From Pacificispira spongiicola (GTDB taxonomy: Bacteria; Pseudomonadota; Alphaproteobacteria; UBA8366; Aestuariispiraceae): a DNA stretch of 64,000 nucleotides. How positions within the stretch are numbered: the first letter of the stretch is position 1; each line of letters starts with the position of its first letter. Shown in pieces: positions 1-64,000 of this stretch. Made by a program: the position numbers and the translations under genes. The notes under the pieces were generated by a model. The model worked only from the letters and a program-made list of their open reading frames with translations, ran no database searches and was not told the origin of the DNA. Where the stretch lies: the NCBI RefSeq assembly GCF_012926505.1, contig NZ_JABBNT010000005.1:434001-498000 (forward strand), given 5' to 3'.

Positions 1-959
1 CGGTCTTCGTAAACTATCGGGTTTACGATTATACAGGCGGCTATCTGGGTGCCGCCGGTGTCGGGCTGTCCGTCTCCGACGTCCGCCACCTGATCGAAGC
101 CTATCAGAAACGCTACGGGCGGCGAATTTTCTTCGTGGACCGCGAAGGCAATGTAACCCTGCGCGCCGTCGGCTCCAACCTCGCGGAGTCCCTGCGCGAC
201 GATCCTGACCTGGCGCCGGTCGCGACCAAGATCCTGACCTCCCCCAGCGGTACGATCGAATATCAACGCAACGGCGATACGGTTTATCTGAACAGCCGAC
301 TGATCCCGGATTTCGGCTGGTACCTGATTGTCGAGGAACCGGAAGGTCGAACCGCCTCGGGCATTCAAAGCGCGCTGATCTGGAACCTCGCGATTTGTTT
401 GGCCGTTACCCTGGTCGTTGTCGCTCTCGCCAACCTCATCATCGGCCGCTACCAGAACCAGCTGGAGGAAATGGCGACAACGGATAAGCTGACCGGCGTC
501 GCAAACCGACATGCCTTTGAAATCGTTCTGGACTACATGCTGCGCAATGCGCGGCGAATGGAGTCTCCGCTGGCCGTGGCCATGGTCGATATCGACCATT
601 TCAAATTGGTCAACGATCGGTTGGGCCATTTCGCAGGCGACAAGGTGCTTCAGACCATCGCCCGGATCATGAAGGAAAATTTGCGGGGATCGGATTCGAT
701 CTGCCGCTGGGGCGGTGAGGAATTCCTGATCGTCCTTCCGGACTGCGACCTGAATCAGGCACAGACCATCACGGACAATATCCGACGCGAAATCGAGAAT
801 ACCCCGGTACTCACCGGCAAGGGCGAAGCGCGGGTCACCATCAGCATGGGCGTCGGGCAATTGTCAAAATCCGAGCATTTGGACGATTTGATCCGACGCA
901 CGGACGAGGCTCTCTATCGTGCAAAAGCGGCTGGTCGGAACCGCGTTGAACCTGCTTAA
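1..959 (+). CDS. Diguanylate cyclase with Cache-like sensor, 5' end missing
   Basis: The reading frame is open from base 3, so the true start lies before the window; the ATG at 135 is internal. The visible protein has the end of an extracytoplasmic Cache-like sensor (the stretch before 135 reads VNYRVYDYTGGYLGAAG), one membrane helix at about 360-445, and a C-terminal GGDEF domain. The active-site loop is GGEEF (RWGGEEFLIVLP), so the enzyme should condense two GTP to cyclic di-GMP. An RGSD motif lies five residues before GGEEF and matches the RxxD inhibitory site, which suggests product feedback. The ligand cannot be told. The downstream chemoreceptor gene begins 146 bases further on and probably has its own promoter. 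Confidence 0.9.
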   Translation, partial: VFVNYRVYDYTGGYLGAAGVGLSVSDVRHLIEAYQKRYGRRIFFVDREGNVTLRAVGSNLAESLRDDPDLAPVATKILTSPSGTIEYQRNGDTVYLNSRLIPDFGWYLIVEEPEGRTASGIQSALIWNLAICLAVTLVVVALANLIIGRYQNQLEEMATTDKLTGVANRHAFEIVLDYMLRNARRMESPLAVAMVDIDHFKLVNDRLGHFAGDKVLQTIARIMKENLRGSDSICRWGGEEFLIVLPDCDLNQAQTITDNIRREIENTPVLTGKGEARVTISMGVGQLSKSEHLDDLIRRTDEALYRAKAAGRNRVEPA

Positions 960-1105
960 GAACAAGATGTATTCGAGGAAACTAGAAATTTTAAATCGCA
1001 GCTTCACAGAACTATAGCTGTTGCCTAGACTTGTACCCACTTGTGATCGAGCGGTTGTACTTCCTGTATTTAGAACTTTAGGGGTGGTGGGAGAAAGAGG
1101 CTGGC

Positions 1106-2575
1106 GTGAGCTACAATGCGCATACGTATCGATCGATGATCGAGTATATGCCGATCAACGTAATGACCTGCGATCTCAAGAATTTCAAAATCGACTACCT
1201 GAACCGAAAAAGCCTAGAGACATTAAAAACCATCGAACATGCGCTACCGTGCCGGGCCGACCAGATGCTCGGCACCTGTATCGATATCTTCCATAAAAAT
1301 CCGGCGCATCAACGCCAGATGCTCAAAGACCCGAAGAACCTGCCGCATTCCGCCGTCATTTCCATCGGCGGCGAATATCTGGACCTGCATATCACCCCGA
1401 TTACGGACAAATCTGGACGCTATATAGCGCCGATGGTCACCTGGTCGGTGATTACGGACAAGGTTGAACATGAACGGCAAAATCTGGTGCAGGCGCAGAT
1501 GCTGGACCAAATGCCGATCAATACGATCCTGTGCAATATCGAAACCTTTGAAATCACCTATGCCAATCAGGCGACGAAGGACACACTGAAAAGCATCGAA
1601 CATTTGCTGCCGATCAAGGCGAAGGATCTGATCGGCGCGAATATCGACGTATTCCACAAAAACCCAGCCCATCAACGCAACTTGCTGAAAGACCCGTCCA
1701 ACCTGCCGCATTCGACCAGGATCAGGCTTGGTGACCAATTCCTCAACCTGAACGTCTCCGCATTGTATGACAAATCCGGTCATTACTTCGCCGCCCTGCT
1801 GACCTGGTCGGTCGTGACCGCGCAAGTGCGACTCGCCGACCAGTTCGAAGCGGATGTGAAAACGGTGGTCGACGGTGTGTCTTCCGCATCGACCGAAATG
1901 CAGGCGACGTCCGAAACCATGGCGTCCGGGGCCGAGGAGACCAGCGTGCAGGCAAACACCGTGGCGTCGGCAGCGGAGGAATTGTCGCGGTCGATCACGG
2001 AAATCGGACAACAGGTCGCGGTCGCTGCACGCGTGTCCAATGAAGCTGTGGAAAATTCCAAAAAATCCAAGCACGACATCCAGACCCTGACAGATTCCGC
2101 CGACAAGATCGGTGACGTCATGCAACTGATCAACGACATCGCCAACCAGACCAATCTATTGGCGTTGAATGCGACGATCGAGGCCGCCCGAGCGGGCGAG
2201 GCCGGCAAAGGCTTCGCCGTCGTCGCGAACGAGGTGAAGAGCCTCGCGAACCAAACAGCGAAGGCGACAGAGGAAATCGATACACAAGTGCGGACCATGC
2301 AAAGCGCCACCCATCGCGCGATCGCCGTCATGGAAACGTTCACCGCCAGCATCAACCAGATCAGCGAAATATCCGCGGCCATTTCCGCCGCTGTGGAAAA
2401 ACAGCATGCCGCGACAAGCGAGGTCAGTTCGAATATCGACGGCGTCGGTCAGGCATCCAGGGAAACTGGGGAAGCAGCGTCAGAAACGCTGAAGGCCGCA
2501 TCCGAGTTGAGCCAGCAAGCAGCCTTGTTAAGCCGGTCCGTCGACTCCTTCCTGGAGGAAATACGCAAACTATAA
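1106..2575 (+). CDS. Soluble methyl-accepting chemotaxis protein with two PAS domains
   Basis: Starts at a GTG preceded by a purine-rich GAGAAAGAGG. The 489-residue product has no signal peptide or membrane helix, so it is a cytoplasmic receptor. Residues about 10-120 and 130-240 are two related PAS-like domains; both contain FHKNPAHQR and both end in a TWSV(I/V)T segment, which shows an internal duplication. The C-terminal half is a long coiled coil with the conserved receptor hairpin tip ([26 protein letters not shown], cut here to its key residues NLLALNA and EAARAGE) that contacts CheA and CheW. The family commonly senses redox or small ligands through PAS; no cofactor residue can be assigned. 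A che operon lies 8 kb away on the other strand. Confidence 0.93.
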
Positions 2576-2602
2576 TCCCAATCCCGATTGACGCCCGTCC
2601 GG

Positions 2603-2624
2603 CCCAATGTCATGAGGCATTGGG
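2603..2624. other. Perfect 7-bp inverted repeat
   Basis: CCCAATG and CATTGGG flank an 8-base loop between the chemoreceptor stop and the hydantoinase start. There is no T run on either side, so it is at best a weak terminator or a 5'-UTR hairpin of the next gene. Confidence 0.35.
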
Positions 2625-2651
2625 ATCGTTGGGATTTGGAAGAGCAAAAAC

Positions 2652-4640
2652 ATGGCCTTGTTGATGGGAATCGACACCGGGGGCACCTATACGGATGCCG
2701 TCATTTTCGACGATGAAACGCGGGAAGTCATATCGTCCGCCAAGGCGCTGACATCCAAGCACGATCTGTCGATCTGTGTGTCCGAAGCGACTGCCGCCGC
2801 CCTGGCGGATATCGATCCGTCCAAGGTCGCCCTGGTATCCCTGTCGACGACGCTGGCCACCAATGCGCTGGTCGAACAGCATGGTTTCCCGGTCGGCCTG
2901 ATCCTAATCGGTCAGGACGACAAGGCCTTGGATCGCGCCGGACTGCGCCAAGCCCTGGGCAGCGATCCGGTTCTGTTTCTGGACGGCGGGCATGGCACCG
3001 ACGGGCTGGAGCGCGCGCCCCTGAACCTGGACGCCGCACAAGCCGATATCGAGGCCCTGACCGGAAAGGTATCCGCCGTTGCCGTCTGCGGATATTTCGG
3101 CACCAGGAACCCGTCCCACGAAATCGCCGTGCGCGACGCGGTGCGCCGCCTGACCGACCTTCCCGTCACCTGCGCGCATGAAATGGCATCCGCTCTCGAT
3201 GCGCCGCGCCGGGCGCTGACCGCGCTGTTAAACGCGCGCCTGATCTCCCTGATCCAACAATTGATCCGGGCCGTGTCCGCCATGCTGGACCAGAGCGGCA
3301 TCGACGCACCCCTGATGGTGGTGAAGGGCGACGGCTCCCTGATCGCCGCCGATACCGCCCTGACGAGGCCCGTGGAAACGATCCTCAGCGGCCCGGCCGC
3401 CAGCGTCATCGGCGCGCAGTTCCTGTGCAACCGGCCGGATTGCGTTATTTCCGATATCGGCGGGACGACGACGGATATCGCCGTGCTGAAGGACGGTAAG
3501 CCGGTCCTGGCGGATGACGGGGCCGTCGTCGGCGGCTACCGCACGATGGTCGAGGCGATCGCCGTTCACACGATCGGCCTGGGCGGCGACAGCGAGATCG
3601 GCCTGGATGACGAAAAGCAATTGCGCGTCGGTCCCCGCCGCATGGTCCCGGTCAGCCTTCTCGCCCGCGACAATCCCGGTATCGTCGATATATTGAAAAC
3701 CCAATTGGACCGCGCTTGGCCGAAGCCGATCGACGGACGGTTCGCCGTGAAGCTGCGCGATTTGAAGGCCGGTACGCTCAGCCGGGGCGAACAGCGTATA
3801 TGGGACATGCTGCAGGACGGGCCGAAATCTTTGGAAGCCCTGCTGGCCGCCCGTGCGCCGGAACAGCCTCTCTTGCGGCTCGTCGACCGGGGACTGGTCA
3901 TCCTGTCCGGTTTCACCCCGTCCGATGCCGCGCATGTCCTCGGCTTGCAGGACTCTTGGAATACCGAAGCGGCAAAACTGTCCGCCGGCCTGCATGCCCG
4001 CACGGAACGCAGACCGGGCATTCCGCTGGCGGCGAATGGAGACGACCTGGCGCGCAAGGTTATCGACCGCCTGACCGTGCAATCCTGCATGGCGATGGTG
4101 GAGGCCGTCATCCCCGACGCACCGGGCCGCAGCGCCCGCCGCTTCATGACGGAAGCCTTCGCCCATCGATCGGATCAGGAAGACGCGGACTCGCTGGTCG
4201 GTTTCGAAGTCCGCCTGCACCGTCCCCTGATCGGGATCGGCGCCCCGGCGCAAACCTATTATCCGGAAATCGCCAAACGCCTACACACCGACTTCGACGT
4301 GCCGCGATTTGCGGAAGTATGCAACGCCGTCGGCGCCGTCGCGGGCGGCGTCAGTCAGCGGGTGCACATCCTCATCACCTCCCCCGCGGAAGGTCTATTC
4401 CGCGTTCACGCCCTGGAAGGGGTGGAGGATTTCCGTTTCCTGGAGGATGCCGCCGCCCGCGCCACGGATATCGCGACAACGGAGGCGGAACGCCGCGCGC
4501 TGGAAGCGGGCGCCAGCGAAATCCGTACCGAAACAAACCGCGACGACCGGGTCGCGACCGTCGCGGGATCCTTCGACGTCTTCATCGAAAGCCGCATCAC
4601 CGCGACCGCCTTCGGTCGCCCGATGCTCGCTGTCCGATAG
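2652..4640 (+). CDS. Hydantoinase/oxoprolinase family protein (HyuA-like)
   Basis: The 662-residue product has the N-terminal actin-like ATPase motif of the hydantoinase/5-oxoprolinase family (MGIDTGGTYTDAVIFDD) followed by LSTTLATNALVE, and the second phosphate motif SDIGGTTTDIAVL near residue 270. Family members hydrolyse cyclic amides such as hydantoins or oxoproline using ATP, usually with a HyuB subunit. No hyuB is present on either side, so the substrate is open. The start follows GGAAGAG at a normal distance. It meets the PaaY-like gene tail to tail with a 16-base gap and no visible terminator. Confidence 0.85.
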   Translation: MALLMGIDTGGTYTDAVIFDDETREVISSAKALTSKHDLSICVSEATAAALADIDPSKVALVSLSTTLATNALVEQHGFPVGLILIGQDDKALDRAGLRQALGSDPVLFLDGGHGTDGLERAPLNLDAAQADIEALTGKVSAVAVCGYFGTRNPSHEIAVRDAVRRLTDLPVTCAHEMASALDAPRRALTALLNARLISLIQQLIRAVSAMLDQSGIDAPLMVVKGDGSLIAADTALTRPVETILSGPAASVIGAQFLCNRPDCVISDIGGTTTDIAVLKDGKPVLADDGAVVGGYRTMVEAIAVHTIGLGGDSEIGLDDEKQLRVGPRRMVPVSLLARDNPGIVDILKTQLDRAWPKPIDGRFAVKLRDLKAGTLSRGEQRIWDMLQDGPKSLEALLAARAPEQPLLRLVDRGLVILSGFTPSDAAHVLGLQDSWNTEAAKLSAGLHARTERRPGIPLAANGDDLARKVIDRLTVQSCMAMVEAVIPDAPGRSARRFMTEAFAHRSDQEDADSLVGFEVRLHRPLIGIGAPAQTYYPEIAKRLHTDFDVPRFAEVCNAVGAVAGGVSQRVHILITSPAEGLFRVHALEGVEDFRFLEDAAARATDIATTEAERRALEAGASEIRTETNRDDRVATVAGSFDVFIESRITATAFGRPMLAVR

Positions 4641-4656
4641 AAAACGGCTACCGCGA

Positions 4657-5280
4657 TTACGTTGCTTTTTTAACGAATAGCGGGACTGAAGCGCCGGCGT
4701 CCAATTTCGGGCGATCCGCTTCCTCTTCCGTTAGGGGGTCGCATTCCTGGAAACTTGCATGAGACCGAATGACCAGACGCTGGTAATCGCGGGTCCCCTC
4801 TTCCTTCCAGGCGACTTCCTGATCCGTCAGCGCCCGTAGTATCTTGGCGGGTGTCCCGGCCGCCAGCATCCGATCCGGCACTTCAAATCCCGCCTTCACG
4901 AAGGCCATGGCGGCAACCATCGCGCTGTCGCCGATCACCGCCCCGTCCATAACCACGGAATTCATGCCGACCAGTGCGTTCCGCTTCACGCGACAGCCGT
5001 GCAGGATCGCGCCATGGCCGATATGCCCGTCCACTTCGATCACGCAATCCATTCCCGGAAAGGCATGCATGATGCAGTTGTCCTGAAGGTTCGACCCTTC
5101 TTCCATGATGACCCGGCCGAAATCGCCACGCATGGACGCGCCGGGACCGACGTAACAGTTCGGCCCGACCACCGCGTCGCCGATTAGCACCGCCGTCGGA
5201 TGGACGAAGGCCGTCGGATGGATGATCGGTCGCACGCCCTCAATGGAATAGGTTTTCGGCTTCAGTCGGTCATCCGACAT
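4657..5280 (-). CDS. paaY: Hexapeptide-repeat protein, PaaY/gamma-carbonic-anhydrase-like
   Basis: A 207-residue left-handed beta-helix protein: from about residue 17 to 140 the chain shows the [LIV]-G-x-x hexapeptide rhythm (IHPTAFVHPTAVLIGDAVV). Histidines in NCIMHAF and HIGHGAILHGC match the zinc ligands of the gamma carbonic anhydrase/CaiE/PaaY group. The C-terminal extension fits PaaY, a thioesterase that protects the phenylacetate pathway from dead-end CoA esters. No other paa gene is in the window, so PaaY versus a general hexapeptide transferase-like protein is not settled. The ribosome site GGGAGGA precedes the ATG. Confidence 0.75.
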   Translation of the reverse strand: MSDDRLKPKTYSIEGVRPIIHPTAFVHPTAVLIGDAVVGPNCYVGPGASMRGDFGRVIMEEGSNLQDNCIMHAFPGMDCVIEVDGHIGHGAILHGCRVKRNALVGMNSVVMDGAVIGDSAMVAAMAFVKAGFEVPDRMLAAGTPAKILRALTDQEVAWKEEGTRDYQRLVIRSHASFQECDPLTEEEADRPKLDAGASVPLFVKKAT

Positions 5281-5292
5281 TCAGGTTCCTCC

Positions 5293-5322
5293 CTTTGCAT
5301 TTTTGGCCTTTGCATTTTTGGC
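5293..5322. repeat. Exact tandem repeat, 2 x 15 bp
   Basis: The unit CTTTGCATTTTTGGC occurs twice without a gap, directly upstream of the PaaY-like gene and covering its likely 5' leader. It may be a duplication by slippage; no function is evident. Confidence 0.8.
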
Positions 5323-5402
5323 AGAGTCCACGATACCACGCCGCCTGACAAGAACGGTCGTTTGCCCTATGATGAATGGCGGTCGGAAAAAGATCGAATG
5401 CC

Positions 5403-5449
5403 ATACAATATCTAGATTTCGATCTTGCCACAGACACCACATCTATTAT
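5403..5449. promoter_or_regulatory. Possible NrdR box pair upstream of nrdB
   Basis: Two degenerate 16-bp sequences, ATACAATATCTAGATT (5403-5418) and ACACCACATCTATTAT (5434-5449), resemble the NrdR box consensus ACACWATATWTTGTGT at about 11 and 10 of 16 positions. They start 31 bp apart, the usual three-turn spacing of NrdR sites. The match is weak, so this is a suggestion based mainly on position and spacing. Confidence 0.35.
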
Positions 5450-5496
5450 CATGTGCGGTCGGTCGATAATAATCCCTCAACGCCAATAGGTTCCCG

Positions 5497-6456
5497 ATGT
5501 CCCTCCTCGACGCCAGCCCAGTCTACAAGCCGTTCAACTATCCTTGGGCCTATGAAGCCTGGCTTACGCAGCAGCGAATCCATTGGCTGCCGGAGGAAGT
5601 TCCTCTCGCCGACGACGTGAAGGATTGGCACAAAACGCTGACCAAACCGGAACGCAATCTGCTGACCCAGATTTTCCGTTTCTTCACCCAGGCGGATGTC
5701 GAGGTGAACAACTGCTACATGCGGCATTACTCGCGCGTGTTCCAGCCGACCGAAGTCCAGATGATGCTGGCCGCCTTTTCAAACATGGAAACCATCCATG
5801 TCGCGGCCTATAGCCACCTTCTCGATACGATCGGCATGCCGGAAATCGAATATACGGCCTTCCTCCAATACAAGGAGATGAAGGACAAATACGATTACAT
5901 GCAGGTATGGGGTGTCGATACGAAGGAAGACATCGCGAAAACCTTGGCGGTCTTCGGGGCCTTCACGGAAGGGCTGCAGCTCTTCGCCAGCTTCGCGATG
6001 TTGATGAACTTCCCGCGCCACAACAAGATGAAGGGAATGGGCCAGATCGTCAGTTGGTCCGTGCGCGATGAATCGCTGCACACGGCCTCCATTATCCGCC
6101 TGTTCAAGGCCTTCGTCGCGGAAAACCCGGAAGTCTGGACCGAAGAGTTCCAGCGCGATCTGTACAAGGCCTGCGACACGATCGTCAGCCACGAAGATTC
6201 GTTTATCGACCTTGCCTTCGAACTCGGCCCCATCGACGGCCTCTCCGCGGAGGAAGTGAAGACCTATATCCGTTACATCGCCGACCGCCGTCTGACGCAA
6301 CTGGGCCTCCAGCCGATGTACCATTCCGAGAAGAATCCGCTACGCTGGATGGACGAGATGCTGAACGGCGTCGAACACGCCAATTTCTTCGAAAACCGTG
6401 CAACGGAATATTCGAAAGCCTCCACCCAGGGATCCTGGGATGAGGCATTTGATTAA
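5497..6456 (+). CDS. nrdB: Ribonucleotide reductase class I, beta subunit
   Basis: The 319-residue small subunit makes and stores the radical that NrdA uses to reduce ribonucleotides. All di-metal ligands can be found: D67, E98, H101, E158, E192 and H195. The radical tyrosine is Y105 in METIHVAAYSHLL, which makes it a tyrosyl-radical enzyme rather than a tyrosine-less subclass Ic type. The C-terminal tail ends in WDEAFD and would dock into NrdA. The gene stands alone: nrdA is not next to it, which is unusual because the two are most often an operon. The window also holds the oxygen-independent class II enzyme nrdJ 43 kb away. Possible NrdR boxes lie upstream. Confidence 0.95.
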   Translation: MSLLDASPVYKPFNYPWAYEAWLTQQRIHWLPEEVPLADDVKDWHKTLTKPERNLLTQIFRFFTQADVEVNNCYMRHYSRVFQPTEVQMMLAAFSNMETIHVAAYSHLLDTIGMPEIEYTAFLQYKEMKDKYDYMQVWGVDTKEDIAKTLAVFGAFTEGLQLFASFAMLMNFPRHNKMKGMGQIVSWSVRDESLHTASIIRLFKAFVAENPEVWTEEFQRDLYKACDTIVSHEDSFIDLAFELGPIDGLSAEEVKTYIRYIADRRLTQLGLQPMYHSEKNPLRWMDEMLNGVEHANFFENRATEYSKASTQGSWDEAFD

Positions 6457-6628
6457 AATACTAGATAACTTTTAGAAAACTCGCTAGCATATCCCGGTCA
6501 GACGCTGGTTTGACCGCGGCCCGTCCTTCTGGAATGCCTAGTCCCTCCTTCAGGGGGTCGTGGCCGCGCAACCGGCGGCGCGTCCGACTTGCGATCGGTG
6601 CGCCGTCGAAGCGTGCTGGGTGGGGAAT

Positions 6629-7054
6629 GTGAAAAGTTTCGATATTAAGACGACGCGGTCGACCGTTGGCGAAACACGGTCCCGGCAACCATCCGCGGAA
6701 GACACATCATCCACCGCAGAAGAATTATCCGCGCTGGCGAAGGTCAAGGTCGGCGGCGAGGCTGGCTCGCAACGCTTCAGGTCCAGTTCCATCCGATTTG
6801 AAATGGACGGAAAGACGCTGGAAATCTTCGATATTTCGGCCAGCGGCATATGCTTAAGAGACCTGCCCACGTGGATCGAGGAAGGTCAGGCATTGAGCTT
6901 CGCCCTGCTGCTGGTCAGCGAGGAAGGCATTCGCCGCATTTCCCTGTCGGGTATGGTCCATCATCGGGATGGGGCCGACGTCGTCGTCACCTACCCCGCC
7001 CCGTTCGAAAACTGGGAAAAGTTCCTGCGCGAATTCATCGCGCGTAATATGTAG
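6629..7054 (+). CDS. PilZ-like domain protein, probable
   Basis: The product is 141 residues from the GTG at 6629, or 164 from a GTG at 6560; neither has a well-spaced ribosome site, and the shorter N-terminus looks more natural. The first 45 residues are polar and probably disordered. The rest has the beta-barrel pattern of PilZ domains, including a D-I-S-x-x-G turn (IFDISASGICL) preceded by RFRSSSIRFEM. The arginine-rich c-di-GMP motif (RxxxR) is only partly present, so cyclic di-GMP binding is uncertain. The neighbouring cyclase at the window start would make a link plausible but not proven. Confidence 0.55.
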   Translation: MKSFDIKTTRSTVGETRSRQPSAEDTSSTAEELSALAKVKVGGEAGSQRFRSSSIRFEMDGKTLEIFDISASGICLRDLPTWIEEGQALSFALLLVSEEGIRRISLSGMVHHRDGADVVVTYPAPFENWEKFLREFIARNM

Positions 7055-7069
7055 GACGGCCCGCTGCCG

Positions 7070-7726
7070 CTACGCGTGGGAAAGCGCGTGGTCCGATACG
7101 AAGGGATTCGACTGCCGCTCCTGCCCGAAGGTCGATAGCGGGCCATGCCCCGGCACGAAGACCGTCTCGTCGCCCAAGGGCCAGAGCTTTTCGACAATGG
7201 ACCGAACCAGGGTCGGGCCGTCCCCTTTCGGGAAATCCGTGCGGCCGATCGATCCCTGGAACAGAACATCGCCGACCCAGGCTATTCCATCTTCGGCATC
7301 GTGAAAGACGACATGTCCCGGCGTATGCCCCGGACAGTGATAGACCGCCATCTCGCAATCGCCGACGGTCACCGTGTCGCCCTCGTCCAGCCAACGGTCC
7401 GGCGTGAACGCCTTCCCTTCCGGAAAGCCGTATTTCGCACAATCGTCGGGCAAGCGGTCGATCCAGAAGGCGTCGTCCTTATGCGGTCCTTCCAGGGGCA
7501 CGCCCAGACGGTCGGCCAGGACTCGCGCGGCGCTGCAATGGTCCAAATGACCATGGGTCAGCAGGACCTTTTCAATGATCACCCCTTGCTGTTGGGCGGC
7601 GTCCAGGATGCGGTCAATTTCCCCACCCGGATCGACGACAGCCCCTTTTTTCGTATCTTCGCACCAGATAACGGAACAGTTCTGCTGGAACGGGGTAACG
7701 GGAACGATAACGGCCTTGATGGTCAC
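7070..7726 (-). CDS. Metallo-beta-lactamase-fold hydrolase, glyoxalase II-like
   Basis: A 218-residue single-domain hydrolase with the metal motif THGHLDH near residue 60 and later histidines in CPGHTPGH and VPGHGPLST, the set expected for a di-zinc or zinc/iron site. Family members include hydroxyacylglutathione hydrolases and persulfide dioxygenases; the substrate here is unknown. The start is a GTG (MTIKAVIVPV), supported by GGAGGAGGAG just upstream that lies within the last codons of ppk2. The two genes are 3 bases apart and should be translated from one message, ppk2 first. Confidence 0.85.
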   Translation of the reverse strand: MTIKAVIVPVTPFQQNCSVIWCEDTKKGAVVDPGGEIDRILDAAQQQGVIIEKVLLTHGHLDHCSAARVLADRLGVPLEGPHKDDAFWIDRLPDDCAKYGFPEGKAFTPDRWLDEGDTVTVGDCEMAVYHCPGHTPGHVVFHDAEDGIAWVGDVLFQGSIGRTDFPKGDGPTLVRSIVEKLWPLGDETVFVPGHGPLSTFGQERQSNPFVSDHALSHA

Positions 7727-7729
7727 GGG

Positions 7730-8713
7730 TTACTCCTCCTCCGGCATTTCCAATGCCTCGCCGAAAATATGTTCGTGCCGCCCGATCAGATGGCTCGCCG
7801 GCCCGACGATACGGGGGTCGGGCACGCCGACCAGATCGCGGTCCTTCCCGTCGTAAGGCAGGTGATGCAGGAAATGCGTCATGCATTCGATCCGCGCCCG
7901 CTTCTTATCGTTGGACTTCACCACCGTCCAGGGGGCGTCCGCCGTATCCGTATAGAAGAACATGGCTTCCTTCGCCTCCGTATAGGCGTCCCATTTGTCG
8001 ACGGCCAGCTTGTCGATGGCGGACAGCTTCCATTGCTTCAGCGGGTCGGTTTCGCGTGCGTCGAAACGTTTGTGCTGTTCGTCGCGCGTAACGGAAAACC
8101 AATATTTGAACAGCAGAATGCCGCTGTTCACCAACATGCGTTCCAGCAGCGGTGTTTGACGCATGAATTCCAGATATTCCATTGGGGTACAGAACCCCAT
8201 CACCCGCTCGACGCCGGCACGGTTGTACCAGGACCGATCAAAGAACACCATTTCCCCCGCCGTCGGCAGGTGATCGATATAGCGCTGGAAATACCATTGG
8301 CCGCGTTCCCGCTCATTTGGGCGGTCCAGGGCGACGACCCGTGCGCCGCGCGGATTCAGGTGTTCCATGAACCGCTTGATGGTGCCGCCCTTCCCCGCCG
8401 CGTCGCGGCCTTCGAACAGGACGACGATGCGCTGGCCCGTTTCCTTGGTCCATCGCTGCACCTTCAGCAATTCGACCTGCAGTGCTTCCTTGCGTTCTTC
8501 ATAGGCGCTATCGGACAGCTTTTTCTTATAGGGGAAATCCGGACTGCGGAAGCTTTCGACCGCCGCCTCATGATCGCCCGTGCCGCTGCCGTGGAAGGCG
8601 GTTTCATGGCGCATAGCCTCCGCATCCGCCGTCGAATCCGGCCCATGCGGTCCAGGCGTGGGAATGGAGTCGAGGGTCCGCCGTTCCTTGGATTTCACCC
8701 ATCGTTTGGTCAT
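7730..8713 (-). CDS. ppk2: Polyphosphate kinase 2
   Basis: A 327-residue PPK2-family kinase that transfers phosphate between polyphosphate and nucleoside di- or triphosphates. The Walker A sequence is FEGRDAAGKGGTIKRF near residue 100, and the lid and base segments include DRPNERERGQWYFQRY and FFDRSWYNRAGVERVMGF. About 60 extra N-terminal residues are polar and variable. The length and single domain suit the class I PPK2 enzymes. The downstream metallo-hydrolase is in the same operon. Polyphosphate use fits a bacterium that also invests in phosphate capture (ugp, secreted RNases). Confidence 0.93.
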   Translation of the reverse strand: MTKRWVKSKERRTLDSIPTPGPHGPDSTADAEAMRHETAFHGSGTGDHEAAVESFRSPDFPYKKKLSDSAYEERKEALQVELLKVQRWTKETGQRIVVLFEGRDAAGKGGTIKRFMEHLNPRGARVVALDRPNERERGQWYFQRYIDHLPTAGEMVFFDRSWYNRAGVERVMGFCTPMEYLEFMRQTPLLERMLVNSGILLFKYWFSVTRDEQHKRFDARETDPLKQWKLSAIDKLAVDKWDAYTEAKEAMFFYTDTADAPWTVVKSNDKKRARIECMTHFLHHLPYDGKDRDLVGVPDPRIVGPASHLIGRHEHIFGEALEMPEEE

Positions 8714-8877
8714 GCGCCGTTATGCCCTTCGAATGCCGTCATGTTCAGTATAGTGCCGAACACCATACGCGGATTTTCGGCCATGAGCCTGACCTTGCCA
8801 AGGGCCTTACCAAGCGCCCTTTCGTTTTCACGGACCGGCGGATAAGCTACCGCGCATTCAATGGAAACAGGCATCCG

Positions 8878-9366
8878 ATGACACAGTGGAGCATCCGCGC
8901 CGCGACCGTTCAAGACGCCGCGACACTCGCCGATTTGGCCGCCGCGCTGAATGCGCATTTCGGCATGGAAAACGCGGCGACGCTGAACGGCGCCTCGCTG
9001 GCGGCCGTCATGCAGGGCGATGACCCGTTGGTTTATGGCTATCTGGGTGAAAGCGATGGCATGCCCGTGGCCTATGCCCTGTGTCAGAAGTTCTTCGATA
9101 CCGATACCGGCACCATGGCGACATGGCTGCTCGACCTCTATGTCGACCCCGCGCATCGGTCCGGGGGATTGGGACGGCAGTTGCTGGCGCGGGTCGCGGC
9201 GGACGCGGCACGCAAGGGGCAACGCTGCATCGGTCTTGCCGTCTATACCGACAATCCCGCGCGACGCTTGTACGACCGGATCGGGGCGGCCCTACCAACC
9301 GACGCGCTGGTCTATGAATTGCGCGACGAGAAGCTGGACAAACTGGCCCGGGAAGCCCAGCTATAG
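8878..9366 (+). CDS. GNAT family N-acetyltransferase
   Basis: The ATG at 8878 (MTQWSIRAATVQDAATL) gives 162 residues; an open frame extends further upstream but antisense to the ppk2 promoter region and lacks family character. The acetyl-CoA binding loop is RSGGLGRQLL near residue 100, preceded by the typical DLYVDPAHR beta4 strand and followed by NPARRLYDRIGA. The acceptor (small molecule or protein) cannot be told. The rhomboid gene follows after 3 bases, suggesting an operon. Confidence 0.88.
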   Translation: MTQWSIRAATVQDAATLADLAAALNAHFGMENAATLNGASLAAVMQGDDPLVYGYLGESDGMPVAYALCQKFFDTDTGTMATWLLDLYVDPAHRSGGLGRQLLARVAADAARKGQRCIGLAVYTDNPARRLYDRIGAALPTDALVYELRDEKLDKLAREAQL

Positions 9367-9369
9367 GCC

Positions 9370-10065
9370 ATGCAGCATCCCTTCGGTACACACCAACCAC
9401 GTCGCAATCCGCCTGCCTTCAACGCGCCGGGCATCGTCCTGCAAATCATCGTGGTGACGGTGCTGATGCATGTCTTTCGGCTGGTCGCGCCGGAAGCATG
9501 GGTCGATCCCGTTCTGACCTATCTGGTCTTCAATCCCGGCGACCTGCATTTTTTCGGCGACTATCCGGTGGAAATTTCGGCACGATGGGTCGGCTACGCC
9601 CTCGTGCACGGGTCTTGGCTGCATCTGATGGTGAACTGCGCCTTCCTGCTCGCCTTCGGCACGCCGATCGCCCGGCAGATACCGAAGCTCAGTTTCCTGG
9701 CGCTCTATGCCCTGGGCGCGGCAGGCGGAGCATTGGCGGTTCTGATCGTCTATCCGGGGGCGGACCTTTACCTGATCGGGGCGTCCGGCGGTGTTTCCGC
9801 CCTGGTCGGCGCCCTATCGCGCATGGTCTTCCTGCGTCGGGGCCAGGAATACGTGCCGCCGCCATTCAACAACCGGCGCGCGGGCGTGATCTTCATCCTG
9901 GTCTTTTTCGGGGTCAATCTGCTGTTCGAATTTCTGCCCGGGCCGGGCGGATTGACGGTCTCCGGTGAAAGTCATCTGGGTGGGTTCGTCGCGGGCTTCC
10001 TCCTGTCCCTGTTGCTGCCCTGGCGACATCGGCAACGGGATCCGCATCACGGCCATGGACTGTGA
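9370..10065 (+). CDS. Rhomboid family intramembrane serine protease
   Basis: A 231-residue membrane protein with about six helices. The catalytic pair is visible: S139 in GASGG and H202 in SHLGGF, with the oxyanion-side HxxxHLxxN pattern at H80, H85 and N89. Rhomboids cleave transmembrane helices of other proteins inside the bilayer. It follows the acetyltransferase by 3 bases. The substrate is unknown. All core residues are present, so it is likely an active protease rather than a pseudo-rhomboid. Confidence 0.92.
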   Translation: MQHPFGTHQPRRNPPAFNAPGIVLQIIVVTVLMHVFRLVAPEAWVDPVLTYLVFNPGDLHFFGDYPVEISARWVGYALVHGSWLHLMVNCAFLLAFGTPIARQIPKLSFLALYALGAAGGALAVLIVYPGADLYLIGASGGVSALVGALSRMVFLRRGQEYVPPPFNNRRAGVIFILVFFGVNLLFEFLPGPGGLTVSGESHLGGFVAGFLLSLLLPWRHRQRDPHHGHGL

Positions 10066-10135
10066 CCTCCGGACTTGACGTCCGGCATGTGCCGACTAAT
10101 TCGATTTGCGAACGATTCTTAAAGAGGATATTTCC

Positions 10136-10714
10136 ATGAGTGACTCCCGCCAATTGATCGACCTTATTGCCGCCCGCCGTTCCGTGAAGGCGGATATGTT
10201 GGTGGAGCCCGCGCCGAGCGACGCGCAACTGACCGACCTGCTGCAAGCGGCGATGAGCGCCCCCGATCACGGCGCGATCCGGCCCTGGCGATTCAAGGTC
10301 ATTCGCGGCGACGCGCGGCACAAACTGTCGGACCTGTTTGAAGAAGCCCTGCGCAAGCGGGAACCGGAGGTCGCGGATGACGTCGTCGCGGCGATGCGCG
10401 GCAAGCCCCTGCGATCCCCCCTGATCGTCGCCGCCGTGGCGGAAGTCATGGAAAACCACCCGAAGGTGCCGGTGGAAGAACAGGTGGTCGCCGCCGCCTG
10501 CGCGACGCAGAACCTGTTGCTCGCCGCCCATGCCGCCGGTTGGGGCGCGATCCTGCTGACCGGCTGGCCGGCCTTCGACGCGACGGTGAAGCAAGGTCTA
10601 GGCCTTGCCGCGAAGGACAGCATCATCGGCTTCGTCTATATGGGAACACCGACGGAAGCGCCGCGCGACATGAAGCGCCCGGACGCCCGAAATTATATCG
10701 AAGACTGGCGGTAA
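10136..10714 (+). CDS. Nitroreductase family protein, YdjA-like
   Basis: The ATG at 10136 (MSDSRQLIDLIAARRSVKA) is preferred over the frame's first start at 10106 because AAGAGGAT lies just before it. The 192-residue product has the FMN-binding N-terminal RRSV motif, the SAPDHGAIRPWRF segment and the C-terminal GFVYMGTP strand of small YdjA-type oxidoreductases. It would use NAD(P)H to reduce quinones or nitro compounds; the physiological substrate is unknown. It is transcribed towards the che operon and ends 37 bases from the end of cheR. Confidence 0.88.
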   Translation: MSDSRQLIDLIAARRSVKADMLVEPAPSDAQLTDLLQAAMSAPDHGAIRPWRFKVIRGDARHKLSDLFEEALRKREPEVADDVVAAMRGKPLRSPLIVAAVAEVMENHPKVPVEEQVVAAACATQNLLLAAHAAGWGAILLTGWPAFDATVKQGLGLAAKDSIIGFVYMGTPTEAPRDMKRPDARNYIEDWR

Positions 10715-10751
10715 GTACCTAAGCCGACGCGGCGGTTCCAAAGACCGGCAA

Positions 10752-11588
10752 TCAGGCGACCTTGATCGCCGGGGTACCGTCCGCATGCTGATACATGCCG
10801 CGGAAGTTCGGCACGGGCTTGAATTTTTCCGTCACGCCCAAAACCGTTTCCGCCCCGCCGAGGTAGAGCACGCCGTCCTTCGCCAATATCTCGGAAATCT
10901 GTCCCAGCACCTTCGCCTTTGTCGGCTGATCGAAATAGATCAACACGTTGCGGCAGAAGACGATATCGAAGGTCCCGAGCCCCCGCGGACTTTCCAGCAG
11001 ATTGAACGGGCGGTAATCGACCATGGACCGCAGGCCAGCGTCGATATGCCATTTCTCGCCGTTCTGCTTGAAATACTTCACCAGCATCTGGATCGGCAGA
11101 CCGCGCTGAACCTCGAACTGTGTATAAATCCCGGCCCGCGCCTTCGCCAACATTTCTTCCGAAATGTCGGTGGCCACAATCTCAAACCGCCAGCCCGCCA
11201 GCTTCGCCTGATTTTCCTTGAGAATCATGGAGAGGGAATAGGGTTCCTGACCACTGGAACAGGCCGCACTCCAAATCCGTATTTTCTTGGTCGAGGCGCG
11301 GTTGATCATCAACTGCGGCAGCAGCACGTCGCGGAACTGATCGAACGGTTTCGAATCCCGGAAGAACAGGGACTCGTTCGTCGTCATCGCCTCCGTGATA
11401 TCGGCAATCAGCTTCGCGTCCTTTTTCAAACGCACATTGTCGCACAACTGGTCCAGATCCTTCAGCCCGTGCTTACGGGCAACCGGCATCAGGCGGGTTT
11501 CCAGAAGGTACGACTTGTCCTTCGTCAGCACGAGGCCGGAACGCTGCTTCAGCAGCGCGCTGAGCATGTCGAAGTCTTCTATCCTCAT
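10752..11588 (-). CDS. cheR: Chemoreceptor methyltransferase CheR
   Basis: The 278-residue enzyme uses S-adenosylmethionine to methylate glutamates on chemoreceptors. The N-terminal helical domain (residues 1-70) is followed by the methyltransferase fold with RIWSAACSSGQEPYS as the SAM loop, then IVATDISEEML and FDIVFCRNVLIYFD. The ATG overlaps the cheB stop in an ATGA, so the two are translationally coupled. It is the last gene of cheA-cheY-cheB-cheR as seen here. Confidence 0.96.
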   Translation of the reverse strand: MRIEDFDMLSALLKQRSGLVLTKDKSYLLETRLMPVARKHGLKDLDQLCDNVRLKKDAKLIADITEAMTTNESLFFRDSKPFDQFRDVLLPQLMINRASTKKIRIWSAACSSGQEPYSLSMILKENQAKLAGWRFEIVATDISEEMLAKARAGIYTQFEVQRGLPIQMLVKYFKQNGEKWHIDAGLRSMVDYRPFNLLESPRGLGTFDIVFCRNVLIYFDQPTKAKVLGQISEILAKDGVLYLGGAETVLGVTEKFKPVPNFRGMYQHADGTPAIKVA

Positions 11589-12730
11589 GGCCGGGCTCCA
11601 TCGACCGCAAACCGGCGGATCGCAGCACCGATTTTATCTAACGGAATAACAGCGCCGCAAACGCCGGCCATGGCAACAGCCCCCGGCATTCCCCACACGA
11701 CGCTGGACGCTTCATCCTGCGCGAGGACCTGGGCCCCCGCATCGACACACACTTTCGCCCCCTTAGCGCCGTCCGATCCCATCCCGGTCAGGATACTGAT
11801 CAACAGACGTGGGCCATAAACCGCGGACAGGCTTCGCAACATCGGGTCCACCGCCGGACGGCAGAAGTTTTCCTGCGGCCCGTCGGACAGTTGGATTGTC
11901 ACGCGCCCACCGGACGACTTGATCAGCATGTGCCGGTCGCCGGGCGCGAGGTAGATCTTGCGCGGCTCCACCACCATTCCATCGGCACCTTCCTGGCAGG
12001 GGCGCCCCGTGGCGCGGCTCAAATGTTCCGCCAGGATGGTCGTGAAGGTCGGCGGCATATGTTGCGTGATGAAGATCGGCTGATCCACCGGCCCCAAATC
12101 CTTCAAGACCTTCAACAACGCCTGCGGCCCACCGGTCGAGCTGCCGATCGCCAGGGCATCGGGTTTGAACGCCTTAAGCGGGCGCAGCGTAAATTCCTTG
12201 GGGCGCGGCGCGGGCGCGGCCGTCAGTGTGGACGAGGCCGCCGTCGCGGTCGCCTTCGGTCGCCCGACGCGCCGTTTCGCAACACGGCCCAGACTGCGCA
12301 CCTTGTCGACGAGTTCTCGTTTGAAATCGTCGGCGGAGCGCAACTCCCCGGACGACGACGGTTTGGCAACGTAATCCGCCGCGCCGAGTTCCAGCGCCTT
12401 CAGGGAAATTTCCGCGTTGCGCTTCGTCAGTGTCGAGGCCATCACGACCTGAATATGCGGATATTCGGCGACGATCTTGGGCAGTGCCTCGATCCCGTCC
12501 ATCACCGGCATTTCGATGTCCAGCACCACCACATCCACATCGGTGCGCTTCAGCATGGACAGCGCCCGCGCGCCGTCCCCTGCAGAAGCGACAACCGCGA
12601 AATCAGGGCTTTCCTGGAGGATACGGCTCAACATGCCCCGAATGACCAAGGCGTCGTCCACGATCATCACGCGGATAGGATCATCCGCTGACGCGCCTGT
12701 AGACGCCGCAGTGGCGCGCAGTTCGCTCAT
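11585..12730 (-). CDS. cheB: Chemotaxis methylesterase/glutamine deamidase CheB
   Basis: The start at 12730 (MSELRATAAS) is chosen because it overlaps the cheY stop as TAATG; the longer frame upstream is antisense-like read-through of cheY. The 381-residue protein has a receiver domain with phospho-acceptor D71 (VVVLDIEMPVMDG), a proline/alanine-rich linker near 160-185, and the esterase domain with the catalytic Ser in IGSSTGGP, His in ITQHMPP and Asp in GMGSDGAKG. It removes methyl groups from receptors when phosphorylated by CheA. The ATGA overlap with cheR indicates coupling. Confidence 0.96.
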   Translation of the reverse strand: MSELRATAASTGASADDPIRVMIVDDALVIRGMLSRILQESPDFAVVASAGDGARALSMLKRTDVDVVVLDIEMPVMDGIEALPKIVAEYPHIQVVMASTLTKRNAEISLKALELGAADYVAKPSSSGELRSADDFKRELVDKVRSLGRVAKRRVGRPKATATAASSTLTAAPAPRPKEFTLRPLKAFKPDALAIGSSTGGPQALLKVLKDLGPVDQPIFITQHMPPTFTTILAEHLSRATGRPCQEGADGMVVEPRKIYLAPGDRHMLIKSSGGRVTIQLSDGPQENFCRPAVDPMLRSLSAVYGPRLLISILTGMGSDGAKGAKVCVDAGAQVLAQDEASSVVWGMPGAVAMAGVCGAVIPLDKIGAAIRRFAVDGARP

Positions 12731-13095
12731 TAAAGAAGTCCTACCTGTTCGAACTTCGATTGTACGATCTCGCTGTCGAACGGTTTCATGATGTATTCGT
12801 CGGCGCCGGCGGCAATCGCTTCCTGGATATGCGACAGATCGTTTTCCGTCGTGCAGAAAACGACTTTGGTCGTCCCGCCATTGGGCAGCTTGCGCAACTG
12901 TTTCAGGAATTCCAAGCCGTCCATGACCGGCATGTTCCAATCCAACAATATTCCGTCGGGAATGGACTTCTGGCAGAGATCCAGGGCTTCCTTCCCGTCC
13001 TCAGCCTCGCGTACTTCAAATCCGAGTTCTTCAAGAATTTTCCGGGCCACCATACGAATGACACGGGAATCGTCGACCACAATGCAGGACTTCAT
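12730..13095 (-). CDS. cheY: Single-domain response regulator CheY
   Basis: A 121-residue receiver domain with the acidic pair VVDDS, phospho-acceptor D52 (LLDWNMPVMDG), the switch threonine in FCTTEN and the conserved lysine in YIMKPF. It carries CheA's signal to the flagellar motor. The gene starts 202 bases downstream of cheA, a gap with no gene, and overlaps cheB by one base (TAATG). In many relatives the cheA-cheY gap holds cheW; here it is too short to do so. Confidence 0.95.
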   Translation of the reverse strand: MKSCIVVDDSRVIRMVARKILEELGFEVREAEDGKEALDLCQKSIPDGILLDWNMPVMDGLEFLKQLRKLPNGGTTKVVFCTTENDLSHIQEAIAAGADEYIMKPFDSEIVQSKFEQVGLL

Positions 13096-13297
13096 TGCCT
13101 TACCCCTAAACTTGGACCGGCGGTCCGCTCTCTCCGCTTCGTTTCGATTGTTGGAAACGACAAGCCTGACCGAGCAAAAGTGAGTCTAGTCGCCGATCGG
13201 GACTGCCGCAACATTACATTACCGCAGTGGCATCACGATCGTATGACAGAGGCAACCGGGACGCAGCCGCTCGACCACGCCCCGGTGAAAGGCCGCT

Positions 13298-16090
13298 TTA
13301 GGCGTCCTTTAAGTAGCTTTCGCCCAGCATTTCCGACAAGGCCTGAAGCAGGCCTTCGCGATCCTGTTTCGCGACATAATCGGAGAAACCGACCTGATGG
13401 CCCTTGTCGAGGTCCGCCTGGGTCGTGTGCGAAGACATCGCGACGATCGGCAGCGACGCCCAACGCCCCCCGGCCCGCAACTCCTGAACCAGATCGAAAC
13501 CGCTTTTGCCCGGCATTTCGATATCCGACACGATCCCGTCGAATTCCGCACCGCGCTCATGCAGTTGCAAGGCGGCTTCGGCGCTGTCGACGGAGGTCAC
13601 GGAATACCCCGCAACGGACAGCATCGGCGTCAGCAGGTTGCGGAAAAAGGCACTGTCGTCGACCAGCAGAATGCGCTTCTTCCGGGCGGTGGCATCTTCC
13701 AGAACGCCATTGCCCTGATCGTGGCCGAACCAATCCGGGAAGGCGATGGTCAGGAAATGTGCCGTATCGATGATTTCGGTGGCCTTGCCATTAACAATGG
13801 CGCTGCCGACGAAGCCCGGCTTATCCGCACCGTGTTCCACGGTCAGTCGGTCTTCCACGATGTCGAGGATTTCATCCACGACCAAGCCCATGGAGCGCGA
13901 GCGGTCGGAGAAGACCAGCGTCGGCTTCTTGCCCGTTTCCGGGAAGGTTTCCGTCGGATTGATAGGCACCAGCGGCATCAACGTGCCGCGATACTGCACC
14001 ATCGCACGACCGTTGGAATACTCGACCTTGTCGAAATCGATTTCCTCCAGACGGGCAACGAGGCCCAGAGGCACCGCCTTCGGCTGATGGCCATGGGCGC
14101 GGAACAGCAAGAGCGCGACGCGTTCCTGGCTACCGGCAAGGCGGGCATCCGCATGTTCCACGGCCTGCTGATCGGCGACCTGCATTTCGCCGGTCGACTG
14201 GGCGATACCGTTCGGATCCAGGATCATGATGACGCTCCCGTCGCCCAGGATCGTGTTCCCGGCGAAGATCGGGATATGACGCAGCAGCGACGATACCGGC
14301 TTTACGACGATTTCTTCGGCGTCGTAGATCTTGTCCACAATAATGCCGAACGTGTATTGGCCGACCTGACTGACGACGATAAAGGCCTCGTCCAGATCGG
14401 TCATGTCTTCCGCGCCGTCCACATCCAACAGCTTGCGCAGGTTCACGAGCGGCAGCAGGCGGTTGCGCAAACGCAGGACCGGCGTGCCATGGATCATTTC
14501 GATCTTGTGTTCGGCATCGGCTGACGCACGGACAAGTTCGACGACGCTGATTTGCGGAATGGCGAAACGTTCCGCGCCGCATTCCACGATCAGGGCCGAC
14601 ACGATGGCCAGGGTCAGCGGAATCTTGATCGTGAACGTCGTACCGCGCCCTTCGACGGAGGTCAGTTCGACCGTCCCACCGATCTTGTCGATATTGCTTT
14701 TCACGACGTCCATGCCGACGCCTCGACCGGAAACCGACGTCACCTGCGCCGCCGTCGAGAAACCGGCCGCGAAGATGAATTGCTGGATTTGATGTTCATT
14801 CATCGCATCCAGTTCGGATTCGGTGGCCAGACCGTTGGACAGCGCCTTGGCGCGAATCTTGTCCGCCGCCAACCCCTTACCGTCGTCGGAAATCTGGATC
14901 AGGATGTGACCACCTTCGTGATAGGCGTTCAGCGTGATCGTTCCGGTTTCCGGCTTGCCCGACGCCGCGCGCTCCTCCGGCTGCTCGATACCGTGATCGG
15001 CGGAATTGCGGACCATATGGGTCAGCGGATCCTTGATGATCTCCAGAACCTGACGGTCCAGTTCGGTTTCCGCCCCGATCATCTGCAGATCGATTTTCTT
15101 GTGCAGTTCCAGCGACAGGTCGCGGACGATACGCGGCAGTTTCGCCCAGGCATTGCCGATCGGCTGCATCCGGGTCTTCATGACCCCTTCCTGCAATTCC
15201 GACGTCACATGCGACAGGCGTTGCAACGGCGCATTGAATTCGCTGTCGCCCTGGGAACGGAGAATCTGAAGCAACTGGTTCCGGGTCAGAACCAGTTCGG
15301 AGACCATGGTCATCAGGTTTTCGAGGAGATCGACATTGACGCGGATTGTCTGAATGACGCCGGCGCCTTCCTTCTTCTCGACCGCAACTTCACCATTATC
15401 GCCCTTGGCGGCGGTGGGCGCGGTTTCCTTCGCCTTCACAGGCAGGCTTGACTTGGCCGGTTCCGGCGCGGGTTCGTCCGCCGCCTTGGTCCCGGCCAGA
15501 GGGTCACCGGGCCCTTTGTAAACGGCATTGTCGAAGGCCGCCTGAAGTTCCGGGGAATCCTCGGCGACTTCTTCGGAATTCATCATGGCTTCGAATGCCG
15601 CCGATCCCGTTGCCGCCTTCGGAGCCGGTTCCGGCGCGGGTTCAGGTTCGGGTTCCGGTTCGGCGGCGGCAACCGGTTCGGCCGCCGCGTCGGCATCTTC
15701 GCCCGGAACCTTTCCGGTTTCCGCAAGGTGGTTCAAGCGGCTAATCAGGTCGGTGTCGTCACCTTCCGGTTCCGCCTCGGTCTGTTCCAAACCGTTGAGG
15801 ATGAGCTTGATCTGGTCCAGGGATTCGAGAACCAGCGACACCGCGCCGGCGGTTACTTCCAACTCGCCGTCGCGAATTCGACCCAGAACGTTCTCTGACG
15901 CATGCGCCACAGCTTCCAGGCGCGGCAGACCGAGGAACCCACAGGTGCCCTTGATCGTGTGAACCAATCGAAAGATGTTCGACAGGATCGCCTGATCGTT
16001 GGGATTCTGCTCGAGCTTGATGAGTTCGGTGTCGAGCGTTTCCATGCTCTCCGCCGTTTCCGTCAAAAACTCGCTTAACAGATCGTCCAT
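13298..16090 (-). CDS. cheA: Hybrid chemotaxis histidine kinase CheA with two CheW domains and a receiver
   Basis: The 930-residue kinase has, in order: an HPt domain with H44 (LVHTIKGTCGFLG), an acidic Pro/Ala/Glu linker near 135-165, the dimerisation helices near 250, the HATPase with N box MVRNSADHGIEQ and G boxes DDGKGLA and SGRGVGMDVV, a first CheW-like domain (about 515-650), a second divergent CheW-like segment (about 660-790), and a C-terminal receiver from about 804 with D856 (GIVSDIEMPGKSG) and K908. It couples receptor state to CheY and CheB phosphorylation. The receiver could act as a phosphate sink. Standard CheA has one CheW domain and no receiver, so this is an enlarged form. 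The upstream neighbour on the same strand is chpT. Confidence 0.95.
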   Translation of the reverse strand: MDDLLSEFLTETAESMETLDTELIKLEQNPNDQAILSNIFRLVHTIKGTCGFLGLPRLEAVAHASENVLGRIRDGELEVTAGAVSLVLESLDQIKLILNGLEQTEAEPEGDDTDLISRLNHLAETGKVPGEDADAAAEPVAAAEPEPEPEPAPEPAPKAATGSAAFEAMMNSEEVAEDSPELQAAFDNAVYKGPGDPLAGTKAADEPAPEPAKSSLPVKAKETAPTAAKGDNGEVAVEKKEGAGVIQTIRVNVDLLENLMTMVSELVLTRNQLLQILRSQGDSEFNAPLQRLSHVTSELQEGVMKTRMQPIGNAWAKLPRIVRDLSLELHKKIDLQMIGAETELDRQVLEIIKDPLTHMVRNSADHGIEQPEERAASGKPETGTITLNAYHEGGHILIQISDDGKGLAADKIRAKALSNGLATESELDAMNEHQIQQFIFAAGFSTAAQVTSVSGRGVGMDVVKSNIDKIGGTVELTSVEGRGTTFTIKIPLTLAIVSALIVECGAERFAIPQISVVELVRASADAEHKIEMIHGTPVLRLRNRLLPLVNLRKLLDVDGAEDMTDLDEAFIVVSQVGQYTFGIIVDKIYDAEEIVVKPVSSLLRHIPIFAGNTILGDGSVIMILDPNGIAQSTGEMQVADQQAVEHADARLAGSQERVALLLFRAHGHQPKAVPLGLVARLEEIDFDKVEYSNGRAMVQYRGTLMPLVPINPTETFPETGKKPTLVFSDRSRSMGLVVDEILDIVEDRLTVEHGADKPGFVGSAIVNGKATEIIDTAHFLTIAFPDWFGHDQGNGVLEDATARKKRILLVDDSAFFRNLLTPMLSVAGYSVTSVDSAEAALQLHERGAEFDGIVSDIEMPGKSGFDLVQELRAGGRWASLPIVAMSSHTTQADLDKGHQVGFSDYVAKQDREGLLQALSEMLGESYLKDA

Positions 16091-16193
16091 AACGTTCCTC
16101 CAGTTACGCCCAGGTGCGCAAAATCGCAGTCATTGCGTCAGCTTACCCCAGTATCAGTGAATATAGGTAGCCTGTAAAAAGTTAAGAAAAGTT

Positions 16194-16853
16194 TTAGGTC
16201 CGCGCGAATTCGACCGTAAATTCAATCCGTCCTTCAATGGCCGCCCATGACAATGTCCATCCACCGTCCGCCGCGATGACGCCGGCAAGCAGGGCATGGG
16301 CATGCCGGGCCTCGAATTGCGGGTCGCCGTCCTGGGGCTCGGCGGAACTGCAAAAGGTTAGCGCCGCCACAATTTCCGGGGACAGCGTCGCCCCTGCCCC
16401 TTCGGCGGAAACCCGACAGGAATCGTCATCCGTATCCACCTTCACCAAGCCGCCGCGCGGCAAGACATCGATCCCCAATTCACTGAGGACCAATGCCAAA
16501 CGACCGGCACCGTCCGGCAGGGACGGCAGGATCGGCGGCAACGGCCACGACAATTCGTGCTTCGTCGCGCCTTGAAAGAACTCGGCTGCCGCCGCCTTCA
16601 ACTGGAATACGTTGCTGACGCTGCGACCCGCCCGACCATAGGCTAGACGATAGAAGCGCAGCCGAGCCCCGGCCTGGCGCGTGCTTTCCCGCACAAGGCC
16701 CATGACGTCTTCGCCCGCATCGGCTCCCAGTTCTTCCAGAAGCTCGAAACCGTTGGAAATCGCGCCGATCGGACCGACCAGTTCATGCGCCATGCGAGAC
16801 GCGACTAGATCCGAAACCAGCGAAAGACGGGCGGCGTCGGTGTTCGAAGTCAT
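16194..16853 (-). CDS. chpT: ChpT-type histidine phosphotransferase
   Basis: The ATG at 16853 (MTSNTDAARL) gives 219 residues and is favoured over a longer frame; GAGGG lies 10 bases before it. The N-terminal helix contains H23 in SRMAHELVGPIGAISNGFELLEE, the phosphoacceptor of the ChpT/DUF2328 family, and the C-terminal half resembles a degenerate ATPase fold. In Caulobacter ChpT passes phosphate from CckA to CtrA and CpdR. In this bacterium it lies 103 bases upstream of cheA, in the same direction. CtrA control of motility in related bacteria makes this neighbourhood meaningful, although direct contact with CheA is not implied. Confidence 0.85.
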   Translation of the reverse strand: MTSNTDAARLSLVSDLVASRMAHELVGPIGAISNGFELLEELGADAGEDVMGLVRESTRQAGARLRFYRLAYGRAGRSVSNVFQLKAAAAEFFQGATKHELSWPLPPILPSLPDGAGRLALVLSELGIDVLPRGGLVKVDTDDDSCRVSAEGAGATLSPEIVAALTFCSSAEPQDGDPQFEARHAHALLAGVIAADGGWTLSWAAIEGRIEFTVEFART

Positions 16854-17044
16854 GTCGGTTCGCCCTCGGTCAGCCGTTGTTGCCACAATTCGAAATGCAT
16901 CTGGTGCAAAAACCAGAATCACCGGACAGTTTCTTGGCCTTGATGAGGCCAAGATACAAGTATGGACATGCGCCGTCACTGTTAAGGGCGCTGTTGGGGA
17001 GTGCGTCCGAAGCCTGGGTCAACGTGACAGAAAAGGGTCGCGCC

Positions 17045-17245
17045 ATGAATTTTCGCCCTTCCCAAGAACAAGGACTGGTTCCCGGCGCTTTCGTCCGGAA
17101 TCCGGATGCCCCGGACTGGGGGATCGGGCAGGTACAGTCCAGTATCGGCAACCGGGTTACCGTCAATTTCGAGGAATGCGGTAAGCAGGTCATCGACATA
17201 TCGGTCGTCGGCCTGGTTTCGGCGAAAGCCGATTTGGATCACTGA
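17045..17245 (+). CDS. Small DUF3553 domain protein
   Basis: A 66-residue protein (MNFRPSQEQGLVPGAFVRNP) with the Tudor/SH3-like small barrel typical of DUF3553: a VPGAFVRNPDAPDWGIGQVQS strand-turn followed by VTVNFEECGKQVID. Similar sequences occur alone or at the end of UvrD-type helicases, so nucleic-acid or protein binding is possible; no function is proven. The start is chosen by family length; the frame is open further upstream. It is divergent from chpT. Confidence 0.72.
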   Translation: MNFRPSQEQGLVPGAFVRNPDAPDWGIGQVQSSIGNRVTVNFEECGKQVIDISVVGLVSAKADLDH

Positions 17246-17378
17246 CACCAACCTAAGCTGCAGACCTCAGCCGCCGATCTAACCGACGACCGGCCTTCAC
17301 AAATGCTGGGACACGCTGTCTGACTTTGCGTTGCTGTCTCGACTGGAATTTCAGCGGGCCTTCTCTAAAATAACCAGC

Positions 17379-18320
17379 ATGCAATCCGCGTCCTCGTTTC
17401 AGGTAGATATCTCCCCTCCCAAGATAGACGGCTTTGCCGACGGCACTGCCGGGATACCCTATATCCATCTGTTGGACTCGGGCCGTCCCGGCCCGACGGC
17501 GATGATTTCGGCTGTCGTCCATGGCAACGAGTTGTGCGGCGCCATCGTCGCGGCGGAACTACTGTCATCCGGTTTCCACCCCGCCTGCGGTCGCCTGTTC
17601 GTTGCCTTTATGAATGTCGCGGCGTTCAAGAGCTTCGATCCGGACCACCCGGATCAGTCGCGCTATCAGGATGAGGATTTCAACCGAGTCTGGGATACGG
17701 ATCGTCTGGACGGCCCCGCCACCACGCGGGAGGTACGCCGGGCACAGGAAGTGCGCCCCATCGTCGAACAGGTCGACTATCTGCTGGACCTGCATTCGAC
17801 CAGCAGCTTTTCCCCGCCCATGATGTTATCCGGTTTGGACTCGCGTGCCGTGGAGTTTGCCCGTGCCCTGGGTACGGACCACGCGATCATCTGCGATGCG
17901 GGGCACAAGGCCGGGCGTCGGATGCGGGATTTCGACAGGTTCCGGCCGGAAACCGGTGCGGGTATCTCCCTTCTGGTCGAGTGCGGCCAGCATTGGCAGA
18001 CAGGCACGGTAACCGTCGCGCGAGACGTAACGGACCGATTCCTGCGCCTGTTGGATATGAGGGACGGCCCTACCCCCACCGCGAACCCGGACCAAACCGT
18101 CCTGACGGTGACGGACGCAGTGACTGTTATGCATTCCGGGCTCCGCTTCGTAGAAAGCTTCAACGGATTGGAATGCATTCCAAAAAAAGGAACGCCGATC
18201 GCGCTGGACGGTCCGAACACTATCGAAACGCCCTATGACAACTGCTACCTCGTCATGCCGACACGCCATGCCTTGCCGGGGCAAACCGCCGTTCGTTTTG
18301 CCCGAAAGGCGGGCATATGA
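17379..18320 (+). CDS. Succinylglutamate desuccinylase/aspartoacylase family (M14-like) hydrolase
   Basis: The 313-residue product (from ATG 17379; a TTG at 17331 is possible, and neither has a clear ribosome site) is a zinc amidohydrolase. Motif HGNE (VVHGNELCGAI) gives two metal ligands, LLDLHSTSSF the third, and VECGQHW holds the likely catalytic glutamate. Family members remove acyl groups from N-acyl amino acids. The C-terminal 75 residues form a small beta domain as in AstE/aspartoacylase. Its stop overlaps the start of the AbrB-family membrane protein as ATGA, so the two probably act on one compound, with the membrane partner possibly moving it. Confidence 0.82.
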   Translation: MQSASSFQVDISPPKIDGFADGTAGIPYIHLLDSGRPGPTAMISAVVHGNELCGAIVAAELLSSGFHPACGRLFVAFMNVAAFKSFDPDHPDQSRYQDEDFNRVWDTDRLDGPATTREVRRAQEVRPIVEQVDYLLDLHSTSSFSPPMMLSGLDSRAVEFARALGTDHAIICDAGHKAGRRMRDFDRFRPETGAGISLLVECGQHWQTGTVTVARDVTDRFLRLLDMRDGPTPTANPDQTVLTVTDAVTVMHSGLRFVESFNGLECIPKKGTPIALDGPNTIETPYDNCYLVMPTRHALPGQTAVRFARKAGI

Positions 18321-19378
18321 CGATCGACAAGACGCTTCTGACCAAGACGCTGTTCGCGCTCGGCATCGGCGGGATCGGCGGGCTTATCGCCAATTGGCTG
18401 ACCATGCCGCTGCCCTGGATGCTCGGCCCCATGGTCGTTTGCACGATCGCGTCCCTGCTGAAACTCCCCGTTAACGGCCCGAACAAAATCCGGCCTGCGA
18501 TGATCACCATCCTGGGTGTCATGTTGGGCAGCGGGTTTTCCCCGGACATGTTGCAACGCGCCGGGGAATGGACGATCAGCCTTGCCTTGCTGGCCGCTTA
18601 TGTCGGGTTGGGCGGCGCATTGTGTTACCCGTATTTCCGCAAGATTGCGGGCTATGATCGGCCCACCGCCTATTTCGCGGCCATGCCGGGCGGGTTGAAC
18701 GAAATGATGGTGATCGGCCACGAAATGGGCGGTGACGATCGCCGTATCGTGCTGACCCATGCCAGCCGCGTCCTGCTGACGGTGCTGTGCATTCCGATCT
18801 TCTTCCGGCTGACGATGCATATCGACATGGCCGACCGTTCGCGTTTCGGTGTCGCCCTGACAGATGTGTCGCTGCAGGACTACCTGCTGCTGACCAGTTG
18901 CATCCTGGGCTATCCGGCGGCGAAGTACCTGCGCATCCCCGCGCCGATGCTGGTCGGCCCGATGCTGGCGAGCGCGGCCCTGCACCTGTCCGGCACCACC
19001 GCCACCCAGCCGCCGATCGTTATCGTCAGTCTGGCGCAATGGGTTATGGGCACCGTCATCGGTTGCCGCTTCGCCGGTATCGCGCGACGCGAGGTTCTGC
19101 GCACCATTGCCATGAGTGTCGGGTCGACGGCGATCCTGTTGGGTCTGACCGCTGTATTCGCCGTCTTCGTATCCTGGCTGGCCGGTATCCCGGTGATCAG
19201 CGTCGTGCTTGCCTATGCACCCGGCGGTCTTGCGGAAATGAGCCTTGTCGCCCTGGCGCTGGGGACGGATGTCGCCTTTGTCGCGACCCATCACATTGTG
19301 CGCATCGTCTATGTCATAATCGCCGCGCCGATGGCCTATCGGGCGTGGATGAAACGCCTGTCAAAGACGGGCGGCTAG
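18317..19378 (+). CDS. AbrB family (PF05145) membrane protein
   Basis: A 353-residue very hydrophobic protein with about ten membrane segments in two related halves; the motif PLPWMLGPM recurs as APMLVGPML, as expected for the AbrB/ammonia monooxygenase-like family. YFAAMPGGLNEMM and AYAPGGLAEMS are the family's repeated PGG(L)xEM signature. Transport function is suspected but not established for the family. Translationally coupled to the M14 hydrolase by ATGA. The last 18 bases overlap the end of the oppositely transcribed fadH-like gene. Confidence 0.85.
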   Translation: MTIDKTLLTKTLFALGIGGIGGLIANWLTMPLPWMLGPMVVCTIASLLKLPVNGPNKIRPAMITILGVMLGSGFSPDMLQRAGEWTISLALLAAYVGLGGALCYPYFRKIAGYDRPTAYFAAMPGGLNEMMVIGHEMGGDDRRIVLTHASRVLLTVLCIPIFFRLTMHIDMADRSRFGVALTDVSLQDYLLLTSCILGYPAAKYLRIPAPMLVGPMLASAALHLSGTTATQPPIVIVSLAQWVMGTVIGCRFAGIARREVLRTIAMSVGSTAILLGLTAVFAVFVSWLAGIPVISVVLAYAPGGLAEMSLVALALGTDVAFVATHHIVRIVYVIIAAPMAYRAWMKRLSKTGG

Positions 19379-21358
19379 CGCCACCCCTTCGGCGATGGCG
19401 CGCTTCGCGTCCACTTCTGTCGCGAGTTTTGCCCCACCGATGACATGGACTTCCTGCCCGGCCGCCAACAAAGGTTCCGACAGATCCGTCAGGGATTCCT
19501 GCCCCGCACATAGAACGATGCTGTCGCAGGGAATTACCCGGCGATCGCCGTTCAACAGAACCGTCAATCCGGCATCGTCAATCTTCTCGTAGATCGCATC
19601 GGGGATCATCTCGACCTTGGATTTCAGCAAGGCAAGCCGATGGACCCAGCCGGTCGTCCGTCCCGGCCCGATGCCCATCTTGCCGGACCGCCGCTGTACC
19701 AACGTAACCTGACGCACCGGCGGCGGCGTTTCGGCAGGACGGTCCACACCCCAGAAACTGCAAAACGCCTCTACCTCGTGATAGGCATCGCTGTCGCCTT
19801 CCGTCAGGAAGACCGACACATCGATGCCGATACCGCCCGCGCCGATCACCGCGACGCGCCCGCCCGCCTTCCGCGCGCCGGACAAAAGGTCCGCATAGGT
19901 CATGACGATGGGATGATCCACGCCGTCTATATCCGGTACGCGCGGCACGACACCGCTGGCCAGCACGACCGCATCGAAGTCTTTCAGCGCGTCCGGCGTC
20001 GCCCGTGTATTCAGCCGTAAATCGATGCCGAGTTCGTCGATCCGATGGGTGAAATAGCGCAGGGTCTCCAGAAATTCCTGCTTCCCCGGCACCGCGCTGG
20101 CCAGGGAAAACTGGCCGCCGATATGGGACTGCGCCTCGAACAGCGTCACCTGATGCCCGCGATCCGCCAAAACCTCCGCGCAGGACAAACCAGCCGGGCC
20201 GGCGCCGACCACCGCGATGGATTTCGGCGCGTCCGTCTTGGTCCAGGTCCGAAGGGTTTCGTGGCAAGCGCGCGGATTGACGAGGCAGCTACAGGTCTCG
20301 CCCAGGAAATAATGGTCCAGGCAGGCCTGATTGCAGGCGATGCAGGTATTGATCGCCTGCGGTCGACCCGCCGCCGCCTTTTCCGCGAAACGGGAATCCG
20401 CGAGCAACGGCCGCGCCATGCTGACCATGTCCGCCTGGCCGGTGGCGACGATTTCCTCCGCGATTTCCGGCGTGTTGATCCGGTTGACCGCCACGATGGG
20501 AATCGATGTCAGGGCCGGTTTCACGCGCGCGGTGGCCCAGGCAAAGGCGCCACGCGGCACGGCCTGCGCGATGGTCGGGACGCGGGCTTCATGCCAGCCG
20601 ATGCCGGAATTGACGATATCGGCGCCCGCCGCCTCGACACGGCGTGCGAGTTCCAGGACTTCCTCCAGGGGGCTGCCGCCTTCCACGATATCCAAGACCG
20701 ACAAGCGGTACATGATGATGAAGTCCGGACCCGCCGCCTTCCGCACCGCCTCAATCACAGAAATCGGCAGGCGGCAGCGATTGTCGAAAGACCCGCCCCA
20801 ACGGTCGGTGCGGTGATTGGTACAGGGGGCCGTGAACTCGTTGATCAGGTAACCTTCGGACCCCATGATCTCGACACCGTCATACCCGGCATCTCGCGCT
20901 AGAACGGAACATCGGGCGAAATCCTCGATGGTCGCCTCGATTTCCGCGTCGGTCAGTTCACGCGGCGTCTGTTTGTTGATCGGGGACCGAATGGGCGACG
21001 GCGCGACGCTGTCTGCGTGATAACTGTAGCGTCCGGCATGCAGCAACTGCAGGAGGATCGCACCGCCATTAGCATGGACGGCAGCCGGAATAGGCTTATG
21101 CGCCCGGGCGATGGCGTCGGTATCGAAGCTGGCGGCGTGGGCATTCAATCGCCCCGCCGCATTCACCGAAAATCCCCCGGTCACGATCAGCGGACAGCCG
21201 CCCGCCGCGCGTTCCCCGTAAAAGGCGGCGAGCCGTTCTTCGCCGCCCTCCATCTCCTCCAGCCCCGTATGCATGGAGCCCATGACCAGCCTATTCGGCA
21301 GGGTCCGTTTTCCGACGCGGATCGGGGTGAAGAGATTGGGAAAGATCGTATCAGCCAT
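19361..21358 (-). CDS. fadH: 2,4-dienoyl-CoA reductase (FadH-like) flavoenzyme
   Basis: The 665-residue protein combines an old-yellow-enzyme barrel (1-330), a 4Fe-4S segment (CIACNQACLDHYFLGETCSC) and an NAD(P)/FAD-binding half beginning with SIAVVGAGPAGLSCAEVLA. The start MGSMHTGLEEMEGG, the tyrosine in GSEGYLINEF and the histidine in GIGWHEAR match the active site of E. coli FadH. It should use NADPH to reduce a conjugated dienoyl-CoA. It is the last gene of the seven-gene operon opposite boxR, so the expected substrate is an unsaturated C6 dicarboxyl-CoA from the benzoate route rather than fatty acids; that is inference. Overlaps maoC-like gene by 8 bases. Confidence 0.88.
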   Translation of the reverse strand: MADTIFPNLFTPIRVGKRTLPNRLVMGSMHTGLEEMEGGEERLAAFYGERAAGGCPLIVTGGFSVNAAGRLNAHAASFDTDAIARAHKPIPAAVHANGGAILLQLLHAGRYSYHADSVAPSPIRSPINKQTPRELTDAEIEATIEDFARCSVLARDAGYDGVEIMGSEGYLINEFTAPCTNHRTDRWGGSFDNRCRLPISVIEAVRKAAGPDFIIMYRLSVLDIVEGGSPLEEVLELARRVEAAGADIVNSGIGWHEARVPTIAQAVPRGAFAWATARVKPALTSIPIVAVNRINTPEIAEEIVATGQADMVSMARPLLADSRFAEKAAAGRPQAINTCIACNQACLDHYFLGETCSCLVNPRACHETLRTWTKTDAPKSIAVVGAGPAGLSCAEVLADRGHQVTLFEAQSHIGGQFSLASAVPGKQEFLETLRYFTHRIDELGIDLRLNTRATPDALKDFDAVVLASGVVPRVPDIDGVDHPIVMTYADLLSGARKAGGRVAVIGAGGIGIDVSVFLTEGDSDAYHEVEAFCSFWGVDRPAETPPPVRQVTLVQRRSGKMGIGPGRTTGWVHRLALLKSKVEMIPDAIYEKIDDAGLTVLLNGDRRVIPCDSIVLCAGQESLTDLSEPLLAAGQEVHVIGGAKLATEVDAKRAIAEGVALAARL

Positions 21359-21800
21359 TGCGCGCCTTGATCATGGTCATGGATGACATGGTCAGAACGG
21401 TTTCGCCGTCCTGATTTCGGACGTCCCAGGCGAGATGCAGGATGCCGCGGTCCGGCTTGGACTTGGAAACGCGGGCTTCCGCGACCGTAATGTGCGGGGT
21501 CAGGCTGTCGCCCGGCCGCACCGGCTTTACCCAGCGGATTTCATCCATGCCCGGCCCGGCGAGCGAGGTTTCCACGAAATAGCCCATGCGCAGAAAGCTG
21601 GCGAAACTGGCCGCGACGGTTTGGAAGCCGCTGGCGATCAACCCGCTGAACGGACCGTTTTCGGCATAATCCCGGTCAATATGAATGCCCTGCGGATCGT
21701 ATTCCTGTGCGAAACCGATGATATAGTCTTCATCAAATGAAATCGACGGGGCGACAATCACCTCGCCGACCGTGTAATCTTCGATATAGCGTCCGCTCAT
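21351..21800 (-). CDS. MaoC-like acyl-CoA hydratase/dehydratase
   Basis: A 149-residue single hot-dog-fold protein. The hydratase motif is recognisable as YDPQGIHIDRDYAENGPFSGLIASGF, containing the Asp and His that activate water in MaoC hydratases. It would add water across an enoyl-CoA double bond. It overlaps the upstream metallo-hydrolase (ATGA) and the downstream fadH gene, so all three are coupled. In this operon a likely role is hydration of 2,3-didehydroadipyl-CoA or a related ester. Confidence 0.82.
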   Translation of the reverse strand: MSGRYIEDYTVGEVIVAPSISFDEDYIIGFAQEYDPQGIHIDRDYAENGPFSGLIASGFQTVAASFASFLRMGYFVETSLAGPGMDEIRWVKPVRPGDSLTPHITVAEARVSKSKPDRGILHLAWDVRNQDGETVLTMSSMTMIKARNG

Positions 21801-22855
21801 TCCGCATCCCGTATCCGATAGAGAACCTTACCGCCCTCGCGCAGCCGATCGATTTTCCCGAGCGTCACCAAATGCGCAAGATGCGCAATGCTCTCGCCCA
21901 GGGCGAACATGACATGTTCGTCTTCGATGGCGCGGGGGAAAATGGTCGGCAGTAGCTGCCAGGCATCGCGCGCCTGACCATCCGCCATGGCATCGATCAG
22001 CACGGCCAGACGGTCGGCGTGATGCCGCTGCAAATCCGCCAGACGCGGATGCAGGCCATAGAACGGCAGCTTATGGGACGGCAGGACCAGCGTGTCTTCC
22101 GGCAGATGTTCCCCGATCTCGTCCAGGCTTTTCAGGTAATCGGACAACGGTTCCTGCCCATCCATGAACCAATGGACGGAAATGTTCGGCGTGATCTTCG
22201 GCAGGACCTGATCGCCTGGGATGAAAACCCGAAGCGACGGACAATACAGCCCGGTCAATTCCTCCGTATGGCCTTCCATCATCATGATGGTCCAGTCGCG
22301 GCCCCCGATGGAAAGCGTATCGCCGTCGCGCAGGCGCTGAAACGTGTCCGGCGGCGTGCCCAGGCGGTTGCGGTATTCGTTGCCGACGGTATGCAGACGA
22401 TGGCGCAAGTCCTGCGGGACACCGTTCCGGTCATAGAACCGGTCCTGATCGGCCGCGAAGCGGTCATCGGAGAGCCGGGCCAGCAAGGTGCCCAGCAGCC
22501 ATTCCTTTTCCGACATCAAGACCGGGATATCGTATTCCCGTTCCAGCCACCCGGCCTGACCGAAATGGTCAGGGTGATGATGCGTACAGATCAAACGGCC
22601 CGGCTTCCGCGACGCAGCGACACCGCTGAAGAGCTGCCGCCACAGATCGCAGGTTTCATCATGGCCGTAGCCCGTATCGACGACGACCCATTCGTCGCCG
22701 TCCGCAAGGAGCCATAGATTGATATGGTCCAGCGAGATCGGCATCGCCATGCGGACCCAGAACACACCGTCCGCGACTTCTATCATCTCCCCCGGTCCCG
22801 GCGGTTCGGGCCAAGGAAATTCAATCTCTGCCGGTTTCATCGACGGGAATGACAT
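21797..22855 (-). CDS. Metallo-beta-lactamase-fold hydrolase, LACTB2-like
   Basis: A 352-residue protein with the metal motif CTHHHPDHFGQAGW near residue 107, GHTEELTGLY as a third ligand site, and a C-terminal winged-helix-like extension (about 265-345) as in LACTB2-type enzymes. Genes of this group are common in aromatic acyl-CoA operons, where thioester hydrolysis is a frequent guess. No reaction can be assigned. The gene starts 30 bases after the alpha/beta hydrolase and overlaps maoC. Confidence 0.78.
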   Translation of the reverse strand: MSFPSMKPAEIEFPWPEPPGPGEMIEVADGVFWVRMAMPISLDHINLWLLADGDEWVVVDTGYGHDETCDLWRQLFSGVAASRKPGRLICTHHHPDHFGQAGWLEREYDIPVLMSEKEWLLGTLLARLSDDRFAADQDRFYDRNGVPQDLRHRLHTVGNEYRNRLGTPPDTFQRLRDGDTLSIGGRDWTIMMMEGHTEELTGLYCPSLRVFIPGDQVLPKITPNISVHWFMDGQEPLSDYLKSLDEIGEHLPEDTLVLPSHKLPFYGLHPRLADLQRHHADRLAVLIDAMADGQARDAWQLLPTIFPRAIEDEHVMFALGESIAHLAHLVTLGKIDRLREGGKVLYRIRDAE

Positions 22856-22885
22856 AGTGGACCTTTCTGACCGGCGTGCATGCGC

Positions 22886-23689
22886 CTAACCGGAAATATC
22901 CGGTCTTTCCATGAAGCCGCGTATGAAATTCAGCACGTTTTCCGTCTGATCCCGATGCGGCGAATGACGGCATGCGGGCAGGATACAGCCCTCGACCTCT
23001 CCGGCAACCTGCGATGTGATCGCCTCAACCTGGGCCTGGGTGCCGTATTCGTCGTCTTCGCCTTGGATGACCATCGCCGGACAGGTGATTCTGTGCAGGT
23101 ATTCCTCGATATTCCAGTGCCGGAAACTGGGGGCCAACCATGCTTGGTTCCACAGCCAGAAGGTCGATTCCGGGTCGTCATGATAGCGGCCCAGCTTGTC
23201 CTTCAGATCGGTGGTTTCGAATGCCGTCTTCGCCTGTTCGATGGATGCGACGCAGACATCTTCGTTGAAGACATGCGCCGCCAGGGTGATCACCCCCGCG
23301 ACGGGACGCCCGGCCCCACCGGCATGGATCAGGGCGATGGACCCGCCGTCGGAATGGCCCAGCAGCACAGGCTTGTCGATGCCCAGCGTGTCCAGCAATT
23401 CCGGCAGGACCTCCAACGCCTCGCGATGCATATAGCGATCGCCGACCGGGTGCGTCGTGCAGGGCGTCGACTTGCCATAGCCATAGCGGGAATAGACCAG
23501 CACCTCCGCGCCGGTTGCGTCCGCGACCTGGGCCGGGAAATCGCGCCACATGGAAACGGAGCCCAGCCCTTCATGCAGCATGACGATCGTCGGCAGGCCC
23601 GGCGTGCTCGCGGCGTAACGCTCACATTCCAGTCGGTGCGCGTTCGGCGCCTGCCCGACGGTTGCGAAGAAACGATCCGGTTCGATCAC
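22886..23689 (-). CDS. Alpha/beta hydrolase
   Basis: A 267-residue alpha/beta hydrolase with the nucleophile elbow GHSDGG (LLGHSDGGSIALIHAGG), the oxyanion segment HEGLGS, and the catalytic His near the C-terminus in ACRHSPHRDQ. The start is a GTG that overlaps the benzoate-CoA ligase stop as GTGA, so translation is coupled. Box clusters often carry such a hydrolase; its natural substrate (ester, lactone or thioester) is not known. Confidence 0.82.
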   Translation of the reverse strand: MIEPDRFFATVGQAPNAHRLECERYAASTPGLPTIVMLHEGLGSVSMWRDFPAQVADATGAEVLVYSRYGYGKSTPCTTHPVGDRYMHREALEVLPELLDTLGIDKPVLLGHSDGGSIALIHAGGAGRPVAGVITLAAHVFNEDVCVASIEQAKTAFETTDLKDKLGRYHDDPESTFWLWNQAWLAPSFRHWNIEEYLHRITCPAMVIQGEDDEYGTQAQVEAITSQVAGEVEGCILPACRHSPHRDQTENVLNFIRGFMERPDISG

Positions 23690-25245
23690 TCGAACCCGTC
23701 CCGCAGTTTGAACCGCTGAATCTTACCCGTCGCCGTTTTCGGCAGGTCGTCCATGAATTCGATCCAACGCGGATATTTGTAGGACGCCAACGCCTGCTTC
23801 ACGAAGGCCTTGATCTCATCCGCCAGGGCCGCGTCGCCGGTGATTTCCTGTCGGGTCACGACGAAGGCCTTGGGTTTGATCAGACCGTCATGGTCGGCAT
23901 GACCGACCACGGCGACTTCCAGCACGGATTCGTGTTTCAGAATGGCGCTTTCGACCTCGACCGGGGACACATAGATACCGCCGACCTTCAGCATATCGTC
24001 GGACCGACCCGCATGCGCGTACACGCCGCGTTCGTCGCGGGTGTATTTGTCGCCCGTGCGCGTCCAATACCCCTGGAACGTCTCGCGGCTTTTCTCGCGC
24101 TGGTTCCAATAAAACATGGCGGAGGTCGGGCCCTTCACTTCCAGCATGCCGATCTGACCAGCCTCTTCGATCACCGTGCCGTCGTCGTCGACAAGCCGCA
24201 ATTCATAGCCGTCCACCGGCAACCCGGACGCGCCCGGCGTGATATCGTCGATCCGGTTGCTAAGGAAGATATGCAGCATTTCCGTGGAGCCGAGGCCGTC
24301 CAGAATCCGAACGCCCGTCACATCCGTGAAGCGCCGCGCCAGTTCGGACGGCAAGGCTTCCCCGGCAGAGGTCGCGATACGAACCGAATGCTCTCCCTTC
24401 TTCGGCAGTGCCCCGGAGGCAAGCAACATGCCGTACAGCGTCGGCACGCCATAGAATATCGTCGGTTTCTGTTCTTTCAAAATCTGGCACACGGCATCGG
24501 CCGTCGGCGGTCCTTCCAGCAGGACGGACGTCGCCCCGACAGACATGGGGAAGGTCAATCCATTCCCCAATCCATAGGCGAAGAACAGCTTCGCGGCGGA
24601 AAAGCCGATGTCGTCTTCGTTGATTTCCAGGATCGGCTTCGCATACAGGTCCGCCGTATCGATCAGGTGCGTTTGCAGATGCACCGCGCCTTTCGGCTTG
24701 CCGGTCGTACCCGACGTATACAGCCAGAAGCACATATCGTCCGGGCGTGTGGGCGCTGTTTGGAAGTCTTCGGACTGACCCGCGACGAAATCGGACAGAA
24801 GCGTAAACCCGTGTCCGTCCTTACCCGATACCAGCACCGTTTCCAGGAAGGGATGGTTTTTGATATGCGGTAGGAAGGACGGCAGCAGCGCTTCCGATAC
24901 AACCAGCACCCGCGCGCGGCTGTCTTCCAGCATGAAGTCGTAGTCTTCCGCCGTCAGGCGCGTATTGACCGGAATCGGCACGGCGCCATAGCGGATGGCG
25001 CCCAGGAAACAGACCGGAAAGTCGATCGTATCCAGAAGACAGAGCAGCAGGCGCTCCTCCATCCGAACCCCGGCACTGGCCAACGCGCTGGCGAATTTCT
25101 TCGTTTCGCGGTCCAGATCACCGTAGCTATGGCTGCCATTCGTGTCGATGAAGGCCGGTTTGTCGCCACGGCCCGCCGCGAGGTTCCGACCGATCAGGTC
25201 TTCCGCGGCATTATACAGGTCACCACCGGCTGAGTGTCCGGCCAT
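23686..25245 (-). CDS. bclA: Benzoate-CoA ligase
   Basis: The 519-residue ANL-superfamily ligase makes benzoyl-CoA from benzoate, ATP and CoA, the entry step of the box pathway. Motif A3 is YTSGTTGKPKGAV; the benzoate-ligase-type acyl pocket region reads KLFFAYGLGNGLTFPM; the hinge region is TGDKYTRDERGVY; and the catalytic lysine is in PKTATGKIQRF. A ribosome site GGGAGGAAG precedes the ATG. Its place in the operon next to DUF4863 and opposite boxR strongly supports benzoate over other aryl acids. Confidence 0.93.
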   Translation of the reverse strand: MAGHSAGGDLYNAAEDLIGRNLAAGRGDKPAFIDTNGSHSYGDLDRETKKFASALASAGVRMEERLLLCLLDTIDFPVCFLGAIRYGAVPIPVNTRLTAEDYDFMLEDSRARVLVVSEALLPSFLPHIKNHPFLETVLVSGKDGHGFTLLSDFVAGQSEDFQTAPTRPDDMCFWLYTSGTTGKPKGAVHLQTHLIDTADLYAKPILEINEDDIGFSAAKLFFAYGLGNGLTFPMSVGATSVLLEGPPTADAVCQILKEQKPTIFYGVPTLYGMLLASGALPKKGEHSVRIATSAGEALPSELARRFTDVTGVRILDGLGSTEMLHIFLSNRIDDITPGASGLPVDGYELRLVDDDGTVIEEAGQIGMLEVKGPTSAMFYWNQREKSRETFQGYWTRTGDKYTRDERGVYAHAGRSDDMLKVGGIYVSPVEVESAILKHESVLEVAVVGHADHDGLIKPKAFVVTRQEITGDAALADEIKAFVKQALASYKYPRWIEFMDDLPKTATGKIQRFKLRDGFE

Positions 25246-25290
25246 CCCATCTTCCTCCCAAAGTAACTGAACCGCGCGACGTTTTTATTG

Positions 25291-25761
25291 TTATTTGGTG
25301 CGCGTGAATTCGATTGCGCCGTTCGGCAAGAGATACAGAACGATCGCCTTACCGCCGCTGACGGTCGGATAATGCGCCGTTCCCGGTTCGTAGACGAGCC
25401 AGCCGAGGCCGCGCCCGTCGAACTCCGCCCCGTCCTCTTCCGGCAGGATCAGATCGATCTCCCCCGTCGGATGGGCGTGGTGGGGTCCGCGGCAATCGTC
25501 CATCAGGACGACGTCGACGGAAAAATTGGCGGTTTCCTCGGACGGCTTGATCGGCCGACCGAACTTGATTCCGCCATGTTCGTTTTGACAGAGCCAGCCG
25601 TCCTTGATCCCGGCGCGGCACGCCTCGCCGATCCTGGACACCATATCGCCGTTACCGGGATAGGTCTCGTTCAGGAAGGCATCCAGATCGGCATTGAGGG
25701 GACGGTTTCCGATTGTGCCGGAAACCTCCACCATCATCGCTTTGAAATCCTCAAGCGTCAT
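25291..25761 (-). CDS. DUF4863 family protein (4-hydroxylaminobenzoate lyase-like)
   Basis: A 156-residue cupin-like protein with HHAHPTGEIDLILP near residue 98-110, which offers clustered histidines and a glutamate for metal binding, and the family segment WLVYEPGTAHYPTVSGGKAIVLYLLP. DUF4863 includes PnbB, the 4-hydroxylaminobenzoate lyase of nitrobenzoate degradation, but most members sit in box clusters where their job is unproven. It is 45 bases downstream... read in the order flavodoxin, DUF4863, bclA, it lies 3 bases after the flavodoxin stop and 45 bases before bclA. Confidence 0.8.
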   Translation of the reverse strand: MTLEDFKAMMVEVSGTIGNRPLNADLDAFLNETYPGNGDMVSRIGEACRAGIKDGWLCQNEHGGIKFGRPIKPSEETANFSVDVVLMDDCRGPHHAHPTGEIDLILPEEDGAEFDGRGLGWLVYEPGTAHYPTVSGGKAIVLYLLPNGAIEFTRTK

Positions 25762-25764
25762 GGA

Positions 25765-26229
25765 TCACGCCGCCTCTGCGGCCGCTTCGAACCATTGTTC
25801 CGCCCATTCCGCCGCAAGGTCTTCCGGCAGCTCGCCGGAACATGCGTCATGTTCCTTGCGGTCGCCCAAACGGGTCGCGCCCAGACCGGACAGCAACTCG
25901 TCGAATTTCTGACCGCCGAAGCAGAAGGTCTGCATATAGGTTCGGTCACCCAGCGCAAACACGCCGTAGTAAATGCCGGACAGGTCTGGCTTCTGTTCGG
26001 ACAGTGCCGCAAAGAAAGCCTGCGCGTTGTCCGGAACGTCCCCTTGCCCATAAGTGGAAACGCAGAGAATATACAGCGGACCGGGTTTCAGGACATCCGG
26101 CTTTAGATCGTCCATCAGGAGGACTTCGACATCGGCGCCCTTGCCGTCCAACACATCGACGATTTCGTCGGCGACCAGTTCAGCGGTCCCTGTCATCGTA
26201 CCGACCAGGATCTTGACCTCGTTGCTCAT
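25765..26229 (-). CDS. Flavodoxin-like electron carrier
   Basis: A 154-residue short-chain flavodoxin/MioC-type protein: the FMN phosphate loop is VGTMTGTAELVADEI (residues 9-23), the isoalloxazine loops are STYGQGDVPDN and ALGDRTYMQTFCFGG. It is the first gene of the seven-gene operon driven from the boxR intergenic region. BoxB needs electrons, normally from the reductase BoxA; no boxA is in the window, so this flavodoxin could be the electron donor or an extra carrier. That is inference from position. Confidence 0.87.
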   Translation of the reverse strand: MSNEVKILVGTMTGTAELVADEIVDVLDGKGADVEVLLMDDLKPDVLKPGPLYILCVSTYGQGDVPDNAQAFFAALSEQKPDLSGIYYGVFALGDRTYMQTFCFGGQKFDELLSGLGATRLGDRKEHDACSGELPEDLAAEWAEQWFEAAAEAA

Positions 26230-26285
26230 GCGTCACCCTATCCCTGAATATTTAGTTCACGCCCCTTGCGGAGCCCTTTCAACAG

Positions 26286-26331
26286 GAACTATAGTGCATG
26301 TCTGGGGGTGTGGAAAGAACCATAGTGCATT
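26286..26331. promoter_or_regulatory. Paired BoxR-type operator between flavodoxin operon and boxR
   Basis: Two motif copies: GGAACTATAGTGCAT (26286-26300) and GAACCATAGTGCAT (26318-26331). The (C)TATAG cores start at 26290 and 26321, exactly 31 bp apart. The same motif and the same 31-bp spacing occur upstream of boxC. The core TATAGT can also serve as a -10 element, and TTGCGG lies 18 bases before the first copy, so a bound repressor would block the polymerase. TGCA elements are known in BzdR/BoxR operators. The site sits in the 160-bp divergent promoter region. Confidence 0.7.
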
Positions 26332-26389
26332 TTTCGTCTTAAAATGTCACATAAACCGATAAGTAAATAGAAGCGTTGAGAAACAGGCA

Positions 26390-27295
26390 ATGAGCGAACG
26401 GCAGGACAACAGCGATCCCGACCTGGACGCCTATCTGGCGGAACTGGGGGAACGCGTGCGTGAAGCCCGCGCCCGTCGTGGCATGGCCCGCCGTATCCTC
26501 GCCCGGGATTCCGGCGTCTCCGAACGATACCTCGCGCAACTGGAAAGCGGAACCGGGAATCCGACCGTCGCCGTGCTGCGTCAGATTTCCACCGCCGTCG
26601 ACTATCCGCTCACCGAATTGGTCAGCGGGGAAAAATCGGAACTCGCCTCCCCCGAACTCGCGCCGCTGATCGCGCGGCTGCGCAGCCTGCCGCCGGAACT
26701 CCTGCCCGAGGCCCGCATCGCCCTCGACCGGGTCGGCAGCAATCCGTGTTCCCCCCAAGGATTGGCGACGAACAAGGCCGGGCGCATCGCGCTGATCGGT
26801 TTACGCGGCGGCGGTAAGTCCACATTGGGCCGCCTGCTGGCCGACCGGCTGCATATGCCCTTCATGGAAATCAACCGGCTGGTCGAAAAGGACTATGGCG
26901 GCAGCATCGGGGAAATCCTGGCGCTCAGCGGCCAACCCGCCTTCCGCCGCCTGGAACGCCGCGCCCTGGAAACGACGATCGACAAGAACAAGACCGCCGT
27001 CATCGCGACCGGCGGCGGGATCGTGTCGGAATCCTCGACCTTTCAACTGCTGCTGGATCGCTGCCATACGATCTGGATCAAGGCCCGCCCCGAAGAACAT
27101 ATGAACCGGGTCCTGAAACAGGGCGACTTCCGTCCCATGGCCCGCAATGACGAGGCGATGGAAGACCTGAAAGCCATCCTCGCCGCCCGCGACCCGGCCT
27201 ATCGTCAGGCCGACGCCGTCCTGGACACCAGCGGGCGCAGCGTCGAAGACAGCCTCGACGCCCTGGAATCCCTGGCGCGCGGGTTGCTGCGCTAA
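26390..27295 (+). CDS. boxR: BoxR/BzdR-type regulator: HTH plus shikimate-kinase-like domain
   Basis: A 301-residue regulator with an N-terminal XRE-type helix-turn-helix (about 14-80: LAELGERVREARARRGMA, SGVSERYLAQLE), a linker, and a C-terminal shikimate-kinase-like domain with Walker A GLRGGGKST at 137-145 and the GGG turn at 208-210. In this family benzoyl-CoA binds the kinase-like domain and releases the repressor from box/bzd promoters. The DxD pair of real shikimate kinase is replaced (FMEINRLVE, E160 and N162), consistent with loss of catalysis. It is divergent from the flavodoxin-bclA operon. Confidence 0.92.
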   Translation: MSERQDNSDPDLDAYLAELGERVREARARRGMARRILARDSGVSERYLAQLESGTGNPTVAVLRQISTAVDYPLTELVSGEKSELASPELAPLIARLRSLPPELLPEARIALDRVGSNPCSPQGLATNKAGRIALIGLRGGGKSTLGRLLADRLHMPFMEINRLVEKDYGGSIGEILALSGQPAFRRLERRALETTIDKNKTAVIATGGGIVSESSTFQLLLDRCHTIWIKARPEEHMNRVLKQGDFRPMARNDEAMEDLKAILAARDPAYRQADAVLDTSGRSVEDSLDALESLARGLLR

Positions 27296-27413
27296 AGCAA
27301 ACAGTCCAGCCGACCCGGCTTTCTTGCCTTTTCCGATCATCGCGCCACCTTTCAATCCTACTCATCAATGCCGGGCCGCTTGCCCGCCGAATAGGCAGAA
27401 TTGGAATCGAAAA

Positions 27414-28058
27414 ATGGCCGACACCCCCCTAGAGATCGACATTGTTTCGGATGTGATGTGCCCGTGGTGTGTCGTCGGGTATCACCAGTTGAAAGCCGCC
27501 CTGGACGAAAAGGGGATTTCGACGGAAATCCGCTGGCATCCCTTCGAACTCAATCCCCAAATGCCGGAAGACGGTCAGAATTTGCGCGAGCATCTGATGG
27601 AAAAATACGGCATTTCTGCCGAAGACAGCGACGCCAATCGCAAGCGCCTTACGGACATTGGGGAAGACCTTGGCTTTGCATTCCACTTCACAGATGACAC
27701 CAGAATGCAGAACACCTTTCTGGCTCATCAGTTGATCCATTGGGCGGGGCTGCACGGTCGGGCGCATGATATGAAACTCGCCCTTTTCGGCGCGCATTTC
27801 ACGGACGGTCGCGCGGTGGGACAAGTCGAGACCCTCGCCGATATTGCCGGTGAGATCGGCTTGGACCGCGACGAGGCGCTCGCCGTACTGACCGATCAGC
27901 GTTTCGCGAGCGATGTCCGGTCGGCTCAGAAATTTTGGATAGATGCCGGTATCTCCGGCGTTCCGGCGATCATATTCAACCGCCAACACTTGGTTTCAGG
28001 AGCGCAAGGCACGGACCGGTTCGGACAAATTCTCGATGCCCTGACCCAGGCCGAATAA
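27414..28058 (+). CDS. DsbA/FrnE family oxidoreductase
   Basis: The ATG at 27414 (MADTPLEIDIVSDVMCPWC) gives 214 residues; upstream codons in the same frame look random. The redox motif CPWC is at C16-C19, and the segment GVPAIIFN near residue 180 is the cis-proline loop of thioredoxin folds. No signal peptide, so it acts in the cytoplasm, like FrnE (polyketide/2-hydroxychromene isomerase relatives). It follows boxR by 118 bases; whether it belongs to the benzoate regulon is not clear. It ends before a strong terminator shared with boxB. Confidence 0.85.
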   Translation: MADTPLEIDIVSDVMCPWCVVGYHQLKAALDEKGISTEIRWHPFELNPQMPEDGQNLREHLMEKYGISAEDSDANRKRLTDIGEDLGFAFHFTDDTRMQNTFLAHQLIHWAGLHGRAHDMKLALFGAHFTDGRAVGQVETLADIAGEIGLDRDEALAVLTDQRFASDVRSAQKFWIDAGISGVPAIIFNRQHLVSGAQGTDRFGQILDALTQAE

Positions 28059-28080
28059 CGGAAGCGCCACCGCCAAAGGA

Positions 28081-28110
28081 AAAGGCCCCCCGCCGGAGCG
28101 AGGGGCCTTT
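28081..28110. terminator. Bidirectional rho-independent terminator
   Basis: AAAGGCCCC (28081-28089) pairs with GGGGCCTTT (28102-28110) around a 12-base loop. The plus strand continues CTTAATT and the minus strand TCCTTTGG, so it can end both the DsbA-like gene and boxB. Confidence 0.8.
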
Positions 28111-28130
28111 CTTAATTCTATCCGACGATC

Positions 28131-29558
28131 TTAGTGAACGCGGACGTATTCGTAGTTGGCCGGCTGGTTGTTGATACCGCGATCCGGCGGCGCGATCCAG
28201 CTGGCGACCTTGCCCGGTTCCATGACCGGCTTCATCAGGCTCTTCACATAGGCCCGGTCGGCTTCGGTCGGCAGGAATTCGGTCTTGCGACGTTCGTATT
28301 CTTCCTGCGACAGCATGTTGCCCTGCGGGTCCATCGGCATGCCGGCCCAGGGGCCGATGCCGCGGCGGAAACGTTCGCTCGGCAGCGTGATTTCGAAGTC
28401 GAAACCGGCCTTCTTGATCAAACGGTTCCAGCGGGTGACGCCGACCATGCAGTCCTTGATATAGGCCTGACGCACGACTTCGTTCATCGCGTTGCGCATC
28501 GGCACTTCTTCGATGGTCGCCTTGCCCTTTTCGTCCGGCACTTCCAGTTCGAAGATGCTGTCGATGCAGACGTGATCTTCGTAGGACGCTTCATCCGCAC
28601 GGCCCTTCACGCCCGACGCGAAGTAAGACGCGGCGTTGGACGACTTTTCGGAGCCGAACAGGTCCAAGCAGGACGAGAACCAGAAGTTCACGTAACGCTG
28701 CAGCAGTTGCAGGTCGATGGCGCCCGCCTTGCGGATGGCTTCCGGATCGTCGGTGCCCGCTTCCTGCATGACTTCCAGCGCGCGCTTCACGACGCGGCCG
28801 ATGCCGGTTTCGCCGACAAACATGTGGTGGGCTTCTTCCGTCAGCATGAACTGGCAGGTGCGCGACAGCGGATCGAAGCTGCTCTCCGCAAGGCATTTCA
28901 GCTGATACTTGCCGTCCCGGTCGGTGAAATAGGTGAACATGAAGAAGCTCAGCCAATCGTCGATCGGCTCGTTGAAGGTCGACAGGATACGCGGGTTGTC
29001 CGCATCGCCCGAATGACGCATCAGCAGTTCTTCCGCCTGCTCGCGGCCGTCGCGGCCGAAATAGGCGTGCAGCAGATAGACCATGGCCCACAGGTGGCGG
29101 CCTTCCTCGACATTGACCTGGAACAGGTTGCGCAGGTCGTAGAGCGACGGGCAGGTCTGACCCAGCAGACGCTGCTGTTCGACCGACGCCGGTTCCGTAT
29201 CGCCCTGGGTCACGATCAGGTTGCGCAGAACGGAACGGTGTTCGCCCGGGACTTCCTGCCAGACCGGCTTGCCCATCTCGTCACCGAAACCGATGGTGCG
29301 GTTCGGGTCGCGATCGGCCAGGAAAATACCCCAACGGTATTCCGGCATTTTGACATGACCGAAATGGGCCCAGCCTTTCGCATCGACGGAAACGGCCGTG
29401 CGCAGATAGACGTCGGCCCCCATGAAACCTTCCGGCCCCAGACCCTTCCACCAGTCCAGAAACTTCGGCTGCCAATGCTCCAGCGCGCGCTGAAGACGGC
29501 GGTCGTTGTTCAGATCGACGTTATTCGGAATACGTTCTTGGTAATCGATCGCAGCCAT
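28131..29558 (-). CDS. boxB: Benzoyl-CoA 2,3-epoxidase, oxygenase subunit BoxB
   Basis: The ATG at 29558 (MAAIDYQERIPNNVDLNND), preceded by GGGAGG, gives 475 residues, the normal BoxB length; the frame continues upstream only as a shadow of boxC. It is a di-iron oxygenase: EEGRHLWAMVYLLHAYFGRDG and TEEAHHMFVGETGIGRV supply the ExxH-type iron ligands. With its reductase it converts benzoyl-CoA and O2 to 2,3-epoxybenzoyl-CoA. It lies 20 bases downstream of boxC in one operon. The reductase gene boxA is not in the window. Confidence 0.95.
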   Translation of the reverse strand: MAAIDYQERIPNNVDLNNDRRLQRALEHWQPKFLDWWKGLGPEGFMGADVYLRTAVSVDAKGWAHFGHVKMPEYRWGIFLADRDPNRTIGFGDEMGKPVWQEVPGEHRSVLRNLIVTQGDTEPASVEQQRLLGQTCPSLYDLRNLFQVNVEEGRHLWAMVYLLHAYFGRDGREQAEELLMRHSGDADNPRILSTFNEPIDDWLSFFMFTYFTDRDGKYQLKCLAESSFDPLSRTCQFMLTEEAHHMFVGETGIGRVVKRALEVMQEAGTDDPEAIRKAGAIDLQLLQRYVNFWFSSCLDLFGSEKSSNAASYFASGVKGRADEASYEDHVCIDSIFELEVPDEKGKATIEEVPMRNAMNEVVRQAYIKDCMVGVTRWNRLIKKAGFDFEITLPSERFRRGIGPWAGMPMDPQGNMLSQEEYERRKTEFLPTEADRAYVKSLMKPVMEPGKVASWIAPPDRGINNQPANYEYVRVH

Positions 29559-29578
29559 AACTTGGAACCTCCCGTGGG

Positions 29579-31231
29579 TTATACGCGTTTCCAGTCGAAA
29601 TCGGCCTTGGTGCCGCTTCCGAAGAGTTTCAGGGCGCCCTTCTCTCCAACCGCGTTCGGGCGGATGAAGATCCAGTTCTGCCAGGCGGACAGACGGCCGA
29701 AGACCTTCGTCAGCATGGTTTCCTGACCGCCGAAGCGCAGGTTCGCTTCCATGCCGGTAAGGGCGTCCGGGGACAGCGACGCGCGTTCTTCGATGGCGAG
29801 GCGCAGTTCGTCTTCCCAATCCAGATCGTCCGGCGCGAAGGTGACGAGGCCCGCCTCTTCCGCGTCCTCACCGGTCAGTTCCTGACCGATCATCGGCTTC
29901 AGACGATCGTTCACCGCCGGTTCGCCCGGGAAGCGGGTTTGCAGGCGGGTCAGGCCGTTCACTTCGCCCATCGGGCCGAAATTCATGTCGCCCAGGATGA
30001 TTTTCGGCGTGGCCGCCTCATCGTCCGGCAGGGACAGCATGTAGGACCGATCCGACGCGAAGGCGAGTTCCAGCAGGCTGCCGGCGAAGCAGCTGCCCTC
30101 GTCGATGACCGCGAACAGGCTGCGCGAGGACACGTCGATGCGTGCGAAGGTCCGGCGCATCATCGCCATCACTTCCGTCACGAACCAGTTGTCCAGGTTG
30201 GACAGAACGGCGGCGTCGGCCTCCAGCACGCGCTGGGCGTCGCCTTCGGTCTTCAGCAGCCACAGGCCGGTTTCTTCATGGTTGGTGCGCAGCATCAGGA
30301 TCGCATCGTCCAGGTCGCGCGTCATGGCCAGCGGCCACCAGTCCATGCCCTGCTTCAGGATCGTATCGATGTCGGACGGCACGGCTTCCGTCGGCGCCTT
30401 GACCGTCAGGGTGACGATGCGGTCTTCGATCGTCACGTCCACCGTCGGATAGGAATAGCCGTTGTCGCGGACCTCGCGCTTGACCGGCGTCATCTTGACG
30501 CCTTCGGCCTTGGACGGGCGCTTGCTGGTCTTGGCCAGCTCGGCGGCGCGTTCGCGGACCTTGTCCATGAAGACCTGCTTCGGTGCGATATGATCGACCA
30601 GGTTCCATTCCTTCGCGCGCTGACCGCGCACACCTTCGGTCGACGTGCAGAAGACGTCGGCCAGATCGCGGCGCATCTTGCGCTTGTCGGTCAGGCGGGT
30701 CAGGCCACCCGTGCCCGGCAGCACGCCCAGAAGCGGCACTTCCGGCAGGCTGACCGCGCTGGACCGGTCGTCGATCAGGAAAATCTCGTCGCAGGCCAGC
30801 GCCATTTCATAGCCGCCGCCCGCCGTCGTGCCGTTGCACGCCGCGATGAATTTCAGGCCGGATACTTCCGAACTGTCTTCGATCGAATTGCGGGTTTCGT
30901 TGGTGAACTTACAGAAGTTGACCTTCCAGCCATGGGTGGAGGTGCCCAGCATGTAGATGTTCGCGCCGGCGCAGAACATCCGGTCCATGCCGGAGGTCAG
31001 GATCACCGATTTGACCGTCGGATGTTCGAAACGCACGCGCTGCAGCGCATCGTGCAGTTCCATGTCGACGCCCAGGTCGTAGGAGTTGAGCTTCAGCTTA
31101 TAGCCGGGGCGCAGGCCGCCGTCCTCGTCCACATTCAGCGTCAGAGTGGCGACGTCGCCGTCCACGTCGAGCGTCCAGTGCTTGTAGCTTTCCGGATCGC
31201 GGTCATAGGTGATCAGATTTTCGTAGGCCAT
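29579..31231 (-). CDS. boxC: Benzoyl-CoA-dihydrodiol lyase BoxC
   Basis: A 550-residue enzyme with two crotonase-like halves; the first has CAGANIYMLG and AACNGTTAGGGYEMALACDEI (oxyanion hole region), the second spans about 265-545. It opens the epoxide ring of 2,3-epoxybenzoyl-CoA hydrolytically to give 3,4-dehydroadipyl-CoA semialdehyde and formate. It is the first gene of boxC-boxB. Its promoter carries the second BoxR-type operator pair. Confidence 0.95.
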   Translation of the reverse strand: MAYENLITYDRDPESYKHWTLDVDGDVATLTLNVDEDGGLRPGYKLKLNSYDLGVDMELHDALQRVRFEHPTVKSVILTSGMDRMFCAGANIYMLGTSTHGWKVNFCKFTNETRNSIEDSSEVSGLKFIAACNGTTAGGGYEMALACDEIFLIDDRSSAVSLPEVPLLGVLPGTGGLTRLTDKRKMRRDLADVFCTSTEGVRGQRAKEWNLVDHIAPKQVFMDKVRERAAELAKTSKRPSKAEGVKMTPVKREVRDNGYSYPTVDVTIEDRIVTLTVKAPTEAVPSDIDTILKQGMDWWPLAMTRDLDDAILMLRTNHEETGLWLLKTEGDAQRVLEADAAVLSNLDNWFVTEVMAMMRRTFARIDVSSRSLFAVIDEGSCFAGSLLELAFASDRSYMLSLPDDEAATPKIILGDMNFGPMGEVNGLTRLQTRFPGEPAVNDRLKPMIGQELTGEDAEEAGLVTFAPDDLDWEDELRLAIEERASLSPDALTGMEANLRFGGQETMLTKVFGRLSAWQNWIFIRPNAVGEKGALKLFGSGTKADFDWKRV

Positions 31232-31341
31232 CCCTAACTCGCTCTTTCTTCTAGGCTGCCCGACCGATCGACGGTCACGGAGCCGGTTTGAATTGCCGGA
31301 CGGAATGCCGCGGAAACCGCCGCCATCGCCCGTTGATTAAC

Positions 31342-31388
31342 ATGCACTATAGTTCATTCACCGAAATACGCAAGGAACTATAGTGCGT
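31342..31388. promoter_or_regulatory. Paired BoxR-type operator and promoter of boxCB
   Basis: ATGCACTATAGTTC (31342-31355, minus-strand copy) and GGAACTATAGTGCGT (31374-31388, plus-strand copy) face each other, with CTATAG cores at 31347 and 31378, 31 bp apart as in the boxR region. Read towards boxC the strand gives TTGCGT-N16-TATAGT, a good -35/-10 pair whose -10 lies inside one operator, so binding should repress boxCB. Confidence 0.7.
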
Positions 31389-31403
31389 GTTTTGGGAAAA
31401 AAG

Positions 31404-31429
31404 AAAGCCGCGCACAATGGCGCGGCTTT
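31404..31429 (-). terminator. Rho-independent terminator of the ugp operon
   Basis: AAAGCCGCGC (31404-31413) pairs perfectly with GCGCGGCTTT (31420-31429) around a 6-base loop, and on the minus strand it is followed by CTTTTTTCCC. It ends ugpBAEC just before the box operators. Confidence 0.88.
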
Positions 31430-31450
31430 TCGTCAAACAGGCCCTATCGG

Positions 31451-32530
31451 TCAGATGCGATGGCCCGTCCCGGCATCGAAAAGAAAGAGCTTGTCCGGGA
31501 CGATACCAAATCCGTTTCGATCGGATTCCGATCCGAACACCTTGCCCGGCAAGCGGGCCGTCAGAGCCGGTCCGCCGTTACCGCCCAGCCGCCCATGCAG
31601 CAAGGTATCCGCCCCCAAGTGTTCAATGAGGTCGGTCGTCACCGTAAAACCGACTTCCGCCTGCCCGGTCGCCGCATGCAAATGTTCCGGCCGAATTCCG
31701 AGAACGACATCCTTTGAAGCGGCCTTGCCCGAAAGCATGTCTGGGAGTTGGAGGTTGGCGCCCCCTTCAAAAGTCACGCCGCCGTTTTCCAGCTTGCCCG
31801 GCAGCAGGTTCATGGCCGGAGTGCCGATAAACCCCGCGACAAACAAGGTCTGCGGATTTTCATACAGTTCCATCGGCGTGCCGATCTGTTCCGCCTTGCC
31901 CGCGTTCAGGACGATCAAACGATCGCCCAGGGTCATCGCCTCCACCTGATCGTGGGTGACATACAGGCTGGTGACGCCCAGGCGGCGTTGTAGGCGCTTG
32001 ATTTCGATCCGCATATGGACGCGCAACTTGGCGTCCAGGTTGGACAGCGGTTCGTCGAACAGGAAGGCTTTGGGCTCCCGCACGATGGCGCGGCCCATGG
32101 CGACGCGCTGACGTTGACCGCCGGACAGTTGATTGGGGCGACGGTCCAGATAGTCCTCAATCCCCAGAATGGCGGCAGCTTCATCAACGCGGTGTTTGAT
32201 ATCGGCCTTGGTCACACCGCGATTGCGCAGGCCATAAGCCAGATTGTCGAAGACCGACATATGCGGATACAGCGCGTAGTTCTGGAACACCATGGCGATA
32301 TCCCGGTCCGCCGGGGAGACATCGTTGACCCGCGCGCCATCGATCGCGACCTCCCCGTCCGTGATGGTTTCAAGCCCCGCGACCATACGCAGCAAGGTGG
32401 ACTTGCCGCAGCCGGACGGGCCCAGCAGGACCAGTAATTCGCCGTCCGCCACATCGACGGACACGCCCTTCACCGCATGCGCGCCGTTGGCGTAGCGCTT
32501 TTCGACATCTCGAATAGCAATGTCAGCCAT
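31451..32530 (-). CDS. ugpC: sn-Glycerol-3-phosphate ABC transporter ATPase UgpC
   Basis: The ATG at 32530 ([20 protein letters not shown]) gives 359 residues. Walker [10 protein letters not shown], signature [14 protein letters not shown] and Walker [12 protein letters not shown] are intact, and the C-terminal 120 residues form the regulatory TOBE domain of the MalK/UgpC group. It powers the two permeases encoded upstream. It begins 1 base after the ugpE stop. Substrate choice (glycerol-3-phosphate or a related phosphodiester) rests on similarity of all four subunits. Confidence 0.92.
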
Positions 32531-32531
32531 C

Positions 32532-33377
32532 TTATTTCTCGCTTTCCAAAAGACCGCGCACGAACCAGCGCTGGAAGAACAGAACAACCAGAACCGGCGG
32601 CAGCACCGCCAGGATGGTCAGCGCAAACGCCTCCTGCACACGGGGCAGCTCGCCGCCTTCATACAGAACCTGGAACGCCTGTTTGATACCGATGACGATC
32701 GTGTACATACTGTCGTCGGTCGTCATGATCAGCGGCCAGAGATATTGGTTCCAACCGGTGACGAACATGATGATGAAGATCGCCGCCATCATCGTCTTCG
32801 ACAGCGGCAACAGGATATCGATGAAGAACCGGATCGGCCCGGCGCCGTCGATCCGCGCGGCCTCCAGCAATTCGTCCGGCACGGATTTGAAGAACTGTCG
32901 GAAGAAGAAGGTCCCGGTCGCTGATGCGATCAACGGCACGATCAGACCGGTATAGGTGTTCAACAGCCCCAATTGCGCGACGACCGCATAGGACGGCACA
33001 ATGCGCACTTCCAACGGCAGCAGCAGCGTCAGGAAAATGATCCAGAACAGGAATTCCGCCATCTTGAAGCGGAAATAGACGATGGCATAGGCCGCCAGCA
33101 TCGAGATCACGATCTTGCCCACAGCGAAGCCGAGACCGAGGATCAAACTGTTGAACAGCATGCGCAGCGCCGTCGATGTCTTCGTCACCCCGCCCTGTTC
33201 CAATAGAACAGCCCGATAGTTTTCGACGAACTGATCCCCGAACCACAGTTGCAAGCCTTCCCGGAACAACGTTTCCGCCGAATGCGTCGAACTGGTGAGC
33301 GCGATCCAGACCGGCAACACCATGAACAGACAGCCCAGGATCAGAACGATATGATCGATTATCTGGCGCGGTTTCAT
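32532..33377 (-). CDS. ugpE: ABC transporter permease UgpE
   Basis: A 281-residue inner-membrane permease with six helices and the cytoplasmic EAA loop ([23 protein letters not shown]) that contacts the ATPase. It pairs with UgpA and overlaps its stop by one base. The C-terminal [15 protein letters not shown] is typical of the UgpE/MalG side. Confidence 0.92.
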
Positions 33378-34255
33378 CAGTAGTGAACCTTCCGTTCGAT
33401 GAAGCGGAACTGGAAGGCGGTCAGCACCAGCACCATCAGCAGCAGGACAACCGACTGCGCGCTGCTGCCGCCCAGATCGGCCCCGATGAACCCATCGGTA
33501 TAGACCTTGTAAACCAGCGTCTGCGTCGACCCGCCGGGCGCACCGCGCGTCGTCGTGTCGATGATCCCGAATGTGTCGAAAAAGGCGTAGGTCATGTTGA
33601 TGACCAGCAGGAAGAAGGTCGTCGGCGCCAATAGCGGGAAAGTGATGGTCCAGAACCGTTTGCTGCGGCTACGGCAATCCAAGATCGCCGCTTCCTGAAC
33701 CGATTTCGAAATCCCCTGCAATCCGGCCAGGAAGAAGATGAAATTCACCGACACCTGCTTCCAAACGGCGATCAGGGAGATCATGAAGGCGGCGTCGAAC
33801 CCGTTTGACGCCCGATCGAATTCCCAGCCCAGCGCGTGCAGCAGATGGGTCATGCTGCCGATCAGCGGATTGAAAAGCAGATTGCCGATCAGCCCGGCGA
33901 CCGCGGGCGCGACCGCATAGGTCCAGATCAGCAACGTCTTGTAGGTCGATGCCCCGCGCAGGATATCGTTCGCGCGCACCGCGAGCGTCAGCGCAATGGC
34001 AAGAGAGGCAAAAGCAATGATCATGGAAAAGATGACGGTAAAGACGGCGGTGTTCACCCAGTCGGCATCCAGCACCATGTCTTCATAGTTTCGGAACCAG
34101 ACGAATTGGCTGGTCAGGCCCCAAGCATCTTCCAACAGAAACGACTTATAGACGGCCTGGGCCGCGGGCCACAGAAAGAAGACGATGACGATCGCGATCT
34201 GCGGCAGGACGAAAAAATAGGGCAGCGGCGTGCCGCTGAATTGAACCCGTTTCAT
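33377..34255 (-). CDS. ugpA: ABC transporter permease UgpA
   Basis: A 292-residue permease with six membrane helices, N-terminal PYFFVLPQIAIVIVFFLWPA as the first, and the EAA loop (SVQEAAILDCRSRSKRF) near residue 190. It forms the membrane channel together with UgpE. It lies 73 bases downstream of ugpB. Confidence 0.92.
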   Translation of the reverse strand: MKRVQFSGTPLPYFFVLPQIAIVIVFFLWPAAQAVYKSFLLEDAWGLTSQFVWFRNYEDMVLDADWVNTAVFTVIFSMIIAFASLAIALTLAVRANDILRGASTYKTLLIWTYAVAPAVAGLIGNLLFNPLIGSMTHLLHALGWEFDRASNGFDAAFMISLIAVWKQVSVNFIFFLAGLQGISKSVQEAAILDCRSRSKRFWTITFPLLAPTTFFLLVINMTYAFFDTFGIIDTTTRGAPGGSTQTLVYKVYTDGFIGADLGGSSAQSVVLLLMVLVLTAFQFRFIERKVHY

Positions 34256-34328
34256 GACGACTAATCCGTAAAGAACCGGGACGGAGGCGACGTAAGGCCG
34301 CCGCCTCCTCCCCGACCGACCGTGACGA

Positions 34329-35633
34329 TCAGTTGTAGGTGTCTTTAAAACGGTCCAGCAGTTCGTCGCTTTCCGTTTCGATACCGTCGAAGGCCGCGTC
34401 GACGGTTTCGTCGCCGTTCAACAGCTGCTCGAAATGCTTGTACATGACTTCACGGATCTGGACGTAGTAGCCGAGACGATAGCCCTTGGTCCATTCGCCC
34501 GCCGGCAGGCTGAGCTGCTGAATGCCGACTTCGGCATCCGGCGTTTCGTCGTAATAGCCCGCTTTCTTCGCCAGCGCGTAGGCATCGGTCGTGATCGGAA
34601 CGTAGCCCGTTTCCTTGTGCCAGAAGAACTGCGTTTCCGGCTTGGTCATGTATTCGAAGAATTTGGCGACGCCCTTGTATTCTTCATCCGACTTGCCGGA
34701 CAGCGCGAACAGGGCCGCACCGCCGATGAAGGTGCCTTTCGGGTCCTTCGTGATCGATTCCCAATACGGCAGGTAGGTCGTGCCGAAATCGAAATCGGCG
34801 GATTTGCGCAGTCCGCCGAAGGAGCCGGAGGAGCCCAGCCACATGGCGACCTTACCCTGAACGAAGGCATCCTGGTTGTCGCCCCAGTTGCGGCCGTAAT
34901 AGCCGTAATAGCCTTTGTCTTTCCAGTCCTTCACCTTGGACCAATGCATCTTCATGGCGTCGTTGTTGTACAGAATTTTGACATCCGTCGAGTCGAAGCC
35001 GTTATTCGCCGTCGCCATCTGGATGTTGTGACGGGAATGGAAGTTTTCGGCAAAGATCCACGGGCTGTGGCTCTGCGCCAGCGGCACGTAACCGGCTTCG
35101 ACCAGTTTCGGCGCGATGGCTTCGAAATCTTCCCAGGTCTTCGGCGGCTCGACACCGGCCTTCGTCAGGGCTTCCTTGTTGAAGTACAGCAACGGCGTGG
35201 AGGAATTGAACGGCATGCCGATCATTTTGCCGTCGGAGTCGGCATAGAAGTAGCGGACGCCCGGAATATAGGCATCGATGTCGAAACCGACACCGTATTT
35301 CTTCATCAGGTCTTCCACGGGGAAGACGGCGCCCGGCGCGTTGATGATCGTCGCGGACCCCGCGTCGAACACCTGCACGACATCCGGCTGCTGACCGGCA
35401 CGGAAGGCCGCGATGGCGGCCGTCATCGTGTCTTCATAGCCGCCCTTGTAGATCGAGGTCAGCTTGTATTCGTCCTGGCTGGCATTGAATTCGGCGGTCA
35501 TTTCATCGACCACTTCACCCAACCGACCGCCCATGGCGTGCCAAAGCGTGATTTCGGTCGGCTCGGCCTGCGCCAGGCCGGAAGCCCCCATCACCCCCGC
35601 GAGCGCGGCGGCGAAAAGCATTTTGCGTTGCAT
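34329..35633 (-). CDS. ugpB: Periplasmic glycerol-3-phosphate-binding protein UgpB
   Basis: The ATG at 35633 (MQRKMLFAAALAGVMG) has AAGGAGA eight bases before it and opens a clear signal peptide cleaved after AQA, giving a mature protein of about 413 residues. The family 1 solute-binding fold shows ITLWHAMGGRLGEVVDEM at the N-terminus and PFNSSTPLLYFNKEALTKAG, both characteristic of UgpB. It captures glycerol-3-phosphate (or glycerophosphodiesters) in the periplasm. First gene of ugpBAEC. I looked for a Pho box in front of it and did not find a convincing one. Confidence 0.92.
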   Translation of the reverse strand: MQRKMLFAAALAGVMGASGLAQAEPTEITLWHAMGGRLGEVVDEMTAEFNASQDEYKLTSIYKGGYEDTMTAAIAAFRAGQQPDVVQVFDAGSATIINAPGAVFPVEDLMKKYGVGFDIDAYIPGVRYFYADSDGKMIGMPFNSSTPLLYFNKEALTKAGVEPPKTWEDFEAIAPKLVEAGYVPLAQSHSPWIFAENFHSRHNIQMATANNGFDSTDVKILYNNDAMKMHWSKVKDWKDKGYYGYYGRNWGDNQDAFVQGKVAMWLGSSGSFGGLRKSADFDFGTTYLPYWESITKDPKGTFIGGAALFALSGKSDEEYKGVAKFFEYMTKPETQFFWHKETGYVPITTDAYALAKKAGYYDETPDAEVGIQQLSLPAGEWTKGYRLGYYVQIREVMYKHFEQLLNGDETVDAAFDGIETESDELLDRFKDTYN

Positions 35634-35962
35634 GTCCTGTTCTCCTTGACGGACCTGTTCGGAAATCTCTCGCTGCCTCTCCCAGGTCCGACTTCCAGGC
35701 ATGGAAAACGGTACCCGAACCCAACGCGAGAATGAGACTGCCCCGTCTAAGCCTGCTTCATGAAAGGCCGGTTTCGCTTATCGGTCGAATTTGTGATCGA
35801 TTTCGGACGCAAAGCTGACAGTTTGCTTACGCTTTTATGTCGCCCGAACAGGAAGACCGTTCCATCCGCTGGTGCTGTATCTCTATGGCGTCTCCATGTA
35901 CGCTCGATTTCAACGCGACGCGCCCCTATCTTGAAAACGGACCCCGATTGCGAAGACAGGAT
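35634..35962. other. Intergenic region between ugpB and the RNase T2 pair
   Basis: This 329-bp divergent gap should hold promoters for ugpBAEC and for the RNase genes. A single CTGACAG at 35810-35820 recalls half a Pho box, but no second half follows. The short frame at 35760-35966 has no recognisable features and I do not call it a gene. Confidence 0.5.
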
Positions 35963-36691
35963 ATGATTTCTCGAACGTTCATCGTCGCTTTCGCACTGCT
36001 GCTTTGGCCGATTTCAGCGGGCGCGGACGATCAGCCTGCCTATACCCTGTCCCTTTCCTGGGAGCCGGCTTTTTGCGAGTTCAACCGCGACCTGCCGGAA
36101 TGCAATGGTCAGACGGTCGATACGGCGGAAACGGGACGGTTCGCCCTGCATGGCCTTTGGCCCGAATCTCCCGACCATGTTTATTGCGACGTCTCGCCGA
36201 CGGTCCGGGAAACGGACAAGCAAGGCGATTGGTCCAAGCTGCCTAAGGTTGAGTTGCCCCCGGAACTGAAAGAATCCCTGTCGGAAGCGATGCCCGGAAC
36301 GGAGGAGAACCAGGCCCGGCATGAATGGATCAAGCATGGAACATGCTATGATCGGGCGGAGCCAGAGGCCTATTTCAGCGATTCCGTAAACCTGCTGGAT
36401 CAGATAAACACCTCGCCCATCACGTCGCTGTTCACGAATTCGGTGGGAACGACCCTGACATCGGAGGCCGTTTCCCAAGCGTTCGACAAGGCTTTCGGCC
36501 GCGGCGCCGGGTCAAAGGTCAGCCTGCATTGCAAAAACACCGGCGGTCGGAAGCTGATCGTCGAAATGCGGATCAATCTGGCGGGCGACGTCTCCGCCAA
36601 GAATCTGAGCAACATGATCCGGTTGGCCCAGGAACGCGACGATAGTTGCGAGTCGGGGGAGATCGATCCGGTCGGGCTTGGAAAGCCCTGA
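35963..36691 (+). CDS. Secreted ribonuclease T2 family protein (copy 1)
   Basis: From the ATG at 35963 the 242-residue protein starts with a signal peptide (MISRTFIVAFALLLWPISAGA) and so acts in the periplasm or outside. Catalytic segment CAS I is FALHGLWPE with H63; CAS II is HEWIKHGTC with H120, E121, K124 and H125, the full set for RNA cleavage through a 2',3'-cyclic phosphate. Cysteines at about 38, 47, 75, 128 and near the C-terminus suggest disulfides. An open frame continues upstream to 35837, but the signal peptide fixes the start. The next gene is a close paralogue 21 bases on. Confidence 0.92.
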   Translation: MISRTFIVAFALLLWPISAGADDQPAYTLSLSWEPAFCEFNRDLPECNGQTVDTAETGRFALHGLWPESPDHVYCDVSPTVRETDKQGDWSKLPKVELPPELKESLSEAMPGTEENQARHEWIKHGTCYDRAEPEAYFSDSVNLLDQINTSPITSLFTNSVGTTLTSEAVSQAFDKAFGRGAGSKVSLHCKNTGGRKLIVEMRINLAGDVSAKNLSNMIRLAQERDDSCESGEIDPVGLGKP

Positions 36692-36712
36692 GCCCATCGA
36701 AGGGAAGAGCTG

Positions 36713-37438
36713 ATGAAAACCTGCCTTAGGGTCGTGGCACTCCTGATTTTCTTCTCGCCAAGCTGTACCCTAGCGTCGGAACCGATGAGCTACGTTCTTG
36801 CGGTGTCCTGGCAGCCCTCCTTCTGCGAATTGAACCGAGCGAAGCCGGAATGCGAGAGCCAAACTCCGGATCGTGTCGACGCGCGGCAATTCTCCCTGCA
36901 CGGTCTGTGGCCGGAACCGCGTGGGAATTTCTATTGCGGGGTCTCCGAAGAACACATCGCCGCGGACAAGCAGGGCGACTGGGACAAGCTGCCGACGCTG
37001 AACCTGCCGTCCGGCCTGCGAGCGCGGCTGGACGCCGCCATGCCGGGCAGTCAGTCCTATTTGGACCGGCACGAATGGATTAAGCACGGGACTTGTCACG
37101 AAGATCCAACGCCGGAAGCCTATTTCCGGGATTCGCTGAAGCTTCTGGACGAACTGAACGCGTCCCCTGTGAAGAAACTGTTCGAAGAGTCCATCGGCGT
37201 CGACCTCGCCTATATCGACGTTATCCAGATCGTCGATATCGCCTTTGGCGACGGGGCGGGCTTTCGCATTCAATTGCTGTGCAAGAAGAAGGATGAGCAG
37301 AACCTGATTGTCGAAATGCGCATCGGTCTTGCGGGAACGGTCGCCGGGCAATCCCTTGAGGACATGATCCAGCGATCGGTTTCCATGCCGACGGAATGCC
37401 GGTCCGGCCGCGTCGACGCCGCCGGGTTCAACGATTGA
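36713..37438 (+). CDS. Secreted ribonuclease T2 family protein (copy 2)
   Basis: A 241-residue paralogue of the preceding protein with its own signal peptide (MKTCLRVVALLIFFSPSCTLA). The catalytic residues fall at the same numbers: H63 in FSLHGLWPE, H120, E121, K124 and H125 in HEWIKHGTC. The two genes are 21 bases apart on one message and arose by duplication. The sequences have diverged outside the motifs, so the copies may differ in substrate preference or stability. Likely role: extracellular or periplasmic RNA breakdown for phosphate and nucleosides. Confidence 0.92.
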   Translation: MKTCLRVVALLIFFSPSCTLASEPMSYVLAVSWQPSFCELNRAKPECESQTPDRVDARQFSLHGLWPEPRGNFYCGVSEEHIAADKQGDWDKLPTLNLPSGLRARLDAAMPGSQSYLDRHEWIKHGTCHEDPTPEAYFRDSLKLLDELNASPVKKLFEESIGVDLAYIDVIQIVDIAFGDGAGFRIQLLCKKKDEQNLIVEMRIGLAGTVAGQSLEDMIQRSVSMPTECRSGRVDAAGFND

Positions 37439-37508
37439 TCTTCACGCTTTCGCACCGGCCAACGCCCGCCTAAACTCCCCCGGATCGGTCTCTAAGGGGG
37501 AATTCAGC

Positions 37509-38474
37509 ATGTCAAAACACGGTTACGAATCCGGGCGCCTGAACCTGCCTTTTGTCGGGCATTGCACCTTCGGCAAACAGCCGGTCTGCCTAGACTGGGA
37601 CGCGATCGACGCGGATATCGCCGTGCTGGGCGCGCCGTTCGACATGGGCACGCAATATCGCGCCGGCGCGCGGTTCGGGCCCCGCTCGATCCGGGAAGCC
37701 TCCACCCTATTTTCCTTCGGCCATGACGGGGCCTACGACTTCGAAGACGACGTCACCTATCTACCGGTCGACAAGGTACGGATGGTCGATATCGGCGATG
37801 CGGATATCATTCATACCGATACGATCCGCAGCCACGACAATATCGAATACGGCGTTCGAAAAATCCTGAAGGCGGGTGCCCTGCCCGTCGTTCTGGGCGG
37901 CGACCATTCGGTGCATATCCCCTGCATCCGCGCATTCGACGATCAGGACCCCGTTCATATCGTGCATATCGACGCGCATCTGGATTTCGTCGATGAACGT
38001 CACGGCGTGCGCTACGGCCACGGCAATCCGCTGCGCCGGGCATCGGAATTAAACCATGTTACCGGATTCACGCAGCTCGGCATCCGCAACGTCTCTTCGT
38101 CCAACCGGCAGGATTACGACGCGGCGCGCAAGGCGGGATCGACGATCCTGTCGGTCCGTCATTGCCGGGAACTTGGCCGCGACGGCGTGCTGGCAAAGGT
38201 GCCGGACGGCGCACGCTATTACCTGACCATCGATATCGACGGATTCGATCCGTCCATCGCCCCTGGGACGGGCACACCCAGCCACGGCGGTTTCCTGTAT
38301 TATGAGGTCCTGGAAATCCTGCAGGGCCTGACCGGGAAAGGACGAATCGTCGGCATCGACCTTGTCGAGGTCGCCCCTGACTACGATCATTCCGGGTCGA
38401 CAGCGTTTCTAGCCGCCCAATTGCTGATGAACGTGCTTGGCTTCATTTTTCACGCACAAGGAAAGTCGTCATAG
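37509..38474 (+). CDS. speB: Agmatinase/ureohydrolase
   Basis: A 321-residue ureohydrolase with the binuclear manganese motifs GGDHSVHIP, HIDAHLDFVD and TIDIDGFDPSIAPG. Agmatinase hydrolyses agmatine to putrescine and urea, feeding polyamine synthesis; the N-terminal region (FVGHCTFGKQPVCLDW and DMGTQYRAGARFGPRSIREAS) fits the SpeB group, but guanidinobutyrase or related guanidino substrates are possible. Preceded by a good GGGGGA site. Polyamine synthesis generates methylthioadenosine, which the neighbouring mtnA pathway salvages. Confidence 0.88.
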   Translation: MSKHGYESGRLNLPFVGHCTFGKQPVCLDWDAIDADIAVLGAPFDMGTQYRAGARFGPRSIREASTLFSFGHDGAYDFEDDVTYLPVDKVRMVDIGDADIIHTDTIRSHDNIEYGVRKILKAGALPVVLGGDHSVHIPCIRAFDDQDPVHIVHIDAHLDFVDERHGVRYGHGNPLRRASELNHVTGFTQLGIRNVSSSNRQDYDAARKAGSTILSVRHCRELGRDGVLAKVPDGARYYLTIDIDGFDPSIAPGTGTPSHGGFLYYEVLEILQGLTGKGRIVGIDLVEVAPDYDHSGSTAFLAAQLLMNVLGFIFHAQGKSS

Positions 38475-38487
38475 GAAAGACGGCAAC

Positions 38488-39234
38488 TTAAAATCCGTGG
38501 CTTTTCTGTATCCTGTCGTAAAGCCCGTTTTGCCGCGCCTGTGCCAAGCCATTATTAAAGGCGGTCAGGATATCCATATGGTCCGGCACCTTTTTGGAAA
38601 TCGCAAGGTGTAGCCGGTTCACGTCGACCAGATGCTGTTCGATATTGATCCGATTCACCAGATCGTCCGTGAAATGCTGGCGCAGGAAGGCACGTCCAGC
38701 GAATCTGTCGGTCACAAACATATCCGCGCGGCCCTGTAGGACCATTTGAAACCCATTCAGCATCTCGGAAACCGGAACGGCCTCGACACCGCCCCGTCGC
38801 AGCACATCGAACGCATTAGACCCTCGCAATGCGACGACTGTATGGGTCGCTAAGTCGCTCAGGTCACGGATACCGAATTGCCTATCGCGCAGCTTGAAGG
38901 CAACCGACACTTCCTCTCCGATCGGATCGGAAAAGACGGCCCATTTTTCCCTTTCCGGTGTCTTGTTCGCCATGAATAGGGCGTCGACCTCCCCTTCCTC
39001 CGCGAATTTCAGGGCACGTATCCATGGCATGATCAGAAGGTTCGGTTCGTATCCCTGCTGACGCAGTACGGTCCGGGCCACTTCCCAGGCCCAGCCCTTG
39101 TTCGGCAAACGATTACTGACATAGGGGGGAAAATCCAGAGTAGCGATCGTAACCGGCCTCGGTTCCGCTGCCCAAGACGACGCCATGAACCAGATACAGC
39201 AAAACAGTGCCGCCATGTATTTCATTGCAGACAC
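38488..39234 (-). CDS. Periplasmic solute-binding protein, SBP_bac_3 family
   Basis: A 248-residue protein with a signal peptide (MSAMKYMAALFCCIWFMASSWA) and the bilobal family 3 fold: VTIATLDFPPYVSNRL at the start, GWAWEVARTVLRQQGYEPNLLIMPW, and ALRGSNAFDVLRRGG at the second lobe. No ABC permease or ATPase is next to it, so it may serve a transporter elsewhere or, as many small lone members do, a signalling role. The ligand is not predictable from the residues. It lies 107 bases downstream of mtnA on the same strand. Confidence 0.82.
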   Translation of the reverse strand: MSAMKYMAALFCCIWFMASSWAAEPRPVTIATLDFPPYVSNRLPNKGWAWEVARTVLRQQGYEPNLLIMPWIRALKFAEEGEVDALFMANKTPEREKWAVFSDPIGEEVSVAFKLRDRQFGIRDLSDLATHTVVALRGSNAFDVLRRGGVEAVPVSEMLNGFQMVLQGRADMFVTDRFAGRAFLRQHFTDDLVNRINIEQHLVDVNRLHLAISKKVPDHMDILTAFNNGLAQARQNGLYDRIQKSHGF

Positions 39235-39246
39235 AAGATTACTCCC

Positions 39247-39312
39247 GTCGCCTCACCAATCGGTCGTACGGAGGCATTTGTAAGCCGATCCTAACAGCCA
39301 TGCTGAGGCGAC
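39247..39312. repeat. 9-bp inverted repeat between mtnA and the binding-protein gene
   Basis: GTCGCCTCA (39247-39255) and TGAGGCGAC (39304-39312) are perfect complements separated by 48 bases. There is no T tract, so it is not a classical terminator; it could close an RNA structure at the end of the mtnA message. Confidence 0.4.
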
Positions 39313-39341
39313 GCCGCAAGAATCGCCGGGTCGTGGATCGA

Positions 39342-40430
39342 CTAGCGGTCGAATAGACCCTTTAGACCCCGCTCGCTGGCAGCACAGACACCGCGCTCCG
39401 TGATCAGGCCCGTCACCAACCGCGCGGGCGTGACGTCGAAGGCGTCGTTACGAACCGGCACGCCTTCCGGTGCGATGTCGACGGTGACGACCTCGCCCGT
39501 TTCCAGCCGACCGGCGATCTTGGTCAATTCCTCGCCCTTGCGCTGTTCGATGGGGATTTCGCGAACGCCGTCGGCAACGGTCCAGTCGATCGTGGTCGAC
39601 GGCAGGGCAACATAGAACGGCACGCCGTTATCCTGTGCCGCCAGGGCCTTCAGATAAGTACCGATCTTGTTGCAGACATCGCCCTGCGCGGTGGTGCGGT
39701 CGGTCCCGACGATGCACATGTCCACCAAACCATGCTGCATCAAATGACCGCCGACATTGTCCGCGATCAGCGTATGCGGCACACCGTGGCGGCCCAACTC
39801 CCAGGCGGTCAAGCTCGCACCCTGGTTCCGGGGGCGCGTCTCGTCGACCCAGACATGGACCTTGATGCCCTTTTCATAGGCCATGTAGATCGGCGCGGTC
39901 GCGGTCCCCCAATCGACGGTCGCCAGCCAACCGGCATTGCAATGGGTCAGGACGTTTACCGCCTCCCCCGCCGGCTTCGTCGCGGCGATTTCCTCGATCA
40001 GCGCCAGACCATTGCGCCCAATCGCTTTGGAGATTTCGACATCGTCGTCGCAAATCTCCGCCGCCCGTTCCCAGGCCAGTGCCGCGCGTTCCGCCGGGGC
40101 CCGGTTGTCGACCAGCGCCCGCATCTCGTCCAAGGCCCAACGCAGATTCACCGCCGTCGGGCGCGTGCGGTACAGACGATCATAAATCGCGGATACGCCC
40201 GCATCGCTGCTGTCGGCATTCAGGCCCAGACAGAACCCGTAAGCCGCCGTCGCCCCGATCAAAGGCGCACCGCGCACGATCATATCCTCAATCGCGACCG
40301 CCGCGTCTTCCAGCGACGCCAGGGTCAGCGTCTCGAAAACATGCGGCAGCTTGGTCTGATCGATCACGCCGACCGTCTTGCCGGGATCTTCGACCCAGAT
40401 GGTGCGGTAGGGTTTGCCGTCGATTTCCAT
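39342..40430 (-). CDS. mtnA: Methylthioribose-1-phosphate isomerase
   Basis: The ATG at 40430 ([17 protein letters not shown]), preceded by AAAGAGGCG, gives 362 residues. It isomerises 5-methylthioribose-1-phosphate to methylthioribulose-1-phosphate. Signature elements are [16 protein letters not shown], the catalytic cysteine in [11 protein letters not shown] and the aspartate in [20 protein letters not shown]. It starts one base after the stop of the class II aldolase, so the two are coupled. mtnP and mtnK, which supply the substrate, are not in the window. Confidence 0.94.
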
Positions 40431-40431
40431 C

Positions 40432-41127
40432 TCACGCCTCTTTGGTCGGCTGCTTGCCGTAGGTTTTGAATTTCTCGATGACCTCCGCCATCTCCGCATC
40501 GGACAGGATGACAGGTTCGCCCCCCTGCCGCGCGGCGAGATACTGTCGCGCCAGGCTTTCCACCTCAATGCCGAGGGCCAGGGCTTTGCCCAAATCACCC
40601 TCGAAGCAAATCATGCCGTGATTGGCCAGTAGACAGGCCTTTCGCCCCTCCAGCGCCGCGATCATCGTGTTTGACAGCGCCTCCGTCCCGAAAGTCGCGT
40701 AGTCCGAACAGCGAATGTCGCTGCCACCCGCCATGGCCACCATGTAATGAAAGGACGGAATACCCTCCCGGCGGCAGGCCAGCGCCGTGCAATGGGTCGG
40801 ATGGGCATGCAGGACGGCCTGGGCTTCCGGTCGATGGCGATAGATATCCGCATGCATGCGCCATTCGCTGGACGGCAGCAACTGGCCCGGTTCCACCGTC
40901 CCGTCCAGCGCCATCAGCACGATATCCATCGGCTTCAGCTTGTCATAGGCGACACCGCTGGGCGTGATCAGCATACCGTCGCCGAAGCGCGCGGACAGGT
41001 TGCCGGATTTTCCCTGATTGATGCCCGATGCGTTCATCGCCAGACAGGTGTCGATGATCTTCCGGGACAGGGCCTGCCGTTCGTTCCGGCCCAGTGTACT
41101 TCCCGGTGTATTTCCCGGCGTGTTCAT
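40432..41127 (-). CDS. Class II aldolase, FucA family; likely methylthioribulose-1-phosphate aldolase
   Basis: A 231-residue class II aldolase/adducin protein. Zinc ligands are E88 (SSEWR), H107 and H109 (HAHPTH) and H170 (LANHGMI). The whole body, including [22 protein letters not shown] and the tail EKFKTYG, follows L-fuculose-phosphate aldolase rather than the MtnB dehydratase. Next to mtnA, this pattern matches the Rhodospirillum-type DHAP shunt, where such an aldolase splits methylthioribulose-1-phosphate (or 5-deoxyribulose-1-phosphate) to dihydroxyacetone phosphate and an aldehyde. The N-terminus has a short NTPG repeat. Overlaps cimA by ATGA. Confidence 0.8.
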
Positions 41128-42713
41128 CGCACCCCATCACGCATGAGCTTATAGGCGTAAGCATCGTAAAGCGCGATGACCGAAGCGTCGATAATGTTCG
41201 CGGATATCCCGACCGTGGACCAGCGGAAACCGTCGTCATCCTCGCTTTCGATGGTCACGCGGGTGACGGCGTCGGTCCCGGTCGTGCCTTTCGGCGGGGG
41301 CAGGATACGGACCTTGTAATCCACCAACTGCATACCGGCGAGATCCGGGTAGATTTCCACCACCGCCTCGCGCAAGGCGGTGTCCAGCGCGTTGACCGGT
41401 CCGTTGCCCATGGCGACGCGCATGACGGTACGCCCCTGCACTTCGACCTGCACCGTCGCTTCGGATTCGGTGATCAGCTTGCCCACCGCATTGTGGCGGC
41501 GTTCGTCCATCACCCGGAAACGGGAGATATCGAAATAGTCCGGCACGTCACCTTTCGCATGATGGGCCAGCAGTTCGAAACTCGCCTCCGCCCCGTCATA
41601 GGCATAGCCCTGGAATTCCCGTTGCTTCACGTCGTCCAGCAAACGGCGCATCGCGGCATCATCCAATTCGATCCCGCTTTCGGCCAGTTGCGCGACGACA
41701 TTCGACCGACCGGCCTGATCCGACACCACGACATGCCGCTTGTTCCCGACCAGGGCCGGATCGATATGTTCGTAGGTCTTCGGGTCCTTCGCGACGGCGG
41801 AAACATGCAGCCCGCCCTTATGCGTGAAGGCCGCCGCCCCGACATAGGGCTGGTGCCGGTTCGGTACACGGTTCAACCGTTCGTCCAGCAACCGCGACAG
41901 ACCCGTAACTTCCTGCAATTTTTCCGGCGCGATTCCGGTATCGAATCCCATTTTCAGCATCAGCGTCGGGATCAGGGAAATCATGTTGGCATTGCCGCAG
42001 CGTTCGCCCAGCCCATTGATCGTGCCCTGCACCTGACGCGCCCCGGCGCGGATCGCAGCCAGCGAGTTGGCCACCGCGTTTTCCGTGTCGTTATGCGCAT
42101 GGATGCCCAGGCGGTCGCCGGGTATGTGCTCCGTCACCTCGCGGACGATCGCTTCCACCTCATGCGGCAGGGTCCCGCCATTGGTATCGCACAGCACGAC
42201 CCACCGCGCCCCTGCCTCATAGGCCGCCTTCACGCAGGACAGCGCGAATTCCTTGTTGGCCTTGTAGCCGTCGAAGAAATGTTCGGCATCGTACATCGCC
42301 TCTTCCTTACGCGCGGCGGCCAGCGCGATGGAATCGGAAATCATGCGGACGTTCTCTTCCCGCTCGATCTCCAGCGCCACGTCGACGTGATAGTCCCAGC
42401 TCTTCCCCACCAAACACATGGCATGGGCCTGGGAATTCAGCAGCGGCGCAAGGCCCGGATCGTTTTCCGCCGACCGTCCCGGACGCCGCGTCATGCCGAA
42501 GGCGACAAGCTTCGCCTTGGACAGCTTCGGCGGCTTGTCGAAGAAACTGTCGTCGGTCGGATTGGCGCCGGGCCAGCCGCCTTCGATATAGTCGATACCG
42601 ATCTGATCGAGCGCCTGCGCGATGGCGACCTTATCCGCCACGGAGAAATCCACACCCTGCGTCTGCGCGCCGTCGCGCAGCGTCGTGTCGAAAAGATAGA
42701 TACGCTCGCTCAT
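41124..42713 (-). CDS. cimA: Citramalate synthase
   Basis: A 529-residue enzyme of the isopropylmalate synthase group that condenses pyruvate and acetyl-CoA to (R)-citramalate, a threonine-independent entry to isoleucine. The N-terminal barrel starts YLFDTTLRDGAQTQGVDFSV and has the metal motif GIHAHNDTENAVANS; the C-terminal regulatory domain (about 380-520) allows feedback by isoleucine. The first residues and the GLGERCGNAN segment favour CimA over LeuA. It starts 27 bases after cysS and overlaps the aldolase. Confidence 0.9.
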   Translation of the reverse strand: MSERIYLFDTTLRDGAQTQGVDFSVADKVAIAQALDQIGIDYIEGGWPGANPTDDSFFDKPPKLSKAKLVAFGMTRRPGRSAENDPGLAPLLNSQAHAMCLVGKSWDYHVDVALEIEREENVRMISDSIALAAARKEEAMYDAEHFFDGYKANKEFALSCVKAAYEAGARWVVLCDTNGGTLPHEVEAIVREVTEHIPGDRLGIHAHNDTENAVANSLAAIRAGARQVQGTINGLGERCGNANMISLIPTLMLKMGFDTGIAPEKLQEVTGLSRLLDERLNRVPNRHQPYVGAAAFTHKGGLHVSAVAKDPKTYEHIDPALVGNKRHVVVSDQAGRSNVVAQLAESGIELDDAAMRRLLDDVKQREFQGYAYDGAEASFELLAHHAKGDVPDYFDISRFRVMDERRHNAVGKLITESEATVQVEVQGRTVMRVAMGNGPVNALDTALREAVVEIYPDLAGMQLVDYKVRILPPPKGTTGTDAVTRVTIESEDDDGFRWSTVGISANIIDASVIALYDAYAYKLMRDGVR

Positions 42714-42740
42714 CGTTTCCGCCTTACCATTATTCTTGTG

Positions 42741-44111
42741 TTAAGCCCGTCGCCATTCGGTGACACCGCCGGGTTTGTCCTCCAGGACGACGCCTTTGTC
42801 CTTCAATTCGTCCCGGATACGGTCCGCCTCGGCAAAATTCTTCGCCGCCTTGGCCGCCTTGCGAGCCTCGATCAGGGACTCGACTTCCTCCGCAGACGGT
42901 CCGTCGCCCGCATCCGCCCCTTTGAACCAAACATCCGGTTCCATCTGCGCGATACCCAGCAGGTCCAGCGCACCGAGGAAGCGCGCAGCGCCTTCGGCCG
43001 TGTCGATGCCTTCGGCCAGCTCATGCAGCTTCGCTAATGCCAGCGGCACATTCAGGTCATCCGACAGCGCCGAAACAAAAGCACCGTCCACCGAGGGATC
43101 GACGCCGTGGGTTAGCGCCGTCTGTTTCAGTCGATAAAGACGATCCAGGGCCGCCTTCGCCTCCCGGCATTTGTCCTTGGAGAAATCCAGCGGCTGCCGG
43201 TAATGCGCCTGCAGAATCACGAGGCGCAACGCCTCCCCCGGAAACTCTTCGAGCAACTCGGCGACGGTGTAAAAGTTGCCGAGGCTTTTCGACATCTTCT
43301 CGCCCTCACTCATCAGATAGCCGTTATGCATCCAATAGCGCGCGAAGCGATCGCCGCGTTCCGATTCCGCATGGGCGCAGCAGCTTTGCGCGATTTCGTT
43401 CTGATGATGCGGGAAGACAAGGTCGATCCCGCCGCCATGGATATCGAAATCCGGGCCCAGAAACTTCTCCGACATGGCGGAGCATTCGATATGCCAGCCG
43501 GGTCGGCCCTTCTCGCACCAGGGATTCGGCCAGCCGGGCGTTTCCGCGTCGGACGGTTTCCACAGCACGAAATCCGCCGGGTCGCGCTTGTAGCTGGCGA
43601 CATCGACGCGGGCGCCGGAAATCTGCTCGTCCCGGTCTTTGTTGGCGAACTTGCCGTAGTCGGGCCAGGACGGCACGGAAAACAGCACATGCCCGTCTTC
43701 CAGGGCATAGGCATGACCGCGTTCGATCAGCGTTTCGATCAGCGCGATCATCTCCGCAATCGTTTCCGTCGCGCGCGGTTCGTGGTCCGGTGGCAGGACG
43801 TTCAGCGCCGCGCAGTCTTCCCGGAAGCGGTCGACCGTCGTTTCGGTCAGGTCGCGGATATCGATGCCGCGTTCCTTGGCCCGTGCGTTGATCTTGTCGT
43901 CGATGTCCGTGATGTTGCGGACATAGGTGACGTCATATCCGCGCCGCAGCAGCCGCGCGAACACGTCGAAGACAACCAGCGGCCGCGCATTGCCGATATG
44001 GATACGATCATAAACCGTCGGCCCGCAGACATACATGCCGACCTTCCCCTGGATCCGGGGTTCGAACGTCACTTTCTGGCGTCGGCTGGTATCGTAAATC
44101 TTCAGGTCCAT
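42741..44111 (-). CDS. cysS: Cysteinyl-tRNA synthetase
   Basis: The 456-residue class I synthetase charges tRNA-Cys. HIGH motif is HIGNARPLVVFDVF, KMSKS motif is KMSKSLGNF, and the zinc site begins with CGPTVYD and continues with C and H residues in the CP1 region. The ATG at 44111 is chosen; a GTG one codon earlier is possible. It is the first structural gene of cysS-cimA-aldolase-mtnA and lies behind a leader with a Cys-codon frame and a GC-rich hairpin. Confidence 0.96.
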   Translation of the reverse strand: MDLKIYDTSRRQKVTFEPRIQGKVGMYVCGPTVYDRIHIGNARPLVVFDVFARLLRRGYDVTYVRNITDIDDKINARAKERGIDIRDLTETTVDRFREDCAALNVLPPDHEPRATETIAEMIALIETLIERGHAYALEDGHVLFSVPSWPDYGKFANKDRDEQISGARVDVASYKRDPADFVLWKPSDAETPGWPNPWCEKGRPGWHIECSAMSEKFLGPDFDIHGGGIDLVFPHHQNEIAQSCCAHAESERGDRFARYWMHNGYLMSEGEKMSKSLGNFYTVAELLEEFPGEALRLVILQAHYRQPLDFSKDKCREAKAALDRLYRLKQTALTHGVDPSVDGAFVSALSDDLNVPLALAKLHELAEGIDTAEGAARFLGALDLLGIAQMEPDVWFKGADAGDGPSAEEVESLIEARKAAKAAKNFAEADRIRDELKDKGVVLEDKPGGVTEWRRA

Positions 44112-44135
44112 CACACTCTCACTTGCATAAGTTAA

Positions 44136-44162
44136 ACCCCGCTGGCTGGTCTGCCGCGGGGT
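44136..44162 (-). terminator. Candidate attenuator hairpin in the cysS leader
   Basis: On the minus strand ACCCCGC pairs with GCGGGGT (44156-44162 with 44136-44142) around a 13-base loop and is followed by TTTAACTT. It lies between the leader peptide stop and the cysS start, where an attenuation terminator belongs. The U tract is short, so strength is uncertain. Confidence 0.6.
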
Positions 44163-44193
44163 CCGTTCAGTCGTCCAATCCGGGAAGGAAATC

Positions 44194-44271
44194 TCAGACA
44201 GGCACCACCGACGGCCGCCGCGACAGGCAGCAGCCGGTAATAATCCCGATAATGCAGATCGACGCGGTCAT
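44194..44271 (-). CDS. Putative cysteine-rich leader peptide of cysS
   Basis: A 25-codon frame opens with ATG at 44271 and ends TGA at 44196-44194. It starts MTASICIIGIITGCCLS, with Cys at positions 6, 14 and 15 all encoded by TGC; positions 14-15 are tandem. Three Cys in 25 residues is far above the usual proteome level of about 1 percent. The codons sit 40-110 bases before a hairpin that precedes cysS. The likely role is to stall the ribosome when charged tRNA-Cys is scarce and so open the downstream operon. The ribosome site (GACGGAA) is weak. The peptide itself need not have a function. Confidence 0.6.
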   Translation of the reverse strand: MTASICIIGIITGCCLSRRPSVVPV

Positions 44272-44310
44272 GTCGCGGTTCCGTCAACGGGTGGTGGTTC
44301 CTGGATCGGC

Positions 44311-44338
44311 ACTATACGCGGCAACCCATGCTTGGCAA
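44311..44338 (-). promoter_or_regulatory. Promoter of the cysS leader
   Basis: Minus strand TTGCCA (44338-44333), 16 bases, TATAGT (44316-44311). Transcription would begin near 44304, about 33 bases before the leader ATG, giving a leader of about 190 nt before cysS. Confidence 0.55.
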
Positions 44339-44360
44339 GGGGATAGCGATGACGGACCGG

Positions 44361-44783
44361 CTATTGCGCATCCGCCGGCTGCTCGCCCTCTTCCGGCAAA
44401 CCGCGATCGACGCAATCCAGGACCCAGACGTCATAGACCGCGTGTTCCACCGCGTTCAGACCGGGGCTGGACGCAAACATCCAGCCGGTGAATAGAACCT
44501 TTTGATCCTGACCCGGCCGCAATTCGTCAATTTCCACGAAGGCGGCGGCTTCCGGCTTTTCTTCCGGCGGCGTCTTGTCGCAATGGCGCACACGGATGCG
44601 CAGCGCCCCGAAATCGATCGGCTGATCGATCGCGACTTCGAAGGTCGAAACCTGTGCCGTCACCTTGTCCAGGCCTTGCAGCACCGCCGTGTTCTTCGGC
44701 TCCGCCCAAGCGGGAGAAACCGTCGTGAGCGTCAGCGCCAGGGCGGCGGTCAGGGGAAGCGTCAGGGGAATCAGTCGTTTCAT
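44361..44783 (-). CDS. DUF2155 domain protein
   Basis: The ATG at 44783 (MKRLIPLTLPLTAALALTLT) opens a signal peptide ending ...SPAWA, so the 140-residue product is exported. The rest matches the alphaproteobacterial DUF2155 family: VLQGLDKVTAQVSTFEVAID, a conserved Cys in RVRHCDKTPPEE, FTGWMFASSPGLNAVEHAVYDVWVLDC. Function unknown; synteny with NDUFA12 and mlaD genes is typical of the class. Its ATG overlaps the methyltransferase stop (ATGA). Confidence 0.85.
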   Translation of the reverse strand: MKRLIPLTLPLTAALALTLTTVSPAWAEPKNTAVLQGLDKVTAQVSTFEVAIDQPIDFGALRIRVRHCDKTPPEEKPEAAAFVEIDELRPGQDQKVLFTGWMFASSPGLNAVEHAVYDVWVLDCVDRGLPEEGEQPADAQ

Positions 44784-45535
44784 GCCAACACCGCCGAAAA
44801 TCTTAGCCGGACGTAATCCGCGATCCAGACACCGTCCGGATCCGTCAGGACCGGGCGCAGGGACGCGCGCAAGGCCGTTACCGTTCCTTCCCGGATTGTC
44901 GGGTCCAGCCGGTTCAGGAAACTTTCGCCGAAGGTCGCGAGCCAGCCGCCGACATCGCCGGGCAACGGCGTGGGCCGCTCGATCAATTCGATGGACCGCA
45001 CATTGAAACCGGCAGCTTCCAGACGCGCGCGATAGTCTTCCACCGTCGGGAAATACCAGGGATCGGCCGCGTCCGGGTCGACACCATGCACCGCCACGGC
45101 CGTGCGCAGCGCGGTGCGCAAGGTTTGCACATTTCCGGCCCCACCGAATTCCCCGACGAAACGACCGCCGGGTTTCAAGGCTTTCGCCACACCCGAAATC
45201 ACCGCATCGGGCTTCTTCATCCAATGCAGGGCGGCGTTGCTGAAAACGGCGTCGAATTCCCCCTCGAACGTCAAGGCCTGCCCATCCATGACATGGGCGT
45301 CCAGGCCGTCTTCCCGTGCCTTGCGGATTTGATCGACGCTGGCGTCACAGCCGGTGACGACACAGCCCATCGCCGCCAGCTTCGCGGTCAACGCCCCATC
45401 GCCGCAGCCAAGGTCGAGAATCCGTTCCCCCCGTTGCGGGGCCAGCAGTTCGACCACCGGCATGCCCAGTTCCGCCACGAAACCGGCGTTTTGCCGGTAA
45501 CGATCCGGGTCCCAGTGTTGATTGGCGATTGTCAT
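44780..45535 (-). CDS. Class I SAM-dependent methyltransferase
   Basis: A 251-residue methyltransferase with the SAM loop ILDLGCGDGALTAKLAAMG at residues 40-58, the acidic residue in VTGCDAS, and FDAVFSNAALHWMKKPDAVI as motif post-I. It resembles trans-aconitate 2-methyltransferase and generic ubiquinone/arsenite-type enzymes; the substrate is not known. It starts 24 bases after the mlaD gene and overlaps DUF2155. Confidence 0.85.
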   Translation of the reverse strand: MTIANQHWDPDRYRQNAGFVAELGMPVVELLAPQRGERILDLGCGDGALTAKLAAMGCVVTGCDASVDQIRKAREDGLDAHVMDGQALTFEGEFDAVFSNAALHWMKKPDAVISGVAKALKPGGRFVGEFGGAGNVQTLRTALRTAVAVHGVDPDAADPWYFPTVEDYRARLEAAGFNVRSIELIERPTPLPGDVGGWLATFGESFLNRLDPTIREGTVTALRASLRPVLTDPDGVWIADYVRLRFSAVLA

Positions 45536-45559
45536 AAGTTGGCTGTCACAGGTTGCGGA

Positions 45560-46009
45560 TCATTCATCCGCGATCAGGAAAATGGCGCGGCCCAGCAAAT
45601 CTTCCAACGCCACCGCGTCGCGGGTGTCGGTGATTTCCGCGCCGTCTTCCAGCATCGCATCGTCCTTGCCTGGAACCAGATTGACGAACCGCCCGCCCAA
45701 CAGCCCGTCGCTCGCAATCTGGGCCGAACTGTCGGTCGGTAGTTTCACGCCGTCCTCGATCGACAACTTGACCACGGCTTCGAACAGTTCCGGGTCGATA
45801 TATTGATCCGTCACGGTCCCGACCTTCACGCCGCCGACACGAACGTCCGATCCCAAGGTCAGACCATCCACAGCGGTGAAATGACCGACCAGCGTGTACC
45901 CACTGTCCCGTCCCGCCAGGTCGGTCGCCCGATAGGCCAATGACAGGAACAACGCCGCCACCGCCAAAACGACGGCACCCATGATGGTTTCGATCACGCT
46001 GCGCTGCAT
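45560..46009 (-). CDS. mlaD: MlaD-type MCE protein
   Basis: A 149-residue inner-membrane-anchored protein: one N-terminal helix (VIETIMGAVVLAVAALFLSLAY) followed by a single MCE domain (GYTLVGHFTAVDGLTLGSDVRVGGVKVGTV ... key residues F, G, G and V-G-x-V). MlaD forms a hexameric ring that shuttles phospholipids between the membranes, with MlaE/F partners not seen here. It follows a second, related MCE gene by 12 bases. Confidence 0.9.
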   Translation of the reverse strand: MQRSVIETIMGAVVLAVAALFLSLAYRATDLAGRDSGYTLVGHFTAVDGLTLGSDVRVGGVKVGTVTDQYIDPELFEAVVKLSIEDGVKLPTDSSAQIASDGLLGGRFVNLVPGKDDAMLEDGAEITDTRDAVALEDLLGRAIFLIADE

Positions 46010-46021
46010 TCCCAGGACCCT

Positions 46022-46501
46022 TTATTGTTCCGGCGTAATGCCGCGCCGGGCTTCGGCCATTTGAATGATCTTCTCGAACAATTCCACGAAATCGACGGAT
46101 CCGCGGACATAATCGAAGAAACTATCCGGCGCCAAAGTCTCCAAATCCCCACCCGGCGATACGCGGATATATTTGCCGCCCGCCAAACCGTTGCTGAAGA
46201 TCGACGCCTCGCTATCGATCGGGATTTTTTGATCTTCAGCGATCGTCATTTCGACGATGGCTTGATTCGTGTCTTTCTTGAGCGTCAGGCTGCGTACCGA
46301 TCCAATCGGAATCCCGGCCAACAGAACCGGGCTGCCCGGCGTCAGGCCGGTGGCCGATTCGAACAGCGCGAACAGGCGATAGCCGTTGCTGTCATGCTTT
46401 TCCGGATTGTGGCGATAGCCCCAGGCGAAAAAAACCGCGAGGGCGACGACCGTCGCCGCCCCGATTAGAATCTGTCGTGTTTCCTTCGACGCTGGTCGCA
46501 T
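46022..46501 (-). CDS. Second MCE-domain protein
   Basis: A 159-residue paralogue with an N-terminal helix (ILIGAATVVALAVFFAWGY) and one MCE domain (LFALFESATGLTPGSPVLLAGIPIG). The C-terminal 35 residues (FDYVRGSVDFVELFEKIIQMAEARR) form an extra helix not present in the neighbouring MlaD, which could plug or extend the ring. Adjacent tandem MCE genes suggest mixed rings or a duplication with altered function. It starts 33 bases after the NDUFA12 gene. Confidence 0.85.
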   Translation of the reverse strand: MRPASKETRQILIGAATVVALAVFFAWGYRHNPEKHDSNGYRLFALFESATGLTPGSPVLLAGIPIGSVRSLTLKKDTNQAIVEMTIAEDQKIPIDSEASIFSNGLAGGKYIRVSPGGDLETLAPDSFFDYVRGSVDFVELFEKIIQMAEARRGITPEQ

Positions 46502-46534
46502 GAAATCCCCGATAGGATATACGCCGTGTGACCG

Positions 46535-46897
46535 TTATTCCGGCGTCCAGGCCTGATAGTCGCCCGTTGCCGCCGCACGATGACCGCCCGCCAGCGTATG
46601 TCCCGGCGGACGATACGCTTCGGCACTGCCCGTCGTATTCGCCAAATGGTCCCGTTCCCAGGCATATTTTTGGCGATTTCCGGGCGCGGGAAACGCATCC
46701 ATCGTGTAATGCAGCCAGGCATGATGTTCCGGCGGCACCCGCGACGCTTCGTCCTGACCGCCCTTGTAGATGACCCAGCGCCGACGGCGTTGCCCCGGCG
46801 TGGCCTTCCGATCCTGGTAATAAACATTGCCCAGCGCGTCTTCGCCGACACGCTCGCCGCGCAACCAGGTAATCACCCGGGTAATCGCATTCGCCAT
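46535..46897 (-). CDS. NDUFA12 homologue (respiratory complex I accessory subunit)
   Basis: A 120-residue protein of the NDUFA12/B17.2 family: GNVYYQDRKATPGQRRRRWVIYKGG, followed by SRVPPEHHAWLHYTMDAFP and a proline-rich tail. It is one of the few supernumerary complex I subunits found in alphaproteobacteria, where it helps join the peripheral arm to the membrane arm. The nuo operon is elsewhere. It heads the operon with the MCE, methyltransferase and DUF2155 genes. Confidence 0.93.
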   Translation of the reverse strand: MANAITRVITWLRGERVGEDALGNVYYQDRKATPGQRRRRWVIYKGGQDEASRVPPEHHAWLHYTMDAFPAPGNRQKYAWERDHLANTTGSAEAYRPPGHTLAGGHRAAATGDYQAWTPE

Positions 46898-47017
46898 GGA
46901 TAAATCCCGTCAAGACATACGGTTGATCAGATCGCGGCGACTATGACAAAGCCGCCCCGGTTCGTCCAGCCTGGGGATGCGGCGGAGAGACGAAAACAAC
47001 GAGAACAACGCTTGACC

Positions 47018-49459
47018 TCAAAGACGCGCCTTTTCGCTAGCTCGGTCATACAGGCTGTCATGAACCACCGTGGCGGCACGCATCTCATTGTGTATCAACA
47101 CGTGAAGCTTCGTGCCTTCGACCGCCGCCTCGGGCGATACGAGGGCCATCGCGATGTCATGTCCGAAGTGATAGGAGTAACCGCCCGACGTGACGCGGCC
47201 GACCAACGTACCGTCCCGATAGACACCCTCGTCCGCCACCACTGAGGTATCGGCAGCCGGAAGCGTCAGCGTGACTAGCACGCGCCGCAACCCTGCCTTC
47301 TTTTGCGCCACGAGCGCCGAACGCCCGGTGAATTCGCCCTTATCAAGCCTCACGAAGCGGTCCAGGCCCGCCTCGAGGGGCGTGATATCCTGGGCCAGTT
47401 CGGTGTGGATCGCCCGGTACGATTTCTCCAGGCGCATGGAGTCCAGGGCTTTCAGCCCCACCGGCACCAGCCCGTGCGCCGCACCCGCTTTGAGCAGGGT
47501 GTCGACCAAGTGTCGATTATACGCAACCGGATGGTGCAGTTCCCATCCGAGTTCCCCGGTGTAACTGACGCGGAGCAAGTGAACGTCGCGCGCATAGCCG
47601 ACCTCGCCCCTCTGCGCAGAAAGCCAGGGAAAGGCCTCATTCGACAAATCATTGTCCGTCAGCGGTTGAAGAATGTCGCGCGATTTTGGGCCGGCGATGG
47701 CGATAACGCCCAATTGATCGGATATGTTTTCGAGCGTCACGCTGCCATCCTTGGGCAGGATGCGCGACAGGCGATCGAAATTGTAAACTTCTCCGCTCGG
47801 CGTACTGACAAGGTAGAAGTCGTTATCGGCATATCGGACGATGGTATATTCCGCGTCTATCCCGCCATTGCCGTTGCAGGCAACGCTCAGCCCGATGCGA
47901 CCGACCGACGGCAGTTTGTTCGCCATAATACCGTCGAGCCAATCCGCCGCGCCGGGTCCGCGCACCCGGAACTTGGTCATCGGCGACATCTCGATCAGGC
48001 CCGCCGCGTTCCGCGTGGTTCGGACTTCGGCCTCGACATACTTCATATGCTCGGTTTTACGATAACTGAATTCCGGCACGGCCAATTCCGGCGAGGGTGC
48101 GTACCAGCTGGGTAATTCGTAACCGTTGAGTACCGTCCAAACCGCCCCTCTCGCCGTCAACAGATCGTACGATCCAACCGTCTTTTGAGGGCGCGCACCG
48201 GGATAGACTTCGCCAGGGACGCGCGCATGCATATGGTTCCCCCAAGTCTCCCGAACCTTGTCGGCCGTCCACCGCTTTGTCACGTAATTGCCGAAACGCC
48301 GGGGGTCGAGGGCCGACATGTCGATGCCGGGATCACCGTTCAGAATCCAACGGCTCAAGCGTTCCCCCATGGTGCCGCCCCAAAGGATGCCGCCAGGAAC
48401 GCCCTCCGCAAGCCAGAGCCCGTCGCGGCCCGGCGCCGGGCCGCACAAGGGCAATTCGTCCGGCGTCATCTGGAACGGCCCACGGGTATTCGCCTTGATG
48501 CCGACCTCTCCCAGCGCGGGCACGCGCTCAATGGCGCGCTCCCACTGCCCTTCGACGGCGTCGAAATCCTCCGGCAGCAGATCGGCGCCGAAATCCTTGG
48601 GAACCCCGTCGACGGCAAACAGTTTCAAGTCCTTCTCGAACTCGTAGGGGCCGAATTGAAACGCGCCGACATCCTCGCGCAGATAGGCGCCGTAGTCCTC
48701 GTCCCGCAGGATCGGAAATTCCGGCAAGCCCGCGGCCTTTCGCTCCTTGAGGTCGGGGATGACCTCGGTGGTCCAATATTGATGAACGATCGGAATGCAG
48801 GGCAGGTCGAGCCCGACACGTTTCGCATTCTCCCGGGCATAGTTCCCGGTCGCAAACACAAGGTGTTCGCAGGTGATCTCCCCCTCGGAGGTGATGACCT
48901 TCCAACCTCCGTCGGACAGTTGTTCATAGGCCCGCGCTTCGGTGTTCTGATAGATTTTCGCGCCCTTGTCCCGCGCGAGCCGGGCCAGTCCCTGCGTTAT
49001 GTCGGCCGGATTGATGTAACCGTCTTCAGGGTGAAAGATACCGCCGAAAATCGTGTCGCTCGGCGAGAGATACGGGTGCTTTTCCTGCACCTCTTCCGGC
49101 GTCAGCAAGACCGCAGGCACCCCAGCCGCTTCGGCGATCCCGATATAGCTCTGGAATTCGTCCCAGCGTTTCTGAGTGTTGGCCACGCGAAGCTGTCCAA
49201 CCTGTCGCAACCCGCAGGATGAACCCAGCCGCTTTTCGACCTCACCATAGATTCGGATCGTCTCCATCGTCATCTGGCTGATGACGTTGGACCGGACAAA
49301 CGTCACGAGGAGTCCGGCTGCGTGCCATGTCGATCCCGCCGTAAGCTGGCTGCGTTCGATCAATATCGCGTCACTGCATCCATGTTCGGTCAGACCAAAC
49401 AAGATCGATGCCCCTACGCACCCCCCGCCTACGACGACGACCTTGGCATGTGATTGCAT
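47018..49459 (-). CDS. FAD oxidoreductase fused to a GcvT domain (sarcosine/dimethylglycine dehydrogenase-like)
   Basis: An 813-residue two-part enzyme. Residues 1-420 form a DAO-type FAD domain (VVVVGGGCVGASILFGL, STWHAAGLL); residues about 425-800 form a GcvT aminomethyltransferase/folate domain (KFRVRGPGAADWLDGIM, GPKSRDILQPLT, GELGWELHHP). This layout is that of dimethylglycine and sarcosine dehydrogenases, which pass a one-carbon unit to tetrahydrofolate. The true amine substrate cannot be told. No folate or betaine gene is beside it. Its promoter region is shared with nrdJ. Confidence 0.9.
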   Translation of the reverse strand: MQSHAKVVVVGGGCVGASILFGLTEHGCSDAILIERSQLTAGSTWHAAGLLVTFVRSNVISQMTMETIRIYGEVEKRLGSSCGLRQVGQLRVANTQKRWDEFQSYIGIAEAAGVPAVLLTPEEVQEKHPYLSPSDTIFGGIFHPEDGYINPADITQGLARLARDKGAKIYQNTEARAYEQLSDGGWKVITSEGEITCEHLVFATGNYARENAKRVGLDLPCIPIVHQYWTTEVIPDLKERKAAGLPEFPILRDEDYGAYLREDVGAFQFGPYEFEKDLKLFAVDGVPKDFGADLLPEDFDAVEGQWERAIERVPALGEVGIKANTRGPFQMTPDELPLCGPAPGRDGLWLAEGVPGGILWGGTMGERLSRWILNGDPGIDMSALDPRRFGNYVTKRWTADKVRETWGNHMHARVPGEVYPGARPQKTVGSYDLLTARGAVWTVLNGYELPSWYAPSPELAVPEFSYRKTEHMKYVEAEVRTTRNAAGLIEMSPMTKFRVRGPGAADWLDGIMANKLPSVGRIGLSVACNGNGGIDAEYTIVRYADNDFYLVSTPSGEVYNFDRLSRILPKDGSVTLENISDQLGVIAIAGPKSRDILQPLTDNDLSNEAFPWLSAQRGEVGYARDVHLLRVSYTGELGWELHHPVAYNRHLVDTLLKAGAAHGLVPVGLKALDSMRLEKSYRAIHTELAQDITPLEAGLDRFVRLDKGEFTGRSALVAQKKAGLRRVLVTLTLPAADTSVVADEGVYRDGTLVGRVTSGGYSYHFGHDIAMALVSPEAAVEGTKLHVLIHNEMRAATVVHDSLYDRASEKARL

Positions 49460-49809
49460 GTAACCAGCACCTTGCAGATTTTAAAGTGAACTATCGGAAC
49501 GACGACGGCCTAACTCCCGCATCCAAAACCGCCTTCAACCATCAACCTACGGCAACGTTTCGATGCTTTCCACGGCAAAGCCCGGGAATCAAGGGGAAGC
49601 ACCGAGTCTCTCAAAAATCAAGATATCGAAATATGTAAAATGCGAGACACTAGTTCTTGTGTCTGACTATGGATGGTGTACTCTGGTGTTAGTTTCACAA
49701 GATGTTGCGCGCCGAACGGCGAAAAGTCTGATTCCGAGCCTATAATCGGGTGGGAACGGTGCGCGCGATCTGGCGATCACGTGAGAAATCCAAGGGGGTC
49801 ATCGGTAGT
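49460..49809. other. Intergenic region between the FAD-GcvT gene and nrdJ
   Basis: A 350-bp divergent promoter region. Apart from the NrdR-like box at 49647-49662 no gene or strong structure is apparent. The ribosome site for nrdJ (AAGGGGG) lies about 11 bases before the ATG. Confidence 0.6.
49647..49662. promoter_or_regulatory. NrdR-box-like palindrome upstream of nrdJ
   Basis: ACACTAGTTCTTGTGT has perfect ACAC/GTGT arms and agrees with the NrdR consensus at about 12 of 16 positions. It lies 148 bases before the nrdJ start. A clear second box at 31-bp spacing was not found, which weakens the call. Confidence 0.5.
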
Positions 49810-52800
49810 ATGCGGATCGAACGGCGTTTCACGAAAAAGAACGAGTCGCCCTATGCGGCCATTGAGTTCCGCAAGACGGATTCGGAAATCCGCAATCCGG
49901 ACGGAACCGTCGTCTTTCAGCTGAAAGACATCGAAATCCCCTCGCAATACAGCCAGGTCGCGGGCGACGTCATCGCCCAGAAATATTTCCGCAAGGCGGG
50001 CGTCCCGGCGGCAACCAAGCCGGTGAAGGAAAAGGACGTTCCGGAATTTCTGTGGCGTCAGATCCCCGACGAGGCGGCGCTGGAGAAACTGCCCAAGGAA
50101 GAACGCTTCGGCAGCGAAACCAAGGCGGTGCAGGTTTTCGACCGATTGGCCGGAACTTGGGCCTATTGGGGCTGGAAGGGCGGCTATTTCGACAGCACCG
50201 ACGATGCCCAGGCCTATTTCGATGAAATGCGCTACATGCTGGCCAAGCAGATGGCCGCGCCGAACAGCCCGCAATGGTTCAATACCGGCCTGCATTGGGC
50301 CTATGGTATCGACGGTCCGGGCCAGGGCCATCACTATGTCGACTACAAGACCGGCAAGCTGACCAAATCCAAATCCGCTTATGAACATCCGCAGCCGCAT
50401 GCCTGCTTCATCCAGTCCGTCGACGACGATCTCGTCAACGAAAACGGCATCATGGACCTTTGGGTGCGGGAGGCCCGCCTGTTCAAATACGGCAGCGGCA
50501 CGGGCACCAATTTCTCCCGTATCCGGGGCGAGAAAGAGCCGCTGTCCGGCGGCGGGCGGTCCTCCGGCCTGATGAGCTTCCTGAAAATCGGCGACAAGGC
50601 GGCGGGCGCGATCAAGTCCGGCGGGACGACGCGCCGCGCGGCGAAGATGGTCGTGGTCGATATCGATCACCCCGATATCGAAACCTTCATCGATTGGAAG
50701 GTGTTGGAGGAACAGAAGGTCGCGGCGCTGGTCACCGGGTCCAAGCTGCACGCCAAACATCTGAACGCCATTATGCAGGCCTGCCACGAGGCGAGTGCCG
50801 ATCTTGGCGACGATGCATATAGCCCGCTGAAAAACAGTGCGTTGAAAGCGGAAATACGCGCCGCGCGCCGTGTGCGCATTCCGGAAAACTATGTCCAGCG
50901 CGTGATCCAGTTCGCGCGGCAGGGCTATACCGAAATCGAATTCCCGACCTATGACACGGATTGGGACTCGGATGCGTACAACACCGTTTCCGGCCAGAAC
51001 GCCAACAACACGGTGCGCGTGACCGACGACTTCCTGCGCGCCGTTGAAACCGGCAAGGATTGGCATCTTCGCAATCGTTTGGACGGTTCAGTCGCTCAGA
51101 CCGTGAACGCCGCCGATCTGTGGGAAAAGGTCGGCGTCGCCGCCTGGGCCAGCGCCGATCCGGGCATCCAGTACGATACGACGATCAACGACTGGCACAC
51201 CTGCCCGGCATCCGGTCGCATCAACGCGTCCAATCCATGCTCCGAATACATGTTCCTGGACGACACGGCGTGCAATCTGGCCTCGCTGAACCTGATGCAG
51301 TTCCGCAGCAAGGACCGGAAGTTCGACATAGACGGGTTCAGCCACGCTGTCCGACTGTGGACCGTGACGCTGGAAATCGCCGTTCTGATGGCGCAGTTCC
51401 CGTCCAAGGCCATTGCCGAACTGTCCTACAAATACCGGACCCTGGGTCTGGGCTACGCCAATATCGGCGGTCTGCTGATGGCCAACGGCCTGTCCTATGA
51501 CAGCGACGAGGGCCGCGCGCTTTGCGGTGCGATCACAGCGCTGATGACCGGGGTCGCCTATGAAACCTCCGCTGAGATGGCGGCGGAACTGGGCCCGTTC
51601 CCGGGCTATGCCCAGAACGCCGACGCCATGTTGCGCGTCATGCGCAATCACCGCATCGCCGCCCATGGCTGGGCCGACGGCTACCAGGACCTTGCCGTCA
51701 CGCCGGTGCCGCTGGACGTGCCGAACTGCCCGGACTCGCGGATCGCCGTCGCGGCGGGCGAGGCCTGGGACCGCGCCGTGAAGGCCGGGGAAGCACATGG
51801 CTACCGCAACGCGCAGGCGACCGTCATCGCGCCGACCGGCACGATCGGGCTGGTCATGGACTGCGACACGACCGGGATCGAGCCGGACTTCGCCCTGGTG
51901 AAGTTCAAGAAGCTCGCCGGCGGGGGGTATTTCAAGATCATCAACCGCACGGTGCCGGAGGCGTTGCGCGTCCTCGGCTACGGTGAGCGGGAGATTATCG
52001 AGATCGAACGCTACGCCGTCGGTCACGGGTCCCTGTCCGGCGCGCCGGGCATCAACCACGAGACGCTGACGGAAAAAGGCTTCGGTCCCGAAGAGATCGC
52101 CAAGCTGGAAACCGCCGTCGCCAATGCCTTCGACATCAAATTCGCCTTCAACAAATGGACCCTGGGCGAAACCTTCTGCACCGGGGTTCTGGGGATCGAC
52201 GCTGCGTCCCTGGACGATATGAGCTTCGACATGTTGGCCCATCTGGGCTTCAGCAAGGCGGAGATCGAGGCCGCGAACATCTATTGTTCCGGTGCGATGA
52301 CGCTGGAAGGCGCGCCGCATTTGAAGGACGACCATCTGTCGGTCTTCGACTGCGCCAATCCCTGCGGCAAGCTGGGCAAGCGCTACCTGTCGACGGACAG
52401 CCATATCCGCATGATGGCCGCGGCCCAGCCGTTCATCAGTGGGGCGATTTCCAAAACCATCAACATGCCGAATTCGGCGACGGTGGAGGATTGCAAGGCC
52501 GCCTATATGCTCAGTTGGAAGCTGGGCCTGAAGGCGAACGCGCTGTATCGCGACGGGTCGAAACTGTCCCAGCCGCTGGCCGCAGCCGTCCTGGGCGACG
52601 ACGACGTGATCGACGATCTTGCGGAAGGCACGGCGGCCCAGGCCGTCCCGGTCATCGCCGAACGGATCGTCGAACGCATCATCGAAAAGCGCGCGGGCCG
52701 CAAGAAACTGCCGCATCGCCGCAAGGGCTATACCCAGAAGGCCATCGTCGGCGGGCATAAGGTCTATCTGCGCACCGGCGAGTACGAAGACGGCAGCCTC

Positions 52801-53475
52801 GGCGAACTGTTCATCGATATGCACAAGGAAGGCGCCGCTTTCCGCTCGCTGATGAACAACTTCGCCATCGCGGTGTCCATCGGCCTGCAATATGGCGTAC
52901 CGCTGGAAGAATATGTGGAGGCCTATACCTTCACCCGGTTCGAACCGTCCGGCATGGTCGAAGGAAACGAGGCCATCAAGATGGCGACCTCGATCCTCGA
53001 CTATATCTTCCGCGAGGTGGCGATCAGCTATCTCGCGCGCGACGACCTTGCCCATGTGCAGCCGGAAGACATGCTGCCCGACACGATGGGCCGCGGCGAG
53101 ACCCAGGGCGACCTGCCGGAACCGGCAGCCCAGGCAATCGAGGCGATCCAACGCATCACCAGCCGGGGCTTCGTGCGGAAATCCGATTTGGCGGCCTTCA
53201 CCAGCGTGATGAGCCAACCGATGGCATCGACGCCCCACACCGGAACGGGCAGCGTCATGGAACAGATTGTGGAGACCGGTGTGGCGGCAGCCGCCGCCGT
53301 GGCGGTCGACGAGGTGGTGCGTGAGCAAGTGGACGACCGGCTGGGCCGGATCCGCGAAGCGCGCGCCAAGGGATATGAGGGCGATCCCTGCGGTGATTGC
53401 GGGAACATGACCCTCGTGCGGAACGGCACCTGCCTGAAATGCGTCACTTGTGGCGCGACCAGCGGGTGTTCGTAG
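49810..53475 (+). CDS. nrdJ: Ribonucleotide reductase class II, adenosylcobalamin-dependent
   Basis: The 1221-residue enzyme makes deoxyribonucleotides using coenzyme B12, with or without oxygen. Recognisable parts: [10 protein letters not shown] and [21 protein letters not shown] in the catalytic barrel, [22 protein letters not shown], and a C-terminal cysteine ribbon ([18 protein letters not shown]) with the redox pair. Length is normal for the alphaproteobacterial form; no intein. The ATG at 49810 ([20 protein letters not shown]) is the family start. Together with nrdB it lets the cell choose between oxygen-using and oxygen-independent synthesis. Confidence 0.96.
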
Positions 53476-53549
53476 GGCCCGGCCCTTCCCTTAAGTTTCG
53501 TCGGGCCCCGGCGCGGTTCCCTTCCGCGCCAACGGTGCTCCCTGTGACT

Positions 53550-53581
53550 CGCCCCCGGCAGTACCCGCCGGGGGCGTTTTT
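53550..53581 (+). terminator. Rho-independent terminator of nrdJ
   Basis: CGCCCCCGG (53550-53558) pairs with CCGGGGGCG (53568-53576) around a 9-base loop, followed by five T. Confidence 0.92.
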
Positions 53582-53647
53582 CCGACCGGGCAACGTGACC
53601 AAAGAATCCGCCATAAATTTGTCACGGAAGCGGGTTAAACGACCGTC

Positions 53648-54256
53648 ATGACGATAGATACCTTCCTGTTCGATATCGGCGAAGTCCTCGTGGACTGGAA
53701 CCCCGACCACCTGCTGCGCAAGCTGCTGCCCGACGACGGCGCGATCCGTGCCTTCCGACAGGAAGCGGTGACCCAGCAACGCATCCTGAATATGGATCGC
53801 GGGCAAAGCTGGGACGAACAATGGGCGGAAATAGAAGCCCATGCGCCGCATCATCTCGACACGGCGCGGGAATACGGGATGCGATGGGTCGAAACCATCG
53901 CCGGCCCGGTTCAGGGCAGTGTCGACATCCTGACCGACCTACAGGCGCGCGGCTTCCCGACCTATGCCCTGTCCAATTACGGTGCGGAGAATTTTGAGCG
54001 TACGGTTGCGGTCTATCCCTATCTGGACACGTTCGACGGGCGGGTCGTGTCCGGGTATGAAGGGGTGATCAAACCGGAGCCGGAAATCTATCAGCTGGTC
54101 ATCGACCGTTTCAAAATCGATCCGGCAAGAACGCTGTTCATTGACGACCGTCCGGAAAACACCAAGGCGGCGGAGGCCTTCGGCTTCCAAACCCACATCT
54201 TCACGACACCCGAACGACTGGCCGACCACATCGCGGCGCTCAATCTGGATCGCTGA
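53648..54256 (+). CDS. HAD family phosphatase
   Basis: A 202-residue HAD subfamily IA hydrolase: motif I FLFDIGEVLVDWN with nucleophile D9, motif II in YALSNYGAENF, motif III lysine in IKPEPEIYQL, motif IV FIDDRPENTKAAEAFG. Resembles haloacid dehalogenase/epoxide hydrolase-N-terminal type phosphatases such as YihX (alpha-glucose-1-phosphate phosphatase). Its substrate is not defined. It lies just after the nrdJ terminator and ends 3 bases from the Lrp-type gene. Confidence 0.88.
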   Translation: MTIDTFLFDIGEVLVDWNPDHLLRKLLPDDGAIRAFRQEAVTQQRILNMDRGQSWDEQWAEIEAHAPHHLDTAREYGMRWVETIAGPVQGSVDILTDLQARGFPTYALSNYGAENFERTVAVYPYLDTFDGRVVSGYEGVIKPEPEIYQLVIDRFKIDPARTLFIDDRPENTKAAEAFGFQTHIFTTPERLADHIAALNLDR

Positions 54257-54259
54257 CCG

Positions 54260-54733
54260 CTAAGCGGATTTCGGGCGCGGTACCGGCGGCGGTTTCCGCA
54301 CGACGCGGCGCAGGGCCATATTGCTTTGCAGCCGCGCGACATGCGGCAGCCGCGACAGATGCATTTTGTGGATACGCTCGAAATCGCGCATATCCCGCAC
54401 GACGAGACGCAGCAGATAGTCCGCCTCCCCCGCCATCAGATGGCATTCGACCAGTTCCGGGATATCCACGACCGCCGTCTCAAAGGCGCTCAGCGCGGCT
54501 TCGCTTTGCGCGTTCAACGTGATCTGCACGATAACGCTGCCGTCATATCCCAACCGGTCTTCGTCCAGTAGGGCCGTATACCCCTCTATCAATCCGGACT
54601 CCTCCAACCGCGCCAATCGGCGCTGACCGGTGGAGGCTGACATCGACACTTGCTCCGCCAGTTCGGCCAGGGTCGCTCTGGCGTTTCGCTGCAACGCTTC
54701 CAAAAGGGCGATATCGGTATCATCAAGTTTCAT
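54260..54733 (-). CDS. Lrp/AsnC family transcriptional regulator
   Basis: From the ATG at 54733 (MKLDDTDIALLEALQRNAR) 157 residues; an ATG six codons earlier at 54751 is the alternative. N-terminal HTH (LAELAEQVSMSASTGQRRLARLEE) and C-terminal RAM domain (AVVDIPELVECHLMAGEADYLLRLVV) with the usual amino-acid-binding signature. It is divergent from alanine dehydrogenase across 190 bp, so it probably senses alanine or another amino acid and controls ald, as AldR-type regulators do. Confidence 0.9.
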   Translation of the reverse strand: MKLDDTDIALLEALQRNARATLAELAEQVSMSASTGQRRLARLEESGLIEGYTALLDEDRLGYDGSVIVQITLNAQSEAALSAFETAVVDIPELVECHLMAGEADYLLRLVVRDMRDFERIHKMHLSRLPHVARLQSNMALRRVVRKPPPVPRPKSA

Positions 54734-54924
54734 TTCGGTGGATTTTCCCATTTTTTATGATCTTTTGCTATTTATCACCAAAAACACCGATCCGCGAGGT
54801 CTTATACGCAAGTACATTTCCAGCGTTTTTCGGTAGACTGATCCGTATTCGGGAACGGCCCGCACGACCGGGGACCCGGCAAAAAACGGCGAAGGCCGCA
54901 CAACAATATTCAGGGATTGAACAC

Positions 54925-56052
54925 ATGCTCATCGGTGTACCGAAAGAGATCAAGAACCACGAATACCGCGTCGGGCTCGTCCCCTTCGCCGTCCGCGAAC
55001 TGACGCATAACGGCCATAGGGTGGTTGTGGAGACCAATGCCGGGGCTGGCATCGGGATCAGCGACGACGACTATCGCGCGGCGGGCGCGGAAATTCTGGG
55101 CGACGCGAAATCCATTTTCGACAAGGCGGATATGATCGTGAAGGTCAAGGAACCGCAGCCGCAGGAATGCGCCATGTTGCGCGACGGCCAGGTCCTGTTC
55201 ACCTATCTGCATCTCGCCCCCGACCTGAAACAGACCGAAGGTCTGATCAAGTCCGGCGCCATCGCCATCGCCTACGAAACGGTGACCAGCCCGCGCGGCG
55301 GCCTGCCGCTGCTGGCCCCGATGAGCGAGGTCGCGGGCCGCATGGCCCCGCAGGCCGGCGCCCATTGCCTGGAAAAGGCCCAAGGCGGCCGCGGTGTCCT
55401 GCTGGGCGGCGTTCCCGGCGTCCCGCCGGGCAAGGTTCTGGTGATCGGCGGCGGCGTGTCCGGCATGAACGCGGCGCGGATCGCCCTGGGCATGGGGGCG
55501 GAAGTCACCATCCTGGAACGCAACCTGGACCGGATCGCGCAACTGGACGACATGTTCCGCGGCACCGGCCTGCGGACGCTGTATTCCACGGTCGACGCCA
55601 TCGAACGCGCGATCCAGGAGGCGGATCTGGTCATCGGCGCGGTCCTGGTACCGGGCGCCGCCGCCCCGAAACTGATCAACCGCGAGATGCTGAAGACCAT
55701 GCCGGACGGATCGGTCGTCGTCGACATCGCCATCGATCAGGGAGGCTGTCTGGAAACGTCGCGTCCGACGACCCATGCCGACCCCACCTTCGTGGAAGAA
55801 GGCGTCGTGCATTACTGCGTCGCGAATATGCCGGGCGCGGTGGCGCGGACCTCCACCTTCGCGCTGAACAATGCCACTCTGCCCTTCACGCTGGCCTTGG
55901 CGAACAAGGGTTACCGCGTCGCACTGGCACAGGACCCGCATCTGCGGCAGGGCCTGAACGTCGCGGCGGGCAAGGTCACCTATAAGGCCGTGTCGGAGGC
56001 CCATGGCCTGGATTTCACGGCCACCGAGGAAGTGCTGGGCATTCCCTACTGA
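54925..56052 (+). CDS. ald: Alanine dehydrogenase
   Basis: The ATG at 54925 ([20 protein letters not shown]) gives 375 residues. The enzyme interconverts alanine and pyruvate plus ammonia with NAD. Active-site lysine and histidine regions are VKVKEPQ and FTYLHLAPD; the NAD loop is [19 protein letters not shown]; the [13 protein letters not shown] signature is typical. A leading frame from 54757 is longer but lacks family character. The divergent Lrp-type regulator is the likely controller. Confidence 0.95.
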
Positions 56053-56100
56053 TTGTTTCAACGCATACCGGCGTCGATATCCCAACCATGTCGGCGCTTG

Positions 56101-56136
56101 AACCCGCCTTCCTTCGGGGAGGCGGGTTTTGCTTTT
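56101..56136 (+). terminator. Rho-independent terminator of ald
   Basis: AACCCGCCTTCC pairs with GGGAGGCGGGTT (one G-T pair) around a TTCG tetraloop at 56113-56116, followed by TTGCTTTT. Strong terminator on the plus strand. Confidence 0.92.
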
Positions 56137-56158
56137 CTAGGAATGCACAGGGACCGCG

Positions 56159-56815
56159 CTACGCCGTCTTGCCATAGGCCCGCATGAAAATACGGACCGC
56201 ACTCTCGACGGTACGGCGGATTTCTTCGGGCGTCGGCACATCGCGAATGCCGAACAAGGCCTGCTTCGCCAAATTGCCCTGACAGAGGTTCAGGAAATGC
56301 GCCGCAGCCAGTTCCAGATCGTCGTCGATCTGCAATTGCCCTGCCTCTACCTGCTGACGAAGACAGTCCGCCAATCGGCTGATGCCGTAACTGGGACCGG
56401 TACGGAAGAATTCCTGGCCGACCTCAGGGAATTTTTCTGACGCCCCCATCACCATGCGAATCAGCGCGATGTGGTCGCGGCTCAACATCGAACTGGTAAA
56501 GCGGATTCCCAGTTCCGTCAGCGCCTCGACAAAATCGGCCGCCTCCGCCGGTTCGATCCGGAAAATCCGTTCCGCCGCATCCTTCCGATCGGCAATCACC
56601 AATTCCCGGAACAAGGCCTCCTTGCTGTCGAAATAGACGTAGAGCGTTCCTTTTGAGACCTTCGCGGCGGCCGCGATCTTGCCCATGCTCGCACCGTCGA
56701 AGCCTTCTGCCCGGAAAACCGCGCGGGCCCCTTCCAGGATGTCCTTCCGCTTCTGCGATTCCGTTTCGTCGAACGTCGCGTCGATTGGGTTGGTCATCTG
56801 TGCGGCACTGCTCAT
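56159..56815 (-). CDS. TetR family repressor of the efflux operon
   Basis: From the ATG at 56815 (MSSAAQMTNPIDATFDETES) 218 residues; a start ten codons earlier is possible. The N-terminal TetR helix-turn-helix is ILEGARAVFRAEGFDGASMGKIAAAAKVSKGTLYVYFDSKEALF, cited here by its key part VSKGTLYVYF; the C-terminal half is the ligand-binding helical domain. It is divergent from emrAB, and two perfect palindromes lie between them, which are its expected operators. Ligand unknown. Confidence 0.9.
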   Translation of the reverse strand: MSSAAQMTNPIDATFDETESQKRKDILEGARAVFRAEGFDGASMGKIAAAAKVSKGTLYVYFDSKEALFRELVIADRKDAAERIFRIEPAEAADFVEALTELGIRFTSSMLSRDHIALIRMVMGASEKFPEVGQEFFRTGPSYGISRLADCLRQQVEAGQLQIDDDLELAAAHFLNLCQGNLAKQALFGIRDVPTPEEIRRTVESAVRIFMRAYGKTA

Positions 56816-56956
56816 AGTCTTACATCCGATAAAGGGTGGTCCCATTCAGGAAACCAGATGGTATGCCGACTCGCCCCACGCGACAAAACCGTTGAGCGGG
56901 CGGACACCGATCCGGTCAAAAATTTCTTCGCCGCAAAATAAAGCCTCGGCAATCAT

Positions 56957-57010
56957 TGACCGAACGGTTCGGTCAGATATATAAATGCCATTGACCGAAC
57001 GGTTCGGTCA
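56957..57010. promoter_or_regulatory. Two perfect TetR operators at the emrA promoter
   Basis: The 19-bp palindrome TGACCGAACGGTTCGGTCA occurs at 56957-56975 and again at 56992-57010, starts 35 bp apart. The intervening AT-rich GATATATAAAT fits a -10 element, so a bound repressor would cover the promoter and reach the emrA 5' end. Confidence 0.85.
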
Positions 57011-57031
57011 ATACTTTTCAAGGACAGCACC

Positions 57032-58174
57032 ATGAGCAGCGCCCCATCCACCGTTCAGAATATCCAGCCCGTCGACGGGGACGATGCACAGAGCCCTCGC
57101 AAGAGACGCGGTTTCAAGCCGAAGCGTTTGATCCCCTTGGTCATCCTAATGGCCGCGATCGGCACCGGCGGCTACTTCGGCTATAATTGGTGGACGAATG
57201 GCCGCTTCGTAGAAAGCACGGACGATGCCTATGTCGCCGCCGATATGACGCTGATGTCGGCGAAGGTTTCCGGCTATGTCCAATCCGTTTCCGTTCAGGA
57301 AAACCAGTATATCCAGGCCGGTGCGGAAATCGCGCGTATCGATGACGCGGATTATCGGTTGGCCGTTCAGGCGGCGCAGGACCGGATCGTTTCGCAAAAG
57401 GCCGCCATTGATCGTATCGCCGTCCAAGTGGAAGCCGCGAAAACCGATATCGAAGAAGCGGAAGCGAATCTTGCGTCCAGCCAGGCGGAACTGAACCGAG
57501 CCACCCGCGCCTTTGAACGGCAAAGCAAACTGTCCAAGGGCGACTATGTCACAGCGCAGGCCGTCGATGACGCTCGCGCCGACCGCGACAAGGCCCGCGC
57601 CGCCGTCAGCGCCAATATCGCCGCCGTCAATTCGGCAAAAGCCGACGTTCAGGTTCTGGACGCGCAACGCGCCGAAGCGGAAAGCGAAATGGAATCCCTG
57701 CTGACCGCCCTATCCCAGGCGGAACGCGACCTTTCCTTCACCGTCGTGCGCGCGCCGGTATCCGGCCTTGTCGGCAACAAGTCGGTCGAAGTCGGGCAAC
57801 TGGTCCAGCAAGGCAGCCGCCTGATGGCCATCGTTCCCATCCAGGACGTCTATATCGAAGCCAATTTCAAGGAAACGCAGCTGGCGCATCTGGAACCCGG
57901 CCAGAAGGTGACCATCGCCGTCGATGCCTATCCGGAAAACGATTGGACCGGAATAGTCGAAAGCCTGTCACCGGCGTCGGGCGCCTTGTTCAGCCTGCTG
58001 CCGCCCGAAAATGCCACGGGCAACTTCACCAAGATCGTGCAGCGTCTGCCGGTCCGCATATCCGTGGAAGCCCCGCATGCGGGGCGTGCCGTTCTGCGGC
58101 CGGGCATGTCGGTGGTGGTCAGCATCGATACCCGTCAACAACCGGCCCTCGCGCAAACGGACACCTGGAAATGA
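57032..58174 (+). CDS. emrA: HlyD/EmrA-type membrane fusion protein
   Basis: A 380-residue periplasmic adaptor with one N-terminal helix (RLIPLVILMAAIGTGGYFGY), a lipoyl/beta-barrel part (FVESTDDAYVAADMTLMSAKVSGYV) and a coiled-coil hairpin (about 115-240). It links the inner-membrane pump EmrB to an outer-membrane channel. AAGGACA precedes the ATG, and the stop overlaps emrB as ATGA. Confidence 0.93.
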   Translation: MSSAPSTVQNIQPVDGDDAQSPRKRRGFKPKRLIPLVILMAAIGTGGYFGYNWWTNGRFVESTDDAYVAADMTLMSAKVSGYVQSVSVQENQYIQAGAEIARIDDADYRLAVQAAQDRIVSQKAAIDRIAVQVEAAKTDIEEAEANLASSQAELNRATRAFERQSKLSKGDYVTAQAVDDARADRDKARAAVSANIAAVNSAKADVQVLDAQRAEAESEMESLLTALSQAERDLSFTVVRAPVSGLVGNKSVEVGQLVQQGSRLMAIVPIQDVYIEANFKETQLAHLEPGQKVTIAVDAYPENDWTGIVESLSPASGALFSLLPPENATGNFTKIVQRLPVRISVEAPHAGRAVLRPGMSVVVSIDTRQQPALAQTDTWK

Positions 58175-59745
58175 GCGGCGGCGGCGTTCAGGCCGTCCCC
58201 CAGGCCGTCTCCGAGGTAACGCCCCGGAAGGTCATTGCCTTCCTGTGCATGGTTTTCGGCATGTTCATGGCGATCCTGGACATCCAGATCGTGTCCGCGT
58301 CCCTGACCGAAATCCAGGCGGGTCTGTCGGCCAGCGCGGACGAAATCTCCTGGGTGCAGACCAGCTACCTGATCGCGGAAGTCATCATGATCCCGCTGTC
58401 AGGCTACCTGTCGCGCGCCTTTTCCACGCGCTGGCTATTCGCGGTATCCTGCGGCGGTTTCACCTTCATGAGCTTCCTGTGCGCGACCGCAACGTCGATT
58501 GACGAAATGATCATCTATCGCGCGCTGCAGGGCTTTATCGGCGGCGGCATGATCCCGACCGTCTTTGCCGCCGCCTTTTCGGTCTTTCCGCGCGAGAAAC
58601 AGCCGGTGATCTCCCCTCTGATCGGGTTGGTCGCCACCCTGGCCCCGACAATCGGGCCGACCATCGGCGGCTACCTGACGGAACTGTTTTCCTGGCACTG
58701 GCTGTTCCTGATCAACATCGTCCCCGGCATTCTGGTGACGATATCCACTTTGATCCTGGTCGATTTCGACGAACCGGACCTGTCCCTTCTGGATCGGTTC
58801 GATTGGTTGGGGCTGCTGTCCATGGCAGCCTTTCTTGGCAGTTTGGAATTCGTGCTGGAAGAAGGTCCGGCGAACGACTGGTTCGACGATCACGAAATCG
58901 TCCTGTTCGCCGCCGTCGGCGCCATTTCCGGAGTCGTCTTCTTTTTGCGGGCCTTCATGGCAAGGGAGCCGATTGTCGATCTGCGATCCTTCGCAAACCG
59001 CAATTTCGCCACCGGCGCGACCTTCAGCTTCGCCATGGGGATTGGGCTGTACGGGCTGACATATCTGTATCCGCTTTATCTGGCCAGGGTGCGCGACTAT
59101 TCGGCGTTGATGATTGGCGAGACCATGTTCGTCACGGGCATCTGCATGTTCCTGACGGCACCGGTGGCCGGGCGCCTGATGCGTATCCTCGACCCGCGAG
59201 TCATGGTGGCGTTGGGATTCCTGGGCTTCGGGCTCGGCACCTGGGAAGCGTCCAAAATCACGGTCGAATGGGATTTCTGGGAGTTGTTCTGGCCGCAGGT
59301 TCTACGCGGCGTATCGCTGATGATCTGCATGGTGCCGATCACCAACCTGTCGCTGGGAACTCTGCCCGTCGCCACGCTGAAAAACGCGTCCGGCCTGTTC
59401 AACGTCACGCGGAATCTGGGCGGCGCCGTCGGTCTTGCGATCATCAATACGATCCTGTCCGACCGGGAAGACCTGCATATCGCGCGCATCCGCGAAACGC
59501 TGACCTGGGGCCGCGACGTCGCCGACAAGGCTCTGGAAACGATGACGTCGGGCTTCAGCCCGCTCGGCCCCTTGGCCGATACCGCCGCGCTGAGTTCCCT
59601 CTATGGCATGGTGCGGCAGCAGGCCTCCGTCATGGCCTTTGCCGATGTCTTTTTCGTGCTGACGGTTTTGTTCGTGCTGCTCGTCATAGCGACGCCGATG
59701 ATGCAGAAACCCGCCGCCCCCGGTGGTGGCGGCGGTGGTCACTGA
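58171..59745 (+). CDS. emrB: DHA2 family multidrug efflux transporter EmrB
   Basis: The ATG at 58171 (MSGGGVQAVPQAVSEVTPRK) overlaps the emrA stop; 524 residues with 14 membrane helices. Motif A-type and DHA2 signatures: FMAILDIQIVSASLTEIQ, WVQTSYLIAEVIMIPLSGYL, GLVATLAPTIGPTIGGYLTE. A proton-driven exporter of hydrophobic compounds. The longer open frame upstream is a shadow of emrA. Confidence 0.94.
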   Translation: MSGGGVQAVPQAVSEVTPRKVIAFLCMVFGMFMAILDIQIVSASLTEIQAGLSASADEISWVQTSYLIAEVIMIPLSGYLSRAFSTRWLFAVSCGGFTFMSFLCATATSIDEMIIYRALQGFIGGGMIPTVFAAAFSVFPREKQPVISPLIGLVATLAPTIGPTIGGYLTELFSWHWLFLINIVPGILVTISTLILVDFDEPDLSLLDRFDWLGLLSMAAFLGSLEFVLEEGPANDWFDDHEIVLFAAVGAISGVVFFLRAFMAREPIVDLRSFANRNFATGATFSFAMGIGLYGLTYLYPLYLARVRDYSALMIGETMFVTGICMFLTAPVAGRLMRILDPRVMVALGFLGFGLGTWEASKITVEWDFWELFWPQVLRGVSLMICMVPITNLSLGTLPVATLKNASGLFNVTRNLGGAVGLAIINTILSDREDLHIARIRETLTWGRDVADKALETMTSGFSPLGPLADTAALSSLYGMVRQQASVMAFADVFFVLTVLFVLLVIATPMMQKPAAPGGGGGGH

Positions 59746-59778
59746 CGGTCTTCTTCTCTTGGACGGTGACGGTCCGGA

Positions 59779-60087
59779 TCAGTCGCCGACGACGGATTCG
59801 AAGCCTTCGAATTTCGGCGGGCCGACATAAAGCTTCTTGTTGTTCCCGGCATTCGCATGGGCCTGACGGAAATTGTCGGACTGCGTCCAGGCCTCGAACG
59901 ACCCGCGATCCTTCCAGATCGTGTGCGAGGCATAGAGCGCGCCGTCTTCCGTATCCGGGCCTTTCAGCAGATGAAAACTGACGAAGCCCTCCATTTCGTG
60001 AAGCGTGGACTTCCGATTCCGCCAGACATCCTCGAATTCGGCCTCACAGCCCGGAACGATGGTAAAGCGGTTCATGGCAACAAACAT
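59779..60087 (-). CDS. Heme-degrading monooxygenase, IsdG/HmuQ type
   Basis: From the ATG at 60087 (MFVAMNRFTIVPG), preceded by AAAGGAT, 102 residues of the antibiotic-biosynthesis-monooxygenase fold. The three residues that define IsdG-type enzymes are in place: N6, W67 (EAWTQSD) and H77 (RQAHANA). It should open the heme ring and release iron in the cytoplasm. It is the last gene of the heme operon, 28 bases after hmuV. Confidence 0.87.
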   Translation of the reverse strand: MFVAMNRFTIVPGCEAEFEDVWRNRKSTLHEMEGFVSFHLLKGPDTEDGALYASHTIWKDRGSFEAWTQSDNFRQAHANAGNNKKLYVGPPKFEGFESVVGD

Positions 60088-60115
60088 GGTCTGTATCCTT
60101 TCTAAAGAGCGGCAA

Positions 60116-60934
60116 CTAAACCGCCGCAGATGGCGCGAGGACCGGGGTGATCCGCAAATTGTTTTGCGGTCCGCGGTCCACGTCGATTTCTGTTTCATAG
60201 ATGGTGCTCAACCGCTCGGCGGTCATCACCTCCGCCGCCGATCCCAGCGCGACCAATCGTCCCTGGCACAGCAATGCGATACGGTCGGAAAAGGCGGCGG
60301 CGAGGTTCAAGTCGTGCAGGACGACCAGGACACCGACACCGCGCGACGCTGCGCGCCGGGCAACCTTCATGACCGCGATCTGGTGCACGAGATCCAAACT
60401 CGCCGTCGGTTCGTCGAGGAGGAGGTACCGCCCGCCGGTCGAGGCCTTTCCACCTGCCTTAGCCATGTATTCCGCCCCGGCAAGCTGGCCGAGGACGCGG
60501 GCCAGATGCGCGCGATGACGCTGACCGCCGGACAGGACATCCGCCCGGTGACCGGCCCTGGCGGAAAGGCCGACATCGTCCAGCGACTCCCGAACGATTT
60601 CTTCCGTCCGTTCCGGCGGCACCTGCATCGGAATGGAAAGGCCCGCCAGTTGCCCGACCGTGAAGGCGGCGGATAGGGTCGGGGTCTGTTCCAACACCGC
60701 ACGGCGGGTCGCCAATTCAGCGGAGGAATAATTGGGCAGTGGGCGGCCGTCCATCAGGACCGACCCTTCCCCCTTCCACCGGTCGCCCGCCAGAGCGGCC
60801 AGTAGAGTGGATTTTCCGGCGCCGTTGGGGCCGCACAGGGTCATCACCTCCCCCGGCGACACGCCCAGGCTGACCCCATCGACGGCGACGATATGGCGTC
60901 CGAAACGAACGGTGACATCACGGGCTTCAAGCAT
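60116..60934 (-). CDS. hmuV: Heme ABC transporter ATP-binding protein
   Basis: From the ATG at 60934 (MLEARDVTVRFGRHIVAVDG) 272 residues. Walker A GPNGAGKST, signature LSGGQRHRAHLARVL, Walker B RYLLLDEPTASLD. A stretch of about 15 residues (AEYMAKAGGKASTGG) between signature and Walker B is typical of HmuV proteins that read heme clusters. Overlaps hmuU by 8 bases. Confidence 0.93.
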   Translation of the reverse strand: MLEARDVTVRFGRHIVAVDGVSLGVSPGEVMTLCGPNGAGKSTLLAALAGDRWKGEGSVLMDGRPLPNYSSAELATRRAVLEQTPTLSAAFTVGQLAGLSIPMQVPPERTEEIVRESLDDVGLSARAGHRADVLSGGQRHRAHLARVLGQLAGAEYMAKAGGKASTGGRYLLLDEPTASLDLVHQIAVMKVARRAASRGVGVLVVLHDLNLAAAFSDRIALLCQGRLVALGSAAEVMTAERLSTIYETEIDVDRGPQNNLRITPVLAPSAAV

Positions 60935-62051
60935 TGAACCCACCCCCATTGACTCCCCCCCCGCGCGTGCGCATCCGCGCCAACAGCAGCCACAGGAAGA
61001 ACGGACCGCCGATCAGGCTGGTCGCCAAGCCGATCGGCGGTTCGGCGGGGGGCACGGCGGTGCGGACCAGAAGGTCGGAAAATAACAGCAACGTTGTGCC
61101 GATCAGGGCGGAGGCCGGCAGCACCAGCCGATGTTCCGGCCCGACGATCAGGCGCGCCATATGCGGCGCGACAAGACCAATAAAGCCGATGGGCCCGGCG
61201 GCGGCGGTTGCCGCGCCGACCGCAATCGCGCTCAGGATCGCGACATTGCGTTTCGTCGCCTCCACATCTAACCCGGCGTGATAGGCTGCCCGTTCCCCCA
61301 ATTGGAACAGGTCCAGCGCCCGTCCCATGCGGGCGATACCCGCCACGGCGGCCAGGACAATGCCCGCGGAAATCAGAACCAGCGTCCAGTTGGACGCGCC
61401 CAAAGACCCCATCGTCCAGAAGGTCAGGTCGCGCAGTTGCCGGTCGTCGCTGATATAGACCATCGCCCCGATAAAGGCCCCGGCGATGGCATTGATCGCC
61501 ACACCGGCCAGAATCAAGGTTGCAATGGAAGTCGTCCCCGCACGCCGCGACACGCCGAAGACCACGGTGGTCACGAAGGCCGCGCCCGTAAAGGCCGCGA
61601 CCGGCAGCAGAAACGGGCGCACCGCCATGGGCAAATCGGTGATGATGGCGTCGCCAAGCACGATGGTCGCGACCGCGCCGACCGCTGCCCCACCCGTCAC
61701 CCCGATCAATCCCGGATCGGCCAGCGGATTGCGCAACACGCCCTGAAGCGAGCAGCCGGACATTGCGAGCCCAAGCCCGACCGCCATACCCAGGAACAGA
61801 CGCGGCGCGCGGATTTCGGTGACGATGGCGCTGCTGAGCGCATCGCCCTCCCCCATCAAGGCCCGGTAGATTTCACCGAGCGACAGATTGACGGCCCCGA
61901 AGATCAGTTCCGCCAGCGCGGCAAGGATCAGCGCCAGCATCAGCAAGAGGAAAAGCATCGCGGTCCGCCCGCCCAGGATGCGTGACCACCCCCGGTTAGC
62001 ACCGGGGGCTGTCGGAGCGGATACCCGAGAGGACATGGTGCTACTGGCCAT
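60927..62051 (-). CDS. hmuU: Heme ABC transporter permease (FecCD family)
   Basis: A 374-residue permease with about nine to ten helices; family markers RAPRLFLGMAVGLGLAMSGC, LADPGLIGVTGGAA and GFIGLVAPHMARLIVGPEHR. The ATG at 62051 overlaps the hmuT end; an ATG at 62036 just after the hmuT stop is the alternative. Pairs with HmuT and HmuV to move heme across the inner membrane. Confidence 0.93.
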   Translation of the reverse strand: MASSTMSSRVSAPTAPGANRGWSRILGGRTAMLFLLLMLALILAALAELIFGAVNLSLGEIYRALMGEGDALSSAIVTEIRAPRLFLGMAVGLGLAMSGCSLQGVLRNPLADPGLIGVTGGAAVGAVATIVLGDAIITDLPMAVRPFLLPVAAFTGAAFVTTVVFGVSRRAGTTSIATLILAGVAINAIAGAFIGAMVYISDDRQLRDLTFWTMGSLGASNWTLVLISAGIVLAAVAGIARMGRALDLFQLGERAAYHAGLDVEATKRNVAILSAIAVGAATAAAGPIGFIGLVAPHMARLIVGPEHRLVLPASALIGTTLLLFSDLLVRTAVPPAEPPIGLATSLIGGPFFLWLLLARMRTRGGGVNGGGFNA

Positions 62052-62910
62052 TCTTGCGCAACGCCTCTCCCAGTTCGGCGATCGCTTGCGGCGTGCGCGG
62101 CCCGAAACCCAGCAACAACATGCCGTCCATGATGATCGCCCGTTTGTTTTTCCCGGCAGGCGTCAGTGCGAATTCCGGCCGCTCCAGAACCTTGTCGGTC
62201 CCACCGTGCTGATCCGCGCCGCGCTGCATCATCAACACGACGTCGGGCTGGGCGGCCAAAACCGCTTCCCGCGTCATCGGTTTGTACCCTTCGATGGATT
62301 TCGCCGCGTTGATGCCACCCGCCATTTCGATGATGGACTCAGCGGAACTGCCCGTCCCACCGACGGTCAGCCCGCTTTCGCCCATCGTCAAAACGAACAG
62401 GACCTTCGGTCGCTCGCCCGTCCAGGCCTGGGCCTTCTCGATTTCGGCGACCATGGCGGAACGCACCTCCGCCGCCAGGGCATCCGCCTGTTTCGGCAGA
62501 CCGATTGCCTGTCCGACGAAGCGGATTTTCGCCGGAACGCCGTCCACCGTTTCCTGATCCGGCGCCAGGGCCACGGCGACCCCGGCGGCGCGCAATTGAT
62601 CCAATGCCGCCGGCGGCCCCATGTCATAGGCACCAAGGACAAGATCGGGTTCTAGGGACAAAATCCCTTCCGGCGAGATGCGGCGGACATAGCCGATCTG
62701 TGCCTTTCCAGTCGCCTCTGCCGGATAGACCGACGTGCTATCCACCCCGACCAACCGATCCTGCGCGCCCAAGGCGTAGACGATTTCGGTCAGGTCGCCC
62801 CCCGCCGATACGATACGTTGCGGGGCGGCTTCGTCGGCGGCGACACCGTTCGAAAAAGCGGCGCCCCCGGCAAATAGAAGACCGGCAATGGTCGGCATGA
62901 ACAGCTTCAT
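62041..62910 (-). CDS. hmuT: Periplasmic heme-binding protein
   Basis: A 289-residue binding protein with a signal peptide (MKLFMPTIAGLLFAGGAAFS). The PBP2-like fold shows RIVSAGGDLTEIVYALGAQDRLVGVD and the HmuT marker GYVRRISPEGILSLEPDLV, whose tyrosine is the likely heme ligand. It hands heme from the outer-membrane receptor to HmuU. Confidence 0.92.
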   Translation of the reverse strand: MKLFMPTIAGLLFAGGAAFSNGVAADEAAPQRIVSAGGDLTEIVYALGAQDRLVGVDSTSVYPAEATGKAQIGYVRRISPEGILSLEPDLVLGAYDMGPPAALDQLRAAGVAVALAPDQETVDGVPAKIRFVGQAIGLPKQADALAAEVRSAMVAEIEKAQAWTGERPKVLFVLTMGESGLTVGGTGSSAESIIEMAGGINAAKSIEGYKPMTREAVLAAQPDVVLMMQRGADQHGGTDKVLERPEFALTPAGKNKRAIIMDGMLLLGFGPRTPQAIAELGEALRKNGQ

Positions 62911-62950
62911 CGTCGTTCCATCCTTTTCCTGATTGGTCCCAAAGACCGTC

Positions 62951-64000
62951 TTAGAACTGCTTGGCCAGGGTCAGCTTGAACGTCCGGCCCTTCGCCTGGT
63001 CATTGGCCAGGAATTCGCGATAGGCCTTGTCCATGACGTTATCGACCCCGAAGCGGAATTCCGCGTCCTTCAGGTAGCCTTCATCCGGCGTCCAATTGAC
63101 ATAGACGTCGTGGACGACATAGCCGTCGCTGGGTGTGGTGAAGGTAGAGCTGAATTTCGTCTGCTCACGGGCAAAGACCCCGCGCCAACCGAAGTCCAAA
63201 TCGTATTCCGGCATGCGGCCGCCCAGCGTCAGGACCAATTCGTCCGCAGGGATCGTGTCCAGATGGGCATCGGTTTCCGTGTCTTCACCACGGATCATCG
63301 TGTAGGCGGCCCGGCTGTAGAAGTAGTCGGAGTTATAAGAGGCCTCCAACTCGACCCCTTTGATCTCCGCTTCCCCCACATTTCGATAAGGGGCGGTGCG
63401 CGCCGCCCGCTCAATCAGGTCGTTGACCTTGTTCAGGAAAACGGTTCCCTTCGCAGACAGGGCATCCCGTTCCAACGCGACATTGTCGAGCGTCATCGAC
63501 ACGCCGCCTTCATAGTTTAGCGACTGTTCGGACCCGAGTTGGGCATTGCCGCTGCCGCCGTCGTACAGTTCGTCGATAACCGGCATACGTTCGGTATAGG
63601 CGACCGACCCGAAGACGCCCCAGTTCCGGTTCAACTTGTACATCGCCGCCAATTTGGGCGAGACAGCAGAGGCTTGGAAATCTTGACGGTTGCCAGTCAC
63701 GTCGTCATTCGGCTCCAATTCCTGCCAATCGACGCGGATACCGGGGATCAGGGTCAGGGTATCGTTCCAAATGAACTCGTTCTGAGCGAAGACACCGATA
63801 CGGTCACCTTCCCCGCCCGGATGAATACTCACATTCGTGCCGCTGAAGCTCGTTGTGGATTCCTTGTCCGCAGTACGTTTTTGCAGCACGTATTCCATGC
63901 CCGCCGTCAGGAAGTTTTCATACCCGTCACCAACGAACGACGCGGTGTTCTGTGCGCGCAAGCTCCAGATTTCATAGTCATAAGTGATCGGATCGTAGAT
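62951..64000 (-). CDS. TonB-dependent heme/hemoglobin receptor, N-terminal part beyond the window
   Basis: The frame stays open to the window edge, so only the C-terminal barrel part (about 350 residues) is seen; the M at 63961 is internal. Beta-barrel repeats such as YKLNRNWGVFGSVAYTERMPVI, the C-terminal strand FKLTLAKQF ending in F, and position beside hmuTUV identify an outer-membrane heme receptor. It is the first visible gene of the operon read leftwards; its promoter is outside the window. Confidence 0.9.
   Translation of the reverse strand: MYDPITYDYEIWSLRAQNTASFVGDGYENFLTAGMEYVLQKRTADKESTTSFSGTNVSIHPGGEGDRIGVFAQNEFIWNDTLTLIPGIRVDWQELEPNDDVTGNRQDFQASAVSPKLAAMYKLNRNWGVFGSVAYTERMPVIDELYDGGSGNAQLGSEQSLNYEGGVSMTLDNVALERDALSAKGTVFLNKVNDLIERAARTAPYRNVGEAEIKGVELEASYNSDYFYSRAAYTMIRGEDTETDAHLDTIPADELVLTLGGRMPEYDLDFGWRGVFAREQTKFSSTFTTPSDGYVVHDVYVNWTPDEGYLKDAEFRFGVDNVMDKAYREFLANDQAKGRTFKLTLAKQF

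Follow-up and report, generated by a model that had tools for sequence, protein, structure and literature searches.

The short reading frame ahead of cysS in Pacificispira spongiicola raises the question of which amino acids it would report on, and for which genes. Within the window (the whole stretch of DNA analysed, 64,000 nucleotides), cysS is followed after a gap of 27 nt by cimA, whose product, citramalate synthase, performs the first step of the threonine-independent isoleucine route, and the leader frame has Ile at codons 5, 7, 8, 10 and 11 and Cys, always TGC, at codons 6, 14 and 15. Based on the comparisons given below, the region is probably a ribosome-mediated attenuator of the cysS-cimA operon with two inputs, Ile and Cys. 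Its features are as follows:

44311..44338, minus strand, sigma-70-type promoter TTGCCA-N16-TATAGT, 10/12 consensus matches
44194..44271, minus strand, leader ORF of 25 codons, MTASICIIGIITGCCLSRRPSVVPV*, with ATG start at 44271
44213..44235, minus strand, stem 1:2 (44235-44227 with 44221-44213), spanning the tandem Cys codons, from RNAalifold
44151..44226, minus strand, stem 2:3, candidate antiterminator (44226-44218 with 44159-44151), from folding with the ORF start masked
44136..44162, minus strand, stem 3:4, candidate terminator hairpin, -18.8 kcal/mol
44127..44136, minus strand, weak T stretch TTTAACTTAT, from the sequence
42741..44111, minus strand, cysS, cysteinyl-tRNA synthetase, TIGR00435, 493 bits against a cut-off of 340
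41124..42713, minus strand, cimA, citramalate synthase, TIGR00977, 675 bits against a cut-off of 450

All parts named in the preliminary description of this DNA, i.e. the promoter, the frame of 25 codons carrying Cys at positions 6, 14 and 15, the hairpin and a cysS start about 25 nt further on, were found in place. The promoter is the one site of its kind in 43500-45000 (mean 0.3 in shuffles), and a similar promoter was recognized by eye in L005-L009, L011 and L014. The leader ATG lies 40 nt past the end of the -10 box, a spacing that would leave about 30 nt of untranslated 5' sequence. For cysS, the likely start is the ATG at 44111, 25 nt past the hairpin, because L005-L009 share this ATG with no GTG before it; the GTG at 44114, where the ORF tool places the start, is possible. 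Stem 3:4 consists of 7 bp with a further 3 bp and a bulge inside, and hairpin 44162-44136 was not among the calls of an automatic terminator scan. The whole leader was found to fold more stably than 200/200 shuffles (z -3.34).

Recurrence of the leader in related genomes

The frame was followed in the window's own family (f1, 14 genomes), the named members of which, Curvivirga and Hwanghaeella, are Rhodospirillales, Aestuariispiraceae, and in a genus set of six members, the window (L001) and L005-L009. Same-strand cimA follows cysS in 14/14 f1 loci, 29/30 loci of a second family, f26, and 4/4 loci of f113, at a distance from cysS to the cimA start (from alignment) that varies up to 892 nt (L008) and, in f26, up to 737 nt. 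Leader-like frames, including MAFTIDIIGIICGCRARGGRWRC, MTVFCIIIDIIICGCRIARRSSVMLT, MSPTAIIIISPCRIICGCRCC, MTPTIVIAFPICRIICGCRCC and MSQVMQITIPVICCCPAEISIMGGCCC, were recognized by eye in 12/14 f1 genomes (L015 doubtful); in L010 and L012 the operon is present, and inspection by eye found no upstream leader frame. Conservation of the frame in relatives, on which the preliminary description had made its reading depend, was also seen with a fixed rule (at least two Ile, at least one Cys, at least five together, at least 20% of codons), which detected an Ile+Cys frame in 11/14 f1 genomes, versus 20/700 shuffles (2.9%). It was noticed that cysS and cimA of L034 (CP051228.1, titled Mesoflavibacter sp.) are 86-88% identical to those of the window's alphaproteobacterium, and the name looks wrong.

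Alignment of the genus set revealed that Ile10, Ile11 and Cys14 (window numbering) are conserved in 6/6 members, whereas the tandem Cys pair 14-15 occurs in 1/6; thus, of the Cys codons that had been expected to be kept in relatives, only Cys14 was retained throughout and the pair was not. The L007 leader retains six Ile and one Cys. Downstream of Cys14 the reading frame diverges (L001, L005 and L008 compared), and the RNA sequence is largely retained. The T stretch noted earlier behind the hairpin is present in the window, but it is weak; a U-rich TTTTCAGTTTT follows the hairpin in L005 and L006, and a U-run is absent in L007-L009, i.e. 3/6 genus members. A search of Rfam 15 at gathering scores left the window and eight relatives without a match, and 44080-44360 had none even at E up to 5.

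A covariance model, R1, was made from 21 f26 leaders, with 4 of 25 (L242, L245, L254 and L262) left out, and it matched the window as follows:

44148..44271, minus strand, R1 match, 26.8 bits, E 4.2e-6 in the 64-kb window

The match starts at the leader ATG, and the next best place in the window scored 11.7 bits. R1 also recovered the four left-out and six further f26 leaders, and matched L005-L009 (18.5-33.3 bits), L301 (29.0) and L265 (16.8); scores for L011, L014, L017 and L266-L268 were not significant, and L010, L012, L013, L015 and L016 had no R1 match. The score draws partly on the Ile and Cys codons themselves; the leaders of the window's genus, among f1, and those of f26 are probably one drifted family. 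The breadth of f26 (the draw held 41 genera of a larger group) and its leaders suggest that it is Rhodobacteraceae. In 29/31 f26 leaders a long-range stem, GCGGG:CCCGC, lies at a near-fixed distance past the stop; its next outer pair is C-G in 13, G-C in 10 and other or unpaired in 6 when the placement is chosen for the longest extension, and GC in 9, CG in 6 and unpaired in 6 in the 21-leader alignment. It is with this stem, showing pair swaps, that the R1 alignment pairs stem 2:3 of the window, and in the same alignment the f26 tandem Cys codons do not coincide with Cys14-15 of the window, which stand opposite the region of the f26 stop codon. A conserved GGGCCGYTC and a pyrimidine-rich stretch were observed after the f26 stop, directly past the long-range stem's 5' arm, and the 3' arm of this stem carries a conserved GCTAAGCCCGC.

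Codon content and the gene following cysS

In the 280 nt upstream of cysS, frames that start with ATG and are 9-45 codons long were compared with dinucleotide shuffles for 19 amino acids. In f1, Ile (z 17.1) and Cys (z 12.7) were enriched and the 17 others were all below 0; in f26, Ile reached 28.7 and Cys 16.3, the next being Thr with 4.7. AU-richness is unlikely to be the cause of the Ile excess, because Phe, Tyr, Asn and Lys had z of 2.6 or less in both families. These enrichments above other amino acids, and a full-length covariance-model match beginning at the ATG, argue against a chance short frame lying over a conserved promoter and terminator with no codon-based regulation. Cys codons alone are indeed not rare by chance: 7 of the 561 ATG frames (9-45 codons) in the window, leader included, show a CC pair plus three or more Cys within at most 30 codons, and the frame past Cys14 differs among L001, L005 and L008. 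The leader is raised above chance because it recurs in the family, and it is itself the one frame in 561 with at least eight Ile+Cys at 25% or more of its codons; we regard a chance frame as highly improbable.

The wider survey drew 191 genomes of the class, 169 of them with a cysS match; 100 upstream stretches were read, 99 being usable (L161 too short), and cimA was found within 400 nt downstream of cysS in 43/100. A look for relatives of G095 gave a family of one genome. The statistics of the class set were noisier than those of f1 and f26: genomes with cimA within 400 nt (n=43) gave Ile 9.4, Leu 5.8, Cys 3.7 and Tyr 3.3, and those without adjoining cimA (n=56) Leu 11.6, Cys 8.6, Ser 4.7 and Ile 1.5. 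The Leu enrichment was rejected as a leader signal, its source probably being frames that resemble coding ends, which we take to be those of gltX. The Cys excess of the non-adjacent set is partly due to a single frame in L206, a Cys-rich frame of 41 codons beginning MAQDIKQNKSCKCGCGCACC, 186-60 nt upstream of cysS, which is atypical as a leader and presumably metallothionein-like.

With the fixed rule, frames were found in 21/30 f26 (shuffles 1.7%), 4/4 f113 (shuffles 1.0%) and 5/41 other cimA-adjacent class genomes, 36/41 being without; the counts were 0/56 for non-adjacent class genomes, 1/29 for f137, in which cimA was seen in 0/29 loci within the sequence examined around cysS, and 0/13 for the same-order loci L018-L030, where cimA follows cysS in 0/13. 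The shuffle background over all sets was 0.7-2.9%. Since leaders can be chosen by Cys alone and their Ile measured after, circularity was avoided in a further comparison, in which 31 Cys-picked leaders from 104 cimA-adjacent regions had a mean Ile of 0.239 (expected 0.034), whereas 22 from 150 regions with cimA not adjacent had 0.017 (expected 0.033; Mann-Whitney p 6e-10, uncorrected for kinship of the genomes). For f26, adjacency in this comparison meant same-strand cimA however far off within the stretch (39-737 nt); at least one genome is present twice (L079 and L147), and L238, L267 and L274 (genomes already in), L052 (an f1 duplicate), L054 and L112 (too little sequence) and those of L018-L033 outside f1 were left out. 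Counted by family, for those in which at least two genomes were read, Ile was present in four (f1, f26, f113 and f109) and absent or nearly so in three (f137, f13 and f7), f13 and f7 being represented by two genomes of one genus each. Four cimA-adjacent Cys-picked frames, L140, L144, L149 and L151, have little Ile and fit the Ile rule poorly; two of them may be chance frames.

Examples of Ile+Cys leaders are MKSICIICCIISC and MNTASIIIICCITR in f26, MTIAATTACICCTIIIS in f113 and MTRCQNQICQICIGCICCQSIICG in f109. Counts of ATT/ATC/ATA were 32/26/0 in f1, 57/44/1 in f26 and 15/5/0 in f113, in 41 hand-picked leaders that serve this ratio only. Several f137 leaders contain Cys with Ile scarce or missing (MFVRAFSPCCCACCCR, MSRAAFACPACRSCCC), and MQKHVICCVCICG has two Ile; judged by their codons, the f137 frames that carry Cys and in which Ile is absent or nearly so, such as MFVRAFSPCCCACCCR, are a separate cysteine-only version. 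In f137, such frames of L274, L277, L282, L287 and L297 were observed about 75-130 nt upstream of cysS (that of L282 from -178), with no cimA. It was also observed that 1) L257 carries MNAPNRIIGIIIGG, with Ile and zero Cys, and L080 MARITIHCPIFISGIITG, with Ile and one Cys codon, both ahead of cysS-cimA, 2) L054, L064, L066, L092, L144 and L149 form a leader-like group about 57-122 nt upstream of cysS with endings RCC..GR(I/V)I(A/V) or RCC..GRRITG, cimA following cysS in 6/6, and 3) the L092 frame of this group is without ATG. The pattern GGNTGYTGYTGYTRA had 23 sites in 11 f1 genomes, versus 6 for the reversed control; 20/23 were read, two at cysS (L131 and L132) being leaders and the other 18 being set aside as they look, by eye, like coding or chance frames. 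With this narrow pattern no second poly-Cys leader was found elsewhere in the 11 genomes.

The preliminary description had proposed control by cysteine and knew of no alphaproteobacterial cysS case. Such a case has been published as uORFC-8-2 (PMC8632094): in its main text, 145 examples are reported exclusively upstream of cysS in Rhodobacterales, with an AUG-started uORF, tandem Cys codons usually at 14-15 and lying in the first stem, and a terminator-like end with a U-run, and ribosome-mediated attenuation is proposed. By that description, the window's leader shares with uORFC-8-2 its position directly upstream of cysS and the tandem TGC TGC at codons 14-15, and its stem 1:2, covering codons 13-15, may be compared with the first stem reported. 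The U-run is weak in the window, clear in L005/L006 and missing in L007-L009. Differences lie in the family, which is Rhodospirillales-like (Aestuariispiraceae) and outside the Rhodobacterales range reported, and in that the window and f1 leaders are Ile-rich and the operon includes cimA, uORFC-8-2 being reported as a Cys reader; 'isoleucine' and 'citramalate' have 0 occurrences each in the main text of PMC8632094.

A cysteine-only attenuator like uORFC-8-2, the Ile codons of which keep the region unstructured or are ancestral, would suit cysS being the first gene, the presence of Cys14 (aligned) in 6/6 genus members and the existence of such leaders at cysS without cimA, as in f137 (MFVRAFSPCCCACCCR). 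We consider it unlikely, as Ile enrichment exceeds that of Cys in f1 and f26, the Ile excess is missing in Cys-picked frames without adjacent cimA, ATA is almost unused in the hand-picked set, and for Phe, Tyr, Asn and Lys there is little or no enrichment. In addition, Ile occurs without Cys in L257, and L080 and L242 have one Cys each. Cysteine control stands as far as a Cys-codon frame recurs before cysS, but Ile is at least as enriched and the operon includes cimA. Dual reading of Ile and Cys is well supported by these comparative codon statistics; the mechanism beyond it is one that we infer.

Alternative folds and ribosome position

RNAalifold on the six genus members gave stems 1:2 and 3:4, and stem 2:3 became the minimum-energy fold once the first 44 nt of the ORF were masked. 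The antiterminator partner that the preliminary description could not see by eye was thus found in silico as a mutually exclusive candidate. In the genus, stem 1:2 is paired in 54/54 cells, stem 3:4 in 50/54 and the related core of stem 2:3 (alignment columns 15-24 with 76-84) in 51/54, with 0 both-side changes in each.

Ribosome positions were simulated with the edge 12 nt from the start of the A-site codon and equilibrium folding. In L001, the terminator probability was 0.06-0.13 with the A site anywhere in codons 1-8, Cys6 among them, 0.91 on Gly9, 0.65 on Ile10, 0.23 on Ile11, 0.00 on Thr12, 0.93 on Gly13, and at least 0.99 from Cys14 through the stop. A stall on the tandem Cys14-15, previously suggested to prevent the terminator, would accordingly leave it at 0.99, and the pair is found in 1/6 genus members. 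Without a ribosome the probability was 0.28, which differs from the classical default. Since the low-terminator region includes codons 1-4, which are neither Ile nor Cys, the profile lacks specificity for Ile/Cys positions. With the A site on the Cys that aligns with Thr12, the terminator dropped to 0.11 in L006 and 0.05 in L009; L007 and L008 had a smaller drop (L008 only 0.34), and L005 showed no switch, its lowest value being 0.93. In L011 the terminator was fully lost on codons 9-13, Cys12 included. When the switch was scored as the drop of terminator probability between stall and stop, against 100 shuffled spacers, it was matched by 2-5/100 shuffles in L001, L006, L007, L008 and L009, by 34/100 in L005 and by 58/100 in L011 at Ile-Ile-Cys. 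Across the genus, the in silico switch is clear in L001, L006, L007 and L009, partial in L008 and none in L005.

A ribosome translating the leader would require Ile-tRNA (for ATT/ATC) and Cys-tRNA. Shortage of either would stall it within codons 5-12 and leave segment 2 free for segment 3, and the 2:3 pairing would block hairpin 3:4, by which transcription would proceed into cysS and cimA; in relatives without the U-run it is perhaps translation, instead of transcription, that would continue into these genes. With both plentiful, the ribosome would cross segments 1 and 2, 3:4 would form and expression would drop. Leader translation, stalling, termination and the physiological response are all predicted steps. 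It is possible, if somewhat doubtful, that the output is translation or Rho-dependent termination, with hairpin 3:4 or a relative masking the ribosome-binding region, an arrangement compatible with the two-input attenuator. In line with this, the hairpins of L007-L009 are without a U-run, and inspection of f26 by eye places the downstream partner of its long-range stem near a GAGG-like site before cysS, with no U-run after it; however, in L001, L005 and L006 U-rich sequence comes after a GC hairpin, and a U-run is reported for uORFC-8-2 in the main text of PMC8632094.

Relation to known leaders and significance

In the trp, his, thr and ilv attenuators of Enterobacteria, leader codons are those of the operon's own amino acids and three stems are mutually exclusive, the thr and ilv leaders reading more than one amino acid. 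The present leader resembles these in its own-operon codons and exclusive stems, but unlike them it pairs a synthetase (Cys) with an enzyme that belongs to the pathway of a different amino acid (Ile). Mycobacterial poly-Cys ORFs are reportedly leaderless, whereas the window ORF is not at the inferred transcription start, its ATG being 40 nt past the -10 box. Actinobacterial poly-Cys leaders, as described in part of PMC1262725, are short frames with Cys runs near the stop that precede sulfur genes, namely cys operons or cbs, and have no conserved terminator; the window frame precedes cysS instead. Among the matches listed in a literature search, no title dealt with a cimA leader or an Ile/Cys leader. 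The leader-peptide attenuator type is already known, for cysS in one order; here it is another order and a second input not named in PMC8632094. What appears to be new, as judged from the genomes compared, is that the leaders have more Ile than Cys codons and that cimA follows cysS.

On balance, we lean towards a more general reading, in which several alphaproteobacterial families have a two-input leader that couples the Cys synthetase to the Ile enzyme and reads the charged tRNAs of both amino acids. Its codon composition would follow the operon genes, with Ile where cimA is present and mainly Cys where cysS is alone. That leader codons go with the genes of the operon is predicted from genomes alone. 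If true, the published cysteine motif might be re-read as an isoleucine-cysteine motif, a reason would be offered for cysS and cimA travelling together, and the leader would be a natural sensor uniting two unrelated amino acid supplies.
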